This document shows, one piece after another, positions 1-64,000 of a stretch of 64,000 nt of DNA. Positions within the stretch are counted from its first letter, which is position 1, and every line of letters starts with the position of its first letter. The position numbers and the translations under genes are program-made. Below the pieces are notes generated by a model. That model searched no databases, was not told the DNA's origin, and saw only the letters and a list, made by a program, of their open reading frames with translations. This DNA is from Isoetes taiwanensis (Eukaryota; Streptophyta; Lycopodiopsida; Isoetales; Isoetaceae). The stretch lies in contig JAJEKV010000065.1 of the NCBI GenBank assembly GCA_021234155.1, positions 4,705,594 to 4,769,593 on the forward strand, given 5' to 3'.

Positions 1-140
1 TCCTCCGTCCCTTGGGTCCTATCCATTCGAGTCTCGCACTCCTTGGCTGGCGTAGTAAGGTCGTCCTTCCTTTGGTTTCTAGGTATTTCTGGGTCCGGAA
101 TTCTTGTTCGAGTAGAATATTCTCCTCCTTGATCTTGCCC

Positions 141-405
141 CTAATGCTGATATAGGCCTTCAAGTCGGAGATGTTCCCTGATATGCGTCTCCTCCCCCTC
201 ATGGTCTCCTACTTTTTGGAACCGATGAAAGTTCTCCTGCTGATGCAAGGGAGCTGGAAGCTCGTCCGGGTCAGCCTTAGGTGCTTTGTGGTTGCCTAGC
301 TTGGTTGCTCCTTTTGTTGACGTTGCATGACATTCGCTTGAGCTGCTGGGCTGCAAGGTCGTGGTTGTCTTCCCTCCGGTTTCTATACGCTCCTGTGTCG
401 CCATG
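141..405 (-). pseudogene. gag-like ORF of a gypsy element, part 2 (split by transposon A)
   Basis: An open frame of about 87 codons, rich in Thr, Ser, Gln and charged residues, with no recognisable catalytic motif. It is in phase with the frame that ends at 10316 on the other side of transposon A, with the target duplication CATG at the junction, so both belong to one older reading frame. The only intact retroelement start nearby on this strand is the primer-binding site and LTR at 12450-13971, so a gag-like identity is inferred from position. The rest of the element lies beyond the left edge of the window. Confidence 0.45.
402..405. other. target-site duplication of A, left copy (CATG)
   Basis: CATG precedes the left inverted end and is repeated at 10322-10325 after the right end. 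Confidence 0.85.
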
Positions 406-426
406 GGGTAGAAGCATGAAAGGGTG
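406..426 (+). repeat. left terminal inverted repeat of A
   Basis: Twenty-one bases that are the exact reverse complement of 10301-10321. The outer 13 bases match the GGGTARAAGYATG pattern also seen at the ends of transposon B. Confidence 0.92.
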
Positions 427-856
427 ATTGAATTTTTTTGTATATTGATGTAAAAAATTGAACTGGGTTAAAGTGTTTGTAATGTACATTTTGAATTTTA
501 CATGGAGTTGCCTATCATTAATAAAGGCGGTTGACGTACAATATTCTCCATAATTATACCAAATCCTCCCGAAATCTTGTACTAGCTTCTCTATCAATAT
601 AAAATCTAAATATCTTACCTGCGAAGAAAAAAAAAACTTGGCGCACATTTTGAACTTTCCTCAATCGATCAAACATGGCTCCAGATTCTACCTCAACGAA
701 AACTTGGCCCGAATCGATTATAGCTGCTCCTAAATCGAATGCATTTCAAGAAACAAATGTATCTTGAAGAAATTGAAATCCCTTTCCTTCAAGCAGTAAT
801 ACAAATCCCTTCAAGCAGTAATACAAATCTGGTTAATAATCTGATTTTTTGTGCAG

Positions 857-3800
857 GATGTTGTATCCCCTTTCTGCAGAATGGATCGATGTCTTAAAGC
901 ACCAGTTGAAGAAGAAACTATGGAAGAAGGATTGGACTCTCATGCAAGCACTTCGAGGTCAGCATCGGGTTCAGATTTCAATCCTCCTGTTGATGAAGTT
1001 TCGGAAAGCACTGTTACAAGCAGGCAAAGAAAATCGAAACAGAGGGTTTGTAGGGGTGGATACGTGACAAAGCCAATTAGAAGAAAGGTGAATGCTTCTG
1101 TAAATCTCATAATGAATGAGGTATCTAATTTGACTCCAAAACAGCAAAGTATATTTGCAAGAAGATTATTGCAGGACAAAAGATTGCAATTCCTATTTGA
1201 GCCAGTCATTGGAAGGCCTCAAGAGGCTATCGTGAAAACAGATCTGGTAAAGAATTTAAAGGATGGCCTCCAAGACGTCAAAAATGCAAATAGCAATGAC
1301 AGACTTGCTGCAAAGCATTCTGTACTATCTATGGTGGTTGGAGAGGAAGGAGAATTACAGAAGACTTCACTAGCAGCTAAGTTGCTGAAAATACATCCTA
1401 GAAATATGAAACTAGCAGTGGAGAGAAGGAAAAGAATGTCACTGCATTAGCAGGTCGAAATCCAAGAACAAATACGATAGATCAGGCTATGAAGGATATG
1501 CTTGCTCAGTTTTGGTTAGATAACTCAAAGGTTTCACCAAAAATTAGAGATGTCATGAAGAAGAGGACACAACCAATTCAATATATTGACATTACACAGG
1601 TACGACTGTAATTTAGCTGTAATTGCATCTTGTTTTTCAGAATAAAGATGTTTTTTATTTTGTAACACTGATGTAAAGTTTGTAGATTTCTTTACTTTTT
1701 GGCAGAATAAAGATGTCTTTTATTTTGTAACACTGATGTAAAGTTTGTAACAGATTTCTTTACTTTTTGAATGTAGTCTGCCCTAGTTGTTCTACATGGA
1801 AATGTCAAATTATTTCATGGCAACACGTACATGTATATTTGTTTACATGTATATTCTGGATGTATATTTGTTTACATGTATATTCTGGATGTATTGTAGA
1901 TGTAGGCAGTAACTAAGAAGAAATTAGTGTGGAGATGTATTAATTGTCAAAAAATTATGTGACTCCATAGTAAATGAAATAAAATTCATGTCAGAATGTA
2001 CATGTATGTGTGGGAGTTTAGCGTCTTGAATATGTAAAAGATTTGTATATAATGTAATGTAATGATGTGACTAATTTTATTTCACTGTAATTTTACAGGC
2101 TGAATTATTCCAGAATTTTGTGGATCAGTATCCAGAGGTTCGGATTGGGCTTAGGCAATTTGAATACTTAAAACCTTCTTGCATTAGAAAGCTAAAGGAA
2201 AGAAACACATGTTGTTGCGTGAAACATGAGCAATCGATCCGCATGCGAGGCATTTAATTTGATGAGGTCAAGACTCCATGAAAATTGTTCGTGCAATTGT
2301 GGTGTGTGCGCATCTGAAGCTCATGCTGGATGTCAAGCCAAGAACAAGACATTTGATAATGTTAGCACATTTTGGAGGGCTATGGTATGTGACAGAGCAG
2401 CAGGCAAGGAGTGGCATAAGCTACAATGTATCAAATCAGATTGTGAAAATTGTGGGAAACAATTAATTGAGTTGTGTCCAAGAGAATACAAGGAGCAGAT
2501 TGATCAAACGCTTGATTGGCAAGTCTATGGTTACGTTAATGAGCCCTCGAAGAAAGGAACTTCACGAAGACTAAAGCTAATTGACAAGAAAGGCAGCTCC
2601 AGTAATATGTTGGATAACATGTTTGATCATATGTCGAAGTTTGTATATCATAACTTTGTGGCACATTGGCAGAGCAAACAATTCAAGGAATCCATGAAGA
2701 GTCTTCGTGATGATACCGTATTATCAGTTGTTGATTTCTCGGAGCCATTCAACGAGATTCAAGCACAACATTGGTACAATGAACAAATCAGCATATTGGT
2801 CCACATCACGATGTTCAAGGTACAGGGTAAAATGAGGAAATGTGTGCACTTCTTTATTTCAGATGACAAAACACATGATACTCACTTTGTACAAAAAGCA
2901 TTCAAGATGCACCTCAATTGGATGAAAGAAAATGGTTCTGGCCATATGAAATACCACTTAGTTTGGTCTGACGGGTGTGCAGCCCAATTCAAGTCGAGAA
3001 GAGCTTTCTATCATGTAACTAGGTATCATCACATCAAGAGCATAAGATCAGAATGCACTGGAATTTCTTTGGCTCAGGACATGGGAAGGGCACACATGTT
3101 GGAGAAGGAGCCATAGCCAAACTATGGCTCGAGGCAGAACAAAGAAAAAAGGATGGGAAAGTGATAAAAAATGCAGAAACTGCATGTGAGGTTCTTGAAG
3201 AGAAGATTTCTGATGTGGAAAGGGTATTTTGGAAGGTGTCCGACATTGACCGTTCCCAAAAGATTTGATGTGCTCCCGGTGAAAAGGGGTGCAATCTCTT
3301 CATTAAGCGTATCATCCATAGATCCAAATGATCCAACAAAGTTAATGTGTAGATCTCTTTCATGTTTTTGTAAGGCATGCATCAATTTTGATTGGCCTCG
3401 CTTGTGAGAATGCTGATCATTGTGGCGGTGGGAGTTGAGAAAACTAGAGCCTACAAACAGGGGACAATGTTGAAGAAGATGGGTGCGAAGCGCAGGACTT
3501 GTGGGCAAATGGCGTGGACAATATGGATGAGACAAAGGCAGGTTGGAGATTATTTTACATCATTCACATCCCCGCACAATTATGAAAGGGTCCCTTATTA
3601 TCTCATCCAAAGGTACGTATGAAACATGCCCTCAAGAAGACACCAAGGATGACTATGGAAATGAATTTTATTGTGGTAATGAAGTTATAGCTAGTAACTA
3701 CTTTGAATTGATTCCCCGGTTGCCATCAAAAGTACAGGGCTTATTCAAGGAAAGAAAGTTCTTGTCCATCCCGAAGTCAATAATTGGGGTGAGATTTCCA

Positions 3801-3920
3801 TTGGAGCCACCAAACATAAGATTAAAGGTACATCTTATGCATATGAACCCGACTAACTATTGGCATGAAATGTTGTTTGGAAAATTTGCCGAGATTGTAG
3901 AATCTCTCGTAATACGCTAA
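857..3920 (+). pseudogene. transposase of A (cysteine-rich, RNase-H-like core), frameshifted
   Basis: The gene reads through three blocks. Block one (881-1602) has an amino-terminal domain and ends ...QYIDITQ at a GT splice donor. An intron spans about 1603-2098. Block two has a YPEVRIG...LKPSCIRKL segment, a CCC-x2-H cluster and several Cys pairs, then VVDFSE, the HW motif QAQHWYNEQ, FISDDKTHD and VWSDGCAAQFKSR. Block three has NFFGSGHGKG. A carboxy-terminal region runs to the stop at 3920. The two aspartates in DFSE and SDGC look like metal-binding residues of an RNase-H-fold transposase. Frame changes are needed near 1425, 2240, 3050, 3265 and 3600, so this copy should be dead. The gene in B (52344-50150, -) aligns with it block for block. 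The family name is uncertain. Confidence 0.8.
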
Positions 3921-4940
3921 CCTTGTTGTTGAAGTAACTTTTCTATGCACTAAGGCATGGACTTGCAAACCTAATGTAATCGAAATGTGAACCGATTAAA
4001 ACACAAACATTAATATATTGTTTATATAGTTCCAAGACGTGTATACTTAGTGTAAGTCAAAAAAACACCGTAGCGTAAGGTCTCAAGATTCAAGATTCAA
4101 GACTCAAGATTCATCCGTAAGGTCCTGCGGTGTGAGATCAGCAAATGGTCCCGTTCCCAAAAAATTGTGAGAAGAGTGTCCAGGATGTACCGTTTGGAAG
4201 TTGGTGAAGTCTAACGAAGCAAGACATGTGCTTCTCGCCTACATTGCCATTTATGATAGAGATTGGTAAAGTATGGTTTGAGGCTATTGAATCTCCAAAC
4301 CTCAGCCCTTTTCAAAGACTTTGTTGATTGCTTTTGCATGCACAACTTCCTGTTTAAGTTGAATGAGAATACTCTCTAGTTACGCTTTAGATAATTGGGA
4401 TTCCTCATCCCCTTGTCCGGCCGCTACTCCCATAGCTCGATCCACGCTTCCAACATTGTTAAGTCTCCTCTGTGCATCCGTAGAACATCATAAGCAATTG
4501 TTAGATTAGGAACAAAAGCATGTTTAAGAATAGGAGTACCTCTGAACTCGTGACTGCCTCTCCGTTTGATTTTGTTCAATTGGTTTCCCTGTTCGGCATT
4601 GATCTCCTCAAGAATCGGGTGCGCCAGGTGAGTTTGCATTTGAATTGGGGATATGGATTGTGATCTAGTCGTTCGATCTCCTCCCGCCATCGGAATCAAC
4701 CAGTCACCACAGGTAAAAAAGGAATTTTTATCCCTGTCTATTCCCTTCTCCCCTGTTTCTGATATGGCTCGTACCATGCCAATGATTTGTTCCTTAACCA
4801 ATGATTTATGCCAATGATTTGTTCAACATCCTTTTCTCAAAATCTTTCCCACTGTCCTCTTTTTCTGACCCAATTGGCCAATGGTTGATGCTGGCATATA
4901 TCCCACAAGTCTAGCTCAAATGAAAGGGCTATACTCAATG
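3921..4940. other. central part of A without a convincing gene
   Basis: AT-rich sequence between the two genes of A. One minus-strand open frame (4801-4424, 125 codons) has no recognisable motif and could be chance or a remnant of an insertion. No other feature is visible. Confidence 0.4.
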
Positions 4941-5186
4941 AGGAATATTCCTTTCAATGTAATAAGGAATATTCCTTGATAACTATGGGTGCACTTAAAC
5001 AAACTAAAGAATATTCCTTTGAAGGTAATAAGGAATATTCTTGATAACTAGACACTAAGGAATATTCCTTTCAAGGTAATAAGGAATATTCCTTGTAACT
5101 ATGGGTGCACTTAAACAAACTAAAGAATATTCCTTTGAAGGTAATAAGGAATATTCCTGATAACTAGGCGCTAAGGAATATTCCTT
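4941..5186. repeat. tandem repeat of about 116 bp built on the palindrome GGAATATTCC
   Basis: About 2.1 copies of a unit of about 116 bp. Each unit carries four AGGAATATTCCT-like palindromes and the phrase ACTATGGGTGCACTTAAACA. The copies differ at only a few positions, so the duplication is fairly recent. Confidence 0.8.
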
Positions 5187-5258
5187 TCTGGATGTTGGTC
5201 CAGAAACCTCTTGAACAATACCATCTGCATAAAATGAACACTAAACTGTTAGGGTGTG

Positions 5259-5770
5259 TATACCACACCAAACCATGCACCATACCATGCCCCACACTAT
5301 CATATTCACCAGAACGAGCACATCCCACCACACACCACACCACTCACCACACACCCCACCACACACCACACCATTCACCACACACCATACACCATACACC
5401 AACTATCATATTCACCAGAACGAGCACATCCCACCACACACCACACCATTCACCACACACCCCACCACACACCACACCATTCACCACACACCATACACCA
5501 AATGGTGGAGTGTGGAGCGGTGGTGGAGTGTGGTGGTGGGGGGTGGTGGTGTCGTGTGTGGTGGTGGTGGGGTGTGGTGGTGGGGGGTGGTGGTGGTGGT
5601 GTGTGTAGTGGTGTGTGGTGGTATGATGTGGTGTGGTGGAGTGTGGTGGTGGGGTGTGGTGGTGGGGTGGTGGTGGTGGTGGTGGTGGTGTGGTGTGGTG
5701 TTGTGGGATGTGGTGTGAGTGTGGTGGTGGTGGTGAAGTGTGGTGGAGTGGAGGGGTGTGGTGTGGTACA
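5259..5770. repeat. strand-switching CCACAC / GTGGTG minisatellite
   Basis: From 5259 to about 5503 the plus strand is almost only C and A in CCACACACCA-type units, including a near-duplicate block carrying TATCATATTCACCAGAACG. From about 5504 to 5770 the plus strand switches to G and T in GTGGTGGTG units. The halves are roughly complementary, so each strand can fold back on itself. Long open frames here on both strands are low-complexity artefacts. Confidence 0.85.
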
Positions 5771-6178
5771 AGGTCACAAAATATATCAGTCGAAACAATC
5801 AAGTAACTGTTTTGATTGACCAGAAAGGGTACAAGGCTTCTTTAAATCAGAAATCTTTTTTCTTCAAAAAAAAAAAAAACAGAAATCTTTCTTTTCTTTT
5901 TTTTTTTTTTTTTGGAGGTAAGGTGTTTTTTATATTCATAATTATAACTTACATAGTCATAAAGTATACTATCAGTAGTATACTATTCAGCATAGTGTCA
6001 TTTACACATTCCTTATGATAGGAAATGTGAACACAAATGTGAACAAAAAATATATATAAGCCTGTTACATAGTTCATCTTGCAAAATCAGATACTCAGAC
6101 TCATGATCAGCTCAAATTCTATTCTCGTATCTTCTACTATGCATCAATCATAAATCAGAAATTAGAAGTTTCTTTAAA
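5771..6178. other. non-coding spacer of A with homopolymer runs
   Basis: Contains A13 and T17 runs near 5866 and 5897 and AT-rich sequence downstream of the protease gene stop at 6179. No gene is visible. Confidence 0.5.
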
Positions 6179-9100
6179 TCAGAAATCAGAGAACTGCTGG
6201 CTGATACGTTCTTTCGGATTGGCATCACAATGCGTGACCAAAGCATCTATTAGAAATTGTCGTCGTGATGTATGATTCATGAGAGAACCATTTAGATGTA
6301 ATCTGTGACATCCATAAATAAGGCTAGAAATATTTAAAGGAACATGAGATGCGGTACATACAAGGGAAGGCATACAACTTACTTCCATATCTCTACCAGA
6401 GACAAGAGCTTCAACATATTTGTGCATAAATCCCATCACATACAACCCACATGATGTTAAATTGGGCTGCTGTGGCACCTCTACTTGCTGAATCCGATTA
6501 ACATTATTTCTCTTCATGAAATCGACGCCTCTAGATACTTGACCGATCGATGTGGTTAACATTTGTGTGTGCGACCTACATATCACGAAATTTAGCGAGG
6601 CCAATTAGCGAAGAAAAGCAAAGCAACAACTTAAAGTATTACATACCCTTTGATTGCTTTCTCGTTCGTCGCATAACCTGTAAGAGGATTCAAGACGTGA
6701 ATTCACAGTGCGGGTAGGATCTTGGAATCGATGATGGTGCGGCGTAAAACAGCCAAAGACAAAATGCTCATTCTCAAGGATAGGTGCAAGGATATGATGG
6801 CATTTAGCTACCACAATCCCCTTCATCCCCCGATTTCACTATTTCAATGACATTCGATGATCCTTCAAATGATTCACCCTTTCTTTTTCTTCTTTGGTAG
6901 CTTCTCTAAACCTTATATAGTTGTAAGCGGGGATAAAAAAAAGATTTTGCTCTTACGCTTTCGAAAAGGCAATGTCTCATACAAGCACCGGATTAGATTA
7001 AGATTAACATTAGAGACAAGGAATAGCAACAAATACAATTTCGGTTACAACCGGGTTATTACCGCCATAAAGATCCACTAAGAGGCTACTCATTTTAGAG
7101 TTAGTTGCACATAAAATTGCTATGTCAGATGCAACCACTTTCATTTCAGCCGGCGGACAGTTCTTGAATGGCGTGAATGGCGTGAATTCCATAAGTTTAT
7201 CCTTGTCATCATTTCTTTTGTTAGATCCAAGATGTTAGTGTCATATTAACAATTGATCCATGACAATAAAGCATAAATTGATACCTTCCAATCTCTGTTT
7301 CCAGTGGTTTAGACCTGCAAAACGAGTAAAATATAATAAGCTACTGAAGTATAAGTAAGTAAATGTAAGCTAGCAATTACCGTTTTGCAGCGGATGTCCC
7401 TGCTCTGGTTTGCACTCTCTTTTTTCCAGTTGTTTTGGCATCAGCTTTGACCATAAATTTAGTCGTTGCCTTGGCTGCAATCTCCAAGGCTTCTTCAATA
7501 TCATCTAGCTCCTTTGAATCGTCGCAAGTCTCTGAAGACAAGAAAGTGCTTCATTCTAATGTTTTGAAAGCAAGACAAAAAAAGAAACACGTACCTGCCA
7601 AAGAACAAGCCTTTTCCTCAACTTGAACTTCAACAGCAGCTTCAGGACTGTTTTCAATGTCGTCACCAACATCTTCAGTAATTTTATCTGTAAACACGTC
7701 AATGTAAGTTTCAAAATACAAAAAAAAAATAGAAACCCTGAAAAGGAGAGAGAATTACTTTCTGGGCTTTCAGCTTGTTGCTCCAATAATAGCAGCTCGG
7801 CTTCAACAGGTGGGATCTCTTTTTGGAGAACAACCTCTGCTGCAAAATATTGAACATTAGTGAACTCTAACTACAACAGATGCAATCTTAATGTAATCAG
7901 AATGTAATCACCCTACCTTCCACATACCCCTCTGTCTCCAAATCCTGCACTGATTGCTTATGAGTTGTTGCAATTCTCAAAGGTGATGTAGATGTGGATG
8001 GACTTCCAACATCGATAGCAGCAGCATCTTTTGTGCCAGGTTCAGCAATTGGGATGTCTGAGAATGGTAAATGCAACCCCTTCCCAACAACATTCTTCTT
8101 TTCACCTACAACATGAGATTTTGCTATATTTAGAACTTAAGCATAGTGCATGAAACATGAATTGTTTAGTTTACCTGCAGTTTTACTTCTTGCTTTCTTG
8201 ATACTACCCATGTCTGCATTGACACAATTGGGTATCAATAAGAAATGTAAACACTTGATTCAGAATCAAGGGGAGATGTAGAGTAGATAGAAGCAAAATC
8301 TGAAGAAAAAACAATCAGATGCAAATCAAAACAGAACAAATGTTAATTACATGCAAGTAGGTTTTTACTACAGGCAAACTTTCTGTTGATAATGTAACGA
8401 CAAAATAGAAGTACATTAGTGTACATAGCTATCACAATGTAAAGGAAAACCAAATACTAAATTCAAATGCATTTCAGAACAAAATATTTTATCAATACAC
8501 CCTATCAAATACATCATTCAGCATTGAATGTAAAGGAAAGTCAAATACCAAATTCATATACATTTCTGATCACATGTAAATGCAAAGTACAGTCAATGCA
8601 ATACACCCTATTAATACACCCTGTAAAGGAATTCCAGAAAAGCACTTCATGGCACATGTAAATTTAAAGTACAGAAGCAAATACATTTCCTCTTTACAGT
8701 AAAGACAAAACCACGCCAAATCAAATGCTAATACAGTTATGTACATGATGGAAACTAACTACATCTAAGTACACTCAAACTAATTATGTAATCAAAATAG
8801 AAATAGATGTACCTTCGGAAGGGATTCCTAAGCAGTGTCGCAGGTCCTCGGACCATGAACAATCATGTACACATGTATTCGTCGTTGAAACCCTGAATAC
8901 AAGACAAAATAGACAATATGTATGATCACAAAGTGGAGATATTACCATGGTCGAGTCAAGGCAATCATTGCAGCTGCTGCAAGTATTGCTTATATGTGGG
9001 AATGAAGCGCTCCGTCTTGCTGCGAGTATGGGAGCGGGCTGCAGGCCTATCGGGTCTGATCTTTCCAAATGCTTAGTCATCTCCTTTATTCTATTCTCAC

Positions 9101-10036
9101 AGCTGGAATTAACTTCCAAATCCTTGCTGATTTTTTCAATGGCACCTTCTAATTCTTGCAAATCAACCTTTAAACAATCAATGGGAATCATTAGAGCATC
9201 TAAGTCAGCAATATAAATTGATTTCTCCTCCTCTAAATGGGATGCCAAAGCCATTTGCACATCAGTTGGCTTCCCCACTTGCTTTTAAACTGCCATAATG
9301 CCGAATGCTCACATATTTTTTGCATCTTTATTCTCGCACAAGTCTTGTCAAGAAGCTCTTATCACTCTCATTCTTCAACAGTTCAATTTCCATTGTTTTC
9401 CTTTTCTCTTTTTTTAAAGTCTCAGATTTCATCAAGCATGGAGGCGAATCTAATGCTCTTCTTTCCCTCCACCTTTTCATCATTTCCAACCTGCTGCCCC
9501 AATTCTACCCGAGGCATACATTTAATAGCTTTAACATTGGAAGACTTTATCAGAAGCTAATTCACGTCAGTCGATTCTTTTGAGAGCCTTTTGAATGAAG
9601 ACTTGCACTTGCTTTCACCTCATCCCAATCAATGCTTACTCCTTTGTAATGAAGTGCATATGCTCGGGCAAAATACAATGGAATGTGATGATTTGCAATG
9701 TCCTTCCTACAAAAACGTGCTCATACACGTAAAAAAATCGCCATCCAACCAGGCTTAATCCCCGCACTCTTGATAACCCCTAACAAATAGGGGGCTTGAA
9801 CCCCAAACATCCTCGCACTATTTGCACTAGCCCCGAAACATGCTATCAAAATTGTTGCTCCTAAAATTTTGATGCTTACCTTGTCAAACTTCGGGCAAGC
9901 AAGACCTCCCGATCCAAGAAGACCCACTCTTGAGTTTTCGGGCGGCAGTTCTAGTGGGAGACCTTGGCATGGGCTTGCCAGATTTGTTGCGAGGAGATTT
10001 CCTTGGAGATGTCTTTGTTCCAAGCTGCTTCGTCAT
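6179..10036 (-). CDS. second gene of A: coiled-coil, RING-like finger and Ulp1-type (C48) protease
   Basis: A gene of about 13 exons. Exon 1 (10036-9881) is Ser/Pro/Lys-rich. The next (about 9715-9569) carries IPLYFARAYALHY and VSIDWDEVKASAS, matching a segment of the second gene of B. Another, about 9565-9300, has a stop and a frame change. The exon ending 8813 has a coiled coil, then C-x2-C-x10-C-x-H-x2-C-x2-C (CNDC to CLFC), a partial RING finger. Exons at 8213-8175, about 8104-7924, 7852, 7690, 7546, 7312 and 7228 join in phase at GT-AG sites. The 3' part has NEHF then QQPNLTSCG, the His and Gln/Cys blocks of Ulp1 peptidases. Ulp1 proteases cleave SUMO-like proteins and occur in other plant transposons. 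The 5' exons are damaged; the middle and 3' exons look intact. Confidence 0.72.
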
Positions 10037-10300
10037 GATCTCTTCCCTGGTGCTTCAGCTCTCTGAAAATGCAAGCTTTTGGCTATGGAGATCCTGATCT
10101 TGGCTATGGAGGTTCGAATATGGATGTCAAGCTTTCGGCTATGGAGGTTCGAGCGGGAGGAAGGTTGAACAGAGCGCGGGAGGAGAGTTCAAACTTATTT
10201 GCCCTATTAATGATTCATTCCAAGAATAATAATTTCTGGGGGGGAGGGATTTCCTTACATTTTGAATTTGTAAATGTAAAATACGGGCACTTTTTTTGCC
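10037..10300. other. right subterminal region of A, probable promoter side of its second gene
   Basis: Contains a short repeated phrase (CTTTTGGCTATGGAG / CTTTCGGCTATGGAGGTTCG near 10075-10150) upstream of the minus-strand start. No TATA box stands out. Confidence 0.4.
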
Positions 10301-10321
10301 CACCCTTTCATGCTTCTACCC
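10301..10321 (-). repeat. right terminal inverted repeat of A
   Basis: Exact reverse complement of 406-426, followed directly by the second CATG copy (10322-10325). Confidence 0.92.
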
Positions 10322-11060
10322 CATGACTTCTCTCCTCGACGGAAGATTATGCCCTCTGGCCCTAGCTCGTGATGCTAACGCGGCATAGATGTCTAACGTC
10401 TTCCTGCATCTGTATTTTTCTGCCTTGCGTTCTTCCATTTGAAACTCATGTGCGTCGAGTTGGTGAAGGCGTCGAGATCCTCTTTCTGATGTGATCTCGT
10501 GGACGTGGTAGTCGGGAGGTTGACATCTAGAAAATTCTTGATGCCGTTGGTTACCAAATATTCTTCCCATTTGATGAAGATTGATGATAGGCCGGTGGTG
10601 TCCTGTTCTACTCGTTTGTCGGTTGAGGTGTTTGTCGTTGTGCTTCCCTCTCTTGGGTCTGCCTTTTCGGTCTCCTCTCCTTATCATGTCGTACATCGGC
10701 CGGACCTTGATGTCTTCAAGAAATTACCCTCTAGCTCTTACGTGGCTCGCCCCATACTTGAAGCAACGCTCGTATATTCTAGAGTCTAAGGGTCTACTTG
10801 AAGGGCTCTCCTACAACATTTTGGGCTCTATAAGCAAGCAAGATGGCTCGAGCAGCATTACTGGGGACATATCTATAATCTGGCGTGTGGTATGGCATGA
10901 CATGAGGGTTGTTTTGCAAAACCTCCATGATGTTTGAGGCATACTCTAAGGTCCTAGCAAAGTTGGTTTGGGGGAGTCCAATCTCTACACATGGAGTGAC
11001 TTGGGCAGCTCTAGACTCTAGCTCCTTTCTAGGTATCCTGGCAATGCGGCTATATATCAA
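10322..11060 (-). pseudogene. gag-like region of a gypsy element, part 1
   Basis: Two minus-strand open frames, 11060-10794 and 10696-10316, lie downstream (on the minus strand) of the primer-binding site at 12450-12461. The first contains LPQTNFARTLEYASNIMEVL and the second is very rich in Arg and His. Neither has a zinc knuckle or a protease motif, so gag identity rests on position and orientation. A frame change or stop separates them. The second continues in phase across transposon A into 404-141. Confidence 0.4.
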
Positions 11061-11461
11061 ACTCTATTAGAAGGACACAAAATTAGGTCAAGGTTTATGC
11101 CTTTGGCATGAGCAGAGGTGATGTACCAACAGTTGGACTTGGGTTGCTATGCTGAGGTCTAGATGACTATAACAAAGGGGTGTTCTTGGGCACTTCTATC
11201 TAGGAGTAAGGCATCAGCTTTGAGCCGAGAGCAATACTTGCGAGGTACTAATGGGGTATGCTTCTATTTACAAACAAACCACAGTTTGGAAAAACAATTC
11301 AAGGGTTTGAGCAATTTTGGTCATTTTTGAGCTGGGATTTGACATTTATAGCCTAATTTGAGGTCATAAATGGATTTTAGGCTGTCTAACGGTCCTATTG
11401 CAACAAATTTCAGGCGATTTGGAGCTCTGTAGCTCAAGTTATGGAGGTTCAAAGTTTGCAG

Positions 11462-11528
11462 GTCTCACACATTGCGCCCAGATAAAAAATGGGAGTTTCA
11501 TTTTTGCTCCTGGCGCGACGTGTGAGAC
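11462..11528. repeat. 67-nt hairpin repeat, copy 1 of 3
   Basis: Begins GTCTCACAC and ends GTGTGAGAC. The arms pair over most of their length, with the A-rich half (CAAAAATG type) opposite TTTCATTTTTG. Near-identical copies lie at 11675-11741 and 12191-12257. Confidence 0.85.
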
Positions 11529-11674
11529 ATCGACTCTAATTGGGTTAAACTTGTCCAAGTTGGGTGATATGAGGGTCTAATCATGCTAGACTCATCGAGT
11601 TAAGCAGAATTGACCCCTTACTTGGTCGATTTGGAGGTGTTTTGGTCTAGTTTAGGACTAGTTTAGGTATGAAG

Positions 11675-11741
11675 GTCTCACACGTTGCGCCCAGATCAAA
11701 AATGAGAGTTTCATTTTTGCTCCTGGCGCGACGTGTGAGAC
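11675..11741. repeat. 67-nt hairpin repeat, copy 2 of 3
   Basis: Same length and termini as copy 1, differing at a few bases. Confidence 0.85.
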
Positions 11742-12190
11742 ATCCTCTCAAATTGGTCTAAAATGTCTGTTTTGACTAAAACAAAAGCTGGAACTTACTA
11801 ACTCAACTTAATTAAGTAAGATTACACACGTTACTTAGTCCAAAACTCTTTATATTAACAAAATTTTTCCATCATTTACAAAATTTTACTGTGGATCTCC
11901 CTTGATGTAGCTGGCAAGCTGCATGTCCTTCTTCATTAGTGTCACCCTATTTGCATGAACTGTGCATGCTGTCAAATCTTCAAAATGCTGCACTAGTTTT
12001 TGCTCTGTTGCTTCTTGAACCTTGGTCTCCTGGTCTCGTTCTGCCCTCTCCTCTTCTTGTATCTCTCGCTCTATCTACTCGTACACTTCTTGGGTCTAAT
12101 ATACAAATCTAACTAATTCTTACCTTAAAACTCGATCTAGCATGTTACCTTATTAAAATTCATCAAGTATTAAGGTGTTTATGGCCTAAT

Positions 12191-12257
12191 GTCTCACACG
12201 TTGTGCCCAGATCAAAAATGGGAGTTTCATTTTTGCTCCTGGCGCGATGTGTGAGAC
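12191..12257. repeat. 67-nt hairpin repeat, copy 3 of 3
   Basis: Same length and termini as copies 1 and 2. It reads TTGTGCCCAG where copy 2 reads TTGCGCCCAG, and GCGATGTGTG where the others have GCGACGTGTG. Confidence 0.85.
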
Positions 12258-12449
12258 CTTCTTGCTTTTGAAGGTTTTGACTCACTATTTTTTAATCTTT
12301 TTATGTTCTAATTCACTTACTGTTACTAGCTTAGCATATACTATAAACAATGAGAAAAAATTTTCCCATTTTTCGAGGTTTGAGGATCCTATCAAGTTAG
12401 TACTACTGGGAGCATGGTCAGTGCTTTGCTCTTGGTCTCCAAGAACATT

Positions 12450-12461
12450 GCTCTGATACCA
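12450..12461 (-). promoter_or_regulatory. primer-binding site (initiator Met tRNA type)
   Basis: On the minus strand this reads TGGTATCAGAGC, the usual plant LTR-element primer site complementary to the 3' end of initiator methionine tRNA. It lies one base inside the LTR edge at 12463. Confidence 0.85.
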
Positions 12462-12462
12462 C

Positions 12463-13971
12463 TGTGACGTCCCCTACTCATATACGGTGCCCGCACCGTA
12501 TACAAACAGGAGTTCATCCCCCATACCAGCTCCATACTGATACAGGGCCCTCCACGTATCACTGCAACCTTGATGAGTTCCAGTGGGAAGAATGAAGGGG
12601 TCATTTACCCTATCTTCCTCAGGGCCTACCTAGCTGCAGAAGCGTAAACATACATGTCAGTATACAACATCAACATCACATAACCATCTCGAAGGATGAC
12701 TCATCACATATCTGCATAGACAAAGATCAGTACATCACATGGGGAATCCTACCCAAGGCTCAGACTCAAAGGAATGACTGACGGCTTGGGTCTCCAGAGT
12801 TCATTGCAGACAGAATTCATGGCAATGGATTTGGCTGGCATGAGATCATGGCTTAGGGTAGTCCACTCCATCCGCCCCTCCTGTGCACACTTTGCAGAGT
12901 AGGTTGAAGAGTGTTGGGACCTAACTTTAGCCCGCCGGATGCATAGCCAAAGGGGCTATTCCTGGGTTGCATCTCCCCAGTTTGGGGCAGGTAGGGATCA
13001 CTCCCTCCAGAGATCTACATGCTGACTCAAGGTGACTAGAGGGCCACCGCCCTTATTCGACTTGAACCCAATGGAGAGTGACGCATCACTCCACGGGTGT
13101 CGAGCCCATGCCTTACCCACACTCAGTGGCAAGCCATTAGACCTAGTCCACAGTGATCCCCGGTAGACTTTACACACCAGGGGGATCGTTCAAGAGTCAG
13201 AACACGAACCTCCTTATGAGTCAGTCTGGCCCCTTCACCCACAACCAGGTGTGGTTCTTGTACACATGCCGAATACTAGTAATGCACTAAAGGGACTAGC
13301 TAGGAGCATCAACTACTAAGCTGTAGGTCTCTACCCCCCTTCCCAATACAATGAGTCCACAGAGATCATCCATACATCAGTATCATCACAGACTAAAGAA
13401 TAATATCTAATCTATATCATAGAAGTTATGTTCTTTAGTTAGGGCTCGTTATCTAGGGCTCTATGTGGCTGCTATGGGCAATTCAATAGGCTAAACCTGC
13501 TAACTCTGTGCCCGGAAGGCGGATTAGGCTATTGAATTGACAAAATACCTGGTCCTTGGTTCGCTCCTCTTGCTCGGAATGCTTCCATGTCACTGTCTTG
13601 CTTGGAGATGCGATCGGAAAGGAAGTCTGACGAGCTGGGCACTCAGGCAGATCTTGGGAGTCGGAATTGACTCTTGAAATGCGCGAAACGGAGCTCGGAA
13701 GGTCTGTGGACGAAAAAGGAAAAGTTAGGGTTTGGTGGCCTTATGTAGGCTATCAGTTAGGGTTAGGGTTTCCATGACCCGTGGTATGCCTTTTAATGGT
13801 TACAGGTCTAAAGTGCGCACATTGATAAATGTGTGCACACTTGCAAGTTGCCCCCTAGGGCACTACTTGCTTGGCTATACGTCGGCGTACACATCACTTG
13901 GAATGGCATGTGCGCGTGACGTTGCAGTACGGTATACGTCTTGAGACCGTATATTGTACTGGAACGTCACA
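12463..13971 (-). repeat. 5' LTR of a minus-strand gypsy element
   Basis: About 1.5 kb with termini TGTGACG...CGTCACA in either direction, adjacent to a primer-binding site at its inner end. Internal sequence near 12868-12990 matches, in inverse orientation, the LTR at 16770-18354. The two LTRs therefore belong to one family, although they differ at many positions. Confidence 0.82.
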
Positions 13972-15497
13972 TCCAAGGAATAATCCAATCGAATGAAAAG
14001 AAGTAATCTAACAAGTCCGGCCAACTTGTTATGATGACATCAATTCAATTGATAGGAATATTCCAAGAGAGTAAATAACTAAGAAAGGGGGATATTTAGA
14101 ATATAAAATTGAATAATACATGAAAGGCACATCTAAAATAAGAAGCACATTAATCACATAGCCCTTTGAGACAAAAGGAGTTGTCATGATGATAAAACCT
14201 TGTAATTTAGAATTGTTCTAAATAATTCAGTAACTCATCGCTTAAGAATAGATATATTAAACATGATGGCTGCATCCATCATAAACGGTTAAATATGTTA
14301 GCTAAGGCTAGTGAATTAATGCGTTAGTTAGAATCATATAGCCTCTTAAGGTAGATAGAATAGCTGAGATGTTATGACAACATCAATTGAGGGGATAGGA
14401 TACATTGAGGTATAGGACCATTTTCTTATGAAGAAAGTGGGGGCTCAATCTTAGGACTGAACCTACCTATATCTTAGGAGTTGAATCGTCATCAAATTAG
14501 TCAACCCTTAGAATAGAGTTCCTTCCGCAAGTAGCCAAAGCAATTAGGAAAGCAAAGCAAAGCCAATTGCACCAAAGCAATTGCGGGGGAGCGAATTAAT
14601 GGAAACAATACAACGGCCAAGTCGTCTCCAAATTAGTCGACACCGGTGGGTGCGACAACTAAGGTGGGGAGAGGCTTTGTATAATAGATAGAATGCATGA
14701 TGGGAAAAGCATTCACACCTAGGAATGAGCTAGTAGCCTAGCTCTTAATTAAATTATTCAGGGTTGTGAACCCCGTATAACTACATAAATTATATAATAT
14801 TAAGTATGCTATTATGCAGGGCATCGATAGCACTCCATGAGGGCATGTATCATAAGCTTTAATGTCTTGTTGATAAATTATATGTTCATAATAACTGCAT
14901 AGATAGTTTTGTCTTGTGTAGATATCTCAGTATCGAGATAAAGTAAGATAATAATTACATAAAATCTTAGTTAAACCTTTGCAAGGGTGTAATTCCTTCC
15001 AAAGGCATTTAAGTAACCTTCATAGGGTCCTGACAAATATAATAAGAATTTGTCTATCTTCTCATAAGTATAGAAACTATAAAGTATATACATGTAAGGT
15101 TGATACATCACCAACCAAGTAGCGAGCGAGAGTCACACGCTCAACACTTGGATCCGATGATATAAACCCTAGCCATATGATAAATAATTAAAATACTTTT
15201 CAAAATAAGTATTGCCTCGATAATTGTATGATGACATAGTTATCATATAACAGTTAGTTAAATATAATACTATTGGAAGCAATATATCCAATACTACTAT
15301 AATGTTAGTATAAAAATACTATCGTAAGGTAATTAATATAATTGCATGCATTAAAGGAAGTCCAGCAGGGATCATGCAGGGGTCCAAGACTGTAATGCTT
15401 ATTTAAGATGTTAACAGATGTTAGCCGGCATGCAACAGTTAGTGGAGGAAGTACGAAGATATCTTCTAGTAGCAAGAAGCCGGCAGAAGTGCTTAGA
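13972..15497. other. AT-rich non-coding stretch outside the LTR
   Basis: No open frame with a recognisable product. It may hold decayed internal sequence of the plus-strand gypsy element whose 3' end follows at 15641, but no motif confirms this. Confidence 0.4.
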
Positions 15498-15640
15498 TGA
15501 AGCTCTGCATCGACAATTGCATAGATGAAGCTCTGCATCGGCGATTAGGCTGAAGCTCTACATCGGCGATTACAGCATCGGCAATTAGGTTGAAGCTCTG
15601 CATCGGCGATTACAGCATCGGCGATTAGGCTGAAGCTTGC
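15498..15640. repeat. minisatellite GATGAAGCTCTGCATCGGC
   Basis: Five to six imperfect copies of two interleaved phrases, GAAGCTCTGCATCGGCGATTA and CAGCATCGGCGATTAGGCT. Confidence 0.75.
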
Positions 15641-15896
15641 TCCAAGGTGGTCTGGACCGTTCAGGATAACCAAAAGAGTAGGTAACCAATTCTATAAGTT
15701 GGACCTGCCAGCACACTTGAATATCCATAGTGTTTTCCAAGTAAGTCTCCTAAAGAAACACACTCTTAATCCAGAGGAAGTATTGGAGACACCAAAGTTA
15801 CTGGAAATGATGGACGATCACCTTGAGATTGTTCCAAAGGATCTTCTTGTCAGATCCTATAAGAAGACAAGAAGATCTCAATTCTCCAATACCTAG
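15641..15896 (+). pseudogene. 3' end of a gypsy pol gene
   Basis: The frame reads TKRVGNQFYKLDLPAHLNIH then SVFQVSLLKKH, the conserved region after the integrase core in many plant Ty3/gypsy elements (VGxxAYxLxLP...IHxVFHVS). Upstream integrase and reverse transcriptase are absent. It is followed, after a degraded stretch, by a polypurine tract and the LTR at 16770. Confidence 0.75.
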
Positions 15897-16049
15897 TGAA
15901 AGGGTCACTTACCAGTGGAAGACGCTACATGGGCACTACAAATAGATCTTGAGAAGCAGTACCCACAACTCATGGAGCAACGCAAGGTTCGACTCGTCAT
16001 CAAAGTAGTCAACACCAAACTGATAGGTGAGTGGAAGGTAGATTAAAAA

Positions 16050-16076
16050 GTCTACTTCCGTCCCACGGAAGTAGAC
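16050..16076. repeat. perfect inverted repeat with a 3-nt loop
   Basis: GTCTACTTCCGT, loop CCC, then its exact complement, within the 3' part of the gypsy element. Confidence 0.8.
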
Positions 16077-16145
16077 GATCTTGAGAGATAAAAGGTCATT
16101 CAGGTATGCATTGATAGGAAAGCACCTCTAGTCAATGCCTACTAT

Positions 16146-16231
16146 GGGAAGGACGCCATCCTTCACGCCCAAATACGGGAAGGACGCCATCCTTCACGCC
16201 CAAATACAGGAAGGACGCCACCCTTCACGCC
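16146..16231. repeat. 31-bp tandem repeat, about 2.8 copies
   Basis: The unit begins GGGAAGGACGCCATCCTTCA. Each unit holds the small palindrome GAAGGA-CGCCA-TCCTTC. Confidence 0.85.
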
Positions 16232-16756
16232 AAAGGCAACTAAAGGTGTAGGCATGAGTGATCATCCTAGGCATGATAGGGCGTTGTCTCCACGGCCAAG
16301 ATGGAAGAAACATAATCTTCCTACGCCGGGAGATTAGCCTTGCATCCATATAAATTGTAATTAATGGGTGGTTCCCTAACAACCAACTTTATAATGAATA
16401 AATGTGTATTAACGTAGTGTTGGACCGGCAGGCCAATAGAATGATCTAAGGGACAGGGACTTGCAACACATATTTGTTTGTCGTAATGTGTTGCAAGGAG
16501 ACCAAATGGATTTTAATTTATAGAATTTTGAAACTATGTTTATAAACTATAAAATTTTGTGAATAATAGATGATAAAGTAAGAGGGTGAAAGACTCCCTT
16601 ACCATAGTACGATATTAAACAAGGATATGTTATAATAAATTAAAATATTACCTTGAGGTAATTATATTGTAAAATTGTATATATATCGAATGTGATTGCA
16701 GGATATGCAGGTTTCCAAGGTGGGGAGACGCGTGATGCTGAGGACAGCATCAAGTC

Positions 16757-16769
16757 AAGGTGGGGAGAA
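16757..16769 (+). promoter_or_regulatory. polypurine tract
   Basis: The purine-rich run AAGGTGGGGAGAA lies directly before TGTGACG, the start of the LTR, as expected for plus-strand priming. A second similar run (CAAGGTGGGGAGA) occurs at about 16719-16731. Confidence 0.8.
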
Positions 16770-18354
16770 TGTGACGTTCCAGCATAATATACGATCCGAA
16801 TACGTATATTATACTGCCATGTCACACGTACATGTCACGAATGACATGTACTTGAGAGCCGTAAAAGAATGCACCTAGGGGGCAAGAGTTGCACCTAGGG
16901 GGGCAACCTCGACTGTTGTGCATGTTTAATAAACATACACAACTATAAACCCCATGGACCCCATTGCCAAATGGCAAAACCCCATTTGGCCAATGTCTAA
17001 TCTAACCCTAAGGGTTTCTATATAAGGGCTCTCCCCTTAGACCTTAAACCCTTTTTCTTCTTTCACATTAGGGTTTTCCTTGAGCTCCTTTCCTTCTCTC
17101 GCATTTAGGGTTCCCTTGAGCCATTTCGGCCAAGCCAAGACCCTAATTCGCATTGCCCGGCTCTGAAAAGCCGCCTTTGCACAACAGATCTTCGAGTAGC
17201 AGCAGTCTTTAGCAGGATCAGAGGCATGGACGCATTCCGAGGATCTGGAGCAGGTCAAGTGCCAGGTAAATAGTCATTCTATTGTGCAAAGCCGCCTTTT
17301 GGCTAGGCAGTAAGCTGGTTTAGCATGTTAGTTCAGCCTTAGAGGCCTTACAGATCCCGAGATCATAAGCTCTAACAAAGGAACCTAACTCTGGATGTTT
17401 AGATAGATAGATTAGATGTTATTCTTCATTTCAGTTCTGTGATGATGTTGGTATTTCACTCTGTGACCTCCATGTATTGGGACGGGGGGTAGAGGCCTAA
17501 AGCCTGTGTAGCAGATGATCCTAGATAGCCTACTAGTTTCCAATTACATGCGGCCCATGCACAGGAGCCCGCCTGGTTGTGGGTGGCGGGGCTAGACCGG
17601 TTGACAAGGAGGAACTTGTCCCATCACGGATTGACCCCTCTGGTGTGTAAAGCCTACCGGGGGTCTAAGTGGGCTAGGCTTAATGGCTTGTCACTGAGTG
17701 TGGGCAAGGTATGAGCTCGACACCTCTTGGGTGATGCGTCACCTTCAATGAGGTTCAAGTCGAATATGGGCAGTGGCCCTCTAGCCGCATGTGATGGGCA
17801 TGGATGCCTCTGGAGGGGAAGTGACTCTCCTCCTGCCTGATCGGGACTGGGGAGATGCAACCCAGCAATAGCCCCCTTGGCTATGCACCCGGCAGGCTAT
17901 GGTCAGGTCCCAATACTTTTCAACCTACTCTGCAAAGTGTGCACGGGAGGGGCGGATGGAGTGGACTACCCTCAGCCATGTTCTTATGCCAGCCAAATCC
18001 ATTTGCCATGAATTATGTCTGCAATGACTTATGGGGGCCCAAGCCGTCAGTCGAACCCCCTTTGAGTCTGAGCCCTGGGTAGGATTCCCCTTTGTTGTTA
18101 TTGCTCATATTGATGTTGTTGTACATGTGATGATTATGATGTGTTCACCCTTCGAGGTGATTGTATTGATGTATTGATGTTATGTGCTCATGTTCATTCG
18201 CACTTCTGCAGCTAGGTCGACCCGAAGGGAGACGGGCAATGACACATCCACTCTTCCCTTGCTGGCTGATGGCCCCCGCCAGTTTGGATGTCAGGGGGGA
18301 TGCTCCGCCTTCTGATACGAAGTGTGCATCGTAGAGGAAGTAGGGGACGTCACA
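16770..18354 (+). repeat. 3' LTR of a plus-strand gypsy element
   Basis: About 1.6 kb, starting TGTGACGTTCC and ending GGGGACGTCACA, preceded by a polypurine tract and pol remnant. A TATA-like sequence lies at 17019. The matching 5' LTR is not in direct orientation in this window, so the element is truncated or rearranged. Confidence 0.85.
17019..17026 (+). promoter_or_regulatory. TATA box of the LTR
   Basis: TATATAAG, followed by GGGCTCTCCCCTTAG, inside the LTR about 250 bases from its start. This placement is typical of LTR promoters. Confidence 0.6.
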
Positions 18355-18529
18355 GCCTTAGTACAATAAGAACATAAACAAGACAGTTCTCTCACATGCA
18401 GCTGAGTGGAGCAGCCCTTATTAAATCCATGAATAGAGTGGAGTTGTCTGGTATTTGGTATGGTCTCAGCTCCCCAGCTCTTCTTTCTGTCTACGTCTTT
18501 AGGCTTCACTTCCCAGGAATATCTCCTTC

Positions 18530-19569
18530 TCTATCCGCCCCTCCTGTGCATACTTTGCAGAATGGGCTGATAAGTCTTGGGACTTGACCGTAGCCTGCCG
18601 GGTGCATAGCCAAGGAGGCTACTCTTGGGTTGCATCTCCCCAGTCCCGATGAGGCAGGAGGAGATTGCTCCCTCCAGAGGTACATATGCCCATTGCAGGC
18701 GGCTAGAGGTCCGCTACCCATCTACGACTTGAACCCCATGGAAGGTGACGCATCACCCCATAGGTGTCGAGCCCATGCCTTTACACACTACAGGGATCAA
18801 TCTGCAATCCGCCGGTCTAGTCCCCCCACTCATAGCCAGGCGGGCTCTTATGCACAGGCTGCATTATTTGAGAATTAATGAGGCTATCTAGATACATCAA
18901 CTATTAATGCTTTCAAGGTCTCTACCTCCCTTCCTAATACACAGGAGTGCACATAGAATAGAGCATCATCATCCATAGAATTGAAATGTTAACAACATCT
19001 AATCTATCTACCTAAACATACATGGTTAGGTTCCTTCCTTAGGGCTTGTGATCTCAGAAGCTATAAGGCCTCTAAGGCTAAACTAACATGCTAATCTAGC
19101 TCATTGCTGGACTGGAAGTCGGCATTGCACAATAGAATTGCTATTTACCTAACCCTGGTTTGCTCCATCTCCTCGGAAAACATCCATGCTTCTGTTCGGG
19201 TCAAAGGCGACTGAATATGGGAGATCTATTGTGTAAGGCCGGCTTGGCAGCGCCTGGCAATGCGGAGTAGCACTAGCACTTGGCCAGAATGGCTTAAGGG
19301 AGCTGGAATGCGAGAAGGAAAAAGGTTTAGGGTTTCCCTTTGGTTCCTTTTACATGACCCTTTTAGGGTTAGGGCTAAAAGAGCATATGGGGTTTTGCCA
19401 TGTGGCAAAAAGGGTTAAATGCACATTTAAAGATATGTGCAACCTAGGAAGTTGCCCTCTAGGGTGCAACCCTTTATGGATCTAAGTACATGTCGTCATG
19501 GCGACATGTACGAGTGATGTAGCCATATAATATATGTATTCGCACCATATATTATGCTGGAACGTCACA
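18530..19569 (-). repeat. truncated LTR copy, inverse orientation
   Basis: Ends CTGGAACGTCACA at 19569 and carries the family phrases ATCCGCCCCTCCTGTGCA and GGGTTGCATCTCCCCAGT. The inner terminus is missing. The sequence between the plus LTR end (18354) and about 18530 has no clear match. Confidence 0.7.
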
Positions 19570-19889
19570 TCTCCTCGGTCCGATGAGGCAGGAAAGAGAT
19601 GAGTCCCCTCCTGGAGCACAATGGTTCCATGGGTGGCGAGAGGATCGTAGCACCAACGGTGTCCACGCATCTGTATCCGACTTATCCTCTGAAATACATA
19701 AGCTCACCGCACTTATCGAGACTAGGACGTCCCACCGGACGGTGCCTGCGACCCAGGGGGTGTCAGACCCATACCCGACCCACATGCGGTGACCGACTAT
19801 AAGCCTATCACATTATAGGATCCCCAGTAGCCACGTCCAGCAAGGCTCCAGCTCCACTTCACCATTATGTCCATTGTATAGTGCTCAAT
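19570..19889. other. short LTR-derived or unassigned spacer
   Basis: Starts CTCCTCGGTCCGATGAGGCAGGA, weakly like an internal LTR segment near 18640. It has no gene, and it ends where clear similarity to the LTR of element D starts. Confidence 0.4.
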
Positions 19890-20724
19890 CTTGTTACCAA
19901 CACCACAAATGATTAGTTCTTCTCAGCAATTCCCCTGATCTATTACCCATCATCCGTACAGAAATCCAATTGCTACCACAGAAAGGCCTGGCCTAATCTA
20001 TGGCTACAATAGCATAATCACCCTGCCAAACTGAGCTTCACAGCCAAGTTTCGATCCAAACAGAGATCTAGAACTTTAGAATTGTTTCTTTCTCAAAAGC
20101 CCAACTTCGGCTTATCCCTGGCCAATTCGCCCTCCAAGTTTTATAAACCCACAACTGGAGCTAACCTCAATTCTGCTGAGTCAAATCTGACCCACCTGGG
20201 CCCAAATCCGATTCCAATCAGAGCCACCACTACAGATTCAACATATCTGTTATCGCCGACCTGTTACAGATCATCCCGATCTGTTCTTCAACAGGTTTTT
20301 GTCCCAACGAACCAAATCATGCCATGTGTCTTTAAACATTAACATTTAACAATGTTAACTTATATTATTTCTCCTAAATAACAACATTAACACCCCTAGC
20401 GCTAATAACCAACACTAGTACCCTTGAACTTGTAACACCACCTGCTCACTAATACTAACGTTACGTGACTACTGGCAATCATTAGTACCACATGCCTTGC
20501 TTCCGCAACTAATATTATTAACTAATATTAATGCCCCTAGTGACCGATATTGGTCCCTAGCCATCTTGTGTCCCTTATTCCGCATTCTGTCACCATAAAC
20601 TGATTACAGTCAACATGGTCCATTAATCACAACTACCCAACAATTGTAACTAATAGTACCCCCATGCTCATGGACGTCCGTCAAGGGTCCAATTCCGGCT
20701 ATACCCTTTGGAGCACCTGTAACA
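19890..20724 (-). repeat. 3' LTR of D (left end truncated)
   Basis: Similar to 36940-37813 over its length. The LTR start TGTTACAGGTGCTCC reads on the minus strand from 20724. The terminal ~100 bases found at 36798-36900 have no counterpart here. Confidence 0.82.
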
Positions 20725-20745
20725 TACCTCCCCCCCTTTTGGACC
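20725..20745 (-). promoter_or_regulatory. polypurine tract of D
   Basis: On the minus strand a run of the type AAAAGGGGGGGAGGTA directly precedes the LTR start at 20724. Confidence 0.8.
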
Positions 20746-21022
20746 TTGTCCTCAAGGTTGATTCTTTAGATGAGGGAACTGCTGCACAAGTTCCTCTGTC
20801 TCCCAGGTGGCATCCTCAAGAGACTGGTCCTGCCACTGAACCAGATGTTCTACCACATCTCTACTCCGCAGTTGCCAAACTTTTTTTATCTAAAAGACCT
20901 TCTGGCGTTACAGAGAAGTTTAAGACGACCGGTATGCTTTGCGGACTAACCACATTAGCGGTATCCAGTATAGCCTTCTTCAGCTGACTTAACAGAATGG
21001 ATCCCAGCTTTCTGCGGTAAGT

Positions 21023-22848
21023 TCAACTCGTATGCTGTTTCCCCAATCCTTTTAGTAATCTTAAAAGGTCCAGCATACCGCGAGTAAGTTTGGGCACTCG
21101 ACCCTTAGTTAAAGGCCGTATGCATTGCCGTAATATTGCATCCATATCATAGAGCATATGCGTTGCAACTTCGGTTCTGAGGTACTTATGCATACCGGAA
21201 TAAGCCCTTGGATTTCGACCTATCATAGCCACAAAGGGAGTCATTTGAATTCACGTATGATGGCTATTATTGTAAGCAAATTCTAGATAAGATAGGTAAT
21301 CCTCCCATCTAGACTGCTTCTCATGGACAAAAGTTCGCAACATATTCTGTAGGATTATGTTTATACGCTCGATTTGTCCATCTGTCTGTGGATGATTTCC
21401 ACTACTCATGTACAATCGGATCCTCAATCCTTTCATGAGAACCCTCCAGAAGTGACCCGCAAATTTAGTGTCTCGATCACTTACAATAGACAAGGGAAGT
21501 CCAAAAGTTAGAAACATATGTTGCATATAGGTAACTGCTACATCATGTCCCGTAGCCTCCCCTTTTAATGCTATAAACTTAGCATACTTGGTTAATCGAT
21601 CCACTACTACCAAAATTTGAGTATGTTGCCTAACTGTTCTGGGCAATGCGATTATAAAGTCCATATTCACGCTCTCCCAGCGTTCATTTGGTATAGGAAG
21701 TGGTTGTAACAATCTCGGGGTTTTTCCATGATCTGCCTTTACAGCTTGACACACCAAGCAGCGGCCTATCAAGTCCTTGACTTGATCTTGCAACTCTGGC
21801 CAGTAGTGAAACCTCTTAACCAATTCATAAGTTTTCCATCCACCTCCATGCCCAGCTTGTGGAGTATCATGGTGCTCATGCAGAAGTGATTCCCTAAGAT
21901 TCCCACCTAAAGGAACATAAATCCTTTCTTTGTAAAAATGCAACCCTTCTTGCTCAGTCCACAGCTCCCCGAGCTTGACTACTGCCGGATCTTGTTGATC
22001 CTCCGTATATGCATCTTTGATCCTTTGCATAAGATCATTTTCCAAAGTTATTAGAGTATTTATATGCTTATACCTTGATAGCGCAGCGGCAACTGGATTA
22101 TTCTTGCCAGGCGTATGCTCAATGGAAAAATGAAACTCATGGAGGAAATCTAGCCATATAGCCTGTCTCGGGCTAATCTCAGCTTGACTTTGCAAGAACT
22201 TTAATGGTTTATGGTCCGTATAGATGATAAACTTGTGCGGCTCTTTGTTCGTCCCACTACACAAGTAGTGCCTCCAAGTTTTCAACGCATGCACAATAGC
22301 TAACAATTTTTCCTAATAGGTTGCGTAATTCCTTTCATCAAGACTCAGTTTTCGACTTTCATAAGCCACAACATGTCTTTGCTGCATTAACACCGCCCCC
22401 AACGCTTGCCCACAAGCGTTAGTATAGACCTCAAATGCCTCATTCAAATACGGCACCTTCAACACATGACTGCTAACCAACAAGTCCTTAATGCGTCGAA
22501 AAGCCTCTTGCTGCTCTTTCCCCCACACAAAATCGTGATCTTTTGAAAAGATCAGTGAGGGCAGTTACAACTTTGGAGAACTTTAGTACAAATTTCTGGT
22601 AGTACGTTGCTAACCCCAGAAAACTCTTGTAATTCTGAAACGTTTTCTGGTGAGTGCCATTGCTGTACCACTTGTACCTTGGCGGGATCTGGTGACACAC
22701 CTTCATCTGAAAGGATATACCCCAAATAGGCCACTTGCTGCTTAAAGAAGTCATATTTGGAGATCTTTGCATAGAGTTTATGTTCTTGCAAAATTCGAAG
22801 AAATTATTCCAAGTGAGCGAAATGTTCTTCAATAGTTTGGGAGCAGAT
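21023..22848 (-). pseudogene. D pol, 3' half: end of reverse transcriptase, RNase H, integrase
   Basis: Reading leftward from the edge of C: EEHFAHLE and EHKLYAKISKYDFF (end of the RT domain), RNase H with FIIYTDHKPLKF, a zinc-binding module with CLVCQAVK, and an integrase core with VNMDFIIALP, IVSDRDTKFAGHFW and HPQTDGQIERIN, giving the D, D and E catalytic residues. The segment to 21023 holds a further piece of pol in another frame. Stops and frame changes (near 22800, 22570, 22312 and 21250) show the gene is dead. Confidence 0.88.
22845..22848. other. target-site duplication of C, left copy (AGAT)
   Basis: AGAT precedes the left end of C and is repeated at 35549-35552. Taking out C plus one copy leaves the pol frame of D in phase. 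Confidence 0.9.
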
Positions 22849-22873
22849 AAGTCGTATTTAATTAAAGTGGGAC
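22849..22873 (+). repeat. left terminal inverted repeat of C
   Basis: Exact reverse complement of 35524-35548, ending AAAGTGGGAC. Followed by CATTCCATTCCCACTTT, a partial inverted echo of the repeat. Confidence 0.95.
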
Positions 22874-23121
22874 TCATTCCATTCCCACTTTTTTTCGGAA
22901 CCCTGTTAATTTACACGAAAAGGAGCACCCCGACCCGAAAACTATCCTTAATTCGAATTTTTGTCTGTTATTGTGCATCCAAGCTTTCTTCCAATTTTCC
23001 CTGGATAGCGAGTCGAGAACAAGAACAATGCAACTAAAACAAAGGAAATTCATTAAAGATTGGAACCAAAGCTCTAGTTGAAAAAGAATTTTTATTAATA
23101 AATTGAATAGTACAATGTATT
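22874..23121. other. left subterminal region of C
   Basis: No coding sequence recognised. A half-site of the palindrome (GCGAGTCGAGAA) occurs at 23008-23019. Confidence 0.5.
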
Positions 23122-23520
23122 TTACATCGGACGCAGAGACCATGGCGGTCTTGCTGTCACTACAATTACATCATCGTGGTAGGTGGTCCACCTTAGGGGA
23201 TTAACTTGCGGCGCTTCTTCACGCCGACTGTAAGCCTTGGGGGCAACCTGAAGAGTGTGGAATGCCTCACGTGGAGGTGCCTCTGGAGCCACCGACTGAC
23301 CTGTCCACCCGACTTCTCCACTCTCCTCCCGCAGCTTTTCATCGAATATGCTCCATCCCCAACCCCCGTGGATGTTATGCAATGCTTGCAAGATGCTTTG
23401 AGCTTCCTTGACTTCATGAAATTTCTTCGCGTCTTCTTTATCCCAAGGTTGTGCATGGCGTCTGCATTCACGAGCAACCTTATCCCAAAGGCCGGGCAAG
23501 AGTGTAGCGTGAGCGGGATC
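23122..23520 (-). CDS. unrecognised open frame in C
   Basis: About 130 codons reading PGLWDKVARECRRH, EVKEAQSILQALHNIHGGWG and ending SLRPM. Composition is protein-like (mixed charged and hydrophobic residues, Trp-rich). A low-complexity GTDPA/GTDSA-type segment lies just upstream. It could be a downstream exon of the minus-strand gene of C or a small separate gene. No function can be assigned. Confidence 0.4.
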   Translation of the reverse strand, partial: DPAHATLLPGLWDKVARECRRHAQPWDKEDAKKFHEVKEAQSILQALHNIHGGWGWSIFDEKLREESGEVGWTGQSVAPEAPPREAFHTLQVAPKAYSRREEAPQVNPLRWTTYHDDVIVVTARPPWSLRPM

Positions 23521-23763
23521 TGTGCCAGAACAGTATCTCTTCCGCCTTGAGCGGGATCTGTGCCACCTGGAGCGGTCTCTGTGATGCCTGAACGGGATCT
23601 GTGCTGGTGTCGGATCTGTGCCTGAACCACCTGGAGCAAGGAGAGTCTATGATTAACAATTACGGTGCCATTAGTCGAAACGAAGAAAAGAATGGTGAAA
23701 TCAAATTACAATAGAGAACATTCATTCCATATAACTGCATCCAATCACGTGAAAAGTAGTGTC

Positions 23764-24040
23764 TTTCTCGACTCGCGAGTCGAGAAAGGCCCGGAAAAGT
23801 CAAAGTACAACCATTCTCATTAGAATATGGTTGCATCCAATCACACATGGAAGCATACAAATGGTTTCGTCAACGAGATAAGCAGTGCCTTTCTCGACTC
23901 GCGAGTCGAGAAAGGCCCAGGAAACCCAATGTACAACCATTATCATAATAGATTATGGCTACATTCAGTCACACAAACAAACATACAAATGGTTTCATCA
24001 ACAGGACAAGCATGCCTTTCTCGACTCGCGAGTCGAGAAA
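23764..24040. repeat. palindrome array of C, cluster 1 (3 copies, 3' flank of the gene)
   Basis: Perfect copies of the 24-bp palindrome (core CTCGACTCGCGAGTCGAG flanked by TTT/AAA) at 23764-23787, 23890-23913 and 24017-24040. The second extends to a 30-bp perfect palindrome. The copies sit about 125 bases apart in diverged tandem units that also share ATACAAATGGTTTC. Confidence 0.95.
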
Positions 24041-25023
24041 GCCAGCGAAAACTCAATATACATGTATATTCATTACAAAATATAGTACATTTCTTCACGT
24101 TTCTTTACAATATTCACACAATTTGACTATCTGAAAGCAGAGGTCACTCTTCTTGATCACCAAAATATTTCATAGCTTTCATGATCGCGCGGCTCTCTGG
24201 ATCGGGTTCCTTGAGGCTCGGATAGTTCGTAATCACATCGGCCACAAGAATGGCAAAGAGGGATTCCGCCAAGACAGGACAAAGTCCGAAAGACAACCAC
24301 CTATCCGTCTCATACTCTTCTGGTCGATAAGTCTTAGCAATGATTGTATTTTGCGAGTTATGATAGCACTTGTAGGCAGAGTCGTCTATGATCAGCGTGT
24401 TGTGTTTGCCAAAGTCCGGGAATTGTTCATAAACCCTGTCCAGCCTTTTCACCATAATATGCTTCCCCTTTGTGATGGCTGGATCGAGGTCTGACACATG
24501 CTCGACCCTTTCGTTTCCCCAAACAAACTTGAACTTCAAAACTGGAAGGCCGAGAACACCAAGAACATTGACAATATTTTTCTTTGCCATACAAGACCAT
24601 ATGGCCACTTCGAATCCCCGTTCCAGGCACCATTCAACAATTTCCTTTGCTCTAGGCCTCGGATACACGATTTTATGCTCCGTTTTCGTCGGGATCTGCG
24701 AGGTGTTAAGCTCAGGGACGTCTTTATCGTGGTATACTGCAGCTAATACTCCATTGACGTCAAATATTACAAGCTTGGTGGGACCAGCTGGATCCCAGTT
24801 GGAGTTTGGCTCTGACCATATTTCCGGTTCATCGGGATCCATATGCGGGATCATTATTTTTTCAGGTCCTTTCTGGCTGCCCGCAGTGTCTTGCTCTTGA
24901 TTGTCTTTGGGGAGTGCAGTGTCCTCCTCGCGACATGAACCGCCACTAGATATTGTCAATGATCCGGAGTCGTTGACTTCGATCTCCCTGAAATGATGAG
25001 AGATGTCAGATAGGAAACGAGTT

Positions 25024-25093
25024 TTCTCGACTCGCGAGTCGAGAATGGAAAAAAGTTAGTCCCGAAAGGTTTCTCGACTCGCGAGTCGAGAAA
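25024..25093. repeat. palindrome array of C, cluster 2 (intron 3)
   Basis: Two perfect copies, 25024-25045 and 25070-25093, separated by 24 bases, inside the intron between the third exon and the phosphatase exon. Confidence 0.95.
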
Positions 25094-26797
25094 CACCGAG
25101 AGAGCAAAGTGAACTCACCTCAATCTCAGATTCTCAAGAATTTGTTCCGCAACATTCTGGTCTAAACCTTCGACATTCTCGTCTCCGTCATGTTTCTCTC
25201 CTCGCCTCGTGTTTGTCTTCGCCATCATCGTCCCATCGCTTCCATTTGTCTTCCTCCCTTTGAAATGCTCATGAAGCGTATCCGTATGACCGAATGGTTT
25301 CAACCATGTCCTTATTTCCAACCACGGATATAGGTTTCATTCCATACAAAGATAGCCCCCCGAGAGAAACAGCCATTCATGTACCACTCGATACAATTTG
25401 ATCTTCCTCGACCAAGCCGGTTATGAAGTACTTGATAACTCTTGGCCGATAGGAATTCTATGTATAGGACCCGTCGCACCATCATTGCCGACTTTGTCCA
25501 TCGATGGCACATCCTCCATAACCTGCCGCCCTTCCGTGGTTCCATCCGCTCTTGAGAAATCATGAACCCGTCGAGATAATGATGTTCGCTAGACCACCAC
25601 TTGTCCAGTCTACACCGATCTTGAAACCAAAACCAAAACTATATTGGCAAAGCTTGGTGCCTTCGGCAAGCCAAGTCTACACTCATGTTCAAGTTCGTAT
25701 ATGGAGTACAAGATCTTGTTGGTGAAGTTAATATCAGCTGCCCATTGGGAGACAAAGAAGTTATCCGATTGCCCGGCATGCAAAAGACAAGGAAACCGAA
25801 AGTATCCGTGTCGGTCATGTCCGTGACACGCCTTGTACCAATCGCCTCTATGTCAGCTTTGTCATAAAAAAGGGTGGGGTCTTCGATCATATTGATGGCA
25901 AATAGTGCCACGGGCCCAGGTGCCAGTTCCAGACCACCAAATCCCTTGTGTCCCAATGTTACCAGGAATGGGGGGGAGCTATCATCGGCCTTAAATGGGA
26001 CCACCCCAAATCCAAGCTTCCTCTTCAAAATTGCCATAGCACGTTCAGGGAAGGGAAGGGTTTTGACGTTACGCTTTAGCTTGGTGTTGATGTAGGGTTG
26101 ACATAGACGGTTCAATTCCTTCATGTCTTCCTCATCAAGGGCAGCCTTTTCCTTGTAATAATCAAAGTCATGGTATTCATTGGAAGCAACATTGCAGAAC
26201 TCCGTGATGCCTTCTTCCAACGCACGCCGTCTCTTTAGGACTGTGGCATAATCCTTTTGAGCTTCTACTTTTCCTTAGCAGGATTGTTCCATCCAGGATT
26301 CTGCCCTGTAGATCAAGTGTTTCCTTGTCGGTCAGGCCCTGTATCCTTTTCATAAATTGCCTGTCGAACAACTTTGGGTCCGGCTTGCATGGAAATTCCC
26401 CATTGCTGTCCTTCAGCTTGCCTCTTGTCCATTGAGCCCATATCTCAGTCCATTTCTCCCAGACCGCCTCAGTGCTAAGAATGAGGTCATATTGGTCTGA
26501 GAGAGACTCCCTGCCCTTTCTTGGTGTTCTCTTCTTCTTTTCCTCTTCATCCTCCCCCTCATCATCTTCTTGGCCTTCCAGCAGAACATATCTGCAGAGT
26601 TTCTCAAAGGTCTTCCACTTATCCGAGGGAGCCCTGTTTCCTTTAGGACGCTGAGGACAACCCAATGCTTTCCACTGTTGCCGAGCGTGTATGATCTGGT
26701 CAGGATACGGGCTGCATTCAGTAAATGTCCCAAATGTTAGAGCATGAAAGTATCTACTAACACCCGAAATAAACACTAAATAGGAGGATGCAGGGGG

Positions 26798-27542
26798 TTT
26801 CTCGACTCGCGAGTCGAGAATACCCACAAGGAGAGGAGAAAACATAGGAGAGTCCAGGCCAGAGCGAAAGCATCGCGCATTCCCAAATCTTTGCTTTCAC
26901 GCCTCTTCGAACGATGCAACTTAGGATATAAACTAAGCGACATTGCCCGAAGAGGCGGGGAAAGAAAGATTGAGAAGGCTCGATGCTTTTGCTCTTCAGC
27001 CATTAATCTCCAGTGTTCTCTCTATTGTCCTGGGGTTTCTCGACTCGGGAGTCGAGAAAGTGAGAGGAACACAAGTAAGGAGAAGATTCAAGGGACTTTC
27101 TCGGCTCGCGAGTCGAGAATACCCTCGGGAGAGGAGAGAACATGGTGCGAGAGTGAAGGCCAGAGTGAAAGCACCGCTCATTCCCAAATCCTTTCTTGCC
27201 GCGCCTCTTCGAACGATGCAACTTAGAATAGAAACTAAGCGACATTGCCCAAAGAGGCCGAGGAAGAAAGGATGGGAAGGCTCGATGCTTTCAGTCGGCG
27301 ATCATTAATCTCGAATGTTCTTTACCGCCCCGAGGTTTCTTGACTCGCGAGTCGAGAAAGTCCATTGAATGTTTAATTTTCTTTTACTTCTCTGGGTTTT
27401 CTCGACTCGCGAGTCGAGAAAGCTCCGCATCCTTTGATTTTTCTGTGTTCCCCTGACTTTCTCGACTCGCGAGTCGAGAAACCCCAGTGAAAATCGAGAA
27501 ATGATAGGATGCTAGGGCTTTCTCGACTCACGAGTCGAGAAA
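26798..27542. repeat. palindrome array of C, cluster 3 (intron 2, 7 copies)
   Basis: Copies start at 26798, 27036, 27097, 27336, 27398, 27458 and 27519. Those at 26798, 27398 and 27458 have a perfect core; the others carry one central or arm substitution (CGGGAG, CGGCTC, CTTGAC, CTCACG). The last four have a spacing of about 61 bases. The intron also holds a duplicated phrase (TTCGAACGATGCAACTTAG at about 26908 and 27209). Confidence 0.95.
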
Positions 27543-28888
27543 CTGCCGAATCGGAGAGTTATTTACCTTATGTAGCTGGCACTCGCTGCTATTGTGTTCT
27601 GGCAGTGGCTAATGCTGGCCAACTCGGTTGCTGGCATCTCCGCTGAAAGAACTCTGCACTCTCGCTTGGCATATCTATCCTTGATCCTTTGCGGCACCTC
27701 CTTCTCCGTCTGCAATACTTGCGCTGCCCTCACTGAATGCTGACCGTCTACTACCCAGAACCGGACGTCTTTTCCCTTCAGGTCTTCCTCAGACTTCCAG
27801 CTGAACAACTCACCAGTCGATCTGCTGAAAGGTATGACATCCGCAGGCATTGGATCTGCAACAGGATGTCGCACCATCAGGTTCAGAATCTCCAGCATGT
27901 GTGCTGGATTAAATTCCCTGTGGTTGAACAAGACAGCATCTCCCGTGCAAACCTTCAGGCGTCTGATGTCCAGCAGCAGCTTGTGCGATATTCCCAACGG
28001 ATAATACTGAGCCAGCCGCTCCATTTTCTGTGCCCCTCTCTGTGAAATCCTGATCTGCTCATCTGGATCCATTAATGGGGAGTCGACCATATCTTCGTCT
28101 GCTTCATCATCTGATTCCTCCCGTGTGATGTCATCTGTATCTGTGGTCATGTCCGGAGATTTTTCTGTATGAACCACAACTTCCCTTGTAACTGCCGAGT
28201 GCTGTAGAGTCTTCATCCTTCATCCCTTCCAGATCCTTCCACCCAAGGTTCTGACAGTTTAAAGGCGCCGGCCTTTTGTCGGTGCCCTTCGACTTGCTCA
28301 TTGAAGAGTGAGAATAATTTGAAACTGATAATTTCTTCGTGTGGTAGAACTTACTCTTCTGGTAGTCTTCCACATACATTGATAGATGCTTCGAATCTGG
28401 CGCAGAGACGGAGAGCACAACACCGACCTTCTTGTACTTGTCTCCGGAGCTCTTCTTATCCCTTTGGTGGAGAAACAGATCTTTCTCCTTCCCACTTGTT
28501 GATACCTCGATATACCACCAAGAATCTGCTGGTGTGTCAAGAAGCTCTGTCTCCAATCCCTCGATGACGAAGAACGGAGTTCGGCCAGTGATCACTAGTG
28601 AGTCCACGGTGAATGCTGCAAGACCAAAGGATGGATCAGTAAAGGTATTCCGACGAAAGAAAAACCTCAGAGCTCACTTGGAGCGCCTGTCTTTTTCCTC
28701 TTGCTGCCGCTAGAACCAGCTTCCACTCCGGCGCCTCGCTTCTTGGACGGAGTCGTCATGTCTGTATGCCCCCGCATCTTCTTCCTGCTCGAACCCTTCT
28801 GTAAATTAAGCCTCCTCCGCGCCTTGGAGGTTTTAGGACTGCACGTAAAAAAGGTCGGGCGTGTTCTTAAATTTGAATTTAAGGACAT

Positions 28889-29068
28889 ACAATCATTTAA
28901 GAAAAAAAACGGGCTAAGGGTATAGCACGGTCGGCTTTAGCCCGCCCAAACACCATTTCGAAATTGAATCACATCCAGGGACTTAGTGAGCGTAGTGTAG
29001 CTTATCTTCACTGCGGCATTGGTGACTTAGAGTTGGGAGGCGAGCATCGACTGTAAGCGACTTCCGGA
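28889..29068. promoter_or_regulatory. divergent intergenic region of C
   Basis: Only about 180 bases separate the start region of the minus-strand gene from the plus-strand gene start at 29069. Both promoters should lie here. It contains GGGCTAAGG and TTTAGCCCGCCC as an inverted pair. No clear TATA box is seen. Confidence 0.5.
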
Positions 29069-29649
29069 ATGGCGCCACGATGCTGTAAGCTCCTCACAGC
29101 GCCTTGCTCTGTGTATTTTTTCTATTCGCGGGTCTTGTTGCAAGTAGTTGATTTGATCGATGAGCACGGAGCTAAGGTAGCAAGCAGAGAGGAGCTGCCA
29201 GACACGGGAATGCTATACTGCAGCGCCATGGAACGGGGATACACGAGAATCGCACTGATACAAGTATCAGATGCGAATGCACTCTTGATGAGACCGACAG
29301 AAGAAGCAAAGACTCTCGGTGAGGCTGCGGGATCTGTCATACAATGGCCCAAGGAATTACTGCGTGAAGAGGTGAGTTTCAGAGATGCCTGTTATTTTGT
29401 GTGTAGAACATGCCGTCTGTGCTTAGATCATGGGACTGCTCATAAGCTCGACGGATTTAATGTTTCCTTGTCGAGCATTTTTCAGCTTCGAGAGATGAAT
29501 TACTCTCTGGGTTGAGAGATGCTCGGCACGGAAACAATGGATCGGGGGTAAACGTGAATAGTTCCATTTTAGGTGTATTTTTTCTTGGAATGTTTTCTTC
29601 GAATGTTGTATATAGATCAGGCTAGGTCTAAGGCCCTGGAGATGTGGTT

Positions 29650-31060
29650 CAAATGCATCCTCCTGTGGTTAGTCGGAGAGGCCTCCACCCAGTCGGAACC
29701 ACTCCTCTTCGCAATATTCGAGGAAGATGGTTCGAAGGAGAGTGGCTCAGACAGGCTAGAGGCACTTGGGACTAAAAACAAGAGAATACAAAGTGCTTAG
29801 TTGTAGAGGCCTGTGCTAAGACCCAAAGGCCTGCAGACAGTCAGGGCCACTTCCCTTCGCAATATTCGAGCAATATAGTTTGAAGGAGAGTGGCTCAGAC
29901 TGTCTGCAGGCACCTGGAGAATGCACGGGAGCGGGCATTGCTATGTGGGAGCGGGCTAAGGGATTCTCGACTTGCGAGTCGAGAATGCAAGTGTTGGCTT
30001 CCTGTCTGCATTCTCGACTCGCAAGTCGAGAATGCCTTAGCCATCGAGAACTCCAGATAGTACACATGTAGTGCTGGCTGGTTTAAGGCATTCCCCACTT
30101 CGCAAGCAGAATGCATAAACAAGCTTCGATGGTTTCCCTGTGGTTAGTTGTAGAGGCCTCCACCCAGTCCAAGCCCCTCCCTTCGCCCAATATTCGGCCT
30201 AAGATGGTTCGAAGGAGAGTGGCTCTGACTGGGTCGAGGCCACTGCGACCATACACAGGAGAATTGGCTGGCTAAGGGATTCTCGACTTGCGAGTCGAGA
30301 ATGCAAGTGTTGGCTTCCTGTCTGCATTCTCGACTCGCAAGTCGAGAATGCCTTAGCCATCGAGAACTCCAGATAGTACACATGGAGTGCTGGCTGGTTT
30401 AAGGATTCTCGACTCGCGAGCCGAGAATGCAGACAGCAAGCTCTGTGGTTTCGCTGTGGTTAGTTGTAGAGGCCTCCACCCAGTCCGAGCCCCTCCCCTT
30501 CGCAATATTCAATGAAGATGGTTCGAAGGAGAGTGGCTCGACCGGGAGGCCACCGCACTATACAGGAGAATTGGTCGCTAAAGGGATTCTCGACTTGCGA
30601 GTCAAGAATGCAAGTGTTGGTTGTTGCATGCATTCTCGACTTCGCAAAGTCGAGAATGCCTTAGCCATCGAGAACTCGGATAGTACACATGGCGTCGGTG
30701 GTTGGTTAAGGCATTCCAACCGGACTTCGCGAGCCGAGAATGCATATCAAGTTCTCGCGGTTTCCCTGTGGTTAGTTGTAGAGGCCGCCACCCAGTCCGA
30801 GCCCATCCCCTTCGCAATATTCGACGAAGATGGTTCGAAGGAGACGGTCTCTGCGATATCGGGTAGAGGCCAAGTTGTGACCATACAATGTGAGAATTGG
30901 TCATAAGAATTGGTCTGCGAGAATTGAGGACCTGCAGACGGGCCGGCTCAAAGCCACTTCCCCCACTTCGCAATATCCGAGCAAGATAGTTTGAAGGAGA
31001 GTGGCTAAGATCGCCCTGCAGCACCGTAGAATGCACTAGAGCCGGCACTGGTGTGTGTGA
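29650..31060. repeat. tandem repeat array of about 310 bp units with internal hairpins
   Basis: Units start near 29655, 29813, 30135, 30452, 30763 and 30930. Each has an imperfect hairpin of about 85 nt with CTTCGCAATATTCGA opposite TTCGAAGGAGAGTGGCT. For example, the arms GCCTGCAGACAGTC and GACTGTCTGCAGGC pair at about 29829-29912. The segments 29956-30068 and 30272-30384 are practically identical, so amplification is recent. Confidence 0.85.
29963..30742. repeat. palindrome array of C, cluster 4 (inverted pairs)
   Basis: Copies of the ATT...AAT subtype at 29963-29986, 30010-30033, 30279-30302, 30326-30349, 30405-30428, 30586-30609 and 30632-30657, and a decayed one near 30713-30742. In the pairs 29963/30010 and 30279/30326 one member reads CGACTTGCGAGTCG and the other CGACTCGCAAGTCG, exact reverse complements, around a 23-base spacer. 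The outer flanks GCTAAGG and CCTTAGC also pair. Confidence 0.92.
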
Positions 31061-31107
31061 GATTAGCGGGTGTTGTCGACAGGTTAGAGGCATTGGCTAG
31101 GTATGAC

Positions 31108-31300
31108 ATTCTCAACTCGCAAGTCAAGAATGTAAGAATGGCGTTATTCTCGGCGAAGTCGGGAATCCCTCAACCAGCCAACAATCCAGAGTGTACATTC
31201 CCTGTTCTCGCCTCGAGAGTCGAGATATTCTCGACTCGCGAGTCGAGAATAAGGCCTGTACTTTCTTGATTGTTGGCAAGTCGAGGGATTCCCGACTTCC
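31108..31300. repeat. palindrome array of C, cluster 5, within a 140-bp imperfect inverted repeat
   Basis: Copies at 31108-31131 (decayed) and 31227-31250 (perfect). A partial one is at 31205-31226. The segment 31158-31300 is an imperfect inverted repeat centred on the perfect palindrome; its arms begin GTCGGGAATCCCTC and end GAGGGATTCCCGAC and both contain the phrase CCAACAATC or its complement. Confidence 0.88.
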
Positions 31301-32239
31301 AATGATCAACCGAGTTCCCTACGCACCTCTCACGCAAAGGAGGATATGCTGTGAGTGAAATTTTCAATCTGTATGGCAATTCCTATTTTAAGTTTCTGTA
31401 AAGCAATTTCATGCATAATTATGTTCTTTTATGAATCATAGACAGTTCTCTTACTGTTATGCAATACTTTTCTTCCTATCTCTCAGGATTCCTAAGTCGA
31501 GTGCTTGCCACTACTATTAGCATCTAAGAACACTGATGCATGTACAAGGTATTCAAGTAAACAATAACTAAACACAAGAAAGCACAAACAGAAAGCAAAT
31601 CAAAAGGAAAGCAGTGAAGCAGCTTTGAAACATCAGACAAATGAGAAAATATTAAGAAAAAAAAATACCTGGGAGATTTGTTGGATGAGGAGGAAGCTGC
31701 AGAGTTCGATTCCATTTTGCTACAGGCGTTTGCAAAGCGAGAGTAAGGATTTGTCGGGCTGGAAAATGTATCAGGGTACATAAAGAGGCTCTAAAAAAAT
31801 AATAGGAGCAGCACAGTAGTAAAGGAATTGCAAAAAAACAATAAACAAGCAGTATAAGAATATAAAAACTTACAGAAAAGATTTCTCACTTTCTTCTTAG
31901 GAAGTACTTTCTGCTGGCTAGGTCAAATTGAGCCAAAACCTCGTCGCTGGATGCGTCGCGATCCGTCGACCACGCTACAGTCATAAGATTGCTTCGGAAA
32001 TGGGGGAGTCGATTGAGCGCCAAGGCGGAACAGGGGAACAGGCGGCTGCCGGAGTCGGAACAGGGGAAAACAAAGAGGAATGGAAGGAATAGGGGTCGCG
32101 GGAGAAGAGGAAGAGGGTGCAGTTATTTCTGGCTGCACCCTCGAACCTCGAAAAAGTGTCATTTATGACACTCCTAGAGTCACGTGTGTGGCATGCCATC
32201 TGTGACCTGGATTGCTGACGTGGCCATGTCAGATGTCGC
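31301..32239. other. intronic sequence of C, no gene seen
   Basis: Holds minus-strand frames (31781-31524 and 32253-31923) of unremarkable composition. A 5' splice-like GTGAGT and short T-rich tracts occur, but no motif supports an exon. Confidence 0.4.
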
Positions 32240-32495
32240 TGACGAAGGGCCACGTCAGCACAGTCATGAATTCGGGGAAGCCTATGTTTTAATGGTTATA
32301 ATGCTTTAATGCTTTTTAATGGTTAATGTTACATGTTTTAATGTTAGATGTTAGTGTTAAATGTTTTAATGTTTTTAATGGTTATAAGGTTATAATGTTT
32401 TAATGCTTCTTAATGGTTAATGTTAGCCAAAATTTCAATGGTTTTTAATGGTTATATGGTTTCTAATGGTTATATGGCTATAGTGCTCATTCATA
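32240..32495. repeat. TTTTAATGGTTA simple-sequence tract
   Basis: Many imperfect copies of TTTTTAATGGTTATAATG and related phrases just before the 3' splice site of the main transposase exon. Confidence 0.8.
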
Positions 32496-35400
32496 TATGG
32501 TTGTATATGGTTTTAATGTGTGCTCTTTCATTCAGGGAGCATGTGAGATGAGCAAAATGGAGCCAAGGAAGCCCAGCACAGGCCATTGCCCTAGGCTCCA
32601 ATGGAGGAAGATGGGTTGCTTGTTGTTGCACCCTTGCAACGAGACGGTATTTGCAGAGGCCATAATAATTGCAGTTGATCCTTTTGATAGTGTGAATGAT
32701 GAAAGGCTGGGAGATGATCATCTTGGAGTTGGCATTGTGAAGCTTCTTATCGAAGTTGATACAATCATGTCCCAGGGAAGCTCTAGTGATTGCATTGTGT
32801 GCTCTGGGTTGCTGGAGTCCCAAAGTCAGTTGAGATGGCCAATTAGATATATTACACACAAGAATGGTGATAGTCTGGAATGCCCTACTGAACTACATAC
32901 CCCAAGGCCCACCCAAGGTCATGTGGAAGATTTGGTGGTCGATGAGCATCATTTGATCACAAGGAAGAGACGCTATGTTTTTCATAAAAGGCAGCCAAGG
33001 GTGCCCAAGAGGCCTAGAAGTGACAAATATTTAGAAAGGATGGAAAGTATGGCCCCAACCAAAGAAAACCTAGAGGCAATTAGGGGACAAGAGTGTTGCA
33101 ACCTAGATTGCACAGTGCAGTACAGTGTGGATGACCTCGTGCAGATAAGGTCCCAATACATTGAACAGCTTCAAAAAGATAGGATTAATTTCATCTACTC
33201 CTTGTGTAGGAATTCCAGCTATGATGAAAACACAGGAAGGCTACTATATCAATTGAGGGGCATGAAGGTATGTATGAGAGCATTGAGATGGATTCTTGGG
33301 GTGAGCAAGTCTTCATTTTACAGATATCTTTGGGGCAGGTTAGAAAAGGGCACGGTTTGTTCCAACATGGTAATGCACTCACTTTGAAACCTAGAGCAAA
33401 TACTCTCAAGGCCATTGCAGTCTTGAGAGATTTGTGAGATACATGTCTCAATCTATGCCCCACAAGTCGAAGGTGAACGAGCACCTGCAGCGAGTGGTGC
33501 AAAGGGTGTTGCCACAACACTATATCCAAAAGGAGTGCCTTAAAGAGGTCAACTCCATCCTAGAAACCACTTGGAGGTAGGCCTCTTTCTCAATCACATT
33601 TTAGCAAGTTATGGAGCACTCACTTCTCAAACGTGAGTGTCCTGCAACACATGCCATTCTCAAAGTGCAACACTTGCATTCAACTCAAGGATACACTTGC
33701 ATCAACTGCAATAGAGAAAGAAAGAATGGCAATTAGGGAGCAATTTGCAGATCACCAAAGGGACCAAATATCATGTAGACAGTTGTATTGGCAGTGGAGA
33801 ACATTTTCTGAGATGCAGCCGGACAAATTTTTGTGTATAATTCATGATAAGATGGACCAACACAAGACTTTCTTGCCAAAGCTAGATCCTTTACCCAAGC
33901 GTTGTCAAAACGCTTTTCAGATGAAAGTAAGTCTGGCGGGTGTCTTAACACATGGTCATGGAACTGGAACATATGGTCATTTTGTGCTTGATCTATGGAG
34001 GGATGATCCAAACTTCCATGTGAGCTCTATTTTCAAGTGCTTGAGAACACTAGAGAAAGGATCGATAGAAGGGAGGAGGTATTCCCCTTCAAACCCATTT
34101 TGAGGCTTTGATGGATGATCAACCGCTTTGTTACCAAAGGCAGATAAAAAAGCTCACATCCAAGGTGTCTAGTGAATCAAGGAGGACTTGGGATGATTTC
34201 CCCTTACTTGAGAAACCACTGCCTGAGGAGCTATGTGTTCAATTGGACAACTTTTGGAAAGAAAACAAGAATAGATGGATGTTTGGGGCAATGTCATACT
34301 TGGACAAAGAAAGGGGAGTATTCAAAGTTGTGAAAGTGGGATTCATGATGGTTGGGCATACGCATGATGATATAGATGGATTCTTTAGAACTTTCTCCAC
34401 CAAGCTCAAGAGAGAAAACGTGACTAGTCTCCCTGAACTAATGGATGTGTTTGAGAGCTACATTGACCCCAACCCCCAGTTCAAGTTTTGGGTTAGGGAT
34501 GGAATACCAATCATGCAATATAAGTGGAGACCAGGTGACAAGTTGTGGATGCCTGTACAAGGAATCGAGTTGTGGCAAAGGGGTGCTGCTGGTGAAGTTC
34601 TCATTCCTAAAGGGCAGCCAAAACCACTACCTCCCTTCAAGACTGTCAAAGACTCTAGCCAACTAGTGAAGGGCATCAAGGATTACATAACGCACTGGGA
34701 TGATGTTTGAAATGGAAAGCACACCTCCACTCTTAAGAAAAATCAAATGGACTCCTTAATCAAGTACTGGGAGAAAGTTGTGACATGCTTAGAAACTGAA
34801 CAACCTTGTGGGAGGAAGCTAAGAGACGGGTTCTTGCCAGATCAAGATGGGAGGGTTCTCAAGGAGCAAGCACGTCTAAGAATGTTCACTTGGGTCCTAA
34901 CAAGGGTTCCAAGGTTTGTGGGAAGTAAGGCCTCAAAGCCGAAGTGGTTTGATCTTCCTGAGTGGGATCCCTTTGAGGACATCAAGGAAGGATACTTTGT
35001 GCTAGTAAGGCCTGATGATGAGGACTGTCCAATATGGTTAGGGGTGGCACTCTCTGATGTAACCACCACTATGCCTGATGGAGAGGAGTTGCGTCCTGGA
35101 TTCCAAATTCAATATTGGGAGCCCATTGGGAGACACAAGAAGGGCAACTTGAAGGAGCAATACACCGACTGCTGGGAGAAGAAGTGGAGGGCAAATTATG
35201 CTGATCCTCAAAGGAGGGAATTGGTGGAGTGTGTGGTATGGTCATATCCAAGTTCTCACACTGCAAAGGACAACACACACAAGATCCCAAAAAGGGAGAT
35301 GGACAAAGCCATGAGCAACCTCCATGCTATATCATTGTATGAGGGTAGATAATATTGAGAAGCTTGAAAACTTTCTCAACTAGTGGTTTGTAAAATTTAT

Positions 35401-35523
35401 GAGGAAAACAAGTAACCCAATTCTTTGTGTGTGATGTGTAATTCTATTCAAGCAATCAATTCCAAAAAAAAATTTATGGGGTGTGAGTCCCATTTTCAGT
35501 CCGAGTCCCAAAATTCAAGATTT

Positions 35524-35548
35524 GTCCCACTTTAATTAAATACGACTT
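35524..35548 (-). repeat. right terminal inverted repeat of C
   Basis: Exact reverse complement of 22849-22873, followed by the second AGAT copy (35549-35552). Two TGAGTCCC / CGAGTCCC motifs lie just inside it. Confidence 0.95.
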
Positions 35549-36095
35549 AGATGAGAATATCATCTAGAAATACCTCTACAAACTTGTCCAAATGCTCTGA
35601 GAATATCTGATTCATTAACCGCATAAATATTGCGGGAGCATTTGTAAGACCAAACGACATAACTAGAAATTCATAATGGCCTTGATGAGTTCTGAATGCA
35701 GTTTTAATTTCGTCCCCCTCTCGAATCTTAATCTGATGATATCCGCTTTGGAGGTCTATCTTAATGAACCATTTTGCTCCCCCAAGATGATCCAGAATAT
35801 CATCGACTCTAGGTAAAGGATATCTATCTGTTATAGTTGCTTTTTTAAGCGCCCGGTAATCTATGCACATGCGCATAGTACCGTCTTTTTTCTTAACGAG
35901 CAATACGGGACTCGCAAAAGGTGATTTACTTGGGCATACAAAACCTTTGCTTAATAACTCTTTCACTTGCTTTTTAACCTCTTCAAGTTCTAGAGGACTT
36001 AATCGATAGGGGGCACGAGCCATGGGCTTAATAATCCCAGGTTCAAGTTCAATTTCATGCTCCACCCCCAGCGAAGGTGGTGGCTTCTCGGGCAA
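35549..36095 (-). pseudogene. D pol, 5' half: reverse transcriptase
   Basis: The frame reads [36 protein letters not shown], a palm motif in [15 protein letters not shown], and [11 protein letters not shown], where the FLDD box is the catalytic centre. The frame is broken directly after ILI by transposon C and resumes at 22848. Upstream protease and gag sequences are disrupted (36322-35999 lies in another frame). Confidence 0.88.
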
Positions 36096-36346
36096 CTCTC
36101 ACCGAAAGTATTCAACAGGCCTTTCAGTCTTTGATCTACTTCGGGATTTACCCCAGTATTAACAACTAGTGAGTTACACAATTTGACAATCAAATCATTA
36201 TTCCTCAAATACATCAAAGAAAGAGCATTTGTATTAACTTTGAAAACCTTTTTAGCCTGAATGGCTGACATAAGTTTACCAAACTCCACATCCCTGGAGC
36301 GTTGGAACTGCCCCAGCCACAAGTAGAAACTTTTCTACTGCATTAC

Positions 36347-36769
36347 TTAAACGAAGTTTCTGAGCATTGCCTTTAGCAGCCCACTTTGCAAATTCTCTTG
36401 CATCAACCCTAGGGTATTTCTGAACTTGGTTTGTTCAGTTCTTATCTCATTCAGTTCCCTAGACAAACGATTGATATGACTCTCATTATCGTCAGGTAAG
36501 TTTTCACTTACCGGACCCTGCTCAGTACTTGCTCCCTGAGCATTCTCGGCATTACCAATATCAGCATTAGTTGCATCTGCAACAGTTATATGGACATCAC
36601 CTACAGGAGCAACTGCTACAGAAGCAGCATCTGAGGGTGCTCCGCTATCAAACTCGAACTCGGCCAGTTCATCATCCAGATGAACGTCCTCGAGGGCGGG
36701 TATTATGCCCTCCTCGAGCGGATGCACTTCTAAAAATCCGTCAATAGGTCCTGCTGATACATCTGGCAT
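36347..36769 (-). pseudogene. D gag-like amino-terminal frame
   Basis: About 140 codons beginning shortly after the primer-binding site. Acidic and Ala-rich at first, then a coiled-coil-like stretch (HINRLSRELNEIRTEQTKF). The downstream gag domain is missing, apparently by internal deletion. Confidence 0.6.
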
Positions 36770-36784
36770 AGGTTCAGCTATGCT

Positions 36785-36796
36785 GCTCTGATACCA
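36785..36796 (-). promoter_or_regulatory. primer-binding site of D
   Basis: TGGTATCAGAGC on the minus strand, one base from the LTR edge at 36798. Confidence 0.88.
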
Positions 36797-36797
36797 C

Positions 36798-37813
36798 TGT
36801 CACGGTTTAATTCAGTCTGACCAAATTTTTCCAGCTTGGGATGAGCCAATCAACTGCCGCCCACACCACGGATCCCGGATCTTCCTCATTGGTTAGTGAT
36901 GCGCTGGCCCCAGCCGATGTTTCAACACCGGATGTTACCAAAACCACAGATGATCGGTTCTTTTCAGCAATTCCCCTAAGCTGTTACCAGATCATCCGTA
37001 CAGAAATCCAATTGGTACCACAGAAAGGCTTGGTCTAATCTATGGCTACAATAGCATAATCGCCCTGCCAAACTGAGCTTCACAACCAAGTTTCGATCCA
37101 AACAGGGATCTAGAACTTCAGAATTGTTTCTTTCTCAAAAGCCAAACTTCGATTTATCCCTGGCCAATTCGCCCTCCAGGTTTTATAAACCCATAACTAG
37201 AGCTAACTGCAGTTCTACTGAGCCAAATCCGACCCACCTGGGTCAAAATCCGATTCCAATCAGAGTCACGACTGCAGATTCAACATATCTGCCATCGTCG
37301 ACCTGTTACAGATCATCCCAATCTGTTCTTCAACAGGTTTTTGCCCCAACGAACCAAAACATGCCACACGTCTTTAAACATTAACATTTAACAATGTTAA
37401 CTTATATTATCTTTAAACATTAACATTTTAACAATGTTAACTTATATTATTTCTCATAAATAACAATATTAACACCCCTAGTGCTAATAACCAACACTAG
37501 TACCCTTGATGTGAACTTGTAACACCACCTGCTCACTAATATTAACGTTACGTGACTATTGGCAACCATTGGGATCACATGCCTTGCTTCCGCAACTAAT
37601 ATTATTAACTAATATTAATGCCCTAGTGACCAATATTGGTCCCTAGCCATCTTTTCTCCCTTATTCTGTATTTCGTCACCATAAACTGATTACAGTCAAC
37701 ATGGCAGCCCATTAATCACAACGACCTGGCAATTGTAATTAACAGTACCACCATGCTCATGGACGTCCGTCAAGGGTCCAATTCCGGCTATAGCCTTGGG
37801 AGCACCTGTAACA
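36798..37813 (-). repeat. 5' LTR of D
   Basis: A 1016-bp LTR with TGTTACA at its minus-strand start (37813) and GTGACA at its end. It is similar to 19890-20724. A short local duplication (TTTAAACATTAACATT repeated near 37373-37437) distinguishes it from the other LTR. It ends about 500-600 bases before the C2-domain gene. Confidence 0.88.
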
Positions 37814-38423
37814 GCTAAGATGACAATATTAGCTTAATTATTTAATACAAGAAATTTATCGTGGCGGCATTTCTCTCCCCGATTACTCGGTGAAGACGAA
37901 TTTGTATATCTTTAGAATAGTGCAAAACATGTTCTTGGACTTAATAGTGAAGAATTTGTGTGGGAAGGTTAGGTTTTGCTCGAGAATGATGAGAAATAAA
38001 CATATACACATGAATTGAGATGCCTTAATCCTAATTCTGTGAAGATTTTGGCACCCAGATCTCTTAGTAGTTGAGGGCGTTTATGGTTCTTGCACAGATT
38101 ATGGTTTTTCGAGAGCAATTCCCACCATAGCCAGCAGCTCCCAAGCCCCTTTTCCTATTTAATGCATCCCGATATTCTTCCAGGCATTTCTAGCCTCGCC
38201 CATTTGATTTTCCTATTCATTTTCTGAATCATTCCGGTCAATCCTTCTAAACCCCTACAAATTCTTAACTAAACTAACTCGCATATTTCTTCCATACCCA
38301 CCAGCCGGATCAGCAGTGGCGACCATTCAATCTGGTCTCTACAGGCGACAGATTCCTAGACCTCGCTCCAGAACAGCTCCAGAGCCAGATTCGTGCTGCT
38401 GCGAAAATTTGTATCGGATTCTG
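37814..38423 (+). promoter_or_regulatory. upstream region of the C2-domain gene
   Basis: The frame of the C2 gene stays open upstream of its first ATG (38424) to about 38220, so the true start may lie in an upstream exon that I could not find. No convincing TATA box. Confidence 0.4.
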
Positions 38424-39299
38424 ATGGCCAGAATGAAAAATGGGCACATTAAAGCTCCGCCCAAGAGGCGAAATATAGAGATGGTTATAATCTCTGCTCA
38501 GGATCTAAAAGATATGCGAAATCGTAGAAAAATGCACACATTTGCAACGGTTTACTGCCCAAGAAGCCAGAAAGTAAGCCCCAGAGTGGATTCAGAAGGG
38601 GGCACAAGTCCGACTTGGAATGAAAAAATAGTTCTCAGTATCGAAGAATCTTACCTCCGTGAAGAAAGTGGCCAGCTTACAATCGATCTTTATTGCAGAG
38701 GTACCATCCGCGATAAGCTTGTGGGCGCTATTCTTGCTAATGCTTTGAAACCAGGCAGAGGCTTGAATAAATTTCCTGCCACTTCCCATTTGGTTTTCCG
38801 TCCCACCGGAGATCTTCAAGGGATTCTCAATGTCTGCATTCCTCCTAGTGGGAAATTTCATGATAAAATTGATTTGTCTTTCAAGAATTCTGAGAGCGAA
38901 ATGGTCGATGATATTCCCCCTTTCCAAGCTCCGGTTGAAGCCGGCAGTAGTTGTGGATTTGAAGAAGATGAGGATTTGCCTATGGAGGAAGATCATTTTA
39001 CTCCAGAGAAATCCCCAAGCCCAGAAAAATCCCCTGTTTCTTTTCATGATTTAAGCCCAGAGAAAAAATCTCCTATTTCTGATCCTCGTTTAAGCCCACA
39101 AAGATCCCCAGTTGATTTTCATGATTTAAGCCCAGAGAAAAAATTCCCTGTTTCCGATCATCGTTTAAGCCCACAAAGATCCCCTGTTTCTGCTCATGAT
39201 TTAAGCCCAAAGAAAAAATCCTTTCAAATCTATGAATTTGTAGCCTGCACCTCTGCCACCTACAATACGAAAGCCTTTCCGGTAAAAACTTCATTATAA
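38424..39299 (+). CDS. C2-domain protein with Ser/Pro-rich repeat tail
   Basis: A single exon of about 291 codons from the first ATG. Residues about 14-130 form a C2 domain: RRNIEMVIISAQDLKDM, FATVYCP, SPTWNEKIVLSI, LTIDLYCRG, LVGAILANAL. This order fits plant SRC2/BAP-like C2 proteins, which bind membranes, often with calcium, in stress signalling. The loop acidic residues are few (the DLKDM loop but no obvious second DxD), so calcium binding is doubtful. The tail has SPEKSP-type motifs and two 25-residue repeats, possible targets of proline-directed kinases. It appears intact and is not part of a transposon. Its function beyond the C2 domain is unknown. Confidence 0.8.
   Translation: MARMKNGHIKAPPKRRNIEMVIISAQDLKDMRNRRKMHTFATVYCPRSQKVSPRVDSEGGTSPTWNEKIVLSIEESYLREESGQLTIDLYCRGTIRDKLVGAILANALKPGRGLNKFPATSHLVFRPTGDLQGILNVCIPPSGKFHDKIDLSFKNSESEMVDDIPPFQAPVEAGSSCGFEEDEDLPMEEDHFTPEKSPSPEKSPVSFHDLSPEKKSPISDPRLSPQRSPVDFHDLSPEKKFPVSDHRLSPQRSPVSAHDLSPKKKSFQIYEFVACTSATYNTKAFPVKTSL
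39051..39200 (+). repeat. 75-bp coding repeat in the C2 gene, two copies
   Basis: Copies 39051-39125 and 39126-39200, both starting TTAAGCCCAGAGAAAAAA, encode LSPEKK...RLSPQRSPV twice. The multiple of three keeps the frame. Confidence 0.85.
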
Positions 39300-39495
39300 C
39301 AGAATTCTCCAAGTGTTATTGCCACCGAGATGCTTTGACAAAAATGGAAAATTACAAACTCAATTATATATGTTGTGATAATTTTAGAATAGCTAACTTT
39401 AGCCCTTTTGGTTCATTTTATAATGGCTAACATGCCCTTACATACCCTTGGCGATGTGCGATGGTATTTGTATGTATAACATATAAATACGTGGA
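39300..39495 (-). repeat. fragment of a TGTGACG-type LTR
   Basis: On the minus strand an LTR start TGTGACGTTCCACG reads leftward from about 39495, after purine-rich AAGGAAGGA. The inner portion fades into the 3' flank of the C2 gene, so most of the LTR is gone or the boundary is unclear. Confidence 0.5.
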
Positions 39496-39786
39496 ACGTC
39501 ACATCCTTCCTTGAAATAATGTTGTCCTCAGCATTGAGATGGTGCAGTTTAAGCTGAAGGGAGAATTAGATTATAAAAGAGAAGTTTACTAAAGTAGGTA
39601 ATACCAAAGGTATATCAATCATACATGATCATTGTCTCGGACCATAGTCCATCATAACAGAGCACTCAAACACATAACATCAGAAAACAAGAAGTGTCCA
39701 ATCGGGCAGACACATGGGAGGATGGAAGATGGGAGTAATGATTGGGAGTCGTTTCTCATTTAAAAAATCCAACAGGAAGAAATGCT

Positions 39787-40527
39787 CTAGTTATATTGTA
39801 CAGATCCTGGAGAAGCTAGATGATAGGCCGTGCTCATGGACAGCTTCGTTTGGATCGTCGCAAAAAGGTCCTGCCAAAAGGCACTCATGAACTTCGGGTC
39901 TCTGTCGGAGATGATCTCTCTCGGCATACCATGGAGCCTAAAGATTTCCTTTGTGAAGAGAGCCGCTGCATCCAAGGCTGTGTCAGTGGTCCTGCAAGGC
40001 ACAAAGTGTGCCATCTTCGACAGCTTGTCGACCACAACCATCAGGGCATCTTTTCCTCTTGCTGTCCTCGGGAGCCCTGTTATGAAGTCCATACTGATGA
40101 CTTCCCACTTAGCGTTCGACACCGCTAATGGTTCCAATGCTCCTGGAATTCGAAGCTGCTCTGCCTTCGTCTGCTGACACAGCTGACACTCTTTGATGTA
40201 GCAAGCTATCTGCTTCTTCATCCCTGGCCAATAATAACTGGTGCGCACTTTGAAAGATGTCTTCATAAATCCTGCGTGGCCAGCTATTGGACTGTTGTGG
40301 GTGTCGTGGAGAATCAACTTCCTCACTCCTGATGATTCAGGCACACACAACTTATTCTTATGGTACAAAAGATTACCTTCCTTCTTAAAATTCTTGAAGG
40401 TCTCCCTCTCCTTATCTGTTCTTGCCTCTTTGCACATGCTCGCCCACACTTCCTTGAAGTCTGCATCTGTCGGCAAGGTTTCTTCGATCTTCCTTCCGAA
40501 CTCGCTGGTGAGCGTCGAGATTGTCAC
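39787..40527 (-). pseudogene. gypsy integrase fragment
   Basis: Contains an HHCC zinc-binding module (GHAGF...CYIKECQLCQQTK) and an integrase core with ISMDFITGLPRTARG and IISDRDPKFMSAFW, the first two catalytic aspartates. The frame ends just after STAYH, before the conserved glutamate. The fragment lacks reverse transcriptase and its 3' end. It is oriented toward the LTR fragment at 39495 and probably belongs to the same element. Confidence 0.85.
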
Positions 40528-41953
40528 TGTTGGAAAACGGAAACTGCCCTGATCTTCCGTTTTTATTCACAATACCAAATTTGATCAGAATAAAATGAAA
40601 TCAATACCACAAGCTCGACGCAAGAAGAAGTTATTCCCTGACCCTTTCTATCTCCGTGCTCATTTTTGGCCGAGTTTCTAATTTCCATGACCTTAGATTT
40701 GTGAAAGTAGAGATATGACGGTGCAAAATAAGGCACATCAGATTTTGATGACATGGAAATTACACATGGATAGACTAGAATTGCAAGGAAGTGTAGGCCC
40801 ATTACGTCCCCAAAATATCTCTTTCCTAAGATTTGGGCGTAGGTGGGCCGGAAAAAGGGGGATTCCAAATTTTTTTCTCTATGGTCTGAGGCGTTCTTCT
40901 TTTTTGTGGTTGCTCTTCATGGTCGGAAATAGCAGGACTTGGCTTCACGGGGGCTACTAAGAACAGCTCGATGGAGGCGCCTGGACGGCCTGGCTCTGCC
41001 CAAATGGGCCTGCGATGACATGTTCGGCGGCTTCTTGTTTCTTCTTGCTTCTGATTTTGGAGGGCAACTCCACCTTCACCTATTTCGGTTCTTCCCCTGT
41101 CTTCCCGATTGCAGATGGATCAGTTGGATGCACAGAATGTGGAAGCCGCTTTTGCTTGCTGCTTTTGCCATGAAGATTTTTGTTTTAGGAAGCAGAGAAT
41201 GAGGAATGGTTTTAGGTAGCGGAGAGGTTTCTTGAGCAAGTAGAGAGCCCTCTTATATCATCTTCGGCGCTTCGTTCCACTGGCCTGTGGATTTGGATTT
41301 GGGCTTTGGACTGGACTTTCGATTTGCTTGTAACAGATTGTGCAGCTTCTGCCGGCTTCTGGTCTGGTTGCAAAAACAATTTCTTGCGTGGCAATGGTTC
41401 ATGACACTGTATTTCCCATCGCAAACGTATTTTTATACGTGTATATATATGTGGTGTATGGGGAGCGTTGTGCTATACAGGGGTGTGAGGTGTAAAATCC
41501 CATGCCCTTGATTTAGCATATTCTCACGATTATGCCTTTATTCAATGCACAAAAAAAAAACATTAACACTTGAATGTGCTAATAAAAAATTCAGTCGATC
41601 AATCAATGTAGATTGAAGACCTTCATACAAAATGCATTGCCATACCTACCTTGCTACTCAAGGTGGACAAGAGTTTAGAGTAAATTCAAGTATGTTAGCA
41701 TATTGGAATATTACGGCAGCAAGCCGCACATGTGCACATTTCAAAGATTGCGGGAACCCCGAAAACGTTTTTCCCTTCCCTGTCCTTTGAGAGCCTTGCC
41801 TCCCACATCAACCACCTTGGCCATGGCTATGGCGATCCGTCCCACAATGGTTTCGCCGGATTCGTAAGGGATTCTTGGACAGGCGCTTCCTCATCTTATT
41901 GGGTTCTTTTTTTTTTTTTGTTGCTGCTCATTTTTTTTCCTTGAATCGCCCAC
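40528..41953 (+). promoter_or_regulatory. intergenic and upstream region of the CCCH gene
   Basis: Several short open frames on both strands have no recognisable motif. TATATATGTGG occurs near 41443. A T-rich stretch (41909-41940) directly precedes the ATG at 41954 and may be the 5' leader. Confidence 0.4.
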
Positions 41954-44821
41954 ATGGCTGCGCCGGCGGCTTTACCTGCCATGTCGGCCGAAGAGGAGGC
42001 TGCTACTAAAAAGAATACTGATTGCGTCTATTTTTTGGCCTCTCCACTTACTTGCAAGAAGGTAAGAATTTCTTTCCTCTCTGTGTTCTTTGATCCCCAG
42101 CTCCTGCATGGGTGATTTGCTTAACTGCATTGTTTTTTGCATCTTGATCTTTTGGTCCGAGGTTCATTTCTCGCATTTAGGCACTTGACGAAAGCCCTAG
42201 TTCTCAAACCCTAATTCTTCTGATGCCTGGATTCCATTATCCATTTAGCTAAGAGTTTCTAGTTGCAATTGGTGTAAGATCTGGAAGTATCTTCAAGCTA
42301 CACAGATGCACGAAGAACATTTTCTAACTGTTTTATCAAAAGGTACAAACGAGTTTCTAACAATTTCTAACTGTTTTTTAACTGCAGGGAAGTGAATGCG
42401 AATTCAGACATAGTGAAACTGCAAGGATAAATCCAAGGGATTGCTGGTACTGGCTTGCAGGCAACTGCTTGAATCGCGACTGTCCTTTTCGTCATCCGGT
42501 ATGCAAATTTTTATTTTTTACTTTGAGTTGGTAATATGCAGCTAGCCATTCCTTACCTAACAGTTCAGGAGTTATTAATTGAATTCATGTTATTGAACAA
42601 AGACTTGTAATGCAATTTACATAGATTTTCAAAATTTATGGAAATGCAGTCATTAATATATATGCTAGAGATTAGAATATTGAAATGGCGATAATATTAC
42701 TAGTCTGCCTCCTTAGAGAACTATCATAACTTATTGCTGAGGTCTGTCTGCCCTTATTTTTCATTTTTTTTTACATTTATTGAAATATTATGTCCACCAT
42801 ATTTTCTAATTGCATCTGATATGGGCTATGTGATGCAGCCTTTAGATGGCAGGCTTGGCGCGGCAGCACCATCAGCGCCATCAGCACCAATAGCACCAAC
42901 AGCACAAGCACCGGTAGGCGGCAAAGCACGAGTTCCTTGTTACTTCTACGGTCAAGGTTATTGTGCCAAAGGAGATAAGTGCCCCTTCATGCATGGGTCT
43001 CCTGCTGTGCACATTCCAATGCTACAGAAACCTGCAGTAAAGCCTAGCCCCATTGTTAATCCAGAGCCTGTTGAAAAGCAGATTCTCAATGCTGATGCAA
43101 CTGTTCCAAAAAACCCAGTCCCACAGATGGAGGTACAGGAACACATGGAAAAAAAACTTGATAAGGTTCCTTCACCACAGATAATCTCTAGACAGGAAGA
43201 TGGGGAAGTGGAAATATCGGTTTTCTTAGAAAATGGGTTAGACAGAACTAAGATCTCAGATGCTGCCATAACAGTTAACAACAGACAACATGCTAGACAA
43301 TCCTATCTTGTAGAACGTTCACAAAATGGACGTGAAACAGAAGAGCGATGGGAAGAATCATCTCCTGGTTTTGATGTTCTCGTAGACGATGGACCTGAGC
43401 AGTTAGCTTACCCGGAGGATGCAGATTTTGGTCATGATGTTCCCTTAGAAACTGAGAGAGGACGTCCATTGACTAGGGGAATGCATTATCATGAAGATCT
43501 TGATGGGTTTGATTATGATTATGGCGATGTATATACACAGGCTGCTGTTTTCGATTCAGGGGGTTCGTACAAACATGGTTATGAGCATTATGATCAGCTG
43601 GGATATGACCGACGTTATGATCACAGCGAGTATGATCTTGCTAATTATGAACCGACGCCACCTTCTTATGAACATAATTATGAACGTGAAGATTATTATG
43701 ACCATATTGTCCAGTCACAGGGCAGACCTTACAGCGATGGGCCTATTGACCATGGATTCCAAGGTTTGTTAGAAAAAGAGTTACATGCAAGTAGTAATAG
43801 TGGTGACTTGAGGAATCGACTTGCAAAGCGCCGGAGGTTAGACCAATTGCAGCCAAAAGGTTCATGGAGAGACAGGGTTGCAAGTGATTTTGAGCAAAAC
43901 CGGAGATTCAGGGATGATCATTTGAAAAGGAAGGAATACCACGGGCACGGCTCACGATCTGGCAATAGAAGATCTCGTGAGAGAAGTACTTCTGAGGGCA
44001 GAACCAGGCGGATGCATGAGTTTCCAAGTGACATTTCTGATCAGTCTCCAGGAAGATATTCCTCTAGAAATTCACGACGAGCTCGAGGATTTGCTGATAA
44101 CCACCATCGTGGAAGCAGAGAAAGTGAGCATGTAAGGCCATCAAAGGGTACAGAATCTTCAGTGCATGTGGAAAGGAGCAGCAGACCAGCATTCACTCCT
44201 AGAAGGGGAGAGACACGACAGCACTCAACTGAATTTGCTGCACCAAAAAGTCTTGCCCAGATCAAAGCAGAAAAGACAGAGGTGTCAAAGCCATCGGTTG
44301 TCAAGCCAGAAACAGAAGAACCTAATCCTGTAACGTCCTCTGAGATGGTTTCAATTCGTCAAGAATTTCCTGAAGAAGAAAAGATGAAGAGTTTGGGAAA
44401 AGAAGGTCAGAAAGGTCCTACTTTTGAAGGCCCTAAGCCACTAAGTGCAATCCTTAGGCAAAAAAGAAAATCTGCTGCAGACACTGACAAATCATCTCAA
44501 GAAAGAAGAAAAAACAAGTTGGAGCCTATGTCGGAAAATTGTTTTTCAGTTGAAGGATCTGGTAAGAATTCCCATGGGTTTGTTGTTGAGGACATTGATA
44601 CCAGAATTGACATAGGACTTGCCAAGCAACCTGGAGATTTAGAGACTGGTTCTGCAAATGAATGGACGAAGGAAACTTTTAGGGACACACAACCAAAGAC
44701 TAGACATCAGAATGAACATCTCAATACTGTACATGGAAATGGTGCAGAGGGTAAGGAGCTCGCTCTAGAGGATGAAGAAGAGGATGATTTTGCCAAGAAG
44801 CTCGGTGGTTTCTTTTCATAG
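41954..44821 (+). CDS. CCCH zinc-finger protein, three exons
   Basis: Exons 41954-42061, 42388-42498 and 42839-44821, joined at GT-AG introns in phase 0. Three CCCH fingers: C-x9-C-x5-C-x3-H (NTDCVYFLASPLTCKK onward, across exons 1-2), C-x7-C-x4-C-x3-H (DCWYWLAGNCLNRDCPFRH) and C-x7-C-x5-C-x3-H (PCYFYGQGYCAKGDKCPFMH). This order matches plant zinc finger CCCH proteins of the AtC3H17/C3H32 group and animal ZC3H11A. The long last exon encodes a Tyr/His/Asp-rich low-complexity region, an Arg/Ser-rich region (SRERSTSEGRTRR), SLAQIKAEK, PLSAILRQKRKS, and the end EDDFAKKLGGFFS. Likely a nuclear RNA-binding protein in mRNA processing or export; this role is inferred from the family. About 734 residues, no damage seen. 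Confidence 0.9.
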
Positions 44822-45594
44822 ACATATTGCTGAACAGATTCTGCTCAGAGTAGTTTCAAGCCTTGTCCAGCTTGTAATTGAAGATGTTGTTTGGAGCCAA
44901 TGAGAGCTTTGTTAACAATTTGTTATGCCACGAACTTGCAAGCAAACAAAATGTCTTAACAGACATTCCTTTCCAAGATGCATTTCAAAATGTCATGGGC
45001 GTGTCCAAAATGCTGACGTTTAAGTTTACTTACCATTTTGTTCACAGTAAGCACAAGCTAATGCAGTTAACTGGTTCCTTATTGCTCATGTCATACATTG
45101 GAGCAGGTGATTCTTGGTGTTCTTTAGGTCACAGCTAAACATTTTATCCATTCAAGCAAAGGCAACGACATGCTACAATTGTGTGATCCTTTGTAACATG
45201 CCATATTTCTCAATGAGTCTGAAGAAATTATGGTTAACATTTGTGGCTAATGCTTACTGTCAACCTTAATCAAGCATGTCATGGAAGTTTTGTACCAGTT
45301 TTTGGGTATCAAAAATTAGGATCTGTGTGAACCTTACGGTGGCTCAGAAATGACTATACTTAATGTCTCCATCTGGTCTGATGCTGAGCGTTGGCCCAGG
45401 AATCGTGTGATGGCATAACTTGTTTAAATTGGTGATTGTATTCATATTTTAGATTGTACCACGATGCTACAGTATTTTCTTCCGATGAAGATGAAGCTTA
45501 AACCGGTGCAGTTTGCAACTCCAATAAGTCATTTACTAATCTTTTTCTTTCAAAAGGGAAAATATGACTTCGGGATTCAGAAATGACAAAGCAA
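44822..45594 (+). other. 3' flank of the CCCH gene
   Basis: Probably holds the 3' untranslated region, then spacer up to the copia fragment. No second gene is visible; the open frame at 44878-45138 has no motif. Confidence 0.5.
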
Positions 45595-46846
45595 CTAGGT
45601 TCCCCAATCCACATAAAGCGCAATCACTGCAAAGTGTTCTTGACTTCTCTTAAGATACACATTGGAATCTGCAGAACTTGGTAGAAATCCATCAGAAATA
45701 AGATAAGAGTTCATTTTCACATACCAGGCTCTAGAGGCTTGTCGTAGACTATATAAAGCCTTTCGCAAGCGGCAAACCAGTCCCTCATTACCACTTACTT
45801 CAAAACCTTCTGGTTGACTCATGTAGATTTCTTCACTAAGATCTCCATTGAGAAATGCAGTTTTGACATCCATTAACAAACCATATTGAGCGGCAAATGC
45901 TAGCAATACTCTCAAACTAGTGAGACTAACAACAAGTGAGAAAGTTTCCTCGGCAAATGCTAGCAATACTCTCAAACTAGTGAGACGAACAACAAGTGAG
46001 AAAGTTTCCTCATAATCGATTCCGGCCTATCCTTTCGCAACTAGTCGTGCTTTGAACTTATCAAATGAGCCATCTGCTTTGTACTTGGAGCGAAAGATCC
46101 ATTTACATTTAATTGGCTTTCGTCCTTCAGGAATTTCAACAAGCTCCCAAGTACCTTTGTTGATAAGAGATTCAAACTCTGCTTCCATGGTCATGCGTCA
46201 ATTCTCAGCTTGTGACGAAGTCATAGCCTCTTTCACTGTAACTGGATCTGCACTAGTAGCTAAAGCAGCATAATATTCCAAGATCCGTTTGGTGGGCTTC
46301 CATTGCCGTCATGACCTCATCAGCACCATCATATAAATCAAACTCATGTACAAAATCATCTTCCACTTCAAGATTTACAAGCTCATTTCCAACACAAGGA
46401 TGTAAAGATTTATTATCCACATTAGGATTCACAGCTTGAAGACGAGGAGGCCTCTCAGCATCCACATTCAGATTTAATTCGCTATCAAATAGCTGAAAAT
46501 CACGAAGAATAACATTAGGGTCATGACGAGAAGTAACCATGTTAGCCATAATAGACTCATCAAAAACTGCATCACGACTAGTAATGACTCTTCCCGTAGC
46601 AATACCATAAAATCGGTATCCCTGTGCCTCGACAGCATAGCCTACAAAGATGGCTTTGAGGCCGACTGGATCAAACTTCTTTCTCTTCTCTTTTGGAATA
46701 TGAACATAGGCTAACAACCAAAAACTCGCAAATTTTGAACATTTGGTTTTACTTCTGACCATAATTGCAAAGGAGTTACGCCTTTTAGAGAAGAGTTTAC
46801 CATTCAATTTTGTACATAAACAGCAGTAGCAACAACTTCTGCTCAA
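45595..46846 (-). pseudogene. copia reverse transcriptase and linker region
   Basis: 46846-46253 is the integrase carboxy-terminal part (GLKAIFVGYAVEAQGYRFY). 45975-45595 is reverse transcriptase with LMDVKTAFLNGDLSEEIYM, QPEGFEV and CRLRKALYSLRQASRAWY. It stops at ALYVD, just where the catalytic YVDD box should be, so the active site is lost. A 62-bp tandem duplication (45891-45952 and 45953-46014) interrupts the domain. Confidence 0.85.
45891..46014. repeat. 62-bp tandem duplication in the copia element
   Basis: Two copies of CGGCAAATGCTAGCAATACT... ending AAAGTTTCCT, differing at one base. Confidence 0.85.
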
Positions 46847-47463
46847 AATAACTTATCCAAACCAACATGAATAAGCATACATCGAACAACATTGATTATC
46901 GCACGATTCTTGCGCTCAGCAACACCATTTTGCTGAGGAGAATAAGGAATGGTATGTTCACGAGCTATACCGTGCTCTTCACAAAAATACTTGAATTGAG
47001 CAGAAGTAAATTCTCCACCATTGTCAGTACGTAATCTCTGGATCACTTTGCCAGTCTGAGTCTCCGCCATATTTTTAAACACTTGGAATTTGGTGAAGAC
47101 TTGGGACTTCGTAGAGATAAAATACACAAAAGCTCTACGGGAAAGATCATCCACAAATAAGATGAAACATTGTGCACCACTCAAAGCATAAGGTAGTGGG
47201 CCACTTACATCAGCATGCACAAGCTCCAAAAGCTGTGTTGCACGTTTGCCTTTCACATTGAAAGGACGGCGATGTTGCTTTCCAATAGCACATGCCTCAC
47301 ATACACCCATTGATGCAGTGCTACTCAATGATAGACCATCCACGATTCTATCAGAGGCCATGTCCAATAAATATTGGAAGTTCACATGTGTAAAACGACG
47401 ATGCCACAATGTGCTTGATTCATCCCCACTGGCAGAAATAAGATTCACAAAATCATCGATCAA
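46843..47463 (-). pseudogene. copia integrase
   Basis: GAG-pre-integrase zinc module (LWHRRFTHVN...CEACAIGKQHR) and integrase core with ELVHADVSGPLP, RLRTDNGGEFTS and PQQNGVAERKNR, which supply D, D and E. The core itself is open, but flanking frames are broken. Confidence 0.88.
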
Positions 47464-48567
47464 CCTAAACTCATAGAGATGACCTTCTCGCGGGGCAACT
47501 CCAAGTACACATCCATCTTGAATAGATTTACACTATCCTCTATCAAACTGAATGATTAAGCCAAGATCTGCAAGTCTAGAGACCGAAACAAGATTGCAGC
47601 GCAAACCAGGAACATGTACCATGCGAGTCACCAAGAAATATAAGCTTTTGAACTGAAAGTGGGCGATAATTCTTTAACCAGTGCTTATGGAATGTCATAT
47701 GTTGTGTGGCACATGAATCAATAGTCATGGAAACAACAGTTTCTATAGAAAAAGCAGCTTCAAAAGCTGCATCACATGCAATACTAGCATGTTCATCCCG
47801 AATAGGAGGTCCATCTCGAATTGCCTGAAGTAAAATTTTATGCTCATTCTCAAGTATAGCCAATTGCTGATTACCACCACCATGACCTTGGCTGTAGCCA
47901 CGACCACGACTGCATCTAGTATCAGTAACAAAAGCCTTTTCATCTTCTAGACCTCGTTTCTTACTATCAACAATTAAAAGCTTGATCTTCTTGCATAGAT
48001 TGCCTTTATAATTTTCTTACTCCATCTTTTAAAGATTTACAAGCTCGATCTAAGGTCGTAGATTTTTTCTTGGCTACAACTGTCGTAAGAGTCTGAAGCT
48101 CTTCTGGCATGGATTCCAGAAAATGAACAACATGTTGATCATGCAGAATACTAGCACCAGCTGTGGACAGTGTTTCTAGAAGCGCTTTAAATTTATCCAC
48201 ATGTTCGTCGAACGAACCATTTAAACGATACTGCAATGATGTAAGATCCTTGCGGAGACTAAGCACTTCATGCATAGAGAGCATAGAGAATCAGTGCTCG
48301 AGTTGTTTGATCTTTTTCATTCCAGTCATCTACATCCTTAACCCAAGCATCGTATGCAACACCATTCTGAACAAGATTACTGGTAATTGCATCAACTGGC
48401 TGCACCGGAGGAAAGTTATTCACGGTCACAATTCCAAAAAGCTTTTCGCTTTGCAGGACGAGCTCCATCTTGATCTTCCAAGATGGATATCCAGCTCCAA
48501 AGAAAACATACAAAGTTTTCGTCCCAGTGAGTCCCGAAAATTCACAACCGCCCCAGAACCAGATGCA
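47464..48567 (-). pseudogene. copia gag and protease
   Basis: Gag part with YPSWKIKMELVLQSEKLFGI, ALILYAL and HEVLSLRKDLTSLQY...HVVHFLESMP, typical of the gag core. The protease has MTIDSCATQHMTFHKHW where copia proteases usually read DSGAT/S, so the active-site Gly is replaced by Cys. Frame changes near 48280, 47990 and 47860. Confidence 0.8.
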
Positions 48568-48568
48568 A

Positions 48569-48580
48569 GCTCTGATACCA
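48569..48580 (-). promoter_or_regulatory. copia primer-binding site
   Basis: TGGTATCAGAGC on the minus strand, directly adjacent to the LTR. Confidence 0.88.
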
Positions 48581-48783
48581 TGTTGAACTTGCTGGTTTAC
48601 TAAGAGCACACAAGAGAGAGAGGTATGCACCACAAAAGAAGACACATGTATTGAATGATATGTGTTACAATATGTAGGTACCATAAAAGGTATTTCCTAT
48701 GGAAAAAGGTGAAAGCTAAAAGTAGCTACATTGCCTTTTTATAAAGGCACGCTGCCTTCTTAGAATAGGCAGCTTCACTAACA
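48581..48783 (-). repeat. copia 5' LTR, 203 bp
   Basis: Starts and ends with TGTT...AACA in either direction. Its outer 4 bases (AACA, 48780-48783) are the target duplicated by transposon B. Confidence 0.75.
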
Positions 48784-48810
48784 TGGTGAAAGTATGCTGG
48801 TGGGTATCAA
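48784..48810 (+). repeat. left terminal inverted repeat of B
   Basis: Matches the reverse complement of 52641-52667 at 25 of 27 positions. Confidence 0.88.
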
Positions 48811-49101
48811 ATAAACGCGGTTCAGCACCCAGCACCAGCACGCTTCATACTATTTTCCACCCTTTACCAATTGAAGTCTAACCTATTCTATGCCCGTCAC
48901 TTCACATAGGGCGTACCCGTTCTAATCATAACCTGCTTACCGCCCACCGTAACTAATGAATGTGACCCGAAGGGTAGCGAATTTTGAATTTGTAATTTGC
49001 AACCGTGTTCCCCACCTTTTGCTACTCCGGCCAAATAGCCCGCGGAGAAGAAGCTCGAGAATTTCCGCATTCACTCTAGTATTCCAAAACTCAAACGCAC
49101 T

Positions 49102-50227
49102 ATGGTGAAGAAGGTTGTTAATCCGCCGGCTCAGCCAGTAATTCCAATGGATGCCATGCGCAGGGTAAGCAAAATGCACTGCCAATTTTGATGGCTTACG
49201 GCGCCCTGTTAATTTGTTTTTTCTTGCTTTCTTTCAGCCCAGAAGGAACGTGCCGCTAAGACTGGACCTGGCTGATTGCCGAACTGAGGAGGATTTCTAT
49301 GCTTATGCGGGTCTATCACACGAGGGTGTACATCCCTCTCAATTTCGAACGGATGTGATTTCTGCAGCAGAGTATAATGAGGTTTGGGACACCAATGGTG
49401 TCATTCCAAACAAGACATCCATCGACAAAGTAAGGCCAGAGCATGAAGAAGCTCTAATTGAACTGTTGAGCAAGATATACCCAGAAGGGTTGAAGAACAG
49501 AGAAGTAAGAAAGACAGTTTCCTTTTTATTTGCATTCAACAACTGCCAGAGGGCCAAGCAGGATCCAGAAAATTTTAAGGTTAATTGGGCAGCAGTGGCA
49601 GCAAAAAGTAGGGTGTATTCGAGCAAGGTCAAGAGTGAACCCAGCACCAGCGACCCTGTGAGCATAGCAGAGCCCAGCAAATCACAGCAGACAGCAGCAC
49701 CTGAAAGCATAGCAGAAAGGCCAGCCTCAGCAGGCACTGCTGTAAAATTAGAAGGGAGGTTGTCATTCAGGAGTACTGCAATGTGTCCACCAGCATTCTC
49801 AGCTTATGGGAAAAATATTTCCCGTCTGGAAAGCATGATCCAAGATATGCAGGATGCCCTAAAAATGCAGCAGAGTGACCTAGTGTCAAAGAAGGAACAG
49901 GCTGCACAATCTCAGGCAAAGGGCACCTTCTTCTCGGCTGCAGAGGGGAAGTTGAAGACCATAAAGGACAATATTGCACGTCTTCAAGCACTGTCAGATC
50001 CTAATACAGGTGTCTCTGCTGAGATTCATTCTTTGGAGAGGGAGAAAGATATGGCAGAGTATATGCTGAAGTCCCTACTTGAAATGGGGGGTGGGCCAAT
50101 AGATCAAACCATGATACAAAAGGTGGCAGCACTAACTGCTGAGATTGCCAACAACGAGACAGTGCTGCACAAAAAGAGTGTCATGAATCTTGTCATCACT
50201 CAAGTAAAAATGGGTTTCCTTCAATAG
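49102..50227 (+). CDS. second gene of B, coiled-coil protein, 3' truncated
   Basis: Exon 1 49102-49164 (MVKKVVNPPAQPVIP...) and exon 2 49238-50227, with a 73-base GT-AG intron in phase 0. The first part has DLADCRTEEDFYAYAG and RKTVSFLFAFNN...FKVNWAAVAAKS, the segment resembling IPLYFARAYALHY...VSIDWDEVKASAS in the second gene of A. Then a Ser/Pro/Ala-rich linker and a coiled coil (SRLESMIQDMQDALKMQQ, LQALSDPNT, SLEREKDMAEYMLKSLLEM). The frame ends shortly after the deletion junction at about 50150. No protease domain is present. It may bind DNA or bridge the transposase, but that is a guess. Confidence 0.7.
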
Positions 50228-52344
50228 CTTTCTGATCCCAGAACTGATGTCCATCCTATACGTGATGTGGACGAGAATTGTTATCTGGTCATTGTGCCAA
50301 TGCTGGCTTTGAACCTCCCTTTGTATTTTTATGCTGTAATTCTCTGCAAAATCAATTACAGAAACAATGGTGCCATCTTGGATATTGTCCAGGCAACTCC
50401 TGAATTGCATGGCCTGCCATCTAGCCCTGTAATTGTATGGCACGAATATCTTCAATGTGGAACACAGATATGAAATGAAATCCTTCACTGCCGTTCTCTT
50501 GTAAGACAATCTAAGGACTGGCTTTGGTCCTTTCTTTTTTTTCCCCTTGCCATTTGAGGTCTCGTCTTGTGCTGCAGCTTCAGACTGTGTCCCACCAGCT
50601 ACCTTGGATTTCTTACTTTTGTTTCCCTTCTTCTCGGCTTGTGCTGCAGCTTCAGGCTGTGTCCCACCAGCTACCTTGGATTTCTTACTTTTGTTTCCAT
50701 TCTTGGTGGCATTGGATCTTTTCTTTCTGCTGCCACCTGGCACTTCCTTGGTAACGCAGTCTGCAACTCCACCAGCTTCTTCTGTCTCGACTGGAATCTG
50801 TAACAAGGTCTGTAGCATAAAACAGAAGATTAGCGCAAAGTTGAAAGCACAAAAGCAGTATTCAGCGGATGACAGCACATAGCAGCATGTTTCAGCATGC
50901 AATAAAGAGAGTATTACCTTTTCAAACGTTTTCCATTCAAGCAAGAACTCATGATTCTCTCTTTCTCTTGGACATATAGGAAGACTTTTTATGCCACACT
51001 TTTGACATTTCTGCATCAAGCAATCATCTTTATACCATTCTTCACCCTCGCTCTTGTTGCAAACCACAACCCTCCAGAGCTCGCTGGTTGAGTCATACGT
51101 ATGTTGGCTGGCCAGACACTTCTCACCAGGTCCACAGACCTCGCAACAGCACTTGCACTCTTCACCATGAAATCCAGTTTTCGCTGACCTTAATGCATTC
51201 AGAGCTACCCTGGCATACTCCAACTTCATATGGTATATGCAACAGCAGGTTTCCCTTTCTGATACTTTCTTTACATAAATAGGCTTCAACTTCTCGAAAG
51301 CCTTTAAGCAAACAGGGTGTTCAGGATGTGCCTTTTTGTATTGTTGAAATAGCTGCAGCTGAATGGTGGCCTTTGGTTAGAAATATTTATGCAATAATAG
51401 CAAGGGCCTTTTGTATGGAAACTTATACCTGTGTAACCTCCATAAGGTGCAAGGGATAAGAAATTCGAAAGCCTGACTCCCCAACAGTGTTCACAACATC
51501 TTTCTTGCAAGGAGAGACTCTGCTATTTTGTTTCCAGAATTTTGTTATGCTTTGCTTGCAAGCAGGGGTGAGAGAATCGCACCTCAACCTCCTTTGGAAG
51601 CAAGACCACAGACCATTTCCAAGGACGGCTTCCGATTTTCTTAATGCAGCAGTTGCAATTGTTGACCTCATGCAACCTATCATGAGAAATATTGCACATT
51701 AATCAATGAACATATCCCAGCCAGCATCACTCGGAAGATACAAGCACTTAAAAGCATAAAGAAGCACAGGCATGAAAGCAAGAATTAGATGTACCTAACA
51801 GCCCCGCCATAGTGGAATTGCATCTGGATTTTGTGGAAGAAGCCATCACCAGTGTCGAGGTTCTGGCTCTCCAAATATCATGGTTCCTTTGCCTCTTTGT
51901 GGCTGCCATTGTCTGTTTCAAGTTGTTGAGCAGCACCCCCGCTGCCTTGCACTCCTTTGGATTTGGCGAAATTCCAGGTTCTGAGATTTCCATTTCGTGG
52001 TGATGAACCACCCTCTTCATCACATCGGCCTTGAGTTCGGGTGAATGCTTTTTGGTGAGCTTGTTGAAGTAATCAACTACAAGCTTGGCTATTTCTTGCC
52101 TGCGTCTCATGCTCAGATCTTCCCGTTCAACCGCTGCTTTTCTCATCTTATTCCGTAATCTGTATTCTCTCTTTCTCTCTGCATCCAATTTCTTGTAAAT
52201 TGCAGAGGAAACTGGATCTTCACGCGATATTTCCTGTGTTGCATTGACATCCAACAAATCTGGAACATTGTATTGGAATTCATCAGGCCGAAAATCCAAT
52301 GCTAAACGTGTGATTGGCTCCAGGCCGGTATCAGGGAGCGCCAT
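50150..52344 (-). CDS. transposase of B, 3' truncated, four exons
   Basis: Exons 52344-51795, 51676-51429, 51358-50918 and 50809 to about 50150, joined in phase by GT-AG introns. No frameshift or early stop was found in them. Blocks: FWKQNSRVSPCKKDVV, a Cys-rich region (ETCCCIYH, CKCCCEVCG, CQKCGIKSLPICPRE), a Lys-rich repeat, then FVPYNYRARWQAMQF, IVSVIDFAENYS, QSQHWHNDQITILVHIT and FYLSDDKIHDTLFVQH. The last block aligns with FISDDKTHDTHFVQK in A. The second aspartate (SDGC in A) and all later sequence are missing, lost in the internal deletion. It cannot be a complete transposase but could retain DNA binding. Confidence 0.8.
50566..50702 (-). repeat. 72-bp coding duplication in the B transposase
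   Basis: Two tandem copies, each encoding KSKKSKVAGGTQ and EAAAQ, in the Lys-rich linker. Length keeps the frame. Confidence 0.85.
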
Positions 52345-52640
52345 GAAATTCCTGAGAGAGGGAGAATAAGTGAATTGGAGGGAGAATTTGTGCGGGCCAT
52401 GAGATCGAAGTAGTTCTGGGCTCGATCGAATTTGCAACGTACTATCACTCGCGCGAAAATCCATCCAAAATCCCACAATCATTTTCCTAACGGTTCGTTG
52501 GTGAGGTGGACGTGCGAGTACATGAAGGGCGTCAAAAAAATGACGGGCAGTTACACCCACCAGCACCCAAATTAAGCAAAAGCAGGGGTGCTTTAAGCGG
52601 GCTAAAACCCTGCTATAAGCATGCGTCCGAACGCATGCTT
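52345..52640. other. right subterminal region of B
   Basis: Upstream of the transposase start. Contains the perfect hairpin AAGCATGCGT-CCGA-ACGCATGCTT next to the right inverted repeat, and repeated CACCCACCAGCACCC phrases that echo the left subterminal CAGCACCCAGCACCAGC. Confidence 0.7.
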
Positions 52641-52667
52641 TTGATACCCACCAGCATACTTTTACCC
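52641..52667 (-). repeat. right terminal inverted repeat of B
   Basis: Reads GGGTAAAAGTATGCTGGTGG on the minus strand, followed outside by the second AACA copy (52668-52671). Confidence 0.88.
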
Positions 52668-52671
52668 AACA

Positions 52672-53730
52672 ATGGGGTGTTAGTACCCTGCTCGCTTCTC
52701 TCTGTGCATCGCATGCCATGCTTGCTTGTCTCTCCTTGCTGGGGCATGCTCGCTTCTCTCAGCTTACCACATGTACAACCTGAAACTTTTTGTTGAAACT
52801 CAATGTTCTTTGGACGGCTTTTGTTTTTGTATTTTGTTAAGAAATAGCGATTAGGATGGGTTTAACGATTAGGATGGAAAGGAATTAGATGGGGGTTTGA
52901 GCTACCACGAGTAAAAATATAAAAACACAAAAGAAAAAGAGAATGAAGCAAATCTCATATATTTACAAATACATATAGAACTTCTAGTTAGCAATCCTCT
53001 TTTATGACTCCTATTTAGCTATCCTCTTTCTTAGTGCTCCTCGTTTGTGACGATCCTGGTCACTTCATGGTCCAGTATATATGTATTTTTATATATGTCC
53101 ATACATATGTTTGGCATGCGTGCAGCATAAAGAGCATATATACAAGGTTTTCTTCTATGGAACAGGATTTTGCAAGAGGTTTTGTAGAGTGAGGAGGAAT
53201 CATATGGAGGAAGCTTTTGAAGAGCAAGTTTTTGCCGAGCATGAAGGCAGAGGAACATGGATGAGGCAAAAGCTTGGAGATCACATCTGCATCAATTGTC
53301 TTCTTTCATGTGGAGTCTTACATCTAAGGCTCTGTTGCTTGTATGAGATGTCATGATGGCTTTGGGGGTTACATAGTAATCAGTAACGATTTATGATTTG
53401 AATTGAGTAAGCTCTTAGGTCTGAGTTAATCAGTTGATTAATCAGTGCTCCTTGATATTTGGCATGGCTTGTTGTATTGGAATCTCAGTACTAGTTGATG
53501 AGATTGAGTTGAATCATGAAAGAATGAAATAGAAATTATCAGAGGATTGAAATCTTACAGATAGCTTCCGGAATGCGTCTTTGGCAGACCCTAGTGTGTA
53601 TAATGTTCCTTAACCACCCCGACCTAATCTACTAGCCAAAACATCTGGATATTTATGGGAAATCCATCCCACCCTCCTATAGTGGTATTAGGAAACACCA
53701 CATCAAGATCTACTCGAATGGTCTCCCATA
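52672..53730. other. flank with decayed LTR sequence
   Basis: Starts with repeated GCTCGCTTCTCTC and GCATGC phrases, then AT-rich sequence with short unsupported open frames. The part near 53570-53730 reads, on the minus strand, as the likely start of a gypsy 3' LTR (TGTATGGGAG onward). Confidence 0.4.
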
Positions 53731-54108
53731 CAATCTCCCCCACTAGAACTATGCTCGTCCTCGAGCATCACAAGACCATCTGATGACTATAGAGAATAGT
53801 AACCAAAATGAAACACAATACCTCAATCTCATTCTAGCTTCATTTTCATCCTATGCACACTTTGGCAACTGTTAGCTCCTTGATGAAGTTCATTACTCTA
53901 GCTTATTTGCCTTGTATAAGAGAAAAGCAACCAAGATTGAAATACCATGTCATCAATTTCACATATCTCTAAAAATCATTCGTCAGACCTCCTCTAAGCT
54001 CGTCATCTCTACATGTATTTGAAGTAGTACTATTAGCATTATCCAACAACCTCAACTTGAATCTAGACTTACTTACCCAAGGATCCAACTATGCTCTGAT
54101 ACCAACTT
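53731..54108 (-). mobile_element. gypsy remnant with polypurine tract and primer-binding site
   Basis: On the minus strand a primer-binding site TGGTATCAGAGC lies at 54104-54093 and a polypurine-like AGTGGGGGAGA near 53745-53735, only about 350 bases apart. The region before the tract reads CGAGGACGAGCATAGTTCTA, a phrase common at gypsy pol ends. Nearly all internal coding sequence is therefore missing. Confidence 0.6.
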
Positions 54109-57100
54109 GTTGTGACCTTATCCAACTATAGATCAAATGCCATCAACTTAACAATCCATTGTTATATGTACCACAGTATGCTAATATAGTGATGCCACTT
54201 TATTTTCTCAATTCTAGCTTTGAAAGAGATCACCTAACATCAACTCAATAAACTTCTTATTCACCTTCAAATAAACTAAACTCTAACTCAATAGCATTGC
54301 ATTATACACCGTGCACTGCTTACTCCAAGTACTTTGATCCTTTCTAAATGCTTTTTATTTTTTTGGAAAGGTCTTTTAGTAAGCTTTCCGGATTTAGTCT
54401 GATAAGGCACCCTGGACTACCACAATCGTCGAATTCGTTGATTCTATGGCCCAAATCGTATGTTAGGGCCTCTGGGAACCTTTCGTTCCGCTTACAATCA
54501 TTTATGATTGGAGGCGCATATGATTTTGAAATATAAAATACGATTTCGCCTAAGGTTTTGAGGGAATATCGAACCTCTATACGGCTTTGTCTAAGATTTT
54601 AGAATATAAAATAGGGGGGTTCGAACCTCTACCAAAATAACTCAATGTCCTAATAAGACTACTTTAACCAATGTACCCAGTGAGCTAATATGATTATTTT
54701 TTTTATCTTGAATCTATGTTTTTTTTATAACAACCTATTCAATTCTTTTAGGGATATATAGTCTATGGTTTCAAGAATTATTATTTTTACATCCATATCA
54801 AATCCCTCTGGAACCCCCTGTTATTTTGCTACATATTTCATCCGTATGAGAGAGTTATGACAGAAATTGCTGAGATATGATGCTCCAAAGTTCATTCATC
54901 AAAACTACCCAGAGATCCTTTTTAGGTGATTTTTGTGTCACTGGTAAGCTTTTCGGATTTGGTCTTATCAGCCTGAAATTCATCCGTCTGAAAAAGTTAT
55001 GACAAAAATAGTGATGTTGGGTCGAAATTGACTGCATTATATATCTTCTTCTGCAATTTGATTATTTGAGTGAGAAGCTGATCTTTTGAGGCGCATGCAA
55101 TTGCACAGGGTCTAGTGTCCTAGACATATGATCTGTCATGATCAGACTTATCAAATTTATGTCAAGACCAGCTTTGTACGTGCTTTGTGTTAAGAGTTTT
55201 TGCAGTGATAAGAACATGGGTTTTCAAGGATAAATTGCTAAGACTCTTTATTCAGAGTTGTGAAATTGGATGATTGCAAGGGTTATGGCAGATAGAATCA
55301 GCCCACATACTTAAGATTTGAAGCAACAAATGAAAAATTTGCCATGAAAGCCAGAGGAAAGGTCGTTTTAGATAAATCAGGGAACATGTTCATAAATTTT
55401 TGGAGCTATTAGGTTGAGCTCGGATTCAAAAGGAAACACGTCGAAATTATTTAGAGAGTGACGTTTTGGGCTTCAAAAGTGCCAATTTATCCAGAGCAGC
55501 TCTGAAAAGCTAAGGTTGATTGAGGAAATGCTCCGTCCTTGTTGCCATTTGTTGGTTTTTCTCGTCTAGTTTGTTATTGTTCTTTTGTCATGTTTGCCTC
55601 TTGTTAACAAATTGTTATTTAATGACATAAATAAATATACAAGGCATTCAAAAGGGAAAATATGGAAGCACCAGGACGTGGATCTGGCACAAACTATCCA
55701 TAGAGAAGAGAATTGAGAGAAACACAAGACACGAATATATATGTACGAACTTGCATTGTTGAACTTTGTAACTAGTGACTTATTATAAGTTTGGCTCCTA
55801 GAGATGGGGTCTAGGTCTAAGGATCAATTTGACATGTGATGGAAGCAGTTGCGATCATGAGACTCTATATGTTTTTAATCTAGAAGCATGCGTGATCAGA
55901 TATGAGATTGAGTTTGGTTTGGCCAAGGCAAAAGCTTATAGGAGCTTCTGGACATGGATGGTGGGGAGTACGTTTAGTCTAATGATAAACCTAAGCTACG
56001 AATTTGGTAATGGACGAATTTTGCATTCCCTATGGCAGAATGATGGTTATTCCTTCACAAACTTCCTTCAACCTTGATGAACGAAGATGGTTGATCAAGT
56101 TATATCACAGGATAATGCAGATCAATGAAGCCCAAGGCAACTGCTTCTCGTCAAGTGACGCTGAGTATCAAAACTTCTAAACTGTTGGATTGATACATCT
56201 GACGGATTATGCTTCCAACTCAACACCCAAGCAAGAGTTTGCCCTTCGAGCAACCCAAAATTTATGAAGTCAATGATGTAATATATTTTTTTTAAATATA
56301 TCTTGTGATCGATAAATGTCTTTTTAAATTATTTTTCTCTTAACATTACTAATAGCTAGTAATAAAGTATGAATGTCAATAAAACTAAACCTAATTTTGG
56401 GTTGTTATTTAGCATGCTTGCCTTAACTGAGGTACAAGGCTTGATGCAATTCTAGCCTATCCACGTGGTCCCATATGCCAACTACATTTAACTCGATCCC
56501 TTGGATTTGGAATCTATAGTTAGGAAAGTTAGAAAGCCTTAAGGAAATTACTTCTCTAGTGTTCTGGAGATAAGCTCTGTCTGACGCACAGAAAATCCTT
56601 AAGAAGAATCTACCGGAGTAATCGGAGTCCTCGAGGTTAGCAAGAAAATGTCATGGTGTTCATGCTTTTGGATAGCCAAGTTCTTACTTCTTAGTCTCTC
56701 TCTATGTCCAACACTATATTTTTCGCTGGTAGATTTTGAAGCTCAAAATGAAGCACCAGATTTAGGCTTCGATATTTCAAGGCAAAGTTTTTTCGGGCTT
56801 CTGTACTATTTTCTTCTCCGTACAGTAGCAACAAATGTGTGGAATTAAATCAGATAAACCCTTTTTTGATCTTGCACATTGTTGCAACCTCTGTTAGCGT
56901 TTCTATTCTATTCTATTCTTAGAGCATTTAAACTTGTGAGAGAGCTTTTTTTGGTGTTTCGGATACAATTCTTGTGCCGTTTATTACTTTAGCAAAATGT
57001 TTGAAACGCTACTTTGCATTTGTCTGACCATTTGAAAAGTTGAATTGCTTATTCCTTAGAGGAGTTTGTTTTTCTATAACAGGTGGTATTTATGCAATAA

Positions 57101-57859
57101 TTTGGTCATAATTTTGTAACTGCAAGGACTGGAATTTACGTTCCAATGACTTGAATTTTGAATTAATAGGCCAAACTTATCTTTGAATATAAGTTATCAG
57201 ATCATTTGCCTCAACATGGTTAGAGCAAACTAATGGAGCCAACTTGGTTGTGGTCCTTGCTAATATCCAGAGATGGGGCTCTTGAGCTTGTGGCTTATGG
57301 AGGTGAAGGCACTTATTATTTTGTGGAGCAATTTGTCTACTGTTAAGATGATTCCTTTTATGAAATATGATTTTGTAAAGGTGATCAGTTTTAGCTTCCT
57401 TTGAAGTTTATAGTGCCAGGTCACATGACAATTGCGGATAACTATTGGCTCTAGTACCAACACACAAATCTCTTTCTTACCATTTCTCTCCTTCTATACT
57501 TAATACGCAGAAACATTGGCACTTGGGCACTCGTGTTGGGAAATATATGAGCCGTTTAGGTGAATTAATATAGCTTCTAGAAGAAGCTAACTTGGAGATG
57601 GAAAGCATGCCAAAATGGAAGGTTGTCTAGATATTTCTTAGGGATATGCATGTGCTAAGTGCATATTGCCAAAATGCAAATAAGAGTGCTACAAGAGCTC
57701 GTATGAACTTAGAGACACTTGTGCAACAACGATGGTGTTAATTGTGTGATGAATCATTTGAATCTATAGATTGGCAAGCATGTTGTAGGGACTTGTATGC
57801 AGCAAAAGATAGAAGAGCAATGCCGATTGTAAGTTAATCTACTTGTGTTTTTTAAAGGG
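54109..57859. other. decayed non-coding sequence
   Basis: About 3.7 kb with no gene I can support. The first part may be the remaining LTR (it starts TGTTGTGACC at 54109). Open frames at 55829-56077 and 56648-56848 lack motifs, splice support and homologous neighbours. Confidence 0.4.
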
Positions 57860-58385
57860 TAAAATATTGGCTCCCTAACTATACATTGAAAACCTAGTAG
57901 TATATTGAGTTCGATATACGATAGCATATGGAACTCGATATAGTATAGTATATCAAAATTTTAGGTGTTTTTTTTTTTCTAAGCAATTTTTGACACATTT
58001 TTTTGTGGAGATTTCGTCAGCCTTCAAAGGTGGTAAAAAATTAAGGTGTTTGCATCAAATTGGTTTTCTACTTTTGCATCTTCGTTCTTGCATGAGCTCC
58101 ATATATGTTTCTGTTCATGCTTTCTTGTTATGTGCTTTTTGTGTAAAACTATTATATACAAAATTTTCTGGCTGGCCATGCTCAAAAATTAGAAAATAAA
58201 AAATGCGTATATCAATTCAATATATGACATATATGTAACTCGATATATGTTGTATATATCGTATATTGGTCTTGATATATGATGTATATATCTTATATCG
58301 AATTCAACATACAACATATATCTAACTCGATATACGATTGGTGTTGAATGTATAGTTAGAGTGCCAATAGTAGCACCAGTTGGAA
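57860..58385. repeat. MITE-like inverted repeat with TATA-rich interior
   Basis: The left end TTGGCTCCCTAACTATACAT and right end (as reverse complement TTGGCACTCTAACTATACAT) pair with two mismatches. The interior has many CTCGATATACGAT-like phrases. The exact termini and target duplication are not clear. Confidence 0.55.
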
Positions 58386-59379
58386 ATTGAGAACATTTTA
58401 TTATGCAAAGTAAAAGGCATGAAAATATTTTGCTTGTCCTTTGAAAACCATTAAATTTAAATGTTGAGAAGAAAGTGTCTGCATATGGAGAAAACCATTC
58501 TATTCTTAATCTCTATCTTTGTTGCGTAGCTTACGCTCGCCATAGGAGCCCTCTGCGAAAACCTTGATAATGGAAAACCTAAAGCCATGGAACCTTGAAG
58601 CCGATTGAAAACTTAAAGCCGGTAATGAGACCTTGAAGTCGATGGAGAAATAATTTTGGGAGCGGCACCGCTCCATAAAACCCAGCAAGAAATTACCCAT
58701 TTGAATACTTTAGGAATATTGATGTAATTTGAAGGAACCGTAGGATTACAAAATTGTGAAACTTAAAATTTTTAAGTTTTTTTTTTTTTTTTTTTTAACC
58801 AAAGTGTAGATGAAAATAACATCCTCATCAAAACTAAAATCACATGAATCAAAGTCTGGAATTTTAAATTCATGTGAATGATGCATTCTCATTTAAACCA
58901 CAGAAAAAGTACAATCATTCATATCATTTGATACCCCTAAAAACAGGGGCATTTTCACAATTTTACACAGTTGCCCAAAAGCCACTTGCATAATGTCTCA
59001 GATGCCCTAAAAAAATGGCCTATATTAGGCGTAGATGAATAGTTGATTAGTCTGCATTACATGCATTTCTTGAAAACAGACGCTCCCCTAACAGTTACGC
59101 ACTCGAAAATCACTGCATCATCACTCACTGGTCAGCTGTAACCTGAATTTTTATCTCGAAAACGTTCCTGAAGCCCACTCGCCAAAAAGGCGAAAACTTT
59201 ATGAACACAAATATTAATGCTTTCTCATATCAGGGTTAATTATCAATATACATTTTGAAAGAATTATGTACAAAACCTGTATGGTTAAGAACAATTTGTA
59301 CAACTGCTTAAAATTCAACCTGTAAGCTGAATTTTCCTCTTTCCCTAAATTTATTTACAAGGGGAAAGACATGCTGGAA
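58386..59379. other. spacer 3' of the UPF0183 gene
   Basis: AT-rich, with a T run near 58775 and no recognisable gene. The final few hundred bases should include the 3' untranslated region of the gene ending at 59380. Confidence 0.5.
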
Positions 59380-62300
59380 CTAAATTGTTGTCTGAAAGAG
59401 CGTCACCGTTGCAATATGACCATTCTTCATAACCTGTGAACAACATGCAAATTAACATCATACCGAGGACCACACCAACAGATAAAAGTAGAATCTTACC
59501 ACCAGAAAAATTAGTGCCGTACCTCCAAAGCAATGTTGCGATAGCCATATACTAATGTTGGCCCAAACGGGTTGCTCACAGATCCCTGAGTTTGAATAGC
59601 TGCACGGCCCCCATCTCCCAGCAGCTCCTATAAAACAAGACAACCAAATAATTTTGCATAGCTCGACTCCTCCTTGTATTCTGGTTTGCAATGAATTAAC
59701 CTCTCTATGTTGCCTGTTATCCTTGTGTCTTCCTATACAAAATTACAAATACAGAAATGAGTCAAACCTGAACTTGATGCCACTTTGTATCTGCTGTAAT
59801 ACAGTACTGGGAGTCGGCCCCTAATTTTCCAGGAGTACTATCGCTTGCATTTTCCTGTGCTGCTGCAAGAAGGCAAAGGTCATGTGTTTGTGTGAAGTAC
59901 CAAATAGCCAATTTCAATAACACCTCAAACCTTTCTTTTTTAGCTATTTGATTTTCCAGTGTAAATAATTTCATCAGAATAAGTCTAATGCAGTTATTAC
60001 CCTAGTCACAACATTGAAGAAATACTTCCCCCTACTACTAATGAAGCATCAACATTGTGGCGTTCCAAATTGGAAATCAATAACAGGGAATGAATGACAA
60101 GTCAATAACAGGGAATGTGACCCATAAATAAGATGATATAAAAGCCTGTTTATGGGCATAATAAAAGCCCTGGTCAATATAATCCAGCCTCTTCTTGACA
60201 TGAATCTGTTCCACAGTAATAGTGAACCATCCTCCAGGCCCGCCAGGAACGGCATCAAAAACATATAGTTATATTGGATATTTTAACCTTCCAAACATAG
60301 AAAATTGAGACGCAACCTATGTCATCACACACAAGAACCACAGATAATACAAAAGACAATGAAATAAACTCCCAAACTATTGCAGCCTGTTGGATGTCTT
60401 ACATTGACAATGGATGAAAAAGTTGCACTTGATATAGCAATTGAAATCTGTATGACCTGGGTAGTTTGTATGTAATACAAATTTCTTAATTCTGTGTGTC
60501 TGCGTAAAACAAGTCCATTAAACCATGTGACATTTCATGCAAAAGCTATTATACCAAGATGAGAAAAGGGAACTGCTCACACCTGGCCATCAAAGAGAAT
60601 GTCCAACCCACGAGAGAAGTAATTGTAAAAATAATCTCCACACAAGGCAGACTTGGGCCTTGGATCAGAGGATGAATGAATAACCATAGGATCTACCTGC
60701 AAGACTACTGTTTTGGTCAACTGAATTTCCATTGCAAGTTGTCAAAAGCAACTACAATTATATTTTACAACAGAAAAAATGTGACAAAAGGTTGACACAA
60801 AGGTTAGGTCTTCCTGAGCCACTAAATGTCATGCAATTTTAACAGGACAACTAGCTATTCCTGATGCTAGAATCTATAAATGGCTGTACCTGCTTTTGAT
60901 GAATAGCACAAGGTCGTCCAAGTTCAGCCCAAACATCCTGCAATGCATTCCATGTTAATAATTTGATCGTTGCAAGATTCAAAGTCCAGCTAATTTGAAC
61001 CGTCTTACAACTTAGGGTAACACATTTGCTTCTTTCAATTTGTAAGGGTCTTGATATTACATGTTTGATAGTAGGATCGTGATTTTGTGAGGTGGTTTGC
61101 AACCATATCAAAATTATAAATAAGCCTCAAGCTATAATCGATAGCACCCCAAATCTGTCATAAAACTCCTGAATTTTAGCTTGTGAAGAAATGAAGGATG
61201 TGATGCTGGGTCCCTCCTCAAGAGCTAAGTGAGCCATGTCTGTCAGGTTGACAATGCAAAGTTTCGTAACTCTAGTTAAGCTTACTTCACAACGAATTGA
61301 AGTACATCTGGTTCAAGTTCTACTGTCATGATATTGTTATAACTTGATAGAGAATCAGTTACTCCAATTACTACTAACAAGATTAGAAAAATTGGCCAAT
61401 GCAGTCTTAATAAATAATTTCATGCCTGCTTCAAATGTTTTTGCTTGGTGAATTGAACCAACATTATGGTTGCCCTCTTGAATTGAAAGTTGCACTTAAG
61501 TGAACCAAGTACAGCGTTTTAGGCCACCTAAAGATTAGATACCAATTTGGTTTCAAACCTGTGGAGAAGCTCCGAATGGCAGATGCTGACCTCCAACAGA
61601 AAAATAAAGCTCCTCTGCTAACTACAACATAGCTAAATAACATCAGGAAAACAACCATCTGTAATATATCCAAATTCATTTCACACCTTTGCATGTACTT
61701 CTTCCATGTAAAGGCTTCCAAGAGGCAATTGAGGAGGCATTGCTTTCTTCAGCAGCGCCCCAATACCAACACCAACACCAACTCCGCCATTCCCAGCACT
61801 GTCATATATACAAACACGTGACATTACTGGGGTAGTGCCATCTGGAAACTCCAATGGTAATTCAGCTGGAAAAAAAAAAGGAATATCAATTCAAGACCGT
61901 GTTATTAATTCATGCTTCATAAAGAACTCTACCCTCTCGATGCTGGCAACAATCTGTGTATTGATCCGGTATAGGAAAAGCAAAAGAGAGTCCCTGACCA
62001 AAGAACACACAAGTTGTTAAAACTGGAGTCTTTTGCGAAGGACTGGTTTAATCATGACGTGCTTAAAGTTGAGAACAATTCATATGGTATAGAATTACCG
62101 GATAGAACAAAGTATAAATGGAACGTTTCTTGTCATAGCTTCCAGGAAATGTTGGCCCAAACAAGGCATACACAGCAACAAAAGTGGCTGCAATATTAGG
62201 CCCTCTGTACAGAAGAATTATAAGGATGCATCACAGTAAAAACATAATGTGCGCCTCCAGAAATTACCCAATTGAAGATGTTGCATATCTCAGGTGCACA

Positions 62301-63135
62301 CGTTGTACGTCAAAAACTTCTATAAGTCGTAACCTCTACAATGCCGAGGACAACAGCAAAAGAAGTTTAGCAAAAAATAAGGGAGAATGTCCAGTACTGT
62401 TAGCAAATGAGGGAACGACCATGGTAGTTTACTAGTTTTACGTCTTCCTCCTTTTGATGTCACGTATGAATTAATCATAGTTCTTACTGTCCAGCGTTGC
62501 TGGACATTATATCACTATGGTGAAGCAGCAAACAAGGGCTAGAGAGATAAAGGATGCAAGTTATATGGTTTTATTATGCCCCCGTAAATGCTGTGGAAAA
62601 ATGTATCTTCATAGATTATAAGCCAGATGCAATGCCTTGCTTTTATTCAACTAAGATTCAACTGTATGCCTTCAAGCTCAAATTTTTGGTAGCTTTTTTT
62701 GTCCTTTAGTGTTTATTCTCAAATCTGAAAACATATCATGGTTAGACTAAATGGTCTTCACACAAAGTATTGCCAACATTGTAGGATTCTTCTTAAGGTG
62801 TCGAATGACTAAGTGATCTCAAATTGATGTTCTTCTCCTACCAGCTAAATTGTCATTGTTGGAGTTTCAGATGGCATGAACTGAAAAAACAGCGCCGAGA
62901 ATTCAAATTTCTTGCCTCTTCCTCCTTTTGATGTCATGTCTTACTCATCAACTCCTCTAGCTCAAGACACACGTAGTCTCACTAGCTAAATGCTTGATTT
63001 AAATAACATACAGGTATAGCATAGAAATGTTATCTTTGTAGAATTTTATTAGGCCCGCACCTGGGAGCGAGCTTCAAAACGAAGATGAAACCCGTGATCT
63101 GGGAAGCTTATCACCAAGTCATAATGTAGCGGCTC
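59380..63135 (-). CDS. UPF0183 / PHAF1-family protein (5' end outside the window)
   Basis: Twelve exons on the minus strand: 63135-63061, 62335-62268, 62204-62099, 61993-61933, 61865-61687, 61621-61559, 60937-60890, 60696-60583, 60499-60403, 59862-59768, 59627-59523 and 59433-59380. All junctions are GT-AG and phases agree. Key runs: DLVISFPDHGFHLRFEARSQ, FVAVYALFGPTFPGSYDK, LPLEFPDGTTPV, LYFSVGGQHLPFGASPQ, DVWAELGRPCAIH, GDYFYNYFSRGLDILFDG, FVLHTNYPGHTDFN, AAIQTQGSVSNPFGPTLVYG, and the end VMKNGHIATVTLFQTTI. This is the eukaryotic UPF0183 family; the human member PHAF1 (C16orf70) acts at autophagosome assembly sites, while the plant role is not well known. The first one or two exons lie beyond 64000. 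It looks functional. Confidence 0.92.
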
Positions 63136-64000
63136 CTGGCATAAGGAGACAGAAATAAACGTAAAATCAGAGCATGCAAAAACCCATGGGAAGGATTATT
63201 AGCATATGAGAAAGAAATACAACCATGAAAAATCATACTGTTGTCTTAGACCATAGAAAGAGAACTTGAAGCAAGCATGAGTCAAGGATAAATAAGCATG
63301 TATTGGCACCAAAACTCTCTAAGTCTACTTTGACAGGTCCAGAATAATAGTTTTTGTTTGCACGTTGGGTCTTTGTCGAGAATAATTTGTTCCACATACT
63401 TGCCGATTTCAAGTTCCTAGTGTTGATTACTTTTCCTAAAATAGCTCCTTCTCCTGCTCGGGGCTTCTTTACCTTTGCCATATAATAAATACTGGCACTT
63501 TCAGGTCCATGTGGTCAGAACTGATTCACTCAGAAAAGCTCTGCATATTATACCGACATCGAATTTGAAGGACAAGTTATATCTACATGTACAGCCTTCT
63601 ATGATAACAAGGCAAGAATGCCAATAACTAAGCAGACTCCAAGAATCAGGAAAGACGCTACAATGTAAGAGATGTCTGCTTAAAAAGCAAGCCAAGATGC
63701 ACTACTTTTTAAGAAAGTGAAATGCCACTGAAACAAAATAACAAAACAACACGAAGGCAGGCATAGGAGGTGTTTTGCTAAGTCCCATCGCCACGAGGAT
63801 TCTACCTTGCATTATTAGGTAAACATAAAGAAGTCCAATTGCCCGTCGTGATGACTCACACAATTGTTCAAGACCAGTGAAGGATCTAGGCAATTCCATT
63901 GTCAGGGAAAACAAATTCTATAAATCATTGTCAAAACCTATGCATTAGGTTTCTAGCTTAAGAATTTCATCACGTCAGAGACCATCCATGCAAAAATCAT
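63136..64000 (-). other. intron of the UPF0183 gene
   Basis: The missing amino-terminal exon was not found here, so this stretch is probably a long intron. Open frames at 63481-63233 and 63914-63702 do not match the family. Confidence 0.5.

Follow-up and report, generated by a model that had tools for sequence, protein, structure and literature searches.

A ParB-like box and an NIF-like domain in an accessory gene set within a palindrome array of an Isoetes taiwanensis DNA transposon

The element and its two divergent genes

The window, the whole 64,000-nucleotide stretch of Isoetes taiwanensis DNA that was analyzed, contains a complete DNA transposon (Table 1), the boundaries of which were set by alignment with five other genomic copies and the ends of which were read from the sequence. 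Exact matches to the left terminal inverted repeat number 1,102 + 1,115 genome-wide, against 0 for the control. Target duplications of at least 4 bp flank all 10 of the further full elements sampled (4 bp, once 5) and all 9 of the short elements sampled; copy C has none. Duplications of 4 bp are found in other transposon superfamilies as well as in Sola2. With Sola2, for which the consulted part of the source describes 4-bp target duplications (PMC3627910), the element agrees in this respect. The copy in the window is damaged: about 92 nt kept in other copies are absent at 28215/28216, which breaks the exon carrying the ParB-like box, 100 bp kept in four other copies are absent at 34475/34477, and further reading frames are also broken.

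Table 1. Features of the transposon copy in the window, in positions of the window.
Feature	Position	Strand	Remarks
Whole DNA transposon	22849..35548		12,700 bp, flanked by 4-bp duplication AGAT
Left terminal inverted repeat, 25 bp, AAGTCGTATTTAATTAAAGTGGGAC	22849..22873	+	Read from sequence
Three palindromes 3' of accessory gene	23765..24039		Starts 23765, 23891, 24018
Last exon, NIF / FCP1-SCP-type phosphatase-like domain	24144..24987	-	Pfam PF03031
131-bp intron	24988..25118	-	Splice sites read from sequence; two palindromes inside
Two palindromes in 131-bp intron	25024, 25071		Site search of window
Middle exon(s), frame-broken in this copy	25119..26711	-	Open frames, family searches
855-bp intron	26712..27566	-	Holds seven palindromes
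Seven palindromes in 855-bp intron	26799, 27037, 27098, 27337, 27399, 27459, 27520		Spacings 60-62 and 238-239 bp
Exon 2 with ParB/DGQHR-like box WVVDGQHSVRAAQVLQ	27567..28615	-	Broken in this copy by a 92-nt deletion
Probable exon 1, basic stretches KKRG and KRKK	28678..28777	-	Start ATG and splice donor found
Nine palindromes between the two divergent genes	29964..31249		Several as inverted pairs CTTGCGAG / CTCGCAAG
Transposase-like gene, DUF7869 domain, frame-broken in this copy	32467..35349	+	PF25273
Right terminal inverted repeat, 25 bp	35524..35548	-	Read from sequence

The transposase-like gene was recognized by a match to PF25273 at 34069-34707 (1.7e-28), with a second match at 33564-34100 (1.4e-4) that lies below the curated cut-off; DUF7869 is the one family identified for it. 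On the opposite strand is an intron-bearing accessory gene that joins a ParB-like box to an NIF phosphatase-like end. The box WVVDGQHSVRAAQVLQ sits in a minus-strand open frame at 27563-28219, on the strand to which the first-pass annotation had assigned it, and exon 2 is open over about 390 to 400 amino acids in several other copies. At least 150 places in the genome match this exon. The box-containing domain is under purifying selection, with a median dN/dS of 0.13 over 104 of 105 pairs from 15 stop-free copies, one pair falling beyond the dS limits. Values below 1 were obtained for every part of the element tested, and the box domain was not singled out; when all copies were used, dN/dS was inflated by frame breaks, and a masked rerun gave 0.23 to 0.43 with a mask that biases the estimate downward. 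The low identity of three copies (L037, L039, and L040) is likewise due largely to frame breaks and not to divergence.

The NIF family includes RNA polymerase II CTD phosphatases, and its DxDx(T/V) motif is important for phosphatase activity. The last exon matches PF03031 above the curated cut-off both in the window (4.5e-10) and in another copy (9.1e-11). Motif I reads FDVNGV (DxN) in all nine copies in which it was found among 11 sequences scanned. Since DVNGV stands in place of the expected DxDx(T/V), phosphatase activity of this domain appears doubtful.

The middle exon(s) gave no significant family match. A degenerate N6/N4 DNA methyltransferase had been suspected there by eye, from the Ectocarpus case discussed below, and was not supported: Pfam matches included no methyltransferase even at a limit of E 10, and hhalign against three methyltransferases aligned 10 columns (probability 0.7, score 20.2; best of 16 control clusters, 0.5 and 17.3), which are too few columns to be meaningful in a thin test set. 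Neither the whole exon nor the box domain nor the middle region had a close relative in viral contigs, which were also free of exact palindromes, and phages gave chance matches only (E 3).

How far the ParB likeness extends

The box shares the pattern [VI]-[VI]-D-G-Q-H with DUF6551 (PF20188) and ParB (PF02195), and DUF6551 was the best profile-profile match of the box family among those tried (hhalign probability 18.6, E 0.0013, with none of 300 shuffles scoring as high). To this extent the ParB likeness proposed in the first-pass annotation stands, but the raw alignment covers 14 residues, a forced global alignment with DUF6551 fails (score 2.9), and comparison with 45 canonical ParBs is at chance level, 64 of 300 shuffles scoring as high. 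By the same method DUF6551 itself is clearly related to ParB (95.7, E 8.7e-9), whereas the relationship of the accessory protein to ParB, as judged from one short box of 14 residues, is weaker. Pfam scans of the accessory-gene frames and the box alignment gave no match to PF02195. Matches to DUF6551 were obtained for two of six members of the box alignment (best, 0.061), and the ParB-like family phrog_1033 matched the frame in the window at 0.025 and also two of the six alignment members. Among Pfam families, the box domain matched DUF6371 best (0.0071), which is not a ParB family by name.

In ParB, the GERRxRAA and ENxQR boxes have a role in CTP binding. GQHSVRAA stands where ParB has GERRxRAA, and QNTIA stands at the position that alignment by eye pairs with ENxQR; the accessory protein thus does not keep the GERR and ENxQR residues. 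No helix-turn-helix (HTH) family was found in the accessory-gene frames scanned, some of which are broken and in which a divergent HTH could escape, and no other DNA-binding domain was recognized in the protein. AlphaFold2 modeling of the single window sequence gave a mean pLDDT of 35.8 and a pTM of 0.27, too low to inform on the fold, and a PDB search returned nothing (best E, 1.2). DUF6551 is present in 6 of 296 genomes searched and in none of the initial 12. When a canonical ParB gene was looked for in the rest of the genome, two candidates yielded one match, at E 1.49, below the cut-off. The same genome has a gene for the RuBisCO large subunit, as in a photosynthetic eukaryote.

Placement and conservation of the palindromes

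The 22-letter palindrome TTCTCGACTCGCGAGTCGAGAA occurs at 21 sites in the window, between 23765 and 31249, when up to three mismatches are allowed, whereas 100 dinucleotide shuffles of the window contained none. The genome holds 3,678 exact copies of the palindrome and none of the pattern read backwards. The first-pass annotation had described a eukaryotic transposon encoding a ParB/DGQHR-like box in a gene that lies within its own array of palindromes, and this array does accompany the gene: relatives with the gene and without palindromes were sought, and palindromes lay beside the box-containing exon in all 32 copies examined of the at least 150 genome matches. The extent given there, 24144-31250, covers a real array but is too narrow, as three sites lie to its left and the element itself spans 22849-35548.

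Mapping of six large copies placed 106 sites in the 3' flank, in the introns that precede the NIF exon and follow the box-containing exon, and in the divergent intergenic region. None of the 106 overlaps mapped coding sequence, and there were no sites in the examined parts of the transposase half and of the flanks outside the element. The inverted pairs CTTGCGAG / CTCGCAAG were found again in other copies. The palindrome is unchanged across the divergence reached, and no family with a different palindrome was present among the best 150 genome matches. CpG transitions account for 122 of 240 site mismatches; plain CpG decay as the explanation of the mutated sites was dropped in part, as paired upstream variants occur in several copies and look fixed.

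Site bases are better conserved than the 30-bp non-coding flanks in all 10 copies compared, for example, 94.4 versus 91.8% in copy C, 95.8 versus 81.0% in copy I, and 93.2 versus 59.4% (44 site bases) in copy J. The gap narrows to 2.6 to 4.6 points in copies A, B, and C, and the exons are more conserved than the sites in copies A, B, and D. All nine short elements sampled carry a site, one with a 1-nt gap, and their blastn matches to the full element are confined to the ends and the palindromes, with as much as about 85 bp of repeat around them. This non-coding placement, the conservation above that of the flanks, and the presence in short derivatives argue for the palindromes as candidate cis-acting protein-binding sites.

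A candidate self-recognition system and its relatives

We propose, with a probability of roughly one-half, that the element's own accessory protein binds these candidate sites and acts on the element in the manner of VANC. The protein, with its ParB-like box and NIF-type end, would bind the palindromes, presumably as a dimer; once bound, it would act on the element's chromatin or transcription and could keep the element and its non-autonomous derivatives active in trans. Contact between this protein and the palindromes, its identity as the binder, and anti-silencing or autoregulation as the outcome are what we infer from the sequence features described above. A more elaborate version, which we regard as speculative, is a chromatin-addressing system in which the ParB-box protein would read the array across introns and divergent promoter region, bring in the NIF-family module, and act in trans to keep both the element and its non-autonomous relatives transcribed or to protect them from silencing.

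The palindromes might instead be bound by a host transcription or silencing factor recruited by the element, with the accessory protein having some other role. The introns and the divergent intergenic region are places where such a factor could act, and the non-autonomous elements have sites too; however, a host factor would be expected to have sites outside the element as well, and of ten palindromes sampled, nine had a stretch of element end no more than 3 kb away, and the tenth lay about 7.5 kb from an exact terminal repeat. These ten, on which the element specificity rests, were not a random sample but came first in the genome list of 3,678. We consider a host factor unlikely.

It is improbable, too, that the palindromes lack any protein partner and arose as by-products, copies of a short repeat multiplied within the element through tandem duplication and gene conversion. 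The regular spacings among sites (about 60 to 62, 126 to 127, and 238 to 239 bp) and the larger repeat units do point to tandem duplication, so that sites and their neighbors are not independent, and the closest copies show small differences between site and flank. Against this, the sites persist as their flanks diverge, short elements with otherwise unmatched interiors retain them, and they avoid mapped coding sequence, the examined transposase half, and the outside flanks in the six large copies.

Autonomous and non-autonomous elements have the sites together with the ends, as would be expected if the transposase bound the palindromes as internal repeats required for transposition. The sites are mostly not subterminal, however, the nearest lying 147 to 918 bp from the left end in six copies and about 4.3 to 4.4 kb from the right end in the window copy and copies B and C, and they surround the accessory gene and not the transposase gene, which makes this role decidedly unlikely. 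A true ParB-parS-like partition system or spreading clamp in a eukaryote, suggested by the DUF6551-like box and the adjoining array and in line with segregation as one of the roles named in the first-pass annotation, is scarcely credible given a canonical ParB profile at chance, GERR and ENxQR residues that are not kept, and no HTH family in the frames scanned; segregation by a ParABS-like system was set aside also because a chromosomal transposon has no need of it.

Recognition of the element by its own accessory protein, the reading that we prefer, has precedents of two kinds. In the Ectocarpus element Sola1-1_Ec32 and in related transposons of algae, the accessory protein combines a ParB-like part with a DNA methyltransferase, and the authors suggest that it binds and epigenetically modifies its own transposon (PMC12477816, as described in the consulted part of that paper, which cites Iyer 2011 and Petroll 2025). 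Like Sola1-1_Ec32, the element described here is a large DNA transposon in which transposase and accessory gene lie on opposite strands and the latter has a ParB-like part; unlike it, the accessory gene has an NIF phosphatase-like end and no recognized methyltransferase. The first-pass annotation had suggested that such a system would be of a new kind; ParB-like accessory proteins in transposons are already reported from algae, and what is new here is the array of palindromes together with the NIF partner. The array is documented here, and the string "palindrom" is absent from the main text of PMC12477816.

VANC of VANDAL21 and VANDAL6 is likewise an accessory protein encoded by the element, and it binds a short motif repeated in the introns and non-coding regions of its own element (PMC5735166). 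The palindromes resemble the VANC motifs in their repetition in introns and upstream non-coding regions, in tandem-repeat turnover, and, judging from the ten places sampled, in being specific to the element (PMC5735166 and PMC10398659, in the parts consulted). They differ in being perfect palindromes of 22 to 24 bp, whereas the VANC motif is short and directional, and for VANC both binding and demethylation are described, whereas the present system is known from sequence. In PMC12477816, as far as consulted, ParB-like proteins are proposed to bind their own elements and the proposal names no target site; the candidate site here is explicit, abundant, conserved, and common to non-autonomous elements, which makes that proposal testable. 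If the proposed reading is correct, the Isoetes element would add to VANC another kind of system in which a transposon recognizes itself by sequence, here with a partner of the phosphatase and not the methyltransferase type.

Structure of the element and its accessory gene

Set against five further ParB-box gene copies, the window shows sharp ends of the element at 22849 and 35548, and these ends are inverted repeats beginning AAGTCGTATTTAATTAAAGTGGGAC. The window copy is flanked on each side by AGAT and genomic copy B by TCAT; copy C is without a duplication and copy E lacks the right end (right sides were covered for the window copy, B, C, and E). In all 10 further end pairs, picked among the first 100 terminal-repeat places listed and lying 11.7 to 12.7 kb apart, the flanks duplicate 4 bp (once 5 bp). 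The 25-bp terminal repeat has 1,102 plus 1,115 exact occurrences in the genome, compared with 0 for the control. The terminal inverted repeats, flank duplications, and exact-repeat counts therefore identify an abundant DNA transposon of the inverted-repeat and target-duplication kind. The genome surrounding it measures 1.66 Gb and contains a RuBisCO large-subunit gene. Directly to the left of the transposon (21251 to 22803) are broken-frame pieces of a retrotransposon polyprotein, which by eye look like reverse transcriptase/RNase H and integrase, and inside the left end (23500 to 23640) is a short repeated unit around GAGCGGGATCTGTGCC.

The plus-strand gene encodes a DUF7869 domain (1.7e-28). 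Along the opposite strand, clear splice sites, read from the sequence alone, suggest that the exons belong to one accessory gene rather than two. The window copy of this gene is broken. Its last exon resembles NIF phosphatases (4.5e-10 in the window and 9.1e-11 in another copy), and motif I reads DVNGV in all nine copies where it was found among 11 sequences scanned, a form that presumably weakens catalysis. The ParB-box exon has at least 150 genome matches (the best 150 scored out of 4,878 first-look candidates), and the median dN/dS of the box-bearing domain is 0.13 (104 of 105 pairs).

Predicted exons of the accessory gene, in window positions
Feature	Position	Strand	Basis
Exon 1	28678-28777	minus	splice sites from sequence
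Exon 2, holding WVVDGQHSVRAAQVLQ	27567-28615	minus	splice sites from sequence
Middle exon(s), one or more	25119-26711	minus	splice sites from sequence
Last exon, NIF-like	24144-24987	minus	splice sites from sequence

Distribution and conservation of the palindromes

The window contains 21 palindromes, compared with 0 in 100 shuffles. The first-pass annotation had placed the gene amid its own palindrome array, and palindromes went with the gene in every copy covered: allowing up to 4 mismatches, one or more sites accompany the ParB-box exon in all 32 copies with flanking DNA (the window, L002 to L008, copies E to J, and L025 to L042), and a search for gene-bearing relatives devoid of palindromes found none among these 32. 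Six large copies contain 21, 16, 17, 21, 12, and 19 sites at up to 3 mismatches, the counts for A and D possibly being low because their right parts are interrupted or beyond reach. These 106 sites lie in the 3' flank, in the introns that precede the NIF exon and follow the ParB-box exon, and in the divergent intergenic region; none overlaps a mapped coding stretch, falls in the covered part of the transposase half, or occurs in the fetched flanks outside the element (for A and D, the left flanks). The palindromes surround the accessory gene, also occupying its introns and the shared promoter region, and most are far from the element ends; spacings of about 60 to 62, 126 to 127, and 238 to 239 bp recur.

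Bases within sites are more conserved than their 30-bp non-coding flanks in 10 of 10 copies, each compared with the window; the gap is wide for E, H, I, and J and small, at 2.6 to 4.6 points, for A, B, and C, with few alignable site bases in F (22) and J (44). The loci of the mismatch profile contain 270 sites when up to 3 mismatches are allowed, 111 of them exact, and the central CGCG accounts for 116 of the 240 mismatches. With no more than rough symmetry, the profile weakly suggests a dimer site. CpG observed/expected is 0.56 for the whole window and 0.90 for the non-coding parts of the element (0.79 after removal of the palindromes), a higher ratio compatible with a young element or with lower methylation in these parts.

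Of ten palindrome-centred places drawn from the top of the genome-wide list, with the two contigs holding clusters skipped, nine have element end sequence within 3 kb; the tenth lies about 7.5 kb from an exact terminal repeat. Nine short elements (3.5 to 4.1 kb), selected among exact terminal-repeat pairs, have the ends of the full element and flanks matching over at least 4 bp. By blastn, short and full elements have in common only the ends and the palindromes, the latter locally with up to about 85 bp of their repeat unit. An ungapped site (up to 4 mismatches) is present in eight of the nine, and the ninth has one with a 1-nt gap; the interiors are mutually related, so these are not nine independent cases. 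Loci L053 to L061 and L043 form a non-autonomous family of this size that has the transposon's ends and palindromes, with interiors that resemble one another and have no match in the full element.

Relationship of the box to ParB

The window frame matches a PHROG family named ParB-like partition protein at 0.025, as do two of six members of the box alignment (best 0.055). In Pfam, three of the six match DUF6371 (best 0.0071) and two match DUF6551 (best 0.061); copy L006 matches neither. With hhalign, DUF6551 (six proteins, L217 to L222) scored 95.7 (E 8.7e-9) against 45 canonical ParB proteins from loci with a bacterial parS site, 23 of which had been picked precisely for carrying the GERR and ENxQ motifs; none of 15 unrelated control clusters exceeded 0.7. 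By these profiles DUF6551 is clearly ParB related and appears to be a ParB-fold family.

The accessory box family scored 29.5 against DUF6551 (E 0.0013, probability only 18.6), a value reached by none of 300 column shuffles (maximum, 27.0) or 15 unrelated clusters (at most 22.6). The raw alignment covers 14 residues around WVVDGQHSVRAAQ; realigned, the match extends over 49 columns with a plausible helix preceding the box. A forced global alignment with DUF6551 failed (score 2.9), 64 of 300 shuffles matched canonical ParB equally well, and single-sequence structure prediction of the box protein failed. "ParB-like box" therefore seems a fair description and "ParB protein" goes beyond the evidence: of the initially proposed ParB resemblance, the short box and its above-shuffle match to DUF6551 stand, but the likeness to canonical ParB is at chance level. 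Elsewhere in the genome, a single weak ParB_N match (G000:C1105:237209-237295, E 1.49) was under the cut-off.

Proposed function and comparison with known systems

The accessory protein would recognise the palindromes of its own element, and this recognition would affect the transcription or silencing of that element. We give this reading about an even chance (roughly 0.5), favouring it because the sites surround the accessory gene, are element specific in the sample, and are kept by non-autonomous relatives, and because two known systems offer parallels. Among the open-access titles and abstract openings searched, none reported a palindrome array paired with a ParB-like transposon protein or a NIF partner for such a protein. 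A ParB-like accessory gene is already known from the Ectocarpus transposon Sola1-1_Ec32, where it combines ParB-like and methyltransferase parts opposite the transposase and has been proposed to bind the transposon that encodes it and to modify it (PMC12477816); this is the protein-side parallel to the accessory gene described here. The site layout is close to the motif anatomy of VANC, the accessory protein of VANDAL transposons, which is encoded by the element, lifts silencing, and binds repeated copies of a short motif that lie in the element's introns and in its upstream non-coding regions (PMC5735166, PMC10398659).
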